DNA from: Rhizobium sp. Q54
Lineage (GTDB): Bacteria > Pseudomonadota > Alphaproteobacteria > UBA2966 > CAIVPW01
Assembly: GCA_945889645.1 (NCBI GenBank)
Contig: CAMDCA010000011.1
Coordinates: 1 to 43,298 of the forward strand
Length of the DNA stretch: 43,298 bases
Direction: 5' to 3'
Shown: in pieces, positions 1-43,298 of the stretch
How positions within the stretch are numbered: the first letter of the stretch is position 1
Layout of the letters: each line of letters opens with the position of its first letter
Notes under the pieces: model-generated
The model's input: the letters and a program-made list of their open reading frames with translations, nothing else
What the model was told of the DNA's origin: nothing
Database searches by the model: none
Program-made: the position numbers and the translations under genes

Positions 1-60
1 GGTCGCTCGGATAACGAAGGCCGCGACGCACGGCGGCAGCGCGGTGTTCAGGCTTCCACA

Positions 61-94
61 TCGGGCACCCCATGGCTTCGACTCGGGTGCCCGA
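61..94. repeat. 10-bp perfect inverted repeat (hairpin) downstream of the operon
   Basis: Positions 61-70 (TCGGGCACCC) pair perfectly with 85-94 (GGGTGCCCGA) around a 14-nt loop. It lies about 75 bases beyond the end of the last gene of the minus-strand operon. No T-run follows on either strand, so a rho-independent terminator is only a possibility. I see no gene in bases 1-169. Confidence 0.45.
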
Positions 95-169
95 CAATGA
101 ATCACAACCGATTCCCCAGACTCAACATCTTCTTGGATCGGCTTTAAGAACGAGCGGGAGAGGGGACTC

Positions 170-763
170 TCACCACTCCTCGGGGCCTTTTTCGCGGAAG
201 TCGAGGGGCAGGACGGTGCGCAGGGCGACGACCAGTTCGCGGTCGGCGGTGTCGCCCGAGAAGAGCGAGTTGCGCCAGAAGGTGCCCTTCCACAACACGC
301 GCTTGGTGAAGCAGTCGGTCAGGGTGGCGTGAACGCGGATGTCGTCCTCGGTGCCTGCCAGCGTTGCCGCCAGCACATAGCGCACGCCTAGGGTGCGGCC
401 CTGTTCATGGGCCGGCGCCTTGTCGCCGCGCATCAGCAGCGTGGCGCGTTCGTCGGCGACGCGCAGGCCGAGGCCGCCGAGTTCTTCGTTCACCGAACGG
501 GAGAGCTCGGCCATGATCGGCTCGGGCACGTCCGCGCCCGGCTCGGTTGCCATCGGCAGCAGCGCGATAGACAGCGGATGGGGCGGGCTGCGCTCCTGTT
601 CGAGCGGCACGAACGGCGAGGTGTCCTGGGCGGCCTGTTCGGCCAGCACATAGGTCGGGTCGATGCGGGGGAAAACCACCGCCATCGATGTCAGCAAGCC
701 CACCATGCCTGCGCCGGCGGCGAGGATGGCGACGTTGCGCGCTTTGGAATCTGCCGAGGCCAT
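170..763 (-). CDS. TolB/FlgO-like N-terminal-domain membrane protein
   Basis: A 197-residue protein with one N-terminal membrane segment (about residues 10-30), a short linker, and a C-terminal domain of about 130 residues. The C-terminal domain resembles the TolB-N/FlgO-like domain often fused to class III adenylate cyclases: an ALLPM strand near residue 68, a NEELGGLGLRVADERA-like helix/strand, then GVRYVLAATL. It lies 169 bases behind cbbX on the same strand, so it may be the last gene of the carbon-fixation operon or have its own promoter. No cyclase domain is attached. The exact role is unknown and the domain call rests on sequence resemblance only. Confidence 0.6.
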   Translation of the reverse strand: MASADSKARNVAILAAGAGMVGLLTSMAVVFPRIDPTYVLAEQAAQDTSPFVPLEQERSPPHPLSIALLPMATEPGADVPEPIMAELSRSVNEELGGLGLRVADERATLLMRGDKAPAHEQGRTLGVRYVLAATLAGTEDDIRVHATLTDCFTKRVLWKGTFWRNSLFSGDTADRELVVALRTVLPLDFREKGPEEW

Positions 764-932
764 GGACGCTCTAGCTGCCCTCTAGGTGTCCGAGCGGGGA
801 GTGTAGCAGCATTTGGGTCGGCGAGGCGCCTACGACAAGGGCATAGGCGAGTCTTGCCACCACCACCCCGGACTCTTGGTACCCCTGCGCCCGGCCAGGC
901 TTGCAACACCCGCGCGCTGGGGCCCGGGGGGC

Positions 933-1823
933 CTACTGGAAGACGCGGCTGGCGAGCAGGTCCTCGGCTTCGATGGTGGTGAGGTCCTTGCGGGTCAGGT
1001 TGGTGCGGTCCTTGCGGCCGAACAGGCGGTTGGCCTGGCGCAGCTTGGCGCGGTCGATGGCGTTGCGCATCGAGCGGGCGTTGGCGAAGTGCGGCATCTT
1101 CATGCGGCGCGGGATGTATTCCTTGAGGACCTTCACCGCCTCGGGCGTCAGCACATAGTGCTGGGCGTCGACCATGATCTTGGCAATCTCGAACAGCTCG
1201 ACGTCGCTGTAGTCGGGGAAGTCGAGGTGATGGGCGATGCGGCTGCGGAAGCCCGGGTTCGACTGGAAGAACACTTCCATGCGGTTGGCGTAGCCGGCGA
1301 GGATGACGACCAGGTCGTCGCGCTGGTTTTCCATCACCTGCAGCAGGATCTCGATCGCTTCCTGGCCGTAGTCGCGTTCGTTCTCGGGCTTGTAGAGGTA
1401 GTACGCCTCGTCGATGAACAGCACGCCGCCCATCGCCTTTTTGATGACCTCGCGCGTCTTGGGCGCGGTGTGGCCGATGTACTGGCCGACCAGGTCGTCG
1501 CGCGTCACCGACACCAGGTGGCCCTGGCGGACGTAGCCGAGGTTCTTGAGAATCTCGGCCATGCGCAGGGCGACGGTGGTCTTGCCGGTGCCGGGGTTGC
1601 CGGTGAACGACATGTGCAGCGTCGGCGCTCCGGTCTCGAGACCCATGGAGCGGCGGGCCTTATCGACCAGGAGAAGAGCGGCGATCTCGCGGATGCGCTG
1701 CTTCACCGGCCTCAGGCCGATCAACTCGCGATCGAGCTTGTCGAGCACGGCCTGCACGTTGGAGCGCGCGAACTCACCTTCGAGATCGAAGGAGTCGGTC
1801 GGATTTTCTGGTGTGGTGGTCAT
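933..1823 (-). CDS. cbbX: CbbX, red-type RuBisCO activase (AAA+ ATPase)
   Basis: CbbX uses ATP to pull on the C-terminal tail of the red-type RuBisCO large subunit and release inhibitory sugar phosphates. The 296-residue protein shows Walker A GNPGTGKT (75-82), an aromatic pore loop YIG (115-117), Walker B VLFIDEA (134-140) and a C-terminal helical AAA+ lid. The frame is open about 33 codons further upstream, but that part is basic and unlike the family. The ATG at 1823 gives the usual [10 protein letters not shown] start and family length of about 300. It follows cbbS with a 103-base gap that holds a strong hairpin. CbbX next to cbbLS is the normal arrangement for form IC/ID RuBisCO. Confidence 0.95.
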
Positions 1824-1884
1824 GGTGGCCCTGCGTTGCCGGGGCCGGCGAGAGACGTTGCTGGGCCCCGTCCGTCGAAAAGCA

Positions 1885-1915
1885 ACTCCCCGGGGCGGTG
1901 TGCGCCCCGGGGAGT
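1885..1915 (-). terminator. 13-bp GC-rich hairpin between cbbS and cbbX
   Basis: Bases 1885-1897 (ACTCCCCGGGGCG) pair perfectly with 1903-1915 around a 5-nt loop. Reading the minus strand, the hairpin starts 11 bases after the cbbS stop and is followed by TGCTTTTCG, a weak T-run. It may be a partial terminator or an RNA-stabilising stem that keeps cbbLS transcripts above cbbX. cbbX has no obvious separate promoter, so I favour attenuation over full termination. Confidence 0.65.
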
Positions 1916-1926
1916 AGTTCATGCGG

Positions 1927-2361
1927 TTACTTGTAGCGCTCGCCCTTCGGCTTGTCGGTGGCGTAGCTATGCACGCGGTACTGGATCGTGCGGCCCGGAC
2001 CTTCGGTGCGGGATAGCGCCAGACCCGGCTCGTATTTGGGCCGGTTGACGATGAACGACATCGCCACCGACTCGCGCCAGCGGCTGTTATCGAACGCGTT
2101 CACGCGGATGTACATGTTGCCGTACACCTTGCGGCACTCGGTGACCTCGGTCATCACCGCGGCGGGATCCTTGGTGTCGAACATCGGCTGGCACCACATC
2201 TCCCAGTACGTGTTCCGGGGATGGGGGTCGTCGGTGTATTCGACGCTCAACGCCCAACCCTGCTTGATGGCGTACGCCATCTGCAGCTTGATCTGGTCGT
2301 CGGTCAGCGGCGGCAGGAACGAGAACTGCCCCTGCGTCATGTTGCGCGGATTTTCGTGCAT
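1927..2361 (-). CDS. cbbS: RuBisCO small subunit, red type (form IC/ID)
   Basis: A 144-residue small subunit of form I RuBisCO, completing the L8S8 carboxylase of the Calvin cycle in the cytosol. The start [16 protein letters not shown], the [10 protein letters not shown] core strand and a C-terminal extension after the SFIVNRP strand (residues about 115-144) fit the red-type small subunits, whose tail forms an extra beta hairpin. The chosen ATG at 2361 has AGGAGG 8 bases upstream. Longer in-frame starts run into the cbbL stop region and encode a basic tail with no homology. It follows cbbL by 28 bases, so the two are co-transcribed. Confidence 0.96.
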
Positions 2362-2389
2362 CGTGTGTCCTCCTAATTCGGGGGGGCAG

Positions 2390-5157
<2,768 letters not shown>

Positions 5158-5185
5158 TTTTCGTCTTTCGCTCCGCGAAGGGGGA

Positions 5186-6190
5186 CTAGCCGAGCTTGGC
5201 CATCACCTGCGCGGTATCGATCATGCGGCAGGCAAAGCCCCACTCGTTGTCGTACCAGGACAATACGCGGGCGAAGTTGTCGCCGACGGTGCGGGTCTCG
5301 AGCAGGTCAACGGTCGACGACCACGTCGTGTGGTTATAGTCGGACGACACCAGCGGCTCGTTGGAGACGTTGAGGACGCCCTTGAGCTTGCCCTTGGCGG
5401 CCTCGGTGAACGCCGCGTTGATCGACTCGACCGAAACCTTCTTGGTCGGCACGAACTTGAGGTCGACCACTGAGACGTTGGCGACCGGCACGCGGATGGA
5501 GGTGCCGTCGAGGCGGCCCTTGAGCTCCGGCAGGACCAGCTGAATGGCCTTGGCGACGCCCGACGAGGCCGGGATCATCGACATCGCGGCAGCGCGCGAG
5601 CGGCGCGGGTCGGAGTGCAGCGTGTCCTGCAGGCGCTGGTCGGCGGTGTAGGCGTGGATGGTCGTCATGAAGCCCTTCTCGATGCCGAAGGCCTGGTGCA
5701 GCACCATGGCGACCGGCGACAAGCAATTGGTCGTGCACGACGCGTTCGAGACGATGGTGTGCTTCTTCTCGAGCTTGTCGTGGTTGACGCCGTAGACGAC
5801 CGTAAGGTCGACGCCGTCAGCCGGAGCGGAGATGAGCACGCGTGTGGCGCCGGCCTTAATGTGGGCCTCGGCCTCTTCCCGCTTGGTGAAGCGGCCGGTG
5901 CACTCCAGCACCAAGTCAACGCCGAGGTCCTTCCACGGCAGCTTGGACGGATCCTTCTCGGCCAGCACCTTCATGACGCCCTTGCCGGCGTCCATGGTGT
6001 CCTTGGTCGTGGTCACGGTGCCGCCGAAGCGGCCGTGCACGGTGTCGTAACGGAACAGGTGAGCGTTCGCGTCCACCGAGCCCAGGTCGTTGAGGGCGAC
6101 GACTTGCAGGTCGTTCCGGTTGGTCTCGAGGATAGTGCGCAGTGCGAGACGTCCGATTCGTCCGAAACCGTTGATTGCTACCTTGGCCAT
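5186..6190 (-). CDS. gap: Glyceraldehyde-3-phosphate dehydrogenase, type I
   Basis: Interconverts 1,3-bisphosphoglycerate and glyceraldehyde-3-phosphate. In this operon it serves the reductive direction. The 334-residue protein has the Rossmann start [11 protein letters not shown], the active-site SNASCTTNC with Cys152 as nucleophile, [11 protein letters not shown], and the C-terminal WYDNEWGF motif. A GGGAGAG ribosome site precedes the ATG at 6190. Cofactor preference (NAD or NADP) cannot be settled by eye. It sits between tkt and pgk. Confidence 0.97.
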
Positions 6191-6263
6191 CGATCTCTCC
6201 CGTTCTCCGAATTCGCCCGATTCACGATTGGATGTTGCTGCCCGAAAAAGGTTCCCGCCCGGG

Positions 6264-8288
6264 CTACTTCAACTTCGACTTGGCTGCGGCCACGACCGCC
6301 TCGGCCGTGATGTTGAAGTGCTTGTAGAGGTCCTTGATCGGCGCCGAGGCACCGAACGAGGTCATGCCGACGAACGCGCCGTTGTCACCGACCAGGCGGT
6401 CCCAACCGAACGGCACCATTGCCTCGACAGCGACGCGCACGGTGTTGACGCCCAGGATGCGGTCGCGCACGGCCGGCGCCTGCTTCTCCAGCAGTTCGAA
6501 CGATGGAACCGACACGACGCGGGTCGGAATGCCCTGGTCCTGCAACATCTTCTGCGCGTCGACGGCGAGGGAGACCTCGGAGCCGGTGGCGAGGATGCTG
6601 ACCTTGGCGGTGCCGGTGGCCGGCGAGATCTCGTAGGCGCCGCGGGCGCTGAGGTTCTCGTCGGTGTGGGTCTTGCGCAGGGTTGGCAGGTTCTGGCGGG
6701 TGAGGGCCAGGACCGACGGACCGGTCTTGTGCTCGACGGCGATCTGCCAGCACTCGGCGGTCTCGACCGCGTCGCCCGGACGCAGTACCAGGACGTTCGG
6801 CATAGCGCGCAGCGCGGCTAGGTGCTCGACCGGCTGATGGGTCGGGCCGTCTTCGCCGAGGCCGATGGAGTCATGCGTCATGACGTAGATGACGCGCTGA
6901 TGCATCAGCGCCGAGAGGCGCAGCGCCGGCCGCAGGTAGTCGGTGAAGATCAGGAAGGTGCCGCCGTATGGGATGACGCCGCCGTGCAGGGCCATGCCGT
7001 TCATGGCCGAGGCCATGCCGTGCTCGCGCACGCCGTAGTGCATGTAGCGCCCGCCCCAGTTCTTTGGGCTCATCGTGCCCATGCTCTTTACGAGCGTGAG
7101 GTTCGAGTGGGTCAGGTCGGCGGAGCCGCCCAGCAACTCCGGTGTCGCCGGAACAATCGCCTCCAGCGTGACCTGGCTCGACTTACGCGTCGCAAGTGCG
7201 GGAGCCTCGGCGGAGAACTTGCGCTTCAGCGCCAGCACGGCTTCCTTGAACGCCGGCGGCAGGGTGCCTGCCATGCGGCGGTTGAACTCGGCCTTCTTGG
7301 TCGCGTCGAGCTTGTCGAGGCGGCCGCGCCAGTCGGTGGCGGCCTTGAGCGAGCGGGTGCCGACCTTGCGCCAGGCGCCAAGGATCTCGTCGGGGATGAC
7401 GAACGGTGCATGCGGCCAGTTCAGCTTGGCGCGCGTCGCCGCGACTTCGTCCTTGCCGAGTGCGGCGCCGTGCGCCGACTCGGAGCCCGCCTTGTTGGGT
7501 GAGCCATAGGCGATGATGGTCTTGCAGGCGATCATCGACGGCTTGTCGGTGACGGCCTGGGCCTCCTTGATGCACTTCTCGATCTCGGCGGGGTTGTGGC
7601 CGTCGCACGACACCACGTGCCAGCCGCACGAACGGAAGCGCGCCGGCTGGTCATCGCTCTCGGACAGATCGGTCGGGCCGTCGATGCAGATCGAGTTGTC
7701 GTCGAAGAAGGCGATCAGCTTGCCGAGCTTGTAGTGCCCGGCCATGGAGATCGCTTCCTGGCTGAGGCCCTCCATCAAGCAGCCGTCACCGGCGATGACG
7801 TATGTGAAGTGGTCAACGACATCGTTGCCGAACAGCGCGTTCATGTGGCGCTCAGCGAGCGCGAATCCGACCGAGTTGCCGATGCCCTGACCGAGCGGAC
7901 CGGTGGTGGTCTCGATGCCCGGATGCTTGGCGTGGCCCTCGAACTCCGGATGGCCGTTGGCCATCGAGCCCATCTGACGGAAGCGCTTGAGCTGGTCGAT
8001 GGTCCACTTCGGGTAGCCGGTCAGATACAGCAGCGCGAACTGCAGCATCGAGCCGTGTCCGGCTGACAAGATGAAGCGATCGCGATCCGGCCACTCGGGC
8101 TGGGCCGGGTCGAACTTCAGGAACTTGGTGAACAGGACGGTCGCCACGTCGGCCATGCCCATCGGCATGCCCGGGTGACCGGAGTTCGCCGCCTCGACGG
8201 CATCGATCGAGAGGAAGCGAATGGCATTGGCCATGTCGTTGTGCGTTACCGACATGCCCTCGGCTACCTTCATCTGCGGGACGGCCAT
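6264..8288 (-). CDS. tkt: Transketolase
   Basis: Thiamine-diphosphate enzyme moving two-carbon units between sugar phosphates to regenerate pentoses. The 674-residue length is typical. It has NSGHPGMPMG near 35, the ThDP/Mg motif starting GDG at 167 (AGDGCLMEG), TTTGPLGQG at 128-136, the pyrimidine-domain THDSIGLGEDGPTHQP with its catalytic histidines, and a C-terminal domain with GSEVSLA. The ATG at 8288 has AGGAGGA at 8 bases. The gene follows prk by 18 bases. The product may serve both the Calvin cycle and the pentose phosphate pathway. Confidence 0.97.
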   Translation of the reverse strand: MAVPQMKVAEGMSVTHNDMANAIRFLSIDAVEAANSGHPGMPMGMADVATVLFTKFLKFDPAQPEWPDRDRFILSAGHGSMLQFALLYLTGYPKWTIDQLKRFRQMGSMANGHPEFEGHAKHPGIETTTGPLGQGIGNSVGFALAERHMNALFGNDVVDHFTYVIAGDGCLMEGLSQEAISMAGHYKLGKLIAFFDDNSICIDGPTDLSESDDQPARFRSCGWHVVSCDGHNPAEIEKCIKEAQAVTDKPSMIACKTIIAYGSPNKAGSESAHGAALGKDEVAATRAKLNWPHAPFVIPDEILGAWRKVGTRSLKAATDWRGRLDKLDATKKAEFNRRMAGTLPPAFKEAVLALKRKFSAEAPALATRKSSQVTLEAIVPATPELLGGSADLTHSNLTLVKSMGTMSPKNWGGRYMHYGVREHGMASAMNGMALHGGVIPYGGTFLIFTDYLRPALRLSALMHQRVIYVMTHDSIGLGEDGPTHQPVEHLAALRAMPNVLVLRPGDAVETAECWQIAVEHKTGPSVLALTRQNLPTLRKTHTDENLSARGAYEISPATGTAKVSILATGSEVSLAVDAQKMLQDQGIPTRVVSVPSFELLEKQAPAVRDRILGVNTVRVAVEAMVPFGWDRLVGDNGAFVGMTSFGASAPIKDLYKHFNITAEAVVAAAKSKLK

Positions 8289-8306
8289 GGACGTTCCTCC
8301 TGAGCC

Positions 8307-9242
8307 TTAGATGGCGTGAACGCCGACCTGCGCCTTGACCATGTGGTAGGCGATCAGGAGCTGGGTCAGCGCGAGCGGGTGGCTGACTTTCGAAGTCTGC
8401 TTCTCGTCGATGTAGCTGCCGACGTGGGCGCGTAGGTGCTGTGCTTCCGGCAGGTGCGACCAAATCAGCTCTTCGAGCTTCTTGGCGTCGCCATCGTTGA
8501 GGTCGCCGGGGATTTCGAGCACGTCCACCGGCTTGCCGTCGCGGTCGCGCACCAATTCGAGGTGCAGGCCGCTCTCCATGCCCGGTTCCAGGATCGGCGA
8601 GAGGTCCGGATGCGGCAGGGTCGGGCGCAGCGTGTGGCGCACGTTGAGGTGGGCGCCGGACTCCTTGGCGTTGTCGGCCGGGGGATAGAAGCTGACGACC
8701 ATGTCGGCGAACGTGCGCTGCGGCCAGATGAAGGCCGGGCTGTCCTTCTCGCGCTTCTTCAGCGACATCATCACCTCTTCCTTGGTGTAGTGCCGCTTGG
8801 CGGTATCGCGGGCAACCTTCCAACGGACGCGCAGGTCTTCGTCGGGCTCGACGTAGACCTTCACGTCATAGAGGTCGCGTAGGCTGCGCGTGGTGAAGCC
8901 GAGCAGGCCCTCGAACACGATGAACTCTTTGGGCTCGACATAGATCGGCCGGTCGAGGGTGCCGTGGTCGTGGTTGTAGAGCGGCTGCAGGATCGGCTGG
9001 CCCTGGGAGAGCAGACGGATGTGCTGCTCCAGGATGTCGATGTAGTTGCAGCGCGGATCGAGCGCGGACAGGCCGTTCTGGGCCCGCTCCTTGCGGTCAT
9101 AGCGGTGGTAGTCGTCGGTGCAGATCACGGTGACGCGATCAGGGCCGAGGATATTGGCAATGCCGGCGGTCATCGTCGTCTTACCGGTCGCCGAATCACC
9201 GACCATGCCCAGGATCGTGTGTGGCTTTCTCTTGCCGCCCAT
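8307..9242 (-). CDS. prk: Phosphoribulokinase, plant/cyanobacterial-like class
   Basis: Phosphorylates ribulose-5-phosphate with ATP to make the RuBisCO substrate. About 311 residues with P-loop GDSATGKT (15-22), DDYHRYDR (43-50), ALDPRCN, a PLYNHDHGTLD stretch and FEGLLGF. This pattern matches the uridine-kinase-like class II enzymes of cyanobacteria and plants. It does not match the roughly 290-residue proteobacterial CbbP (GSSGAGT P-loop). The ATG at 9242 has AAGG 7 bases upstream; an in-frame ATG at 9266 is possible. It lies between pfp (79-base gap) and tkt (18-base gap). The C-terminal helical region is longer than in the plant enzyme. Confidence 0.9.
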   Translation of the reverse strand: MGGKRKPHTILGMVGDSATGKTTMTAGIANILGPDRVTVICTDDYHRYDRKERAQNGLSALDPRCNYIDILEQHIRLLSQGQPILQPLYNHDHGTLDRPIYVEPKEFIVFEGLLGFTTRSLRDLYDVKVYVEPDEDLRVRWKVARDTAKRHYTKEEVMMSLKKREKDSPAFIWPQRTFADMVVSFYPPADNAKESGAHLNVRHTLRPTLPHPDLSPILEPGMESGLHLELVRDRDGKPVDVLEIPGDLNDGDAKKLEELIWSHLPEAQHLRAHVGSYIDEKQTSKVSHPLALTQLLIAYHMVKAQVGVHAI

Positions 9243-9321
9243 GCTGAACCTTCCCGTGCTGCTCATCCGCCTCGTCGCACCCTCAGCTGACCTTGGGTGC
9301 GACTCCCCCTGTGAACGCTGG

Positions 9322-10539
9322 TTACTTCGCCAGAATCTTGGCGACCGGATTGGCCCGCAGGCGCGATGCCGTCGGCATGCCGCTGCCGAGCAGCGGACGT
9401 GCGTAGTTGAGGAACGCCTCGGTGACGTCGCAGTTGTTGGCGGCGATCATCGAGTCGTCCATCACCTTGGTCTTGCCGGCGACTTCCTCGAGCTTGGTGA
9501 AGCGGTAGTCGATGGCGTAGTTGCCGACGCGGTGCATGGTGACGGTGCCGTCGCCCTTGCCGTAGGCGGCGAACTGGACCGCCTTGACGCCGACTTCGCG
9601 CGCTTCGCGCTGGTCGGTGTCGGACACGCAGCCGAGGAACGAGCGCTGCAGATAGCCGAACGTGTCGCCACGCACACGCTTGATCTTCAGGTCGTTCTTG
9701 ATCTTGTCGGTGAGCAGGTCGGCCAGCGCGCCGGTGCCGGACAGTTGCACGTTGCCGTGCGCGTCACGCTCGACGTTGGGACCCGCCAGCTTGGTGATGA
9801 TCGGCGTGCCGTCAGCGTCGTGGACGCCCTCGGACACCGCAATGACGCAGCGCTTGTGCTGGTCGTTGACGCGCTTCACGTCGGCCAGGAAGCGGTTCAC
9901 GTCGAACACGCGCTCCGGCAGATAGATCAGGTGCGGGCCCGAGTTCGGATAGCGCCGGGCAAGGGCGCTCGCGGCGGTCAGGAAGCCGGCGTGCCGGCCC
10001 ATGACGACGCCGACGTACACGCCGGTCAGGGCCTCGTTGTCGAGGTCGATGCCGGCGAACGCCGAAGCCACGAACCGCGCCGCGGACGGGAAGCCCGGGG
10101 TGTGGTCGTTGACCATCAAGTCGTTGTCGATGGTCTTGGGAATGTGGACGCAGGTCAGGGCGTAGCCGGTCTTGCGTGCTTCCTCGGCGACGATGCGGAG
10201 CGTGTCCGACGAGTCGTTGCCGCCGATATAGAAGAACGTGCCGATGCCGTGCGCCTTGCAGACCTTGAGAATGTTCTGGCAGTAGGCGAGGTCCGGCTTG
10301 TCGCGCGTGCTGCCCAGCGTGGCGCACGGCGTGGCCGCAACGGCCTCGAGGTGCTCGGCAGTTTCCTGCGAGAGATCGACGAAGTCCTCGTTGACGATGC
10401 CTTTGACGCCGTGACGGGCGCCGTAGACGCGCTCAACGGACGGAAAGCGCCGCGCTTCGAGCACAACGCCGACCATGGACTGATTGATGACCGCCGTCGG
10501 GCCACCGCCCTGGGCGACAAGGATCTTGCCTTGCAGCAT
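9322..10539 (-). CDS. pfp: Pyrophosphate-dependent 6-phosphofructokinase
   Basis: Reversibly interconverts fructose-6-phosphate plus PPi and fructose-1,6-bisphosphate plus Pi. The 405-residue protein has GGNDS (106-110), whose Asp109 replaces the Gly of ATP enzymes, and PKTIDND (134-140), whose Lys135 replaces the Gly of the ATP-type GTIDND. Both residues mark PPi use. GRHAGFL follows. It is the first gene of the Calvin-cycle operon, with GGGGAG 8 bases before the ATG. Characterised relatives (Methylococcus) also act on sedoheptulose bisphosphate, so it may stand in for the missing bisphosphatase. That role here is inference. Confidence 0.93.
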   Translation of the reverse strand: MLQGKILVAQGGGPTAVINQSMVGVVLEARRFPSVERVYGARHGVKGIVNEDFVDLSQETAEHLEAVAATPCATLGSTRDKPDLAYCQNILKVCKAHGIGTFFYIGGNDSSDTLRIVAEEARKTGYALTCVHIPKTIDNDLMVNDHTPGFPSAARFVASAFAGIDLDNEALTGVYVGVVMGRHAGFLTAASALARRYPNSGPHLIYLPERVFDVNRFLADVKRVNDQHKRCVIAVSEGVHDADGTPIITKLAGPNVERDAHGNVQLSGTGALADLLTDKIKNDLKIKRVRGDTFGYLQRSFLGCVSDTDQREAREVGVKAVQFAAYGKGDGTVTMHRVGNYAIDYRFTKLEEVAGKTKVMDDSMIAANNCDVTEAFLNYARPLLGSGMPTASRLRANPVAKILAK

Positions 10540-10840
10540 GTATCAAACTCCCCCCAAGCGACGGCGCGGCGTTGCGCGCAGGCGCTAACTCTTTCGATGT
10601 ATGAGCCTCCCGGCCCGACATCTTGCCGCGACGAGCCGCAGCCAAACCACGCGTCGCAACCCCTGGCCCGTTCGTCGCCCAACGAACGGCGTCCCTTCGG
10701 CAATCGAACCCCGCCAAGGGACGAGCAACCATTATACGATTTCGTGAACCGTCCAGAACCCCCATACGGGTGGGTCGTGCCTACCCGATCAGGGGGCTCC
10801 TGATACCTACTCCAGAGCCAGGTGGGAATTGTCCCACCCG
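10540..10840 (-). promoter_or_regulatory. Upstream control region of the Calvin-cycle operon
   Basis: About 300 bases without a gene between the LuxR-type regulator and pfp. On the minus strand a perfect TATAAT lies at 10736-10731 with a weak -35 (TTCTGG, 10758-10753, 16-bp spacer), the best promoter candidate for the operon. Upstream of it are three inverted repeats: CGGGT/ACCCG (10767-10771 with 10783-10787), ATCAGG/CCTGAT (10788-10793 with 10799-10804) and GGTGGGA/TCCCACC (10821-10827 with 10832-10838). The last sits just behind the regulator stop and could be a terminator without T-run or an operator. No divergent cbbR is present. Confidence 0.5.
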
Positions 10841-11599
10841 CTAACGCCGCTCCGCAGCGCGACGCGTTGTCGCGGGTAGGGCGGGCTGCTGCTGCGCCGG
10901 GATCGGCATGCGGCCCCCGTCGACCTGGGCCGAAAGGTACGCGTTCACCGCCTGCGTCCGATTGTGCACGCCTAGCTTGCCGTAAAGGTTCTTCAAATGG
11001 AACTTCACGGTGTTGACCGAGATGCCGAGGTCGGCGGCGATGTTGGCCGCCGGCCGGCCCGCGCGCAACAGCGAGAGCAGCTCGCGCTCGCGCTGGGTCA
11101 GGCTGACGAATGGGTCGGTGTCTAGGGTACGGACGTCGAGGTACGGGAACACCATGCGGCCGTCGGCGACGGCGGCGACGGTCTCCAGCAACGCGCCGGC
11201 CGGCGCGCTGTTGGAGCAGAAGCCGGCGGCGCCGAGCGCCATGGCTTGGCCCGGGACGTCGGGGGACGGATCGTCGGCGTAGATGACGATGCGCGGTGCT
11301 TGAGTGCGATCGCGCAGGGCCTGCAACACGCCGCGGCCATCGAGGTATGGCATGATCCAACCGACGACGCCGACGTGGAAAGACAGGCGGTCCACTGCTT
11401 CGACAAAGCGCTCGCCATCGGCGGCCACGGCGACGACGCGGAAGCGCGGGTCGTCGGAAAAGATTCGTTCTAGGCCGGAGATGACGACCGGGTGGCGGTC
11501 CGCAAGCAGGACGCGAATCGGCGCTGCCTTGGCGGCTGGCCGGCGACGCGAGTCGCCCGCGGGCCTGGTCTCGGTCGGGCTCTCGATGCGGGCGGCCAT
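10841..11599 (-). CDS. LuxR/NarL-type regulator with degenerate receiver domain
   Basis: A 252-residue DNA-binding protein with an N-terminal receiver-like domain (about 28-145) and a C-terminal LuxR helix-turn-helix (about 165-222: LTQRERELLSLL, ISVNTVKFHLKNLYGKLGVHNR). In the receiver the normal phospho-accepting Asp is Gly80 (VVGWIMPYLDG), the conserved Lys is Asn130 (GFCSNSAP), and only one acidic-pocket Asp remains (Asp34). Phosphorylation at the usual site is therefore not possible. The ATG overlaps the epimerase stop by one base (TGATG). Being upstream of and co-directional with the Calvin operon, it could control that operon, but there is no direct evidence. Confidence 0.88.
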   Translation of the reverse strand: MAARIESPTETRPAGDSRRRPAAKAAPIRVLLADRHPVVISGLERIFSDDPRFRVVAVAADGERFVEAVDRLSFHVGVVGWIMPYLDGRGVLQALRDRTQAPRIVIYADDPSPDVPGQAMALGAAGFCSNSAPAGALLETVAAVADGRMVFPYLDVRTLDTDPFVSLTQRERELLSLLRAGRPAANIAADLGISVNTVKFHLKNLYGKLGVHNRTQAVNAYLSAQVDGGRMPIPAQQQPALPATTRRAAERR

Positions 11600-12585
11600 C
11601 AGCTCCACAGCTCCGGCGGCGGCGGATGCATCAGGCCGTCGGCGTAGGTGATGCCGGGCTGGCGGTCGTTGGTGAGCAACAGCGGGCCATCCAAGTCGAT
11701 AACTGAGGCGAAGGCGCCGAGCAGGAATGCCGGCGCCATGCCCAGCGACGTGCCGATCGTGCACCCGATCATCACAGCAAGGCCGCGCTCCTGCGCGTAC
11801 TGCACCATGCGGATAGCCTCGGTCAGGCCACCGGCCTTGTCGAGCTTGATGTTGATGTAGTCGTAGCGCCGCGCGGCGGCGGCCACGTCCTGTGCGTCGT
11901 GCACCGACTCGTCGGCGCAGATCGGAACGGCGCGGCCGATCGTGTCGAGGGCCGCGTCCTGTCCGGCCGGCAGCGGTTGCTCGACAAGGCGGACACGCAG
12001 CCGGGAAAGTTCCCCTGCGTATTCTGCGTAGGCGACCGGCGTCCACGACTCGTTGGCATCGACGATCAGTTCGGCATCCGGGCACGCGGCCCGCACGGCG
12101 CGAACGCGGGCCAAATCGTCCGGTCCGCCGAGGTTGAGTTTGAGGAGCGGGCGGTGTGCGTTCTCCGCCGCCACTGCTGCCATCGCCGCCGGCTTGTCGA
12201 GGCCAATGGTGAAGGCGGTGACCAGCGGCTTGGGCTCCGGCAGGCCGGCGAGTTGCCACACGGGAACCCCGCGGCGTTTGGCTTCAAGGTCCCACAGCGC
12301 GCAATCGAGCGCGCTGCGCGCCGCGCCGGGGCCGAGCGCCGTCTGCAGCTGGGCGCGCGTCAGGCTGCCGCTTTCGATCTGCTTGCGCAGGCCTTCGATC
12401 TGGTCGGCGACAGTGTCGAGCTTCTCGCCCAGGCGCCGGTACGGCACGCCTTCGCCGCGACCGCGCACGCCGTCCTGGTGGATCTCGACCATCAGCACCT
12501 CGGCCGCCCACTTGCGGGCACGCGTGATGCTGAACCCACCGCCGATGTCCCAGCTCTCCTCGCGGACAATGAGGCGACGGGTCAT
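11599..12585 (-). CDS. Dipeptide (L-Ala-D/L-Glu type) epimerase, enolase superfamily
   Basis: Enolase-superfamily enzyme expected to epimerise dipeptides such as L-Ala-D-Glu released from murein. The 328-residue protein has the N-terminal capping domain and a barrel with the acid/base lysine in LKLNL (about 148-152), metal ligands in VDANESW, VEQP and CADES, and the second catalytic lysine in NIKLDKAGG. The KxN and DAN pattern is of the muconate-lactonizing/dipeptide-epimerase subgroup. Substrate specificity inside this subgroup varies and cannot be fixed by eye. It is translationally coupled to the regulator that follows. Confidence 0.87.
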   Translation of the reverse strand: MTRRLIVREESWDIGGGFSITRARKWAAEVLMVEIHQDGVRGRGEGVPYRRLGEKLDTVADQIEGLRKQIESGSLTRAQLQTALGPGAARSALDCALWDLEAKRRGVPVWQLAGLPEPKPLVTAFTIGLDKPAAMAAVAAENAHRPLLKLNLGGPDDLARVRAVRAACPDAELIVDANESWTPVAYAEYAGELSRLRVRLVEQPLPAGQDAALDTIGRAVPICADESVHDAQDVAAAARRYDYINIKLDKAGGLTEAIRMVQYAQERGLAVMIGCTIGTSLGMAPAFLLGAFASVIDLDGPLLLTNDRQPGITYADGLMHPPPPELWS

Positions 12586-12610
12586 GTCAGGTGCCGATCC
12601 GCGCGACGGT

Positions 12611-12720
12611 CATCCTCCCCCATACCTTGGGGGAGGGCAGGGTGGGGGAACAATCAGACGGGGAGAGGCGGGATTTCTTCTCCCCCGCCGCGGCCCTCTC
12701 CCGAGGAACGGGGGACGGGG
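12611..12720. repeat. C/G-rich palindromic intergenic repeat cluster
   Basis: A perfect 8-bp hairpin (12614-12621 with 12629-12636, CCTCCCCC/GGGGGAGG) is followed by a second C/G-rich block (about 12677-12720) with CTCCCCCGCC and CCCTCTCCCGAGG pieces facing GGGGGACGGGG. It fills the gap between the reductase end and the epimerase start. Similar blocks recur at 21776-21891 and 25249-25283. It looks like a dispersed REP-like element and may also act as a transcription terminator for the reductase. Confidence 0.55.
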
Positions 12721-12747
12721 TTGCGGTCGAAGGCGTGCCTGCTCCGC

Positions 12748-13755
12748 TCAAAGGTCCAGCACGAGCCGCGGAGTCTTGGAACGGCTGACGCAGGTGCACA
12801 TGCGGTTGGAGGCGCGTTCTGAGTCGAGCAGGACGTTGTCGCGGTGGTCGGGGGTGCCTTCGAGGACCTGGACTGAGCAGGTGCCGCAGGTACCGACGCG
12901 GCAGTCGTAGTCCTGCTTCACGCCGGCGGCGAGGATGGTGTCGAGGATCGAGGCCTTGGCGGGGACCTGGATGACCTGGCCGGTGCTTCTGATCACGACG
13001 TCGACGGGGCCGTCGCCGGGGCGCGGGTCGGGCTTCTTGAAGACCTCGGAGTGGACGGTGCCGTCGGCCCAGCCGAATTGGTGGGCGAGGGCGTGGACCT
13101 CGTCGATCATCCCGTGCGGGCCGCACACGTATACCTGCGTGCCGGGCTTGGGCTGCGACAGGATGGTGCGCAGGTCGATGCCGCCGTTCTTGGGATCGCG
13201 GCCGAACGTGATCTTGGCGGTGGGGCCGAACGCTTCGACCTGCGTCTTCATCGCCATGCGCTGGGGCGAGTGTGCGGTGTAGTGCAGTTCGAACGACTTT
13301 TGGCCTTCGGCGAGCTCGTGCGCCATGGCGAGGATCGGCGCGATGCCGACGCCGCCGGCGACCAGGATGCTGTGCTCGGCGTCCTTGATCTCGAAGAAGT
13401 TCTTCGGCTGGGTGATTTCCAGGATGTAGCCCTGCTTCAGGCGCTCATGCAGGAAGATCGAGCCGCCGGTGCCGTGCTCCTCGTACTGGATCACCAGGTG
13501 GTAGGTGAACGGCTGCTCGGACGGCGGGCTGGCGATGGAGTAGGAGCGCATGGCGCGCTCCTTGCCCGGCAGAATGACGCCGATGTCGATGTGCGCGCCG
13601 GCCTTGAAGGCCGGCAGCGGCGCGCCGTTCTCGGTGGTCAGCTCAAGACCGCGGATGTCTTCTGCCTCCATGCGCAACTTGGCGATGCGCACGCGCAGCA
13701 ACTCCGGCGGCGCCTCGGCGGCCACGGTCGCGGTTGATGCGTTGGTGTCGGCCAC
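12748..13755 (-). CDS. Phthalate-dioxygenase-reductase-like flavoprotein with C-terminal 2Fe-2S domain
   Basis: A 335-residue reductase passing electrons from NAD(P)H through flavin to a plant-type 2Fe-2S cluster and on to an oxygenase or similar partner. In order: flavin-binding barrel with RSYSIAS (about 95-100), nucleotide-binding domain with AGGVGIAPI and YVCGPHGMI, and a C-terminal ferredoxin domain with C-x4-C-x2-C in DCRVGTCGTC and a fourth Cys in RMCTC. A GTG start at 13755 has AGGGAGGG just upstream; a longer frame to 13875 lacks support. No oxygenase subunit is nearby, so its partner is unknown. It is divergent from the next gene. Confidence 0.88.
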   Translation of the reverse strand: MADTNASTATVAAEAPPELLRVRIAKLRMEAEDIRGLELTTENGAPLPAFKAGAHIDIGVILPGKERAMRSYSIASPPSEQPFTYHLVIQYEEHGTGGSIFLHERLKQGYILEITQPKNFFEIKDAEHSILVAGGVGIAPILAMAHELAEGQKSFELHYTAHSPQRMAMKTQVEAFGPTAKITFGRDPKNGGIDLRTILSQPKPGTQVYVCGPHGMIDEVHALAHQFGWADGTVHSEVFKKPDPRPGDGPVDVVIRSTGQVIQVPAKASILDTILAAGVKQDYDCRVGTCGTCSVQVLEGTPDHRDNVLLDSERASNRMCTCVSRSKTPRLVLDL

Positions 13756-13910
13756 GGTGTTCCCTCCCTGGGCGTGCAACGAGATAGTCGCTGGGGCGCG
13801 AAAACTCAACCGAGTGCCGCCCTGTGACGGCTTTGGCGCGACAGGGCCGCGCCCGGCGAGTATGCTTTTGGTCACGGCGTGACCGGCACTGGGGGCCCAC
13901 GCGCGTAGTC

Positions 13911-14282
13911 GTGGGTCACGGGGGCGCCTTGAGCGGCAACGAAATTCTCGAACGCCAGGTGTTTGGACCCGGCGACGTCATCTTTCGTATCGGCGAGCCG
14001 CCACGCGTCGCCTACCTGATCCAGGCGGGCGGGGTGAACATCGTCGTGCCCCACGAGGATAAGGACAAGATCGTCGGAACCTTGGCGCCGGGCGACCTAT
14101 TCGGCGAGATGGCGCTGGTCGATTCGCAGCCTCGCTCCGCGACAGCCGTGGCGCAGGGGCAGACCACCTGCATCGTCATCACGCCCACTGATTTCATGCG
14201 CCGCCTGGAGAAATCCGACCCGTTCGTGCGGGCGATGGTGCGTCTTCTGACCAAGCGCCTACGCAAGATGAGCGCGACCTGA
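13911..14282 (+). CDS. Single-domain cyclic nucleotide-binding protein
   Basis: A short protein made of a single cNMP-binding domain. The phosphate-binding cassette reads FGEMALVDSQPRSATA, with the Glu and Arg that contact cyclic nucleotide. There is no attached helix-turn-helix or channel domain. The start is uncertain: GTG at 13911, TTG at 13929 (right at the domain edge) and ATG at 13824 are all in frame. I use the GTG, giving about 123 residues. The MBL-fold protein follows 200 bases later on the same strand. It might act as a cAMP-responsive partner subunit. Function is otherwise unknown. Confidence 0.82.
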   Translation: MGHGGALSGNEILERQVFGPGDVIFRIGEPPRVAYLIQAGGVNIVVPHEDKDKIVGTLAPGDLFGEMALVDSQPRSATAVAQGQTTCIVITPTDFMRRLEKSDPFVRAMVRLLTKRLRKMSAT

Positions 14283-14322
14283 CCGCGCTCGCGCCCTTCT
14301 CGTGGCCATTGAGCCAGTTTTC

Positions 14323-14353
14323 GGGGGTTGCGAATAATTCGCAGTTGTCCCCC
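14323..14353. promoter_or_regulatory. TGCGAAT-A-ATTCGCA palindrome inside a C/G-flanked hairpin
   Basis: Bases 14329-14335 and 14337-14343 form a perfect 7-bp inverted repeat with a one-base centre. It is flanked by GGGGG (14323-14327) and CCCCC (14349-14353). It lies between the cyclic-nucleotide protein and the MBL-fold gene. The one-base centre suits a dimeric operator better than an RNA hairpin loop. The TGCnAAT/ATTnGCA look recalls Fur-family boxes of alphaproteobacteria, but that is only a resemblance. Confidence 0.45.
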
Positions 14354-14482
14354 AGCGAACAGCACAGTATGTAAAACCGGGCCGGACGCGTGCGGGGGCG
14401 CGGGTCGGGACGGCTAGACTCAAGCGGGTTTCTCCGGAATCGCTCCATCGGTTGACGTGGGGCAGGCAGTCGAGCTGTACGC

Positions 14483-15310
<828 letters not shown>

Positions 15311-15399
15311 ACCGCTCGACGCCGGCCCCTCGACGCCGGTTCGTCTCCGGCCTATCTGAAACACCCTGACTTTGCGGGCCTGAGGAGGCTCCGGCGGAA

Positions 15400-18300
15400 A
15401 TGTTGTCTTTGGCGTTCGGCCTGAGTTTCGCGGACCTGTATGACCGTGCCGGCGTCGAACGCGTCGATGCCGCGTTCCTCGGCTGGCTGGGTGACGCTGA
15501 CGCGGCGCTGGCCGATCGCCTCAGGGTGGCGCGGCGCGAGCCGCTGCTGGTCGATCGCAAGGCGCATTCGGACCTGATCCTCCACGTCGCGCCGCACGTC
15601 GATGACTTCGTCGCCAAACTGTTCGGTATCGAGGCAGAGGTCTGCGCGCTGAACGCGAGCATCGACGAACTGTCGCCGCTGTACGCGTGCAAGCGCCTGT
15701 TCGTGCAGCGCCGCGCGGTGAAGAAATACGGTGAGGCGGCGGCGACGGCCGATGGCGCCCAGCTGGCGCGCCAACTCGAGTCGATGCTGGAGCTGATCGT
15801 CACCGGTGCAGAGAGTGAGCTCGAGTTCGCGCGCGTCGTGAACGGCATGCTGAAGAACGAGGCCGCCAACGCGGAAGGCCTGGAGCTCGCGGGCCAGTAC
15901 GCGGCGTGGGCGACGCTGACGCCGGCGGGCAAGACGCGGCATCAGGGCGGCGTGCTGTTCCATGTGCCGGGCAAGATCGAACCCGAGAACATGCTGCCGC
16001 TCGAAGAGCATCACCTGCCGCGCACCGGCAAGGGCGTGCAGGCGTGGGTGCTCGGCGAGCATCACCTGCGGCGGCGCGAGGGCTTCGGCCTGACCGACCA
16101 GGGCCACGACCTGCGCCGCGCGCTCGATCACGCGCACTACTGCATCTTCTGCCACAACCAGGGCAAGGACTCGTGCTCGCGCGGGCTGAAGGACAAGCCT
16201 GCCGCTGGGCAGACCACGGCGCCGTTCAAGAAGAGCCACTTCGGTGTGACGCTCGCCGGCTGCCCGCTGGAAGAGCGCATTTCGGAGATGCACACGGCGA
16301 AGACCGAAGGCCATTCGCTGGCGGCGCTAGCCATCGTCACGGTCGACAACCCAATGTGCGCCGGCACCGGGCATCGCATCTGCAACGACTGCATGAAGGC
16401 CTGCATCTACCAGAAGCAGGAACCGGTCGACATTCCGCAGGTCGAGACGCGCGTGCTCAAGGACGTGCTGGACCTGCCGTGGGGCTTCGAGATCTATTCG
16501 CTGCTGACGCGCTGGACGCCGTTCGATCTCGGGCGCCCGGTGCCCAAGCCGCACACGGGCAAGAAGGTTCTGGTCGCCGGCATGGGTCCGGCCGGCTTCA
16601 CGCTCGCGCACCACCTGATGAACGACGGCCACGCAGTGGTCGGCGTCGATGGGCTGAAGATCGAGCCTCTGCCCGGTGACCTGTCGGGTGTGGACGCGCA
16701 CGGCCGCCGCGTCGCATTCAAGCCGATCCGCGACGTGCAGGAACTCACCGAGCGCCTGGACGAGCGCGTCATGGCCGGCTTTGGCGGCGTCGCCGAGTAC
16801 GGCATCACCGTGCGCTGGGACAAGAACTTCCTCAAGATCGTGCGCCTGCTGCTGGAGCGGCGCAGCGAATTCGCCTTGTTCGGTGCGGTGCGCTTCGGCG
16901 GCACGGTGACCGTGGACGAGGCGTTCGCCATGGGCTTCGACCACGTCGCGCTGGCAATGGGCGCTGGCCGGCCGACAGTGCTGCCGCTGCCGAACGGTCT
17001 GGCGCGCGGCGTGCGCGCCGCGTCGGACTTCCTGATGGCGTTGCAGCTGACCGGTGCGGCGCGCGCTGACACCATCGCCAACATGCAGCTGCGGCTGCCG
17101 GTGGTGGTGATCGGCGGCGGCCTGACCGCGGTCGATACCGCGACGGAGTCACTCGCGTACTACCCGGTGCAGGTCGAGAAGTTCCTCGCGCGCTACGAAG
17201 CGCTGGCGGCAGAGCGCGGCGACAAGGCCGTGCGCGCCAAATGGGACGCCGAAGAGGCCGAGATCGCCGACGAGTTCCTGACCCACGCGCGCGCCATTCG
17301 CGCCGAGCGGGCCGCCGCCGCGCGCGATAAGCGTCCAGCCAAGGTGCGCGAGTTGCTGCAGTCGTGGGGCGGCGTCACCATCGCCTACCGCAAGCGCCTA
17401 ATTGATTCGCCCAGCTATACGCTGAACCACGAGGAAGTGGGCAAGGCGCTAGAGGAGGGCATCTACTTCGCCGAAGGGCTGTCGCCGGTGTCGATCGAAG
17501 TCGACGCGCGCGGCCACGCCGAAGCGATTTCGCTGTCGCGCCAGACTCCGTCCCAGGACGGCGACGGCAAGTTCATCACCTCGGAGACCGTCGAGCGCTT
17601 GCCGGCGCGCAGCATCCTGATCGCCGCCGGCACCCAGCCGAACACGGTTCTGGCGCGTGAGGACAAGTCGTCGGTCGCCATCGATGGACGCTACTTCCGC
17701 GCCGTCGACGAAGCAGGCCGGCCGGTGAAGCCCGAGCACGTGCGTAAGCCGCACGTGCCACAGGTTCTCGCCAGCGTTCGCGGCGACGGCCGCGCCATCA
17801 GCTTCTTCGGCGACCTGCATCCGTCGTTTGCCGGCAATGTCGTCGGCGCCATGGCGAGTGCACGTCAGGGATTCCCGGTGGTGTCCGCCATGTTGGCGAA
17901 GCACGCGCCGACCTCGCAGCAGCCGTTGACGAAGTTCTTCGACGGGCTGCAGGACGCCTGGCGCGCGACGGTGCACGAGGTCATCCGCCTGACGTCGAAC
18001 ATCATCGAGGTGGTGGTGCGGGCGCCGGGCGCGGCGCGCGCGTTCCACCCGGGACAATTCTACCGTCTGCAAAACTTCGAGACGCTGGCGCCCAAGGTGA
18101 ACGGCACGACGCTCGGCATGGAGGGCCTCGCCCTCACCGGTGCGTGGGTCGATCGCGACAAGGGCCTGGTCAGTGTTATCGTGCTGGAGATGGGCGGATC
18201 ATCCGACCTGTGTGCGTTGCTGAAGCCAGGCGAGCCGGTGGTGCTGATGGGCCCGACCGGCGAGCCGACGACCATTGCACCGAAAGAGACGGTGCTGTTG

Positions 18301-18951
18301 GCGGGCGGCGGTCTCGGCAACGCCGTGCTGTTCTCGATCGGCCGGGCGTTCCGCGCCGCGGGCTCCCGCGTGCTGTACTTCGCCGGCTATCGCAATCCGG
18401 CCGACCGCTACCACGTCGCCGATATCGAAGCGGCGGCCGACACCATCATCTGGTGCGTCGACCAGGGTACGGCGTTCAAGCTGGGACGGCCGGGCGACTT
18501 CACGTTCGTCGGCAACATCGTGCAGGCCATGCTGGCCTACGCCGAGGGCAAGCTCGGCCCGGAATCGGGTCGGCCGCTGATCGCCATGACCGACGTGGAC
18601 CGCATCATCACCATCGGGTCCGACCGCATGATGGCGGCCGTGGGGGCGGCCCGGCATGGGGTGCTGAAGCCGTTCCTGAAGCCGGAGCACTTGGCGATCG
18701 CCAGCATCAACTCGCCTATGCAGTGCATGATGAAGGAGATCTGCGCCCAGTGCCTGCAGCCCCACACCGATCCTGAAACGGGCGAGAAAACCACGGTTTT
18801 CTCGTGCTTTAACCAGGATCAACTGCTGGATCATGTCGAGTTTGGGGCGCTAGCCCAGCGGCTGCGGCAGAATTCGGTGCAGGAAAAACTCACGGCGCAA
18901 TGGATCGATCGCTGCCTCGTCACGCTCGCGGTTCGGCCCAAGGTCGCCTGA
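15400..18951 (+). CDS. Single-chain NfnAB-like FAD/Fe-S NAD(P) oxidoreductase
   Basis: A 1183-residue multidomain redox protein. Residues 1-240 are an unrecognised region. Residues 248-335 hold eight cysteines (248, 251, 259, 288, 320, 328, 331, 335) suited to iron-sulfur clusters. Residues 390-830 are a GltD/NfnB-like two-dinucleotide-binding module (VAGMGPAGF at 392; VVIGGGLTAVDTATE at 569). Residues 855-1145 are a PyrK/NfnA-like module (HPGQFYRLQ at 883; LLAGGGLGNAVLF at 966) ending in Cys1109, 1115, 1118 and 1136 for a 2Fe-2S cluster. In two-subunit Nfn these parts are separate and bifurcate electrons between NADH, NADPH and ferredoxin. Here they are one chain. The activity is inferred. 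Confidence 0.8.
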   Translation: MLSLAFGLSFADLYDRAGVERVDAAFLGWLGDADAALADRLRVARREPLLVDRKAHSDLILHVAPHVDDFVAKLFGIEAEVCALNASIDELSPLYACKRLFVQRRAVKKYGEAAATADGAQLARQLESMLELIVTGAESELEFARVVNGMLKNEAANAEGLELAGQYAAWATLTPAGKTRHQGGVLFHVPGKIEPENMLPLEEHHLPRTGKGVQAWVLGEHHLRRREGFGLTDQGHDLRRALDHAHYCIFCHNQGKDSCSRGLKDKPAAGQTTAPFKKSHFGVTLAGCPLEERISEMHTAKTEGHSLAALAIVTVDNPMCAGTGHRICNDCMKACIYQKQEPVDIPQVETRVLKDVLDLPWGFEIYSLLTRWTPFDLGRPVPKPHTGKKVLVAGMGPAGFTLAHHLMNDGHAVVGVDGLKIEPLPGDLSGVDAHGRRVAFKPIRDVQELTERLDERVMAGFGGVAEYGITVRWDKNFLKIVRLLLERRSEFALFGAVRFGGTVTVDEAFAMGFDHVALAMGAGRPTVLPLPNGLARGVRAASDFLMALQLTGAARADTIANMQLRLPVVVIGGGLTAVDTATESLAYYPVQVEKFLARYEALAAERGDKAVRAKWDAEEAEIADEFLTHARAIRAERAAAARDKRPAKVRELLQSWGGVTIAYRKRLIDSPSYTLNHEEVGKALEEGIYFAEGLSPVSIEVDARGHAEAISLSRQTPSQDGDGKFITSETVERLPARSILIAAGTQPNTVLAREDKSSVAIDGRYFRAVDEAGRPVKPEHVRKPHVPQVLASVRGDGRAISFFGDLHPSFAGNVVGAMASARQGFPVVSAMLAKHAPTSQQPLTKFFDGLQDAWRATVHEVIRLTSNIIEVVVRAPGAARAFHPGQFYRLQNFETLAPKVNGTTLGMEGLALTGAWVDRDKGLVSVIVLEMGGSSDLCALLKPGEPVVLMGPTGEPTTIAPKETVLLAGGGLGNAVLFSIGRAFRAAGSRVLYFAGYRNPADRYHVADIEAAADTIIWCVDQGTAFKLGRPGDFTFVGNIVQAMLAYAEGKLGPESGRPLIAMTDVDRIITIGSDRMMAAVGAARHGVLKPFLKPEHLAIASINSPMQCMMKEICAQCLQPHTDPETGEKTTVFSCFNQDQLLDHVEFGALAQRLRQNSVQEKLTAQWIDRCLVTLAVRPKVA

Positions 18952-18952
18952 C

Positions 18953-18981
18953 GTTAACCCCAGGCCCAATTGATGTTAACC
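18953..18981. promoter_or_regulatory. Paired GTTAACC direct repeats upstream of the receiver/Hpt pair
   Basis: GTTAACC occurs at 18953-18959 and 18975-18981, spaced 22 bases, about two helical turns. TTAACC is the half-site type bound by CtrA in alphaproteobacteria, but the standard TTAA-N7-TTAA spacing is absent. It lies about 75-100 bases before the receiver gene. A regulatory role is tentative. Confidence 0.3.
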
Positions 18982-19055
18982 AAGGATTCTTTGATTCCGC
19001 TTGAACTGGCGCCTTGGAGGGCGTGATTCCAGCCTGATAGTCTAGGGGTTCGGGT

Positions 19056-19604
19056 ATGGCGAACTATAATTTCAGCATGTTCACGGTCCTCGTGGTCGAG
19101 GACAACCGCTACATGCGCAGCATGTTGCGCACGCTCCTTTACGCGCTCGGCGTGGGAAACGTGGTGACGGCGGGCGATGGCGGCGAAGCCATCGAACTGC
19201 TGCGCAAGGTCAAGGAGAACCCGACCGAGGCCGGCATCGGCGCGGTCGATATGGTGTTCTCCAATTGGCAGATGGAACCCGTCGACGGCACGATGCTGCT
19301 GAAGTGGGTGCGGCGCAGCAAGGAATCGCCCGACCGCTTCGTGCCGTTCATCATCGTGTCGGGCTACGCCGATTTTCAGCGCGTCAGCGTGTGCCGAGAT
19401 CTTGGCGTGACCGAGTTCCTGGCTAAGCCGTACTCGGTCGACAATTTGCTTGGGCGCCTTACGGCGCTGGTCGAACGTCCGCGTCAGTTCGTGCTGATCG
19501 AATCGTATTTCGGTCCGGATCGCCGCCGCCGTCCTTCACCGACGCCGCTGGAGCGGCGCGTGATGAAAGAATCGGAGATGGAAATCATTTATGACGACCG
19601 CTGA
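19056..19604 (+). CDS. Receiver-domain protein with Asp replaced by Asn
   Basis: A 182-residue CheY-like receiver (about 9-140) with a charged C-terminal tail. The acidic pocket (Glu15, Asp16), Ser102 and Lys124 (LAKPYS) are kept, but the phospho-accepting Asp is Asn70 (VFSNWQM; codon AAT at 19263-19265). It probably cannot take the usual phosphate, or reports a fixed state. Its last 14 bases overlap the start of the Hpt-like gene, showing translational coupling. An internal ATG (residue 8, 19077) is a possible start. It lies 104 bases behind the Nfn-like gene. Confidence 0.88.
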   Translation: MANYNFSMFTVLVVEDNRYMRSMLRTLLYALGVGNVVTAGDGGEAIELLRKVKENPTEAGIGAVDMVFSNWQMEPVDGTMLLKWVRRSKESPDRFVPFIIVSGYADFQRVSVCRDLGVTEFLAKPYSVDNLLGRLTALVERPRQFVLIESYFGPDRRRRPSPTPLERRVMKESEMEIIYDDR

Positions 19605-20241
19605 GTCGCCATCATCGTCCGCACCGACCGGCGACGCGGCGCACGACGCGCGCCGCGTCAAGGTCCGTCTCTTTCGGCTGCGCAACAAGCTGAAGGAAAA
19701 GGCTGGCGTTGGCCGCGCCGCGGCTGGCGACTCTGTGGTCGCGGTGGAGGCGCTGGAAAAGGCGCTCTCCGAGATGAAGAAGTCTCAGGAGGATTATCCG
19801 GACTGGGTGCGCGCAACGCTGACCGAACTCGGCGAGGACCTGAAGTCCGCCACCGACAATGAAGGCGAGGAGCGCCGCAAGCACTTCAAGCACATCGGTT
19901 CCATCGCGCACGAACTCAAGGGCCAGGGCGGCACGTTCGGCTATCCGCTCATCTCGGTGTTCGGAAAGTCGCTCAACGAGTTTTGCGAGCGCAACGACGT
20001 CGGTATCAGCAGCAATCACCTTGAGATCCTAAAGGCGCACATCGACGTGATGCGCGCCGTCATCAAGGACCGCATCTCGGGTGACGGTGGGGACATCGGC
20101 CGCGAGTTGATCGCCGTGCTCCATAGCGCCATCAAGAAGAACGCCGTGACCCAGCAGATGGTCAACAACCCGCCGCCCCCGCCAAAGGCGGTAGCGAAGC
20201 ACACCCTGAAAACGCCCGCGAAGGCGCCGACCAAGCGGTAG
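19591..20241 (+). CDS. Hpt-like (histidine phosphotransfer) protein
   Basis: A 216-residue protein. After a low-complexity start it carries an alpha-helical domain (about 50-180) with AHELKGQGGTFGY at 106-118, matching the HxLKG core of Hpt domains, with His107 as the likely phosphorylated residue. The tail (about 192-216) is Pro/Lys-rich. It overlaps the upstream receiver gene by 14 bases and is followed by ubiX after 5 bases. As the paired receiver lacks its Asp, the phosphate partner must be another protein, or the pair signals by binding alone. Confidence 0.78.
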   Translation: MTTAESPSSSAPTGDAAHDARRVKVRLFRLRNKLKEKAGVGRAAAGDSVVAVEALEKALSEMKKSQEDYPDWVRATLTELGEDLKSATDNEGEERRKHFKHIGSIAHELKGQGGTFGYPLISVFGKSLNEFCERNDVGISSNHLEILKAHIDVMRAVIKDRISGDGGDIGRELIAVLHSAIKKNAVTQQMVNNPPPPPKAVAKHTLKTPAKAPTKR

Positions 20242-20246
20242 GGACG

Positions 20247-20855
20247 ATGGCCAAGCGGCTCATCGTCGGCATCAGCGGCGCTTCGGGCGTCGTCTACGGC
20301 ATCCGCATGCTGGAGACGCTGCGCGATCTCGGGGTCGAAACGCATCTAGTGATGACGCGCTCGGCCGAGGCGACGCTCGCGATTGAGACCAAGCGCAAGG
20401 TCGGCGAGGTGCAGGCGCTGGCGTCCGTCGTGCACGCGGTGACCGACGTCGGCGCCGCGCCTTCCAGCGGCTCGTTCCATACCGACGGCATGGTGGTGGT
20501 GCCGTGCTCGATTCGCAGTCTGTCCGAGATCACCACCGGCGTGACGTCGAGCCTGCTGACGCGGGCCGCCGACGTGACGCTGAAAGAGCGCCGCCGCCTG
20601 GTGCTGATGGTGCGCGAGACGCCGCTGCACACCGGGCACCTGCGCACCATGACCCAGGCGTCGGAGCTCGGCGCCGTGATCTTCCCGCCGGTGCCGGCGT
20701 TCTACGGCTGGCCGCAGAGCATTGACGACATGGTCGACCAGACGGTCGGCCGCGTGCTCGACCTGTTCGGCGTCGAGAATTCCCTGGCCCCCCGCTGGGG
20801 CGCCACGCCGCCGGACGGCGGCAAGGCGATCCGCGCCTTCCCGCGCCGGAGCTAG
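20247..20855 (+). CDS. ubiX: UbiX flavin prenyltransferase
   Basis: Makes prenylated FMN, the cofactor of UbiD-type decarboxylases used in ubiquinone synthesis and aromatic acid metabolism. The 202-residue protein has the flavin-binding start VGISGASGVVYG, MVVVPCSIRSLSEI, LVLMVRETPLHTGHLRTM and PPVPAFY, all family hallmarks. The length is typical. It starts 5 bases after the Hpt stop with a short GGGA ribosome site, and the Sel1 gene starts 2 bases after its stop, so the four genes are probably co-transcribed. No ubiD lies in the window. Confidence 0.95.
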   Translation: MAKRLIVGISGASGVVYGIRMLETLRDLGVETHLVMTRSAEATLAIETKRKVGEVQALASVVHAVTDVGAAPSSGSFHTDGMVVVPCSIRSLSEITTGVTSSLLTRAADVTLKERRRLVLMVRETPLHTGHLRTMTQASELGAVIFPPVPAFYGWPQSIDDMVDQTVGRVLDLFGVENSLAPRWGATPPDGGKAIRAFPRRS

Positions 20856-20857
20856 CG

Positions 20858-21751
20858 ATGCGGCGATTGGCAGCCGTTCTCTTGGCACTGGCCGTTGCGA
20901 CGGCTTCTGTTGCGCGCGCCGACTATCGTGCCGGGTGGGATGCGTTCGAGAACGGCGACTATCCCGCGGCGTTGCGCGCGTGGCTGCCGTCGGCCGAGGT
21001 GGGCGATCCGCAGGCGCAATACGCCCTCGGGATCATGTTGCTGTACGGGCGCGGCATGGACGCCGACCCGCCGGGTGCAGCAGCGGTATTGGCGCCTGCC
21101 GCGGCCGCCGGCCTGCCGGAAGCGGCCTATGCCCTTGGGACGCTGTACCAGGACGGCGAAGGCGTGCGGCGCGATTTTGCCGAGGCGGCGCGCCTGTATG
21201 GCGTCGCGGCCCTGGGTGGACACACGGCGGCGCAAAACAATCTGGCGATCATGTTGGCCCTGGGCGAGGGCGTCGTACGCAATGCTGGCATGGCGCACAC
21301 CTGGTTTGGCTTGGCAGCAAAGGGCGGAGACGCCAGCGCGGCACGCAACCGCGACCGTGTTGCGGCCGAGCTAACACCAACTGAGCGGGCCGAATCCGAT
21401 CAACGCATCCAGGCGTTTCGGACCCCACGCCCGGTGATCTCGTCGTTGCCGCTCAATCCCGCCGAAACCTATCCAGGCGTCGTCAGCGTGCTGAAGCGCG
21501 TAGAAGTTGCCGTGCGCCTGCCAGAGCCGCCCGCGATGCCGGTGGCGACAGAGCAGATGAAGCCGATCGAGCCGGAGACCGCGACCATCGAGGTCATTCC
21601 GGTGGAGCCGCCGGCTCCCGCACCGGTGCCCCCGGTTGCCGTCACAACGCCGGCGCCGGCGCCAACGCCGGCTCGGACAGCAGCCCCAACGCCACCGCGA
21701 CCGACGGTCGCCACCGCGGCGCCGTTGCCGCTGTTGCCGCCGCGGCCGTAA
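20858..21751 (+). CDS. Secreted Sel1-repeat protein with Pro/Ala-rich tail
   Basis: A 297-residue exported protein. A signal peptide (about 1-21, ending ARA) is followed by three or four Sel1/TPR-like repeats (about 22-165: AQYALGIMLLYGRG, AAYALGTLYQDGEG, AQNNLAIMLALGEG) that form a helical protein-binding scaffold. From about 210 to the end it is rich in Pro, Ala, Val and Thr, perhaps a flexible tether in the periplasm. The binding partner is unknown. It is the last gene of the plus-strand run and faces the liv operon. Confidence 0.85.
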   Translation: MRRLAAVLLALAVATASVARADYRAGWDAFENGDYPAALRAWLPSAEVGDPQAQYALGIMLLYGRGMDADPPGAAAVLAPAAAAGLPEAAYALGTLYQDGEGVRRDFAEAARLYGVAALGGHTAAQNNLAIMLALGEGVVRNAGMAHTWFGLAAKGGDASAARNRDRVAAELTPTERAESDQRIQAFRTPRPVISSLPLNPAETYPGVVSVLKRVEVAVRLPEPPAMPVATEQMKPIEPETATIEVIPVEPPAPAPVPPVAVTTPAPAPTPARTAAPTPPRPTVATAAPLPLLPPRP

Positions 21752-21775
21752 CGGACCAACGCAGAGAGCGTGATT

Positions 21776-21797
21776 CCCTCTCCCGCATGGGAGAGGG
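21776..21797. repeat. 9-bp perfect palindrome of the dispersed C/G-rich repeat
   Basis: CCCTCTCCC (21776-21784) pairs with GGGAGAGGG (21789-21797) around a GCAT loop, then continues with TGAGGGTGAGGGG. It lies 24 bases after the Sel1 gene stop and resembles the blocks at 12611-12720 and 25249-25283. Confidence 0.6.
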
Positions 21798-21861
21798 TGA
21801 GGGTGAGGGGCCAACATGTGCCGGCGCTCGCGGTCTACCGCGGTTTTGACCTTCACCCCAA

Positions 21862-21891
21862 CCCTCCCCCTATGCAGGGGAGGGGGCTTTT
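21862..21891 (+). terminator. Hairpin with T-run between convergent sel1 and livF genes
   Basis: CCCTCCCC (21862-21869) pairs with GGGGAGGG (21877-21884), followed by GGCTTTTG on the plus strand. It can end the plus-strand transcript. On the minus strand no T-run follows. It is also a copy of the dispersed repeat (preceded by CTTCACCCCAA). Confidence 0.55.
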
Positions 21892-21902
21892 GCGTGAGTC
21901 CG

Positions 21903-22607
21903 TCAGACCCCCAGCGTCCGCTGCAGCACGTCGTCGGTGAGGGTGTCGGGGGTGCCGCGCCAGGCGACGCGGCCTTTTTCCAGAATGACGATGCGATCGG
22001 CGAGGCCGCGCATGGCGGCGACGTGTTTGTCGATCAGCAGGATCGACTGACCCTGGCGCTGCAGGGTCGCGAGGCACTGCCAGATCTCGGCGCGCAGGGC
22101 GGGCGACAGACCTTCGGTTGCTTCGTCGAGTACCAGCAGCGCGGGGTTGGTCATCAGGGCGCGGCCGATGGACAGCATTTGCTGCTCGCCGCCCGATAGG
22201 GTACTGGCCATGGCGCTCATGCGCGCGGCGAGCTGCGGCAGCATCGCCACCACGCGGTCGATGGTCCACGGCGCCGGATTCTTGGCGCGGTTGGCGGCCG
22301 TGGCGTCGAGGTTCTCGCGCACGGTGAGGTTGGGAAACACCTGGCGACCTTCGGGCACCAGGCCGATGCCGGCGCGGGCGATGCGGAAGGTCGGATGACC
22401 GCGCAACTCGCGGCCGTCGAACAGCACGCGGCCGCGTACCCACGGCGCCAGCCCAAGGATGGCGCGCACCAGAGTGGTCTTGCCCATGCCGTTGCGGCCC
22501 ATGAGCGCGACGACCTCGGACGCGCCGATGTCGAAGCTGACGCCGTTCAACACGCGCGCGGCGCCGTAGCCAGCCTCGACACCTTCGAGGCGCAGCAGCG
22601 GGCGCAT
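21903..22607 (-). CDS. livF: Branched-chain amino acid-type ABC transporter ATPase (LivF-like)
   Basis: Second ATPase of a HAAT-family importer, powering uptake on the inner membrane face. 234 residues with Walker A GRNGMGKTT (38-46), LSGGEQQ signature and Walker B LLVLDEATEGL. The Glu-Ala-Thr-Glu-Gly form is the LivF signature. The ATG overlaps the livG stop (TGATG). It is the last gene of the operon. Confidence 0.94.
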   Translation of the reverse strand: MRPLLRLEGVEAGYGAARVLNGVSFDIGASEVVALMGRNGMGKTTLVRAILGLAPWVRGRVLFDGRELRGHPTFRIARAGIGLVPEGRQVFPNLTVRENLDATAANRAKNPAPWTIDRVVAMLPQLAARMSAMASTLSGGEQQMLSIGRALMTNPALLVLDEATEGLSPALRAEIWQCLATLQRQGQSILLIDKHVAAMRGLADRIVILEKGRVAWRGTPDTLTDDVLQRTLGV

Positions 22608-23356
22608 CAGGAGCCCTCGCCCAGGTAGGCGGTGCGCACCGCCGCGTCGTCGCGAATCGCTTCCGGCGTTCCGCTGGCGATCCCCTTGCCATCGACCAGC
22701 ACCGTGATGCGGTCAGCGAGCGCGAACACGGCGTCCATGTCGTGTTCGACCAGCACGATGGCGAGTGGGCCCGACAGGCTGGCGATGAGATCGACCATCC
22801 GGCGGCTCTCATCGACGCCGAGTCCCGCCAACGGTTCGTCGAGCAGTAGCACCTTGGGGGCGCTGGACAGAACGATAGCGATTTCCAGCTGGCGGTGCTC
22901 GCCGTGGCTGAGGGCTGCGGCATCAACTCCGCTACGGCCCGACAACCCGACGCGGCGCAGGATGGCGGCGGCGGCATCGGCGAACTCGCCGGCGATGGCG
23001 GCGGAGCGCCACATGCGGCTGGCAGTGCCGTTGCGCGCGCGCATGCCGAAGGCGACGTTCTCCAGCACCGAGAATCCGGGGAACACGCTGGTGATCTGAT
23101 AGGAGCGCGCCAGGCCGAGGGCCACGCGCTCGGGCACGCTGAGGTGCGTGACGTCGCGGCCGACCAACGTGACGCTACCTGCGTCGGGAGTCACCTCGCC
23201 GGTCAACTGCCCGAGCAGGGTGGTCTTGCCGCCGCCGTTCGGGCCGATGACGGCGTGCAGCTCTCGCGGCATCAGGTCGAGGTCGATGCCGGCGTTGGCA
23301 ATGATGCCGCCGAACCGCTTGGCCAGTCCGCGCGCGACGAGGAGGGGATCAGCCAT
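22607..23356 (-). CDS. livG: Branched-chain amino acid-type ABC transporter ATPase (LivG-like)
   Basis: First ATPase of the importer. About 249 residues from ATG 23356, with Walker A GPNGGGKTT (38-46) and Walker B LLLDEPLAGLG. The ABC signature reads LSHGEHRQ instead of the canonical LSGGQ-like form, common in LivG relatives. A longer in-frame start at 23389 exists, but the family usually begins as here. The start overlaps the livM end by 8 bases. Confidence 0.93.
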   Translation of the reverse strand: MADPLLVARGLAKRFGGIIANAGIDLDLMPRELHAVIGPNGGGKTTLLGQLTGEVTPDAGSVTLVGRDVTHLSVPERVALGLARSYQITSVFPGFSVLENVAFGMRARNGTASRMWRSAAIAGEFADAAAAILRRVGLSGRSGVDAAALSHGEHRQLEIAIVLSSAPKVLLLDEPLAGLGVDESRRMVDLIASLSGPLAIVLVEHDMDAVFALADRITVLVDGKGIASGTPEAIRDDAAVRTAYLGEGS

Positions 23357-24299
23357 TGCGGCCGCGCCCCAACAGTCCGGCGATGCCACCGGGTGCAGCG
23401 ATCACGATCAGCAGCAACAGCGGGCCGAACACGATGCGCCAGTGTTCGCTAACGCCGGAGAGCGCTTCTTCGAGCAGCACGAACGCAGCGGCGCCGAACA
23501 GCGGGCCGAAGGTTGTGCCGGCGCCGCCGAGCAGCACCATCACTGCGAGCTCGACAGAGCGCGTCCAGCCCATGGAGGCCGGGCTGACGAAGCCGGAGTG
23601 ATTGGCGGCCAGGACGCCAGCTATGCCGCACAGGGCTCCGCTCAAGGCGAAAGCGGTGACGCGGTAGCGGAACACGGAGACGCCGACCGCCAACATGCGG
23701 CGCTCGTTGGCGGCGGCGCCGCGCAGCACCGCACCGAACGGCGAGCGCGAGAGGCGGAACGACACGTACAGTGCGACGAGCAGCACGATGAGCGCCGCCA
23801 CATAGGCGCCGAGGCCGCGCGACAGGGCGAAGGTGCCGAATTGCGTCGGGGCGACGAGGTTCATACCGTCGTCGCCGCCGTAGCGTTCGAGCGACACCGC
23901 GCCGTAGTAGAGCATCTGGCCGAACGCCAAGGTGATCATCAAGAACGCGACGCCGCGGGTGCGCAGCGAGACGCTGCCGATCAGAGCGCCGATCGTTGCG
24001 GCCAAGACGGCCGCGAGCGGCACCTGCACCCAACCGCTGGCGAGCAGACCGGTGCCGCCGGACTCGGCTGCGGCGATGCCGACCGTGTAGGCGCCGATGC
24101 CGACGAACGCGGCGTGACCGAACGCGGGCAAGCCCGCGTAGCCAAGGACGAGGTTGAGGCCGACGGCGGCAATGGCGAGGATCGCTATCTGCTGGAACAG
24201 AAACAGCAGGTACGGCTGGTCGAGCACGATGGCTGCGGGCGCGGCCGCAATCATCGCGGCCAGCAGTGCGGCGGCGAGCAGTGCGGCGGCGCGGTTCAT
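23349..24299 (-). CDS. livM: Branched-chain amino acid-type ABC transporter permease (LivM-like)
   Basis: Membrane permease subunit, 316 residues with about eight to ten hydrophobic segments. The family core LNLVLGYAGLPAFGHAAFVGIGAY lies near residues 48-71, and the cytoplasmic loop SPFGAVLRGAAANERR, which contacts the ATPases, near 188. Its start overlaps the livH end by four bases (ATGA), indicating translational coupling. Confidence 0.93.
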   Translation of the reverse strand: MNRAAALLAAALLAAMIAAAPAAIVLDQPYLLFLFQQIAILAIAAVGLNLVLGYAGLPAFGHAAFVGIGAYTVGIAAAESGGTGLLASGWVQVPLAAVLAATIGALIGSVSLRTRGVAFLMITLAFGQMLYYGAVSLERYGGDDGMNLVAPTQFGTFALSRGLGAYVAALIVLLVALYVSFRLSRSPFGAVLRGAAANERRMLAVGVSVFRYRVTAFALSGALCGIAGVLAANHSGFVSPASMGWTRSVELAVMVLLGGAGTTFGPLFGAAAFVLLEEALSGVSEHWRIVFGPLLLLIVIAAPGGIAGLLGRGRNG

Positions 24300-25222
24300 C
24301 CGTCGGCGCGGGACTGTGTGGGGAACAAGCCGCGCGGGCGCACGACCAGGATGACGACCATCGATACATAGATAAGCATCGAAGCGAGGGCAGGGCCGAC
24401 GGCGTCGGCGATCTGGCCGGTGAACACGGTGCGCAGGAGTCCTGGCAGGTAGGCGCGGCCGAGGGTGTCGATCAGGCCGACGATCAGCGCCGCAACCAGC
24501 GCGCCACGCACCGAACCGATGCCGCCGATGACGACGACGACGAACGCAAGCAGCAGGACTTCCTCACCCATGCCGACGCGAACCGTCAGCAGGGGCGCGG
24601 CGAGAATGCCGGCGAGGCCGGATAGGGCGGCACCGAGGGCAAATACGCCCAGGAACAGGAGCCGGCTGTTGACGCCGAGGGCCTCGGCCATGCGGCGGTT
24701 GGCGGCCGCGGCGCGCAGCAGCATGCCGGCGCGGGTACGCGCGACGAGCAGATAGAGGGCCGCGGCCGAGGCGATGCCGGCGACCAGCACCGCCAGTCTG
24801 TACGCCGGGTAGACGATGCCGGGCAGCAGGGTCACCTGGCCTGACAGGAATTCGGGGGGCGCCAGCGAGAGACCGGCCGGTCCCCAAACCAGGCGGGCGC
24901 CTTCGTTGAAGAACAGGATCAGGCCAAAGGTGGCGAGCACCTGTTCCAGGTGCGGCCGGTCGTAGAGGCCGCGGATCGCGATGACCTCAAGAATCACGCC
25001 GACGGCGGTGGTGGCGATGAGCGCGGCGCCGGCGCCAAGGACGAACGAGCCCGTTAGCTCGGTGAACATGACGGCGAAGTAGGCGCCGAGCATGTACAGC
25101 GAGCCATGGGCAAGATTTACCATGCCCATGACGCCGAAGATCAGCGTCAGTCCCGCCGAGAGCAGGAACAGCAGCACACCAAACTGCAGGCCGTTCAGCA
25201 GCTGCTCGACGAAAAGAATCAT
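24296..25222 (-). CDS. livH: Branched-chain amino acid-type ABC transporter permease (LivH-like)
   Basis: Second permease subunit, 308 residues with multiple membrane segments. The LivH-type features are LLSAGLTLIFGVMGMVNLAHGSLYMLGAY near residues 20-48 and a loop with ARTRAGMLLRAAAANRRMAEALGVN contacting the ATPase. It begins 67 bases after the substrate-binding gene. That gap holds a copy of the dispersed repeat, which may set lower expression for the membrane parts. Confidence 0.93.
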   Translation of the reverse strand: MILFVEQLLNGLQFGVLLFLLSAGLTLIFGVMGMVNLAHGSLYMLGAYFAVMFTELTGSFVLGAGAALIATTAVGVILEVIAIRGLYDRPHLEQVLATFGLILFFNEGARLVWGPAGLSLAPPEFLSGQVTLLPGIVYPAYRLAVLVAGIASAAALYLLVARTRAGMLLRAAAANRRMAEALGVNSRLLFLGVFALGAALSGLAGILAAPLLTVRVGMGEEVLLLAFVVVVIGGIGSVRGALVAALIVGLIDTLGRAYLPGLLRTVFTGQIADAVGPALASMLIYVSMVVILVVRPRGLFPTQSRADG

Positions 25223-25248
25223 TGGTTCAGCAGCGCGTTTCGCACGTC

Positions 25249-25283
25249 ACCCCACCCCAGCCCTCACCCCTCAAGGGGGAGGA
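25249..25283. repeat. Dispersed C/G-rich repeat between binding protein and permease genes
   Basis: CACCCCACCCCAGCCCTC then ACCCCTCAAGGGGGAGGAGG. The core CCCCT-CAA-GGGGG can fold. It matches the flank of the 21851-21885 copy (TTCACCCCAACCCT). Its location inside the operon suggests an mRNA-stabilising stem for the binding-protein transcript. Confidence 0.45.
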
Positions 25284-25289
25284 GGATTC

Positions 25290-26480
25290 TTAGTGTGCCA
25301 TCGCGCAGTTGGCGGCGTAGGGGTCGGTGTGAGCGGTGTAGATGCGCTCGTTGAGCTTCAGCGCGTAGGCGTTGTTGGCGCCGCGCACGACCTCGAACAG
25401 GTAGAAGTCCTGCACCGGGAAGTGGTTGCGGCCGAACCTGAACGTGCCGCGCACCGATTCGAAGTTCGCCTTCTCCAGCGCGGCGCGCACCGTGTCGTGG
25501 TTGGTGAGGTCGCCGCGCGTGCCCTCGACTGCGCTCTTGATCAACATCGCCGAGTCGTAGGCCTGGGCGGCGTAGAACGACGGCGTGCGGCCATACTTCT
25601 TGCGGAAGTCATCGACGAACTTGCGGTTGGCCGGATTGTCGAGGGCGGCGCCCCAATGCTGGGTTAGCTGCGCGCCCGCAACCAGGTCACCGATCTGCGG
25701 CAGATTGAGGTCGTCGATGCTGAACGACGAGTACAGTGGGATCTGCCCCAGCAGTCCGGCCTGGGCGTACTGCTTGAAGAACTGCGTGCCGTAGTTGCCG
25801 GGGAAGAAGAACCACACCGCGCTGGGGTTGGCGGCCCGGATTTTCGCCAGCTCGGCGGCGAAGTCGATCTGATCCGGCCACTGGGTGTATTCCTCGGCGG
25901 CGATCGAGCCCTTGAACGTGCGCTTGAAGCCAGACACCATATTGCGGCCGGCGGCATAGTTCGGCGCCAGCACGTACACGTTGCTGACGTTGCGGCGGTT
26001 CATCACCTCGCCCATCGCCATCGGCGTCTGGTCGTTCTGCCACGAGGTCGAGAAGAAGTTGGGTGTGCATTGCGCGCCGGCGAGTTCGGACGGACCGGCA
26101 TTGGCGCTGATGACGAACGCTCCGGCTTCGGTGGCGGCGCGATACGACGCCAGTAGCACGTTCGACCAGATGTAGCCGGTGACGAACTGGACTTTGTCGC
26201 GCTGCATCAGGCGCTCGGTCTTCTGCAGGCCCATGTCGGGGTTCTGGGCGTCGTCTTCATACGTGACGGTGACCGGCTGGCCGCCCATGCTGCGGCCCAT
26301 GTGGTCGAGCGCGAGTTCGAACGCGTCGCGCATGTCGTTGCCGATCGCCGCCGCCCCGCCCGTCAGGGTGGTGACCATGCCGATGCGCACGCCGTCGCCC
26401 TTGTTGCCGGTCAGGTTGAAGATGACCGCCGCCAGGATGACGGCCAAGACGGCGAGGCCGGCCAACGCGCGAATGTTCAT
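25290..26480 (-). CDS. ABC transporter substrate-binding protein (Leu/Ile/Val-binding family)
   Basis: Periplasmic receptor that hands substrate to the LivHM permease. 396 residues: a hydrophobic N-terminal segment (about 5-24) that may be an uncleaved anchor or signal, then a type I periplasmic-binding fold (VRIGMVTTLTGGAAAIGNDM, GYIWSNVL, FVISANAGPS, VYVLAPNYAAGRN). The ATG at 26480 has GGGAG upstream. A TTG two codons earlier is less likely. Substrate is unclear; this family takes amino acids, amides, urea and aromatic acids. Confidence 0.9.
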   Translation of the reverse strand: MNIRALAGLAVLAVILAAVIFNLTGNKGDGVRIGMVTTLTGGAAAIGNDMRDAFELALDHMGRSMGGQPVTVTYEDDAQNPDMGLQKTERLMQRDKVQFVTGYIWSNVLLASYRAATEAGAFVISANAGPSELAGAQCTPNFFSTSWQNDQTPMAMGEVMNRRNVSNVYVLAPNYAAGRNMVSGFKRTFKGSIAAEEYTQWPDQIDFAAELAKIRAANPSAVWFFFPGNYGTQFFKQYAQAGLLGQIPLYSSFSIDDLNLPQIGDLVAGAQLTQHWGAALDNPANRKFVDDFRKKYGRTPSFYAAQAYDSAMLIKSAVEGTRGDLTNHDTVRAALEKANFESVRGTFRFGRNHFPVQDFYLFEVVRGANNAYALKLNERIYTAHTDPYAANCAMAH

Positions 26481-26601
26481 GTGCAAGTGCTCCCAGAACG
26501 CGGCGCGATACTAACGTACCGCTTCCGGCCCTGCATCGTTCCTTCGGCAGGCTTTCCGTCGCAGGCGGTGCGGGTACAATGGCGCCCAAAGGGAGACGGA
26601 T

Positions 26602-27159
26602 ATGGATATGCGCATGATTGGCGGGGCGGTGGTCCTTGCGGTGGTGACTGTCGTCACGGCGGTTGCCCAGGTCCCGCCGCGGGCCGTCGCGGTGCGGACC
26701 AACCCGGACGCCACCGTGCCCGGAATGATGGCGCGGCTGATCGACTGGGGCGGCACGACCGTTCCGGATGGGCAACAGTGCAATCAGTTCGGCGGCCAAG
26801 GCAGCACGCCGCGCCTGGCGCTCGACGGCTATCACACCGGCACCCAGGTGATCCTGCTGGCGTTCAACGACGAGACCTATGCGCCGATGAACAATGGCGG
26901 CCACGGCATCGTCGGCTTCCGCATCAACGGCAGGTACGCCAGCACGGGCTCGATTCCGGGTGAGACGCAGCCCAACTCGCAGGGCAATTTGATTGTCGCC
27001 GACAACCGCGGCGGGCAGAGCCCCGGGTATCTGCCGCCGTGCTCGGGCGGCCGCGGCAATCTGTACTCGGTGACGGTGATGGCGGTGACGTGGGCCGACA
27101 CCAACCCGCCGAGCTACACGGTGCTCAACCAGACACGGGTCGAGCTCGGCCGCTACTAG
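26602..27159 (+). CDS. Secreted protein of unknown function
   Basis: A 185-residue protein with an N-terminal signal-like segment (about 5-22, ending AVA) and a beta-rich mature part. The region NGGHGIVGFRI (about 97-107) and GYLPPCSGGRGNLYSVTVMAV (split around 142-163) faintly recalls the phosphatidylethanolamine-binding (YbhB) fold, but the key Asp/His residues are not clear, so no function is assigned. A GGGAGA ribosome site precedes the ATG. It converges with the amidohydrolase, overlapping it by four bases at the ends. Confidence 0.7.
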   Translation: MDMRMIGGAVVLAVVTVVTAVAQVPPRAVAVRTNPDATVPGMMARLIDWGGTTVPDGQQCNQFGGQGSTPRLALDGYHTGTQVILLAFNDETYAPMNNGGHGIVGFRINGRYASTGSIPGETQPNSQGNLIVADNRGGQSPGYLPPCSGGRGNLYSVTVMAVTWADTNPPSYTVLNQTRVELGRY

Positions 27160-28565
27160 CGATCGATGGTGGCCAGGATGGCGGCGGGGTCGTGCATCAC
27201 GCCGCCGCGCAGGACGCGATAGATTCGCGTCGTATTGCGGATGTCGGCGAGCGGGTCGGCGTCCAGCAGCAGCAGGTCGGCGAGCTTGCCCGCCGCAACC
27301 GTGCCGAGGTCGGCGCGGCCCATAACCGCCGCGCCGTTCTTCGTGGCGGCGACCAGAACCTCCATCGGAGTCAGGCCGGCCTCGACCATCAGCTCCATTT
27401 CGCGGTGCAGGCCGGGGCCGTGCAGGGTGCCGATGTTCCCGGCGTCCGAGCCGGCGGCAATGATCCCGCCGGCGTCGCGCAGGCGACGCAGGTTGGCGGC
27501 GCTTTCGGGATCGATCGGCGGCACGGGCGCAGGGCGCAGGGCGCGTGGCCGCTGCGCAGCGGGCAGATTCGCGAGACTTAGGATCGAGCGGATGGCGGCG
27601 GGGTCGCCGGCGCGAGTCTCCATTGCCGTGGGGCGGAAGGCGAGGCCGAGGGCGCGGTTGTACCCTTCGACGACGGCGAACGTCGGGGTGTAGATCACGC
27701 CCAGCGTGCGCATCTGGAACAGCAGCGGCGCATCGGCGATCTCGTCGTCGATGCCGTGCACCAATACATCGGCGCCGGCCTCCACCACGGCGCGGGCGAC
27801 GCGCAGTTCGGTCGCGTGAACGGCAACGCGGACGCCGCCCGCGTGCGCCTCGGCGATGACGGCGCGCACCCAGTCCAGTTGCGGGCGGATGTCTAGGCCC
27901 GCGTAGACGAACCAGATCTTGATGAGGTCTGGCCGGTACGGCAGCAGGCGCCGCACTTCGGCGCGCCCTTGCTCGGCCGTGGCGACCTGAATCATCGGCG
28001 GGTCGGCGACCGTCACTTCGGCCGGTGCGTAGGTCGCCAGCAGGGGTCCGCTCACGGCGACGCGCGGCGCGATGGGGGTCGCGTTGGCCGCGGCGCGGGC
28101 GTCGAACGTCCACAGCGGTCCGCCGACGTCGACCACGCTGGTGATGCCGCTGGCGAGATATCGGGCCAGCGTCGCCGGAGTGGCGGCCTTCACGGCGGCG
28201 ACCTCGTCGGCGTACGGACGCACAGTACGTAGGTCGAGAATGTCCGGCCGGGCGTAGGCGCCGCCGGACTGGAAGAAATGCATATGGGCGTCGATCAGGC
28301 CGGGCAGCAGCCACTTGCCGGTCACGTCGAGGCGCTCGGCGTCGGGCGGGATCGACACGAGTCCACCGGGTCCGGCCGCGACGATGCGGTCGCCGTCGAT
28401 GATGACGGTGGCGTTGGGCACCGGCGCAGCGCCGGTGCCGTCAATCAGCGTGGCGCCGAGAAGGGCGAGGGGAGCGGCGAGCGCCGGTGGCGCCAGGGCC
28501 AAGAGCGCAATTGCCACTGCCGCAAAAAGAAGCCGCTGGCGTGCGGTTGGCACGCCAGCGGTCAT
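27156..28565 (-). CDS. Secreted amidohydrolase (imidazolonepropionase/prolidase-like)
   Basis: A 469-residue metal-dependent hydrolase. A signal peptide (about 9-30, ALAPPALAA) is followed by the small beta-sandwich and the TIM barrel with HxH in DAHMHFF, the putative carbamylated Lys in LIKIW, AVHATE, LVHGID and the GSDAGN aspartate. The C-terminal LGTVAAGKLADLLLLDADPL returns to the beta-sandwich, as in COG1228 amidohydrolases. The substrate is probably a small peptide or cyclic amide. The ATG at 28565 gives the signal peptide at the very start; the upstream extension is unlikely. Confidence 0.88.
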   Translation of the reverse strand: MTAGVPTARQRLLFAAVAIALLALAPPALAAPLALLGATLIDGTGAAPVPNATVIIDGDRIVAAGPGGLVSIPPDAERLDVTGKWLLPGLIDAHMHFFQSGGAYARPDILDLRTVRPYADEVAAVKAATPATLARYLASGITSVVDVGGPLWTFDARAAANATPIAPRVAVSGPLLATYAPAEVTVADPPMIQVATAEQGRAEVRRLLPYRPDLIKIWFVYAGLDIRPQLDWVRAVIAEAHAGGVRVAVHATELRVARAVVEAGADVLVHGIDDEIADAPLLFQMRTLGVIYTPTFAVVEGYNRALGLAFRPTAMETRAGDPAAIRSILSLANLPAAQRPRALRPAPVPPIDPESAANLRRLRDAGGIIAAGSDAGNIGTLHGPGLHREMELMVEAGLTPMEVLVAATKNGAAVMGRADLGTVAAGKLADLLLLDADPLADIRNTTRIYRVLRGGVMHDPAAILATIDR

Positions 28566-28605
28566 TTCATTCCGGTAGCGGGCGCTGGCCCGCGGTCCGT
28601 AAAGG

Positions 28606-28758
28606 CTAGTGGTGGTGGCCGTGGCCGCCCATCGGGGGCGTGCCGCCGCCGACAATGGCGTCGCGCTTGGCCATCCAACCCTTGAAGATGACCATTAGGC
28701 CGGCAAGCAGGACCAGCGTCGCGGCCATGAACGCCCACAGAATATACACTTCAGGCAT
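28606..28758 (-). CDS. Small single-pass membrane protein with Gly/His tail
   Basis: About 50 residues: a hydrophobic helix (about 5-25, LWAFMAATLVLLAGLMVIF), a basic stretch (KGWMAKRD), then a Gly-rich tail ending GGHGHHH. The ATG at 28758 has a run of G before it (GGGGG). An extended frame to 28806 is possible. The tail could bind metal. No family recognised. It is 40 bases upstream of the amidohydrolase and may be co-transcribed with it. Confidence 0.6.
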   Translation of the reverse strand: MPEVYILWAFMAATLVLLAGLMVIFKGWMAKRDAIVGGGTPPMGGHGHHH

Positions 28759-28857
28759 GACGAACCCCCAAATGCCCTTGCAAAAGTCGGCTCTACAATC
28801 GTTCAAGAACAGCCGGAAATCAACCGCCCCGCGCGCTTCGGCCGCAGGGTTGCCGTC

Positions 28858-29496
28858 CTAGCGGGCCGGGACGCATGGATAGCGCGTGGACAGGGCCGTG
28901 AGGGCGACACTTCCGGCGCTGTACCTGAGCTGCTGCGGATGCTCGCCAATGAAGGTGAGGATCACCAGCATCGCCTCGCGAAGCTCGGCGGTGTCGGGCA
29001 GGCACATCAGGGGCGACACGATCTTCCAGTCCGCCAGGGCCTGGTGCGAATCCAGTACTCCGATGGTGAACGCCTGGCACAGCACCAAGTTCTGACACAG
29101 GGCCACCAGATCGGTGGCATCGCGGACGCGGTCGAGGATCTGGACGGTGCCGCCGCTGTCGGCGGGGCAGCGATAGCTTGCCTGCAGCGCATTGAGCGCA
29201 CTGCTGCTGGCGTAGAATGGCAGCTGATCGGGGTGCTGCTGCAGGTAGGTCGAGACGATCGGCCATATCTCGGCGGTAGACAACGGCCGCGCTGGACAGA
29301 CCAGGTGGCGGCCATCGGTCCAGGTCATCAGCGTGCCGCGGGCGTCGAGCAGGCCCGAGAAGAACGCGTCGCAGACCTCTTGGGTCGCGCAGTTCCGGAT
29401 CAGGTCGCCGCCCTGATAAACCTGCCGCGCCGAGGCCGGCTGCGCCGCCAGCCCCGCCGCAAGCCACAGTGCAGCGATCGCCACTAGCGCACGCAT
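28858..29496 (-). CDS. Secreted protein with two tandem Rap1a/Tai-like domains
   Basis: A 212-residue exported protein: signal peptide (about 1-23), then two copies of a Rap1a/Tai-immunity-type domain. Each has the pattern C-x5-C, a GLLD/GVLD motif, an acidic/hydrophobic helix, YLQQHPDQL or FIGEHPQQL, and a final YxC. The cysteines lie at 36, 42, 67, 110 and 134, 140, 165, 208, so the spacing of the two halves is identical, pointing to a recent or constrained duplication. Rap1a and Tai proteins neutralise type VI effectors in the periplasm. No toxin gene is nearby, so an immunity role here is uncertain. Confidence 0.75.
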   Translation of the reverse strand: MRALVAIAALWLAAGLAAQPASARQVYQGGDLIRNCATQEVCDAFFSGLLDARGTLMTWTDGRHLVCPARPLSTAEIWPIVSTYLQQHPDQLPFYASSSALNALQASYRCPADSGGTVQILDRVRDATDLVALCQNLVLCQAFTIGVLDSHQALADWKIVSPLMCLPDTAELREAMLVILTFIGEHPQQLRYSAGSVALTALSTRYPCVPAR

Positions 29497-29598
29497 GTGC
29501 CCTCACCCTCCCTCGCGGCACCCTAGCGAGTCGGTCCCATGGCTGCAACAATGGGTCCCAACGAGGCACCAAGAACGCGTGACACGAAGGACTCTGGC

Positions 29599-31056
29599 GT
29601 GAGCCTGATCATTATCCGGCCCGCGGCCGAACTCGGCACCAAGTCGAGGCAGACTCGTAGCTACTTCCAGTCGCAGTTGCGGCGCAACGTCGCCTTGGCC
29701 CTGCGCCGCGCCGGGGCCTCGCGCACCCTGGTGCAGGACTTCGGCCGCATCTACCTGGAAACCGACCGTCCGGACGCGGCTTCGCGCGCGTTGCCCCGCG
29801 TGTTCGGGGTCGGCAATTTCTCCGTGGTCGAGGGCGAGTGCGCCCCCGACATGTACGCGATCCTGGCGTCCGGCGTGGCGACCTTCGCCGAGCGCGTGCG
29901 CGGTAGGAAGTTCGCCGTGCGCGCCAAGCGCATCGGGACCGTTGGCATTTCCAGCCAGCAAGTGAACGAACGCCTCGGCGCGCTGCTCCGCGATGCGGGC
30001 GGCATCGTCGACCTCGATCATCCCGAGATCACCGTCGCGGTGGAGATCGCGGCCGATCGCTGCTTGCTGTTCACCGGCCGTGTCGCCGGCGCGCGGGGAC
30101 TGCCGATCGGTGTCGGTGGCGGGGCCATGGCGCTGCTCTCGGGCGGATTCGACTCCGCGGTCGCGGCGTGGCGTTTGATGCGGCGCGGGGTGCGAGTCGA
30201 CTTCGTGTTCTGCAACCTCGCCGGCGGCGCGTACGAGCGCATGGTGCTGCACGTCGCCAAGGCGCTGCAGGACGCGTGGGGGCACGGACATACGGCGCGC
30301 CTGCATGTCATCGACTTTGCGGCGGTGCTGAAGGCGCTGCGGGAAACGACGCCGCAGCAGTTCTGGCAGGTGGTGCTGAAGCGGCAGATGTACCGCGCCG
30401 CGTCCGCGGTGGCCGAAGCGGCGGGAGCCGAAGCCATCATCACGGGCGAATCGGTCGGCCAGGTCTCATCGCAGACTCTCGCCAACCTGTGTGCCATTGA
30501 GCCGGCTGCGACCCGCCCGGTGTTGCGCCCGTTGATCGGCTTCGACAAGCAGGAGATCATCGACGAGGCCGAGCGCATCGGTACCGCGCCGCTGTCGCGC
30601 CGCATCCAAGAATATTGCGCCATCGTGCCGAGCCATCCGGTTACGGCGGCGACGCGCGAGCGCATCGACGCGGCCGAGATCAATCTCGACCCCGCGGTGC
30701 TGGCGGCGGCGGTCGCCGCGCGGCGGCAGATCATCCTCGATTCGCTGCGGCCGGACGACCTGCGCGCGCCGTACCTGTTCACCGAACGCATTCCGCCCGC
30801 GGCGGCGGTCATCGATTGTCAGACAGTCGAGGGCTTCGCACGCTGGCACGTGCCCGGGGCGGTCCACTGGGAGCCGACGGCGCTGCTCGATCGCATGGGC
30901 GAACTCGATTGCAAGCGCACGTACGTCGTGTACTGCCCGCACGGCGTGCAGGCGGCCGGCGTAGTCGAGATGATGCAGCAGTCGGGATTGGACGCTTATG
31001 CGTTCCAGGGCGGCCTAGAAAGCCTGCGTCGCTACCTGGGAGAGGTAGCCGCTTAG
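29599..31056 (+). CDS. thiI: ThiI, tRNA 4-thiouridine sulfurtransferase with rhodanese domain
   Basis: Transfers sulfur to uridine 8 of tRNA and, in rhodanese-bearing forms, supplies sulfur for thiazole synthesis. 485 residues from a GTG at 29599, matching the 482 of the E. coli protein, with AAGGA 8 bases upstream. Domains: ferredoxin-like/THUMP (about 40-150), PP-loop pyrophosphatase with SGGFDS (181-186), partner Cys340 in EYCAIVP, and a C-terminal rhodanese domain with the persulfide Cys446 in YCPHG. An ATG at 29539 in frame gives an unneeded extension. Confidence 0.93.
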   Translation: MSLIIIRPAAELGTKSRQTRSYFQSQLRRNVALALRRAGASRTLVQDFGRIYLETDRPDAASRALPRVFGVGNFSVVEGECAPDMYAILASGVATFAERVRGRKFAVRAKRIGTVGISSQQVNERLGALLRDAGGIVDLDHPEITVAVEIAADRCLLFTGRVAGARGLPIGVGGGAMALLSGGFDSAVAAWRLMRRGVRVDFVFCNLAGGAYERMVLHVAKALQDAWGHGHTARLHVIDFAAVLKALRETTPQQFWQVVLKRQMYRAASAVAEAAGAEAIITGESVGQVSSQTLANLCAIEPAATRPVLRPLIGFDKQEIIDEAERIGTAPLSRRIQEYCAIVPSHPVTAATRERIDAAEINLDPAVLAAAVAARRQIILDSLRPDDLRAPYLFTERIPPAAAVIDCQTVEGFARWHVPGAVHWEPTALLDRMGELDCKRTYVVYCPHGVQAAGVVEMMQQSGLDAYAFQGGLESLRRYLGEVAA

Positions 31057-31143
31057 TCAAGGTCAGACCCACAAAGTCTAGTAGCTCCGGGGCGACCATG
31101 TACTAGTATGTGGGGCAGTCAGGCGCTGTCCCCCGAGGCCTCG

Positions 31144-31617
31144 ATGGTCCGGTTTGTTGTAGTCCTGGTGCTTTGTCTGGCCCTGTTTGGCCGAGGCGAG
31201 CCTGCCTTCGCACAGGCAGCTGGAACGCGCGTCATCGACGGCCACACTCTCGAAATCGCCGGGACGATTGTGCGCCTCTTCGGCATCGAGGCGCCCGAGA
31301 CCGACCAGCTTTGCGCCGTGCCAGAAGGGCGTTGGTCGTGTGGCGAGTTTGCCCGCGCCGCGCTCCAGGATCTGGTGCGCGGCCGCGCCGTGACCTGCAC
31401 GCCGGTGAGCGGCGATCTGTACACCGGGGTTACGGTCGCGCGCTGCGCGGCCGCTGGTCGCGATCTTGGCGTCACCATGGTCGCCGGCGGATGGGCGCTG
31501 GCACTGCAACGCGCGACGCGCGACTACGTTCCGCAAGAAGCACGTGCGCGTGCCGTCGGCGCCGGTCTGTGGCGCGACAACACGACGAGCTTCGGCTACC
31601 GCCCAGAAATTCGTTAG
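31144..31617 (+). CDS. Secreted thermonuclease-like (SNase-fold) protein
   Basis: About 157 residues from ATG 31144: a clean signal peptide (about 1-25, ending AFA) followed by a compact staphylococcal-nuclease fold with RVIDGHTLEIAG, VRLFGIEAPETDQLC (Arg and Glu matching catalytic residues) and DLGVTMVAGGWAL. It would cut nucleic acid in the periplasm or outside. It has no clear own promoter, and the upstream gene thiI ends 87 bases earlier. The longer frame from 31108 is less likely because it would bury the signal peptide. Confidence 0.85.
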   Translation: MVRFVVVLVLCLALFGRGEPAFAQAAGTRVIDGHTLEIAGTIVRLFGIEAPETDQLCAVPEGRWSCGEFARAALQDLVRGRAVTCTPVSGDLYTGVTVARCAAAGRDLGVTMVAGGWALALQRATRDYVPQEARARAVGAGLWRDNTTSFGYRPEIR

Positions 31618-31627
31618 ACCGCGGCGC

Positions 31628-32266
31628 TTAGGCGGCGAGGCGCGCCGACTGCACGAGGCTGATACCTGCCGCGGCCATTTCTGCGCGCGCTGCCGCCGCC
31701 GATCCGTTGAGGTCGATGGCGCGGCAGGCGTCTTCGATTACGGTTGCCGCGAACCCTTCGCGCCGCGCATCGAGCGCCGACCACTTGACGCAGAAGTCGT
31801 ACGCCAGACCGCAGAGGTAGGCGTGACGGAATCCGCGATCACGCAAGTAGCCGGCAAGGCCGGTGCGCGTGGCGTGGTCGTTTTCGAAGAACGCCGAGTA
31901 CGAGTCGATACCCGGCCGGAAGCCTTTGCGGACGACCAACTCGGCGCGGTTCGGATCGAGGTCGGGGTGGAAGGCAGCGCCGGACGTGCCCTGCACGCAG
32001 TGATCGGGCCATAGCACCTGCTCGCCGTATGGCAGGGGGGTGCTCTGGTACGGATCCTTGCCGGCGTGGCTTGAGGCGAACGACGTGTGGTGCGGCGTAT
32101 GCCAATCCTGGGTGAAGACGACGTGCGCGAACTGGCGCGCCAGCCGGTTCACCAACGGCACGACGCGATCGCCGTCCGGCACCGGCAGCGAACCACCTGG
32201 GCAAAAATCATTCTGAACGTCGATCACGAGCAACACGTCCTGCTCGCCCGGCCGCAATGCCTGCAT
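31628..32266 (-). CDS. pncA: Nicotinamidase
   Basis: Deamidates nicotinamide to nicotinate for NAD salvage. 212 residues with the catalytic triad Asp16 (VIDVQNDF), Lys114 (VRKGFRPG) and Cys159 (GLAYDFCV), and metal ligands in QDWHTPHH (Asp54, His56, His60 region). WPDHCVQGT and DSYSAF are family hallmarks. Converges with the nuclease gene, with an 11-base gap. Confidence 0.95.
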   Translation of the reverse strand: MQALRPGEQDVLLVIDVQNDFCPGGSLPVPDGDRVVPLVNRLARQFAHVVFTQDWHTPHHTSFASSHAGKDPYQSTPLPYGEQVLWPDHCVQGTSGAAFHPDLDPNRAELVVRKGFRPGIDSYSAFFENDHATRTGLAGYLRDRGFRHAYLCGLAYDFCVKWSALDARREGFAATVIEDACRAIDLNGSAAAARAEMAAAGISLVQSARLAA

Positions 32267-32573
32267 GCGGCGATGCTAGCGCATCGGCCGCGCCCGCGTC
32301 AGCGGCGGCTTGTCGCGCGAAGGCCACTAGTGGACGGCGCGGCGCGCAACCGAACGCCTTGTGCCTCAGCGCGCGCCTCCTGCAACGGCGCCGCTACATA
32401 CCTCCATCGGCTCTGCGGAGGCTGCCTTCGGCGGCACTATTTACCTTTGTGACATCGACGGCTCACGAACGGCACGGCTGCAGCAGTCTCCGTCGCGGAA
32501 GAATGGAGGCATTACGCGGCGCGCAAGCCGCACCCTCTCGCGCAAGAGGGTCTGGTAACAGGAGTACACGCAC
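32267..32573. other. Gene-free gap between pncA and the KGG-protein gene
   Basis: About 300 bases holding the divergent promoters. A 6-bp hairpin CCCTCT/AGAGGG lies at 32533-32550, close before the KGG ribosome site. I found no convincing sigma-factor promoter or RNA gene by eye. Confidence 0.5.
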
Positions 32574-32843
32574 ATGGCAGCCGACCGAAACCAAGTGGGA
32601 AGCTCGGAACGTACGACTTCAAACCGCGGCTTCGCCTCGATGGACGAAGAGCGGCAGCATGAGATTGCCAGCAAGGGCGGGCAGAGCGTTCCCGGCGAGA
32701 AACGCAGCTTCTCGCAGGATCGCCGCTTGGCGGCCGAGGCCGGCCGGAATTGGTGCCGGCGGAGGGAATTGAACCCCCGACCTACGGTTTACAAAACCGT
32801 TGCTCTACCGCTGAGCTACGCCGGCGACCGGGTGCAAAGATAG
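32574..32843 (+). CDS. KGG-domain (stress-induced, con-10-type) protein with altered C-terminus
   Basis: An 89-codon frame with GGAG at 9 bases before its ATG. Residues about 18-58 carry the KGG pattern (RGFASMDEERQHEIASKGGQSVPG, then RSFSQDRRLAAEAGR), usually found in small hydrophilic stress proteins as repeated KGG units. A second KGG would be expected right after AEAGR. Instead the frame runs on as the antisense of the tRNA-Thr gene, which starts about 6 bases later. The real gene may therefore be cut short, with the last 30 codons being accidental coding. Confidence 0.6.
   Translation: MAADRNQVGSSERTTSNRGFASMDEERQHEIASKGGQSVPGEKRSFSQDRRLAAEAGRNWCRRRELNPRPTVYKTVALPLSYAGDRVQR
32751..32825 (-). 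tRNA. trnT: tRNA-Thr (anticodon TGT)
   Basis: A 75-nt cloverleaf on the minus strand: acceptor GCCGGCG (32825-32819) pairs with CGCCGGC, D arm GCTC-AGCGGTA-GAGC, anticodon stem ACGGT/ACCGT with loop TTTGTAA (anticodon TGT, read by Thr codon ACA), T arm with TTCAATT loop. The 3' CCA is encoded (32753-32751). A TATCTT -10-like box lies just upstream. Confidence 0.95.
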
Positions 32844-32906
32844 TGCAGCCGCGGCGGGGCCGCTACTGGGGCACGCCGGCCTGGGACGCAATCGACGCGG
32901 GACTTC

Positions 32907-33695
32907 TCACATTTCGCGCTGCGGGGCGCTGCTTCTCTCGGCAGAAGCGTAGCCGTAGGGCTTGAACACGGACACTCCGTGCAACCACCGCGCAACCGAA
33001 TCGGGCGCGCGCAGGATTGTCTCCACCGCGATCGTCATCTCGACGGTGAAGGACTGCACCCGCTCGTGCTCGAGCGCGCCGACGATACCGTGGCCGATTG
33101 CTTTGGACACTGTGCGCGGCCATCCGAACGTCACCATCGGTGCGAGGGAACGGCTGTTGCCAGAGGTCAGAACTTCTTCGCACAGCCTGACGTCGTAGGA
33201 CACGTGGGCGCGGCAGACGCGTGGACGCACGTCGTAAATGGAGCAGGCTCCGTCGCGCAGCAGCGGGCAGGGGATGCGCAGATCGTAGCGCATCCATGGT
33301 GGGATGCCATCGACCTTGGGCGCGATCGTCAGGACGGACTCCGACAACCCAGGGTCGGTGGCGACGCGCTGCGCCACCGCGATCGCTTCGATGATGGTGA
33401 CCTCGACGTTGGCGTGACAGCAGAAGGAGCAGCCCTTGGCGCAGGCGATGGACTTCCGCACCGCCGGTCCGGTCGGATCGGTGGCGAGGAACTCGTCGGT
33501 CAGGGTGCCGACCTGGGTGGCGGTGCCGGCGTGAATGGCGACGAGGGCGGCGGCGCGTCCTGCGTCATCGAGGGCGGCCTTGGCGGCCGCCATGCCGGTG
33601 CGGGTGCGGCGATAGACCTCGCCCACCAACGCTTCCAGGCGCGCCATCTGCGCGGGGGTGAATGCGTCCTGCTTGCGGCGCTTGGCTTCGCCCAT
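32907..33695 (-). CDS. YkgJ-family cysteine-cluster protein
   Basis: A 262-residue protein with the YkgJ/Fe-S or zinc cysteine pattern: C85, C89, C92, C93 (CAKGCSFCC), then C143 (PCPLL), C151 (GACSIY), C161 (RPRVCR) and C172. The family may bind iron-sulfur or zinc; the role is not known. The N-terminal helix region is basic (MGEAKRRKQ). Its start lies 36 bases behind the MscS gene on the same strand, so it may end the long operon. Confidence 0.82.
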   Translation of the reverse strand: MGEAKRRKQDAFTPAQMARLEALVGEVYRRTRTGMAAAKAALDDAGRAAALVAIHAGTATQVGTLTDEFLATDPTGPAVRKSIACAKGCSFCCHANVEVTIIEAIAVAQRVATDPGLSESVLTIAPKVDGIPPWMRYDLRIPCPLLRDGACSIYDVRPRVCRAHVSYDVRLCEEVLTSGNSRSLAPMVTFGWPRTVSKAIGHGIVGALEHERVQSFTVEMTIAVETILRAPDSVARWLHGVSVFKPYGYASAERSSAPQREM

Positions 33696-33731
33696 GGTGG
33701 CGATCCTAACGCGTCGGCGCGTGGCTGTCGG

Positions 33732-35951
33732 TCAGGACGTAGGTTCGGCCGCGGGGGACGGCGGAGGCGGCAGGCGAGGCGCCGGCGGCGGCCGCACAGC
33801 GAACGGTAGCTCGATGCCTTCCTGGGAGAAGCGCAGCTTCAAGCGGCGATTGAACTCGCGACGCACGTCCCACTGGCGTTGCGGCCGCGTCTTGATGCGA
33901 GCGCGGACGACGATCGCCGTGTCGGTGATCTCCTCCAGGCCCTGCACCTCGATTGTGCCGATAATGGCGCGGCTGAGAGTCGGGTCGGCTTTCATCTCTT
34001 TGCCGACGTCGAGGATCACCGCGACCACGCGCTCGTAGTCCTGGTCGTAGGCGACGCGCACGTCGATGACGGCATACGAGAAGTCCTTCGTCAGGTTCTC
34101 GATCATCGTCACGCTCGAGAACGGGATCGTGTAGACGGTGCCGTCGGTGTCGCGCATGCGCACCGTGCGGATGGTCATGGCTTCGACCACGCCGGCCTTG
34201 CCGCCGAGGCGCGCGATGTCGCCGACGTGCAGAGAGTCCTCGATGAGGATGAACAGGCCGGTGATGAAGTCCTTCACCAGAGTCTGGGCGCCGAAGCCGA
34301 TGGCGACACCGGCAACACCGGCGCCGGCCAACAGTGGGCCGATGCTGACGCCGAGCTCTGACAGGATGACGAGGCCGGCCATGCCGCTGATCAGGATCAG
34401 CAGGACGTTGCGCATGAGGGGCAGCAACGTGCGGACACGTTGGGACGGGATGTGATCCTCGTCGTCGGTGCGGGCATCCAGATAGACGTGGACGAGCGCG
34501 TTGGAAAGTTCGAGGGCGACCAGCGCGATGCCGAGGATGACCGCGATGTGGACCGCGCGTGCGAGCACGGTGCGGCCGGTCTCTCTGGTGAACCACTCCA
34601 GGATGTCGATGCCCCACACCTGCAGTACCGCCAACGCGGCGACAACCTGAACCAGCACAACGACGCCGCGCTGCGCAACCGGCAAATACAACTCGGCCCG
34701 GGTGGCGACGAAGGGATACTGGCGTCGAATCTCCTCGCTGACACCGAATGCCCTGTGCACGGCGCTGCGCACGAGGCGGACGATGAGCCAGGTGATCGTC
34801 ACGATCATCGCGGTCGCAAGCGTGTTGCGTGCGATTAGGGTGAAGCCGCCCGGGATGCCGAGCATCCAGACGGCCCATGCGGCGGCGACGTAAAGCAGCG
34901 CCAAGATGTGCCATGCGCCGGCGAGCCGCTCGCGCACTACCCGCGCTGCTGCGGGCCGGACGCGATCACCGCCGAGGTAGGCCATCCAGTGCTGTACGGC
35001 CATGCGGTTCTGCAGGATCAGCACCGCGAACAGCAGGGCCAGCAGGAGGCCGATGAGGCGTGCCAAAAAGGCGTAGGCGCCGGGCGGGACTCCAACCAGC
35101 AGCGTGGCCTGGGTCAGGAAGTAGCCGTAGACCGACAGATCGACGAACCGGCGGATCCAGACGTAAAGGTATGCAGCCGCTTCGTTGCGCATCGGCATGG
35201 GTCGCAGGGCAGGCGCCAGCGGCGCCAACAGCGTCTTGGCGATCGCGTTGCAGGCGAGGGCAATGCCGACGGCCGTCAGGAGCGTGGTGATCAGCAGAAG
35301 GCGCGCGTCTGTTGGCGGGCGCAGCACGGCGAGCATGGCGTAGCCGACTGCGACAAAGGCAGCGATCGGCGCGACCAGCAACACCAGATGCGCGACCGCG
35401 AACGGAATGCGCTTCCACCACACGTCAGACGCGCGCCGCTCGAGCATTGCAATCACCGGCCGCCGCAATCGCCGCACGACCCACCACAGGGTGAGCGCCG
35501 GTGCCATCACACCGGCAAGATAGCCGAGCAGCGAAATCCATAGGCTGCGCTGCTGCGGCAGGGACTGGTCGCCGAGCCAACGCAGGATGCCCCGCGGGTT
35601 GCCCATGTAGCCGACGATCTCCGCTATGCGGTCGCCGAGCGAGGAGAGTGCGATCGAGAACACCGCCAGCATGCCGGCACCGGTGTCCGCGCGGCTCGGC
35701 GGAGCCTCTGGAATGGGGGCGGGGGCCGGAATCGCCGCGGGCGTTGAGATGCCGGGCGCAGTGCGGCGTAGTTCCTGGATCAGCCGCGCGCGCGCGGCGT
35801 CGTCCTCCAGGACCCGAATCAGCAGGTCGACGTCGGTGGTGGCCGGTGCCGCCACCGTCGGAGCCGGCGGCGGCGCGGCCGGCTGTGCGACCGCAGCTCC
35901 AGCCGTCAGCAGCGCAAGCAGCGCGGCAAGTGCCGGCGCGGCTGTCCTCAA
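33732..35951 (-). CDS. MscS-type mechanosensitive channel, large form
   Basis: A 739-residue membrane channel that opens under membrane tension. Start is a TTG at 35951 with GGAGGA 6 bases upstream, overlapping the Kef stop (TTGA); it gives a signal peptide (LAALLALLTAGAAVAQ) followed by a Pro/Ala-rich periplasmic part and about ten membrane helices. The pore helix GVAGVAIGFGAQTLVKDFITG and the beta domain IEDSLHVGDIA are the MscS core (about residues 550-590). The C-terminal tail is Pro-rich. The frame open further upstream overlaps kef and is not used. Confidence 0.88.
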   Translation of the reverse strand: MRTAAPALAALLALLTAGAAVAQPAAPPPAPTVAAPATTDVDLLIRVLEDDAARARLIQELRRTAPGISTPAAIPAPAPIPEAPPSRADTGAGMLAVFSIALSSLGDRIAEIVGYMGNPRGILRWLGDQSLPQQRSLWISLLGYLAGVMAPALTLWWVVRRLRRPVIAMLERRASDVWWKRIPFAVAHLVLLVAPIAAFVAVGYAMLAVLRPPTDARLLLITTLLTAVGIALACNAIAKTLLAPLAPALRPMPMRNEAAAYLYVWIRRFVDLSVYGYFLTQATLLVGVPPGAYAFLARLIGLLLALLFAVLILQNRMAVQHWMAYLGGDRVRPAAARVVRERLAGAWHILALLYVAAAWAVWMLGIPGGFTLIARNTLATAMIVTITWLIVRLVRSAVHRAFGVSEEIRRQYPFVATRAELYLPVAQRGVVVLVQVVAALAVLQVWGIDILEWFTRETGRTVLARAVHIAVILGIALVALELSNALVHVYLDARTDDEDHIPSQRVRTLLPLMRNVLLILISGMAGLVILSELGVSIGPLLAGAGVAGVAIGFGAQTLVKDFITGLFILIEDSLHVGDIARLGGKAGVVEAMTIRTVRMRDTDGTVYTIPFSSVTMIENLTKDFSYAVIDVRVAYDQDYERVVAVILDVGKEMKADPTLSRAIIGTIEVQGLEEITDTAIVVRARIKTRPQRQWDVRREFNRRLKLRFSQEGIELPFAVRPPPAPRLPPPPSPAAEPTS

Positions 35952-37348
35952 CGCGGATCCTCCGTGCCGGTTGCCTGCACCGGTGGCAGTGGCAACGGGT
36001 CGTTGGCCGGGGCGGGATGCGGGGCGGGTTCTGAGGCGGCGGCGGGTGCCATCGGCTTTCTGGCGACCAGAGCCCGTACACGGCGCGACGCGGAGTGCAC
36101 GGTGCGACCGAGCATACGCAAGCCACGCCATACGGCGCGGGCTTCATTGCCGTAGAGGCTGTCCAGGCCGAAGCGGGCGCCCTCGCCGGGGCCCCACGCC
36201 ATTGCTTCAAGCCGCCGCGCGGTGAGGAGCCACAGGGGACTCATCACCAGCGACATGGCGATGACGGCGACCAGCAGGCGGTAGTCGTCGGAGCTCATCA
36301 GCCCGGCCGCGACGCCGCCAGCGGCGAGCACAAAGGAGAACTCGCCGATCTGGCCCATCACCGTGCCGGCCAGGAAGGCGCGCGGCCAGGGCTCTCCCAC
36401 CAGGCGCAGGATGGCGATGTTGGTCGCGGTCTTGCCGAGGGTCACGAGCAGGACGAGCAGCACGACGGTGCCGAGGTGGTCCCAGATGAAGCTCAGGTCG
36501 AGCAGCAATCCGACCGAGAGAAAGAACACCATCAGCAGGGCAGACTGAATCGGCCGCGTGGCGGCGACCATCTTGGGCCGCTCGGCGGTGTTGCCGACGA
36601 TCAGGCCGGCCAGGAACGCGCCGTAGGCAGGCGATAGGCCTAGTAGGCCGCTGAGTGTCGCAGCGGTGAAGCAGATCGCCAGGGCGGTGATGGCGGCGAG
36701 CTCTTCGTTCTCCTCCAGGCGGTCGAGGAATTCGATGCGGATGCGGCGGCGGCCGGACAGGGCGATGATCGCCACCGCCAGCAACGTGACCGCGCCGCCG
36801 AGTTTGGCGGCCTCGATCGGTAGGGAGACTGCCTGCTCGCCGAACATGCCGGCGACCAGCAGCATCGGCACCACGGCGAGGTCCTGCGCGATGAGCACGC
36901 CGATGGCGGTGCGGCCGACGTCGGTGCGCAGCTCGCCGATGTCTTCGAGGATCTTGATGGCCACGGCCGTCGACGACAGCGACAGCGCGAATCCGATCAG
37001 CAGGGCGAGCCCGGGCGACCAGCCCAGAAGGCGGCCAGCGCCCCAGGCGAACACGAGGGCGACACCGATCTGCAGCGCGGCGGCGGCCAGCGAGATGTGC
37101 CACACGCGCTTGAAGCTGCGCAGGCTAAGCTCGAGGCCGATGAGGAACAGCAGCATCAGCACGCCGAGTTCGGCGAGGCTCTCGATGGTGGCGCGGTCAG
37201 TGGCGAGGCCGAGGGCCGACGGCCCCAACAGGACGCCGGCCAAAACGTAGCCGACCAGGATCGGCTGGCGCAGGCGGTGCAGTATCAGGCCGCCGAGCGC
37301 GGCGGCACCGGCGATCAGGCCGACTTGGGTGAGATCGAAGCCCGCCAC
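35948..37348 (-). CDS. Kef-type cation/proton antiporter (CPA2 family)
   Basis: A 466-residue membrane antiporter with about 12 helices (residues 5-385), including GLELSLRSFKR and the LSSTAVAIKIL and GQIGEFSFVLA motifs of KefB/KefC. It lacks the C-terminal RCK nucleotide-binding domain of KefB/C and instead ends in a Pro/Ala-rich cytoplasmic tail. A GTG start lies one base after the stop of the small upstream ORF, and its stop overlaps the mscS start, so all three are coupled. The ion (K+ or Na+) is not clear. Confidence 0.9.
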   Translation of the reverse strand: MAGFDLTQVGLIAGAAALGGLILHRLRQPILVGYVLAGVLLGPSALGLATDRATIESLAELGVLMLLFLIGLELSLRSFKRVWHISLAAAALQIGVALVFAWGAGRLLGWSPGLALLIGFALSLSSTAVAIKILEDIGELRTDVGRTAIGVLIAQDLAVVPMLLVAGMFGEQAVSLPIEAAKLGGAVTLLAVAIIALSGRRRIRIEFLDRLEENEELAAITALAICFTAATLSGLLGLSPAYGAFLAGLIVGNTAERPKMVAATRPIQSALLMVFFLSVGLLLDLSFIWDHLGTVVLLVLLVTLGKTATNIAILRLVGEPWPRAFLAGTVMGQIGEFSFVLAAGGVAAGLMSSDDYRLLVAVIAMSLVMSPLWLLTARRLEAMAWGPGEGARFGLDSLYGNEARAVWRGLRMLGRTVHSASRRVRALVARKPMAPAAASEPAPHPAPANDPLPLPPVQATGTEDPR

Positions 37349-37349
37349 G

Positions 37350-37541
37350 CTACGAGGCCTCGCCGACGGCTGGCGGGAGCATGGCGGTAGTGTCGGCGTC
37401 GAGGCGGGGAGTGCCCATCAGGTGAAGCCCGTAAAAGGTGAACGCGGGACCGCACAGGAACAATGTGCACGTTAAGAAGGCGTTGTCGTGGCCACGCTTG
37501 GGGCGGGTCGCGGCCGCGTGCCGCACCTGCCGATCCGGCAT
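37350..37541 (-). CDS. Small basic membrane protein linking Anbu and Kef genes
   Basis: A 63-codon frame. Its ATG overlaps the Anbu stop by one base (TGATG) and its stop is one base before the Kef GTG start, which strongly suggests translation. The N-terminal 20 residues are basic (MPDRQVRHAAATRPKRG), followed by one hydrophobic segment (AFLTCTLFLCGPAFTFYGLHLMG) and a polar tail. No family recognised. Without the junction evidence it would be dismissed as noise. Confidence 0.55.
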   Translation of the reverse strand: MPDRQVRHAAATRPKRGHDNAFLTCTLFLCGPAFTFYGLHLMGTPRLDADTTAMLPPAVGEAS

Positions 37542-38278
37542 CAGCCGAAGTTCCACGGCGGATTGCGGATGTCGGAGAACACGGCGCGCAGGCCGCTGCC
37601 CCAGGCCGTCCGGACTTCGGCGAAGTACGGGTCGGTGTCCGCGAGGGTGGCGTGGGTCGCCACTTTATGCGTGTCGCGCCGGTAGATCAGCAGGTCGATG
37701 GGCGGTCCGACCGAGATGTTGGACCGCAGAGTCGAATCCATCGAGATCAGCGAGCACTTGGCCGCGTCGGCAAGGTTGGTGCCGAAATGGATGACGCGGT
37801 CGAGGATCGGCTTGCCGTACTTGTTCTCGCCGATCTGGAAGAACGGCGTGTCGGGCATCGACTCGATGAAGTTGCCGGCCTTGTAGATCAGGAACAGGCG
37901 CAATGGTCCGCCGTTGACCTGGCCGCCGAGGATCATCGACACCTCGAAGTCCACGCCGCTGGAGCGCATGGCGGCACCATCGACGCGGTCGACTTCGCGA
38001 ATTGCCCCACCGACCAGGCGGGCGGCGTCGGTCATCGATGCGACGTCGCGCATCGTATTGGTCTTGCCGTTGACGGCGAGACCTTCGTTGAGGTGATTGA
38101 GGATCGACTGGCTGATGGCGAGGTTGCCGGCCGTCATCAGCACGATGACGCGCTCGCCTGGCGTTTCCCAGATCGTCATCTTGCGGAACTTGGCGATTTG
38201 ATCGACGCCGGCGTTGGTGAGGGAGTCCGACACCATCACCAAGCCTTGCTGCAGCAGAATACCCATGCAGTAGGTCAT
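37541..38278 (-). CDS. anbu: Anbu, ancestral proteasome-like peptidase subunit
   Basis: A 245-residue Ntn-hydrolase related to HslV and the proteasome beta subunit. The start MTYCMGI puts Thr2 at the N-terminus after Met removal, the family's nucleophile. VMVSDSLTNAGVDQIAKFRKM follows, then the typical GGQVNGGPLRLFLIY strand. It is the last-but-one member of the conserved set ATP-grasp, alpha-E, transglutaminase, Anbu, thought to make and process a small peptide or peptide tag. It starts 45 bases after the transglutaminase, with GGGGGGA upstream. Confidence 0.93.
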   Translation of the reverse strand: MTYCMGILLQQGLVMVSDSLTNAGVDQIAKFRKMTIWETPGERVIVLMTAGNLAISQSILNHLNEGLAVNGKTNTMRDVASMTDAARLVGGAIREVDRVDGAAMRSSGVDFEVSMILGGQVNGGPLRLFLIYKAGNFIESMPDTPFFQIGENKYGKPILDRVIHFGTNLADAAKCSLISMDSTLRSNISVGPPIDLLIYRRDTHKVATHATLADTDPYFAEVRTAWGSGLRAVFSDIRNPPWNFG

Positions 38279-38323
38279 GGCGGCGTCCCCCCGCGGTCCC
38301 GCGACTCGTCCGCTCGAACCGTA

Positions 38324-39133
38324 TTACTGCTGACTCTGCGCCGCTGCAACGCGTACGCGCACGCTCAGGCTCTCGGTGCCGCCGCCGCGGCGCATGCCGC
38401 GCACGGGCGCCGCGTCGAGGTAATCGAGCCCGGCGGCCAGGCGCACGTAGGCGTCGTCGACCCGTTTCTGGTTGGTGGTGTCGAACGCCATCCAGCCCTG
38501 ATCGCCGACGTGGGCCTCGACCCAGGCGTGGTTGGCCTCGTACTCCGCGCCGGCGGCGTCGGCCCAGTAATAGCCACTGACGTAGCGCGCCGGGATGCGC
38601 AGGGAACGGCAGCAGGCGATGAGCAGGTGTGAGAAGTCCTGGCATACACCCGCGCCTAGGGAGAGCACCTCGGGCGCCGTGGTCTGCGACGTCGTGGCGC
38701 CGTGGCGGTACTCGACCTTGGCTCCGACGCTCTCGACGAGGCGTTCCACGGCGGCGAGACCCTTGGCGCGTTTTGTCGCGGCCTGGGCGAATTCGGCGAT
38801 GTCGGCGTTGATCGATGTCAGCGCAGTGGGACGCAGGAACACGGCCGGCGGCAAGGTCTCTCCGTCGGTCGGCACTATGCCGCCGCCATCGGTCGTCCGC
38901 ACGCGGCCGCGCACGGCCAGCGTGTACGTGTGGTGCGACCGCGTGACGGCGAGCACATCGACATCGTTGCCGAAGCCGTCGCGGAACTGGGTCATCGCTT
39001 CCGGCCCAGCCACCGACCACTGCCAAACACTCTGCAGCGAAGACTGGTTCGGACGCAGACGCAGGTACTGGACTGAATAGCGCAGCGGCGTCGCGTACGT
39101 GTAGGTCGTGTCATGCTCGACGAGGAGTTCCAC
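38324..39133 (-). CDS. Transglutaminase-like cysteine protease of the Anbu operon
   Basis: A 269-residue protein with an N-terminal beta domain and a papain-like transglutaminase core: Cys164 (GAGVCQDFSHL), His202 (NHAWVEAHV) and Asp218 (AFDTTN). The GTG at 39133 lies 2 bases after the alpha-E stop; a longer upstream frame overlaps alpha-E and is rejected. In this operon type it likely cuts or joins amide bonds in a peptide made by the ATP-grasp enzyme. Confidence 0.92.
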   Translation of the reverse strand: MELLVEHDTTYTYATPLRYSVQYLRLRPNQSSLQSVWQWSVAGPEAMTQFRDGFGNDVDVLAVTRSHHTYTLAVRGRVRTTDGGGIVPTDGETLPPAVFLRPTALTSINADIAEFAQAATKRAKGLAAVERLVESVGAKVEYRHGATTSQTTAPEVLSLGAGVCQDFSHLLIACCRSLRIPARYVSGYYWADAAGAEYEANHAWVEAHVGDQGWMAFDTTNQKRVDDAYVRLAAGLDYLDAAPVRGMRRGGGTESLSVRVRVAAAQSQQ

Positions 39134-39135
39134 GG

Positions 39136-40080
39136 CTAGGCGGCCAGCTGGAAGTCGTCGGAGATCTGCTTGCCGAGCACGCCGGTGCGGCGAATGAAGT
39201 CGGTCAGGAACTCGTGCAGGCCGACCTCGAAGATCTCTTCCATGCGGCCGTAGCGCAGCTTGGCGTAGATCTCGCCGGCGAGACGGAAGCATTCGTAGTC
39301 GGTGTGGTAGCGCTGGCGCAACTCGCCGAACAGCACGTCGATCTCGCGGAACGAGGCGCGCAAGGAGCGCGGCATGTCTTCGCGCAGGATCAACAACTCG
39401 GCGACGCGCCGGGGCAGGATCGCCTCACGGAACAGCCGCTTGTACGCGCGCAACGCCGAGACCGAACGCAGCAGGGCGGCCCATTGGTAGAAGTCCACCA
39501 CTCCGCCGACGGCGTCCGGGCGCGGCAGAAGCATGTGGTACTTCACGTCGAGCAGCCGTGCGGTGTTGTCGGCGCGCTCTAGGAACGTGCCGAGGCGCAG
39601 GAAGTTGTAGCAGTCGTCGCGCAGCATGGTGCCGAAGGTGACGCCACGGAACAGGTGGCTGCGCTCCTTCACCCAATCGAAGAACGGCGACACGCCGCTG
39701 GCAATGACGTCTTCGTAGGTCTTGCTCTGCATGGTGAGCCAGGTTTCGTTCAAGCACTCCCACATCTCGCTGGTGATCGAGCCGCGCAGGGCGCGGCCGT
39801 TCTCCCGCGCGCGACGCAGGCAGGCGGCGATGCCGGAATGGTTGTCCGCGTCGAACGCCATGTATGTAATGACGGCGCGCGCATCGGTGCGCCCGTGCCT
39901 GGCGGCGAACCCTTGCGCGGTACCACTGATGGCCAGCACTGAACCCCAGTCGGCGGCGGCAACATCCTTGCGGCTGATGAGCGCCGAGCGATGCGCGACG
40001 TCGAGCATGCGCGCGGTGTTCTCGGCGCGCTCAAAGTAGCGGCCGAGCCAGTAAAGGTTGTCGGCGGTGCGGCTCAGCAC
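39136..40080 (-). CDS. Alpha-E domain protein (COG2307) of the Anbu operon
   Basis: A 314-residue all-alpha protein with the characteristic N-terminus LSRTADNLYWLGRYFERAEN and an internal LERADNTARLLDVKYH repeat of that motif (about 178-198). The family always goes with the circularly permuted ATP-grasp and is a probable partner or scaffold. The GTG at 40080 comes one base after the DUF1653 stop, with AAGGACGG upstream. Confidence 0.92.
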   Translation of the reverse strand: MLSRTADNLYWLGRYFERAENTARMLDVAHRSALISRKDVAAADWGSVLAISGTAQGFAARHGRTDARAVITYMAFDADNHSGIAACLRRARENGRALRGSITSEMWECLNETWLTMQSKTYEDVIASGVSPFFDWVKERSHLFRGVTFGTMLRDDCYNFLRLGTFLERADNTARLLDVKYHMLLPRPDAVGGVVDFYQWAALLRSVSALRAYKRLFREAILPRRVAELLILREDMPRSLRASFREIDVLFGELRQRYHTDYECFRLAGEIYAKLRYGRMEEIFEVGLHEFLTDFIRRTGVLGKQISDDFQLAA

Positions 40081-40081
40081 G

Positions 40082-40303
40082 TCAGGTGCCGTCCTTGGCG
40101 ATGAGGGCGTAGCGCGGCACGGTCTTGCCATCCACCGTCACGTTCTCTTCGAACATGGCGCGCGGACGCACAAACCAGCCCAGGCTCACGCCATAGGCTG
40201 GGCGATAGACAACGAATTCCTCTTCCGTCTCCGAATGGCGGGCGACGCCGAGCACGGCGTATTCCTTGCCCTTGTAGTGACGGTAGCGACCGGCGGGGAT
40301 CAT
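40082..40303 (-). CDS. DUF1653 small protein inserted in the Anbu operon
   Basis: A 73-residue protein with the DUF1653 pattern GRYRHYKGKEYAVLGVARHSET, then VVYRPAYG, WFVRPRAMF and the C-terminal VPRYALI. Its ATG overlaps the ATP-grasp stop by four bases (ATGA) and its stop precedes the alpha-E GTG by one base. The family is a small beta barrel of unknown function, normally found alone. Here it is physically locked between two peptide-tag enzymes. The larger frame spanning this stretch is not a gene. Confidence 0.88.
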   Translation of the reverse strand: MIPAGRYRHYKGKEYAVLGVARHSETEEEFVVYRPAYGVSLGWFVRPRAMFEENVTVDGKTVPRYALIAKDGT

Positions 40304-41724
40304 GCCTCGAGCACCCAGGTGTCCTTGGTGCCGCCGCCTTGGGAAGAGTTCACGACGAGGGAGCCTTTCTCGAGGGCGACGCGGGTCAGGCCGCCGGGCA
40401 CGATGCGCACCTGGTCGGACGTAAGCACGAATGGCCGCAAGTCGACGTGGCGCGGGGCAATGCCCCGCTTCACGAAGGTTGGGCAGGTGGATAGTGCCAG
40501 AGTCGGCTGGGCGATGTAGCCCTCGGGGGCGGCGGTCAGGCGCTCCCGGAACTCGGCGATCTGCGCCTTGGTAGCGGCCGGGCCGATCAGCATGCCGTAG
40601 CCGCCGGAGCCGTGGACTTCCTTGACCACCAACTCGGGCAGATTGGCCAGCACGTACTTCAGGTCGTCGGGTCGCCGGCACAGGTAGGTCGGCACGTTCT
40701 TGAGGATAGGCTCCTCGCGCAGGTAGAAGCGCACGATGTCGGGGACGAAGGCATACACCGCCTTGTCGTCGGCGACGCCGGTGCCGATGGCGTTCGCCAG
40801 CGCGACGCGGCCGGAGCGGTACACCGACAGAAGTCCGGGCACGCCGAGCAGCGAGTCCTGGCGTAGTGCGAGCGGATCGAGGAAGTCGTCATCGACGCGG
40901 CGGTAGATGACGTCAACGCGCTGCGGGCCTGCGGGCGTGCGCATGTAGACGAAGCCGTTGGCGACGAACAGGTCCTGGCCTTCGACCAACTCGATGCCCA
41001 TCTGTTCGGCGAGGAACGCGTGCTCGAAGTACGCCGAGTTCTCAGGCCCCGGCGTCAGCACGACGACGGTGGGATCGGCGTTGGGCGATACGGCGCGCAG
41101 AGTGTTGAGCAGCTCTTCCGGATAGTGATCGACCGGCGCGATGTGGTTCTGCGCAAACAGCTCGGGGAACAGGCGCATCATGATGACGCGGTTCTCCAGC
41201 ATGTACGACACGCCGGACGGGGTGCGCAGGTTGTCTTCGAGTACGTAGAAGTCGTTCTCGCCGGTGCGCACGATGTCGATGCCGGCGACGTGCACATAGG
41301 TGCCGCGCGGCGGGATGACGCCGGCAGCTTCGGGCCGGAACGCCTTGTTTGCGAGCACCAGGTCGGCGGGGATGATGCCGGCGCGGATGATTTCGCGGTC
41401 CTGGTAGACATCGGCGAGGAACAGGTTCATCGCGCGTACGCGTTGTTCCAGGCCGACGCGCAAGTGGGCCCACTCAGCCGCTGCGAGAACGCGCGGAATG
41501 ATGTCGAACGGGATCAGCCGTTCGGTGGTTCCGCTGCCATAGACGGTAAAGGTGATGCCGAGCCGGCGGAACAGAAGGTCCGCCTCGCTGCGAAAGCGGT
41601 CGAACTCCTCTTTGGGAGTCGCCGATAGCCACGTGTCGAGATTCTGATACGCGGGCCGCAGCGCCCCACTGGGATCGCGCATCTCATCGAACGCGGCGAG
41701 TTTGTTTCCCCGCACGCTGCTCAC
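40300..41724 (-). CDS. Circularly permuted type 2 ATP-grasp protein (COG2308)
   Basis: About 474 residues. The family forms amide bonds with ATP, in peptide or peptide-tag synthesis. Features: [20 protein letters not shown] near the start, [41 protein letters not shown] (split over two strands), [17 protein letters not shown] (the ATP-binding glycine loop), and the C-terminal [16 protein letters not shown]. Start uncertain: GTG at 41724 (used), GTG 41715 or ATG 41682. It is the first gene of the tightly packed run. Confidence 0.92.
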
Positions 41725-41782
41725 TGCGGCGTTGTAGCACGGCGGCACCGGTCCGCGAGGACGGCGACGCCGTGCGACGAGC

Positions 41783-42688
41783 TTATTTCGCCGGCCGTGC
41801 CAGCTCGTAGAGAGCGACGGACGCGGCGACTGAGACGTTGAGGCTGCCGGTGGCGCCGGTGACCGCATTGGTCGCAAGCTTCGCGCGGAAGTCGCATTGC
41901 TCGGCGGTCAGGCGGCGCATGCCGGTTCCTTCGGCACCGAGGACGAGTGCAACGGCACCAGTATGGTTCTCGGCGCGCAGGACTTCTGTCGCGCCGGAGT
42001 CGAGACCGACGCGCCAATAGCCGAGTTCGGCCAAGGTACCGAGGGCGCGGGCCAGGTTGGAGACGCGGACAAACGGCACTCGTTCCAGGGCGCCGGAGGC
42101 TGCCTTGGCCAGGACTCCGCTTTCGGGCGGAGCGTGCGCTTCGGTGCAGACCACCGCCTGGACGCCAAAGGCCGCGGCCGAGCGGAGGATAGCGCCGACG
42201 TTGCGCGGATCGGTGACCTGGTCGAGCACCAAGACCACGCTGCGGACGCCCTTCGCGGGTTCGCAAACCTCCGAGAGATCAAGCACTTCCAATGGCTTGA
42301 CCAGAACGGCGAGGCCCTGGTGTACAGAGCCGGCCGGCAACAGGGCAGCAAGGGCGGCAGGGGTGACATTTTCCGCTACCGGGCGGTTGGCCGAGCCTTT
42401 CAGGCGGGATTCGGCCTCGCTGGTGACCAGAAGGCGCGAGATGTAGCGTCGCGGGTTGTCGAGCGCGGCCTGGACCGCATGCGCGCCCCACAGCCAGATC
42501 GACGTGCTGCGCCCGGACGAGCGGCTATTGCCGCGCCGGCCGCCGCGCGAGCTGCTTTCCTCGGATTGCCGAGGGTGGGGCTCGGAATGCCGGGGGCGGG
42601 CGCCTTCGGCGCGCCGCCCTTCGGTGGGTCGGCCGGCCGGGCGGCGGGGGGACGGTTGGTCGCGTGCGTTGCGCTTGCGAGTCTGCAT
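41783..42688 (-). CDS. rlmB: 23S rRNA (guanosine-2'-O-)-methyltransferase RlmB
   Basis: SpoU-type 2'-O-methyltransferase acting on 23S rRNA G2251. The 301 residues include the N-terminal substrate domain (WLWGAHAVQAAL), the knotted SAM-binding motifs DQVTDPRNVGAILRSA, LVLGAEGTGM and GSLNVSVAASVALYE. A 60-residue basic, Ser/Arg-rich N-terminal extension, probably disordered, precedes the domain. The start at 42688 is ATG. It lies 58 bases before the ATP-grasp gene and could be transcribed with it. The family also methylates tRNA; RlmB is the best fit. Confidence 0.9.
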   Translation of the reverse strand: MQTRKRNARDQPSPRRPAGRPTEGRRAEGARPRHSEPHPRQSEESSSRGGRRGNSRSSGRSTSIWLWGAHAVQAALDNPRRYISRLLVTSEAESRLKGSANRPVAENVTPAALAALLPAGSVHQGLAVLVKPLEVLDLSEVCEPAKGVRSVVLVLDQVTDPRNVGAILRSAAAFGVQAVVCTEAHAPPESGVLAKAASGALERVPFVRVSNLARALGTLAELGYWRVGLDSGATEVLRAENHTGAVALVLGAEGTGMRRLTAEQCDFRAKLATNAVTGATGSLNVSVAASVALYELARPAK

Positions 42689-42758
42689 GGGGGCGACATA
42701 TAGTGTGTGTCGTGATTTGAACGCAACACCGCGAACTCGCGGGGCTGCGCCATTGCCG

Positions 42759-42787
42759 TTGACTCAAGGGTTAAATTGCTGATTATG
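42759..42787 (+). promoter_or_regulatory. Putative promoter of the tRNA-tRNA-tuf transcript
   Basis: TTGACT (42759-42764) then a 17-base spacer and ATTATG (42782-42787), about 53 bases before the tRNA-Tyr 5' end. The -35 box is five of six to consensus. The -10 is weaker. Confidence 0.5.
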
Positions 42788-42839
42788 CGGCGCCTTTCGT
42801 CCGCGGCAACGTGGCTGTGGGTCGGAGGTGCTGCCGCGT

Positions 42840-42925
42840 GGAGGGGTGCCCGAGTGGCTAAAGGGGACGGACTGTAAATCCGTTGGCGCACGCCTACGTT
42901 GGTTCAAATCCAACCCCCTCCACCA
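42840..42925 (+). tRNA. trnY: tRNA-Tyr (anticodon GTA)
   Basis: An 86-nt class II tRNA with long variable arm. Acceptor GGAGGGG pairs with CCCCTCC, then A and encoded CCA. Anticodon stem ACGGA/TCCGT with loop CTGTAAA gives GTA (Tyr). The T arm carries TTCAAAT. Confidence 0.96.
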
Positions 42926-43013
42926 AGATTCCTCCACGAAGTGGGCGGACAAGGCGAACAGAGACGAAGAGCGGGCGGAGTCGAACGAAACCTGGAGACG
43001 TGCGGCACGGAAC

Positions 43014-43087
43014 GCGGGTGTAGCTCAATGGTAGAGCAGCAGCCTTCCAAGCTGAATACGAGGGTTCGATTCCCTTCACCCGCTCCA
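43014..43087 (+). tRNA. trnG: tRNA-Gly (anticodon TCC)
   Basis: A 74-nt tRNA with acceptor GCGGGTG/CACCCGC, encoded CCA and loop CTTCCAA giving anticodon TCC (Gly). It sits 88 bases after tRNA-Tyr and 63 bases before tuf, the common order for this locus. Confidence 0.95.
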
Positions 43088-43150
43088 GCCGCACGCGCAC
43101 TACCGAACTAAGACGTCGTCGATCACCCAGAACGAGAACTTGCGGGACCC

Positions 43151-43298
43151 ATGGCCAAAGAAAAGTTTGAACGCAACAAGCCGCACGTGAACGTCGGCAC
43201 GATTGGTCACGTTGACCACGGCAAGACGACGCTGACGGCGGCGATCACGAAGGTTTTGGCGTCGCAGGGCATGGCTGAGTTCATGGCCTACGACCAGA
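43151..43298 (+). CDS. tuf: Elongation factor Tu, 5' part (runs off the window)
   Basis: The first 49 codons of EF-Tu, which brings aminoacyl-tRNA to the ribosome. [29 protein letters not shown] is the exact N-terminal pattern, with the G1 loop GHVDHGKT at 19-26. It follows tRNA-Gly by 63 bases with a GCGGGA ribosome site. The gene is cut by the window end. Confidence 0.97.

Follow-up and report, generated by a model that had tools for sequence, protein, structure and literature searches.

The window analysed here, that is the whole stretch of 43,298 nucleotides (contig 11 of a 2.33 Mb genome with a completeness of 95.5), encodes a CheY-like receiver that has Asn in place of the phospho-acceptor Asp, that carries an Arg-rich C-terminal tail of the Cle type, and whose gene overlaps that of an Hpt-like protein. 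We tentatively suggest, with slightly less than even confidence, that the two gene products form a two-protein module, in which a c-di-GMP-controlled, non-phosphorylatable, Cle-like receiver gates its dedicated Hpt partner. Both the tail and the relatives in which receiver and Hpt are fused had been overlooked by the first-pass annotation of this DNA. The coordinates of the features are listed in Table 1.

Table 1. Features of the receiver/Hpt pair and of the genes next to it in the window.
Feature	Position	Strand	Basis
MBL-fold hydrolase, most widely conserved gene beside the Asn-receiver/Hpt pair	14483..15310	+	
Redox fusion, 1183 aa, PRK06567-like (glutamate-synthase-beta-like plus electron-transfer part); upstream, kept in the window's family	15400..18951	+	
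CheY-like receiver, 182 aa, Asp-less, Cle-type Arg-rich C-terminal tail; start ATG at 19056, stop ending at 19604	19056..19604	+	Pfam, orthologue alignments; start and stop by direct reading
Asn70 codon (AAT), phospho-acceptor site	19263..19265	+	direct reading
Arg114, helix alpha4, at the CleA R111 position by +3 offset	19395..19397	+	alignment
Arg-rich tail: Arg143, YFGPDRRRR (residues 151-159), degenerate PLERR (164-168)	19482..19559	+	motif comparison, PMC5677366
Receiver/Hpt gene overlap, 14 nt	19591..19604	+	direct reading
Hpt-like protein, 216 aa, His107 in AHELKGQGGTFGYPL	19591..20241	+	Pfam, alignments, model
UbiX-type flavin prenyltransferase, next gene downstream; conserved in family f27 and in that of the window	20247..20855	+	

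The receiver domain is clear: Response_reg (PF00072) matches residues 11-135 with 60.4 bits against a cut-off of 30.2, and the tail extends from there to residue 182. Direct reading places Asn70 within VFSNWQM at the canonical Asp position, next to Ser69 (TCC, 19260-19262), and the rest of the pocket is intact (E15, D16, S102 and K124). By its sequence the receiver is thus Asp-less with the other pocket residues kept, precisely as the first-pass annotation had described it. This is uncommon, both within the genome, where 28 of 32 receivers have Asp at the aligned column (the others being Asn, in the window's receiver, Ser, Glu and Gly), and in general, as 2.0% of PF00072 domains lack the phospho-acceptor Asp according to a 2025 review (PMC12632262). 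An AF2 model of the receiver from five rows reached a pLDDT of 43 and was too poor to use. Elsewhere in the window, on the minus strand, a 480-aa frame contains another Asp-less receiver (11180-11512), with Gly at the phospho-site and the pocket DRGAN.

Asn70 is a stable feature of the close relatives. The split-pair members number 27, the window's own copy and the later members L154-L160 included, and residue 70 is Asn in 26 of them, Ala in one and Asp in none. Over 28 receivers (these 27 plus L149) the codon is AAC in 17, AAT in 10 and GCC in one; both Asn codons are in use, so the residue persists in spite of codon drift, and Asn with synonymous codon changes is found across seven family codes. 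A sequencing error, which the first-pass annotation had raised as a possible objection, and equally an oddity of a single genome, are thereby excluded. Asp does occur in more distant relatives, namely in 26 of 27 fused REC-Hpt proteins and in all 33 remaining split pairs.

In the case of the Hpt-like partner, the 14-nt overlap and the candidate phospho-His107 were both correctly called beforehand. The codon is CAC (19909-19911) within IAHELKGQGGTFGY, and the surroundings form an HxxKG-type motif (H107-ELKG). His107 is kept in 18/18 readable Hpts of the Asn/Ala clade, as well as in the Hpts beside L154-L160. The window protein passes the Hpt profile (PF01627) with 26.5 bits at a cut-off of 24.6, and three of ten family members scanned, the window's included, do so. 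As Pfam recognises this Hpt family poorly, the pairing may have drawn little notice. An AF2 model from five sequences has a four-helix core at residues 71-163, with block pLDDT values of 70-87 up to residue 160 and poor ends. The best Foldseek matches of this model are CheA P1 entries (probability 0.99-1.00, E 0.06-0.12). With VIA, the CheA P1 structure 1tqg gave a Z of 13.4 (rmsd 3.3, 99 aligned), where unrelated bundles reach 12.5-13.3; the Rhodobacter CheA3 P1-CheY6 complexes 3kyi and 3kyj gave 11.0-11.1. These comparisons are no more than suggestive of a four-helix Hpt-type fold. HmrX of Caulobacter, an Hpt in a motility/holdfast pathway, may be a relative; its model, too, is similar to CheA P1 (PMC11481889). 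At E 0.001 the genome holds one other Hpt match, in a 671-aa frame that also contains a receiver.

Insight into a possible input comes from the sequence after the receiver domain, RPRQFVLIESYFGPDRRRR..PLERR. Caulobacter Cle proteins bind c-di-GMP by an Arg-rich region with the tandem motif [YF]xGP[DE][RK]R, assisted by an Arg on helix alpha4 (Nesper et al., PMC5677366). Like these, the window protein is a CheY-like receiver with a C-terminal Arg-rich tail, and the CleA residues D67, R111, R153 and R154 correspond at a constant offset of three to N70, R114, R156 and R157. CleD E70 and R156 fall on window residues 70 and 156; the spacing from E70 to the CleD alpha4 Arg (R113) is one shorter than that of CleA D67-R111 and of window residues 70-114. 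The phospho-acceptor is dispensable in CleA, whose function survives D67A and is lost with RR153AA, and the CleD allele tested at this site, E70A, points to a Glu there (PMC5677366).

Over 93 receivers, the window's included, R114, R143, P154, R156 and R157 are invariant and G153 is present in 92. As a control, Arg occupies column 114 in 3 of the 31 scorable receivers (of 32) of the window's genome, again counting the window's own. The strict first tail motif is found in 92/93 receivers, the exception being an Asn member (L053) without the Gly. The second half of the tandem is less well kept: two strict copies are present in 21/93 receivers overall and a strict second copy in 0/20 Asn/Ala split receivers, of which 19 retain a basic pair, 19 have lost the GP and one has GPxRR. 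Because the second half of the defining tandem is degenerate, we call the receiver Cle-like rather than Cle. In CleD, R169A in the second motif half costs about 5-fold in affinity (PMC5677366), so that binding of c-di-GMP may be weak or gone in the window protein. The presence of the tail among relatives is partly circular, as the query contained it; invariant tail arginines beside varying phospho-sites are less easily explained by this query bias. Altogether, the invariance of Arg114, Arg143, Arg156 and Arg157 makes it more likely, as far as sequence can tell, that a ligand input replaces phosphorylation in the Asn receiver. The sequence thus does not point to constitutive-state signalling, which the first-pass annotation had proposed. 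A second tail-bearing receiver of the same genome (contig 10, 15057-15398; L151, L186) lies in a 435-aa frame, with Glu at the phospho-site, a strict tandem Arg-rich motif, no alpha4 Arg at the aligned column and a C-terminal part that by eye looks like a pentapeptide repeat.

To describe the family, the window proteins were used as queries and relatives were drawn from the best matches, a procedure that enriches for Asn. Among 385 genomes of the class, with up to 8 receiver and up to 7 Hpt candidates scored per genome, a receiver match (E 1e-20) was found in 140 and an Hpt match (E 1e-8) in 128; going by the named loci, these class-level relatives are Alphaproteobacteria. The 149 loci reduce to 93 different receivers with at least 45 bits, the window's included (L005, L006 and L030, with 27-35 bits, were excluded). 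An Hpt is adjacent or fused in the fetched stretch for 80 of the 93, nine of these 80 pairs coming from loci fetched with the Hpt query. Twenty-seven pairs lie in one open frame (349-432 aa, Asp in 26 receivers and Glu in one), and 53 are separate neighbouring genes; among these, the 20 receivers closest to the window's carry Asn in 19 cases and Ala in one, and the other 33 carry Asp. In a plasmid collection, two receiver records and one Hpt record matched, the best in Niveispirillum cyanobacteriorum without an annotated gene there.

A joint REC+Hpt tree was calculated for 78 pairs with column 70 removed and a midpoint root; L010 and L053 (Hpt stretch below 90 residues) and the 13 receivers for which no Hpt was found are not part of it, and the later members L154-L160 were not placed in any tree. 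Here the Ala pair groups with 17 Asn pairs (support 99/97), the 27 fused proteins form the neighbouring group (95/76), both groups join at 95/85, and with midpoint rooting the Asp split pairs fall outside. Thus a single loss of Asp and a single fusion are enough, with the reservation that support for the fused branch is modest. A receiver-only tree of all 93 requires three changes of the Asn label, as L149 (genome G067) is placed away from the others and resolution of the backbone is poor. At L149 two adjacent tail-bearing receivers on the minus strand (frames 1151-1798 and 1802-2488) have His and Asn at the phospho-site, with no Hpt in the fetched stretch; its Asn is apparently of separate origin. 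One genome of the window's own family (G006) contains an Asn split pair alongside a fused copy with Asp. The coupling of a receiver, phospho-dead by its sequence, to an Hpt, as first proposed for this locus, is therefore borne out by the conserved Asn, the overlapping genes, the adjacency across several families and the neighbouring fused branch.

What varies across this family is the phospho-sites. Of the 93 receivers, a sample enriched for Asn by the query, 70 retain Asp70, and Hpt His107 is retained in 62 of the 78 pairs readable at this column; in the other 16 it is replaced by Leu, Arg, Asn, Asp or Met. Sorted by receiver residue, His107 is present in 18/18 pairs with Asn or Ala, in 44/59 with Asp and in 0/1 with Glu, so no readable pair combines an Asn/Ala receiver with a lost Hpt His. 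The tree requires 8 changes of the His state and two of the Asp state. For Hpt domains at large, 0.9% lack the His (PMC12632262). The pairing thus seems to outlive phosphotransfer. In one genome (G058; L135, 423-2798) two tandem fused receiver-tail-Hpt genes were observed, with Asp/Arg and Glu/Arg at the phospho-sites. It is conceivable, at the strength of a working idea, that we are dealing with an old alphaproteobacterial family whose Cle-like receiver and Hpt-like bundle stay together in a fixed complex that c-di-GMP reads, phosphotransfer being optional. It is just as tentatively that we suppose one branch of such a complex to have lost the receiver Asp and others the Hpt His, with the link between messenger and relay outliving both.

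In terms of mechanism, the proposed module would work as follows. Judged from its sequence, the receiver would be unable to take phosphate at residue 70. By analogy to CleA, c-di-GMP would bind its tail and remodel the alpha4-beta5-alpha5 face. This face, as adjacency and fusion suggest, would contact the Hpt bundle at a site covering or adjoining His107, and the c-di-GMP level would then set the share of Hpt that is free to relay phosphate between the hybrid kinases of the cell and other receivers. Masking of the Hpt in the c-di-GMP-bound state would be favoured, since it is c-di-GMP-bound CleA that binds its target FliM. The gate reading is slightly weakened by the off-by-one spacing in CleD and by the lack of c-di-GMP enzyme motifs near the Asn-clade pairs: a motif scan for GGDEF/HD-GYP proteins was positive in 0/20 Asn/Ala-clade stretches (window plus 19 loci) and in one of five other stretches, and most genes beside the Asn-clade pairs are metabolic. 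The window's genome as a whole has five GGDEF matches. Beside an Asp-bearing split REC/Hpt pair (L104, 6627-9052) two tandem proteins with HD-GYP ends (HHERLDGxGYP) were observed, with a receiver-like start by eye.

Among the alternatives to this gate, the Asn receiver could be a plain decoy that holds Hpt or phospho-Hpt irrespective of any ligand and thus keeps the relay at a constant level. This we regard as rather unlikely. The conserved Asn in an otherwise kept pocket and the overlapping genes would suit such titration, and inhibitory non-phosphorylated single-domain receivers are known, Osp acting on CckA and, as cited there, FixT (PMC9430884). Left unexplained, however, would be arginines 114, 143, 156 and 157, invariant in 93/93 receivers, and the loss of the Hpt His in 16/78 related pairs. 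Titration of the Hpt, suggested by the first-pass annotation, may still occur, more likely in a c-di-GMP-conditional than in an unconditional form.

The redox fusion upstream matches NF005128 (PRK06567) with 741 bits, below the cut-off of 1072. The order cNMP-binding protein, MBL hydrolase, redox fusion, REC, Hpt, UbiX is found in the window's family at six loci (L001-L004, L090 and L091) and also at L109, but there the Hpt is broken and the MBL frame split. In families f31, f27, f83 and f121, relatives of the alpha and beta parts of 2-oxoacid:acceptor oxidoreductase (names taken from L092) replace the redox fusion. Loci of this oxidoreductase type are L092, L093, L094, L095, L099 and L103, with a GltD-like flavoprotein in five of the six and the MBL gene on the opposite strand in L094; in L098 (f69) such genes lie some 5 kb away. 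In f43 (L100-L102) the pair is preceded by an MBL protein, a histidine-phosphatase-superfamily protein and a MarR regulator, L096 has none of these neighbours, and the fused copies L105-L107 have unrelated ones. The link to the redox fusion noted earlier is thus real in the window's family, but it is the local version of a broader association with an MBL hydrolase and a 2-oxoacid oxidoreductase cluster. A reading as phage defence was discarded, with no PADLOC match at 0.001.

Two of these neighbourhoods contain genes worth recording. The histidine-phosphatase-superfamily protein of f43 (L100, 8137-8685; same place in L101 and L102) is encoded two genes upstream of the Asn receiver; for the L100 protein, no NCBIfam entry matched at 1e-10. 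The same superfamily includes SixA, which has an Hpt as its target. Directly downstream of the Asn pair of L097, at 10573-13205, lie CtrA (424.8 bits, cut-off 350) and FliI (654.4 bits, cut-off 587.45; NCBIfam), as well as, by eye, a FliJ-like gene.

A flagellar setting of this kind brings up a further explanation, namely that the receiver, in the manner of CleA and CleD, has the flagellar switch or some other component as its target, that the Hpt works in an unrelated relay, and that the overlap merely co-ordinates their expression. We consider this unlikely. It is true that Cle proteins bind FliM (PMC5677366), that FliM is present in the window's genome and that the pair adjoins CtrA, FliI and a FliJ-like gene in one genome (G293). 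Against two separate outputs from one transcript, 27 fused REC-tail-Hpt proteins spanning 17 family codes form the neighbouring branch, and the Hpt adjacent or fused for 80/93 receivers argues for more than co-transcription in one lineage.

At the residue level, it appears improbable that the receiver still takes part in the relay through hidden phosphorylation, either after deamidation of Asn70 to Asp or on Ser69. Ser69 is present in an intact remaining pocket, and CheY D57N uses a neighbouring Ser for phosphorylation; yet among the 27 split-pair members residue 69 is Ala in four and residue 70 in one. Asn-Trp is not known as a fast deamidation pair, which counts against the first route. On the other side, an Asn receiver that reverts to Asp has been reported (PMC4395418).

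Finally, that the receiver is a relic being lost is hardly credible, since, in spite of a same-genus genome with a damaged pair and of the Ala member (L042) with the further eroded pocket DEATM, the receiver dN/dS (NG86) is 0.07-0.11 for the 8 computable pairs out of 10 (rough values, several with dS >1) and Asn is kept in seven family codes. The Hpt gave 0.12-0.38 in 10/10 pairs, equally rough with several dS >1. In the damaged case (G001; L010/L109) an internal deletion that changes the frame disrupts the Hpt gene, D16N is found in the receiver and the MBL match extends over two frames, reflecting either decay or assembly trouble.

Cle proteins, c-di-GMP-binding pseudo-receivers in kinases, inhibitory receivers and receiver-Hpt fusions are each already known. 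Compared to the Cle proteins, the window receiver differs by its degenerate second tandem half, by its coupling to an Hpt and by its natural Asn; the word 'Hpt' has 0 occurrences in the main text of PMC5677366. ShkA REC1, a c-di-GMP-binding pseudo-receiver, gates a phosphorelay via the Hpt ShpA to TacA (PMC7010744), which resembles our proposal, although REC1 is a domain of a hybrid kinase and acts on that kinase, whereas the window receiver, whose binding of c-di-GMP is presumed, is free, tailed and paired with an Hpt. The Osp and FixT proteins are likewise non-phosphorylated and receiver-like, and they inhibit alphaproteobacterial relays; unlike the window pair they act on kinases, and the passages on them in PMC9430884 describe neither an Hpt partner nor an Arg-rich tail. 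Osp retains the Asp but has neither the acidic pair nor the Lys, just the opposite of the window receiver (PMC9430884). RitR has an Asn (Asn53) at the phospho-acceptor position, too, but it binds DNA and shows further pocket changes (PMC4395418), whereas the window protein has an intact pocket and no DNA-binding domain. RRHPt fusions, of which a survey counts 312, resemble the fused relatives in joining receiver and Hpt in one protein; an Arg-rich tail is not part of their description in the passages on them in PMC4558063, and the window pair is split and Asp-less. In literature mostly outside subscription journals we found no description of Cle-like receivers that are coupled to Hpt proteins and in which one side or the other loses its phospho-site, which is no proof of absence.

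According to the 2025 review, the switching mechanisms of bacterial pseudo-receivers remain a mystery (PMC12632262). The family described here offers a natural comparison set in this respect, with Asp and Asn versions, split and fused versions, and partners with and without the His. It also leads to a testable proposal, in which the c-di-GMP level is written directly into a phosphorelay. Cle-type proteins, which PMC5677366 treats as partners of the flagellar motor, may therefore have a second kind of partner. If the idea of a fixed complex is true, the receiver/Hpt pair would be a direct physical junction between c-di-GMP and a phosphorelay outside histidine kinases.

Follow-up and report, generated by a model that had tools for sequence, protein, structure and literature searches.

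An Anbu operon and a Kef-MscS ion-homeostasis block probably stand as two independent modules at one alphaproteobacterial locus

Genes at the locus

The window, that is, the whole stretch of 43,298 nucleotides that was analysed, comes from a genome of 2.33 Mb in 101 contigs. The genes that the initial annotation had named here, those for an ATP-grasp protein, a DUF1653 protein, an alpha-E protein, a transglutaminase-like protein (TGase), Anbu, a Kef antiporter and an MscS channel, were all found by Pfam and PDB matches where it had placed them, on the minus strand. The run of genes exceeds the interval 33732-41724 that had been assigned to it. It begins with rlmB (41783..42688, minus strand), coding for 23S rRNA 2'-O-methyltransferase (TIGR00186, E=5e-50, over the cut-off), which lies 58 nt upstream of the ATP-grasp gene and forms a conserved border on the left side of the locus, being found next to Kef or near MscS in congeners and in sister genera. 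The next genes, all on the minus strand, code for a circularly permuted ATP-grasp protein of 474 aa with a GTG start (40300..41724; PF14403, E=4.5e-169), a DUF1653 protein of 73 aa (40082..40303; PF07866, E=9.8e-26), an alpha-E protein of 314 aa (39136..40080; PF04168, E=1.2e-98) and a TGase of 269 aa (38324..39133; PF01841, E=1.6e-21 and PF08379, E=1.3e-16). Thus, ATP-grasp, alpha-E and TGase stand upstream of Anbu in the conserved order. Anbu itself, a proteasome-beta-like Ntn-hydrolase of 245 aa (37541..38278, minus strand), had no Pfam match and was identified via the solved Anbu structures (phmmer against PDB: 5loy, E=2.6e-87; 5nyj, E=1.5e-72).

On the same strand there follow a KefC-like CPA2 antiporter of 466 aa with a GTG start, here called Kef (35948..37348; PF00999, E=6.5e-61; PDB KefC 8bxg, E=8.9e-34), and a YbiO-type large MscS channel of 739 aa with a TTG start (33732..35951), which has four MscS Pfam domains and matches NF008542 (PRK11465) with E=2e-85. 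The channel carries the MscS pore and beta domains plus a YbiO-like N-terminal part, full length, and it matches PDB 9go3/7a46, which we take to be YbiO, with E=2e-63 over residues 5-738. The run extends beyond 33732 with a gene for a CxxCxxCC (YkgJ-like) protein of 262 aa (32907..33695, minus strand; PF03692, E=1.9e-06) that starts 36 nt downstream of MscS and keeps its place after MscS in each of the five genomes of the genus. The right border of the conserved block is a tRNA-Thr(TGT) gene (32751..32825, minus strand). A search for riboswitches and other RNA elements found only tRNAs.

DUF1653 was considered as a regular member of the Anbu operon and rejected, being inside the operon only in the window genome, where it is present in a single copy. 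In five relatives (G001-G004 and G007) DUF1653 is elsewhere in the genome, as if it had moved.

Spacing and the stretch between Anbu and Kef

Most of the spacings that had been reported are correct. ATP-grasp and DUF1653 share ATGA, DUF1653 is 1 nt from alpha-E and alpha-E 2 nt from TGase, the gap from TGase to Anbu is 45 nt, and Kef and MscS share TTGA; with the TTG start at the Kef stop, MscS has a plausible signal peptide (MRTAAPALAALLALLTAGAAVAQ). The gene of 63 codons that was said to bridge Anbu and Kef did not hold up. This ORF (37350-37541) had no match in a search of Pfam and NCBIfam, and its codon score per codon is 0.08, where Anbu scores 0.33, DUF1653 0.34 and Kef 0.36. In its frame the changes between the window and congeners fall about equally on codon positions 1/2/3 (5/7/4, 13/11/5 and 12/10/8), whereas in the adjoining Kef gene they are mostly at position 3 (8/0/28, 13/4/41 and 12/4/32). 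On this codon pattern and the absent family matches the ORF was rejected as a gene. Since it has no codon signature, Anbu and Kef are separated by an intergenic stretch of 192 nt (37349..37540, minus strand; blastn, alignment and codon pattern), and it is this gap, not the one between TGase and Anbu as had been stated, that is the longest in the run. The corresponding gap is about 189 nt in the congener G004 and about 127 nt in G003. The continuous coupling that had been described thus breaks at one point, between Anbu and Kef. Short overlaps are in any case ordinary in the window because 7 of its 24 other co-directional gene pairs are no more than 10 nt apart by a simple gene call.

By blastn and alignment, the Kef-proximal DNA of the window has homologous DNA, reaching 37433, in G001 and G002, two congeners without Anbu. 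Because this Kef-side stretch is kept where there is no Anbu, it is better read as the 5' region of Kef, and it is more likely that the Kef-proximal part of 37349..37540 belongs there. Within it (37349-37433 in the window), all five genomes of the genus share a stop codon exactly 1 base before the Kef start, in the frame of the rejected ORF; there is no conservation at the codon level. Given this kept stop codon, a leader ORF before Kef, either fast-evolving or sequence-independent, is possible.

The locus in the genus and family

Gene content, gene order, presence or absence and decay were read directly from the genomes of relatives. Anbu is present in three of the five genomes of the genus, namely, the window genome, G003 and G004, and in G003 and G004 it is followed by Kef, MscS and the YkgJ-like gene. 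The Anbu module stands between rlmB and Kef in the window and in G004 and precedes Kef in G003; Anbu adjoins Kef in all three of these genomes, even in G003 where the operon is split. The split in G003 (L125:3561-6329) is by a 2.7-kb AMP-binding/carrier/acyltransferase gene on the opposite strand that separates ATP-grasp from alpha-E.

The other two congeners do not have Anbu. G001 has rlmB, a broken ATP-grasp gene and an intact Kef-MscS-YkgJ set. Its ATP-grasp gene (L122:8109-9474) runs through three frames and is cut at residue 453, alpha-E, TGase and Anbu are gone, and there is no Anbu anywhere in the genome; the operon is apparently decaying. The frame breaks in G001 may include assembly errors, but such errors do not explain the missing genes. 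G002 has rlmB, an ORF of about 190 aa with a weak ParD-like match, and Kef-MscS-YkgJ, and there is neither Anbu nor ATP-grasp in its genome. Two genomes from other genera of the same family also have no Anbu: in G007, rlmB is followed after 115 nt by Kef, a second antiporter with TrkA_N, and MscS, and in G005, by one ORF and MscS, with no Kef ortholog. The Anbu module may have been placed between rlmB and Kef by an insertion in the genus, or it may be older and have been lost in G007 and G005. Elsewhere in the same order, runs of ATP-grasp, alpha-E and TGase without Anbu are seen in G010 (L261:5848-9001) and G013 (L264:4962-8207).

Kef and MscS beside Anbu outside the genus

Anbu neighbourhoods in a sample of 38 named genome contigs together with relatives, class and phylum samples were searched with Kef and MscS profiles. 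This sample gave 113 Anbu loci, and without two repeats and two congeners 109 were left outside the genus; these are not all independent and complete cases because about two dozen are from Brucellaceae and contig ends truncate some of them. MscS adjoins Anbu in none of the 109, and Kef does so in one (L148, in G158). Three more matches are distant or divergent: an MscS 4.7 kb upstream of Anbu in L157, a Kef at 4.3 kb in L189, and a Kef on the other strand in L197. From this survey, and from the persistence of both genes without Anbu in the genus, neither Kef nor MscS is a regular member of the Anbu operon. Co-occurrence of Kef and Anbu is not above chance either. Among 289 genomes, 93 have Anbu, 73 have a close Kef homolog and 21 have both, where 23.5 would be expected (Fisher p=0.56). 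A close Kef is found without Anbu in 52 of the 73, and in 19 of the 21 with both the two are unlinked.

The one exception, G158, is from another family of the same class and has a sigma-70 gene, ATP-grasp, alpha-E, TGase, Kef and Anbu in that order. Its Kef, of the same subfamily as that of the window, is between TGase and Anbu, and Kef and Anbu overlap by the 4 nt ATGA (L148:6590-8739, G158:C2). The G158 proteins are 58% (Kef) and 61% (Anbu) identical to those of the window. A further copy of Anbu in G158 (L149) has no Kef beside it. In quick gene trees with SH-aLRT supports and without bootstraps, the window Anbu groups with both G158 copies and one other (96), the window Kef with the G158 Kef (87) and the window ATP-grasp with that of G158 (83); for alpha-E, the order among G158, G010 and the genus is not resolved (49 inside, 85 for the five together). 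In nine other genomes of the family of G158 this Kef is absent at E<=1e-75.

One unit or two modules

Any operon partner that could be relied on would help to show what Anbu does. Anbu is part of a four-gene operon for which peptide tagging and nitrogen-related turnover have been hypothesized; peptidase activity was not detected, and the proteins of the operon form no stable complex (PMC6376114, PMC5666114). The initial annotation had proposed that Kef and MscS are joined to Anbu in one unit with a role in envelope or osmotic stress. Our results do not support this. The clue that Kef and MscS offer is mostly positional since close relatives in the same genus keep the ion genes after the loss of Anbu, and the pair is not kept with Anbu in related genomes. 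We propose instead that two independent modules probably lie here side by side on one strand: a standard Anbu operon and a resident Kef-MscS block for ion homeostasis. The Kef-MscS block would belong to the rlmB-to-tRNA-Thr neighbourhood of the family, with the Anbu module being lost or decaying in G001 and G002 while Kef and MscS stay intact. In the congeners that have no Anbu, Kef must be expressed without it. MscS is a neighbour of the Anbu operon only, and Kef is probably a neighbour too; G158 keeps a weak link between Kef and Anbu open, but not one between MscS and Anbu.

What we infer from these observations is in which direction genes were gained and lost, how they are transcribed and what they do. 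Most likely, the ATP-grasp and transglutaminase-like enzymes would build an amide- or peptide-linked product that Anbu would trim, possibly for nitrogen economy. Kef would exchange a cation for protons and MscS would open under membrane tension and release it, as their families suggest. Some transcription may read through Anbu into Kef. Besides G158, two points weigh against the modules being separate: a consensus scan, which is a weak test for this organism, found neither a promoter nor a terminator between Anbu and Kef, and Anbu is next to Kef in every genome of the genus that has it.

Control by NtrC and sigma-54 was considered. DUF407 and DUF403 are the older Pfam names for the ATP-grasp and alpha-E families found here. 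A DUF407/DUF403/transglutaminase cluster is NtrC-dependent in Burkholderia (PMC5491218), and nitrogen-regulated relatives have been described in Pseudomonas putida (cited in PMC5666114). No sigma-54 promoter with two or fewer mismatches was found upstream of ATP-grasp, sigma-54-like matches in the window are not above chance, and this candidate was dropped.

The linkage of Kef and Anbu in two lineages could go back to one past event in which the Anbu genes and Kef moved between the order of the window and the lineage of G158 without depending on each other in function. This is about history and not function and is compatible with there being two modules. We regard it as possible and tentative. 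It fits with the absence of this Kef from the nine other genomes of the family of G158, with the place of the G158 Kef beside the family of the window and members of its order (G011 and G014; SH-aLRT 82-87) and with the grouping of the G158 ATP-grasp and alpha-E with those of the window and of G010, which is from that order. These supports of 82-87 are, however, moderate, and in G158 the linked Anbu and the second copy are sisters, so that Anbu may predate the event there. Co-transfer or a once-linked ancestor explains G158 as well as a functional partnership does.

Such a partnership would mean that in one sub-lineage of Anbu operons Kef truly serves as an accessory gene, setting the pH or cation level for the Anbu system, with MscS a mere neighbour. 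In G158, ATP-grasp, alpha-E, TGase, Kef and Anbu are in a single run with the overlap described above, and the genes of the window are among the closest relatives of its Anbu, ATP-grasp and Kef; linkage in 2 of 21 genomes is unlikely by random placement (p about 4e-4 with about 5 slots in 3500 genes, a rough figure for what may be one event). Nevertheless, G001, G002 and G007 keep Kef although they have no Anbu, Anbu is absent from most genomes with a close Kef, nearly all that have both keep them apart, and the order differs, with Kef before Anbu in G158 and after it in the window. We therefore consider this unlikely. It is equally doubtful that an alphaproteobacterial Anbu sub-lineage took on a CPA2 antiporter without RCK domain to work with it, inside the operon in G158 or after it in the genus of the window; if it did, the antiporter would tie the function of Anbu to cation or pH homeostasis. 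The Kef inside the Anbu operon of G158 is the observation worth following. That Anbu, Kef and MscS are transcribed and act as one unit in envelope or osmotic stress is very improbable, because, against the common strand, the short spacings on both sides and the adjacency in three genomes of the genus, MscS is never adjacent to Anbu in the 109 loci, MscS and Kef remain after Anbu is lost, the bridging ORF finds no support and G005 keeps MscS near rlmB without Kef and without Anbu.

Comparison with known systems

Kef resembles KefC and other CPA2 proteins (MagA-like branch) in having the Na_H_Exchanger fold (residues 16-373), with the CPA2 membrane domain present, and the KefC structure 8bxg matches it over residues 6-384. 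It scores 410 bits against NF045626 (MagA), for which the cut-off is 700, and is also below the equivalog cut-offs for KefC and KefB. The glutathione-gated K+ efflux systems KefB and KefC have a C-terminal RCK (TrkA_N) domain, whereas none was detected in Kef, for which PF00999 is the sole Pfam match; thus, we do not expect it to be gated by glutathione in the way that KefC is. MscS is similar to YbiO, matching PRK11465 nearly over its full length (residues 5-718) and below the equivalog cut-off (288 vs 596 bits).

The Anbu particle is an open split ring. The window Anbu was matched by sequence to the solved Anbu structures (5loy, 5lox and 5nyj), and it has Thr1, Asp17 and Lys32, as in the Anbu catalytic set Thr1/Asp17/Lys32(33) (PMC6376114). 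The texts of PMC5666114 and PMC6376114 do not mention an antiporter near Anbu. The initial annotation was right that Anbu, ATP-grasp, alpha-E and transglutaminase are a known set: the four families, their order and their strand are the same in the window as in the Anbu operon described by Valas and Bourne (2008) and Iyer et al. (2009), both cited in PMC5666114 and PMC6376114. The window differs from this standard operon in that DUF1653 is between ATP-grasp and alpha-E and the Kef-MscS block comes after Anbu.
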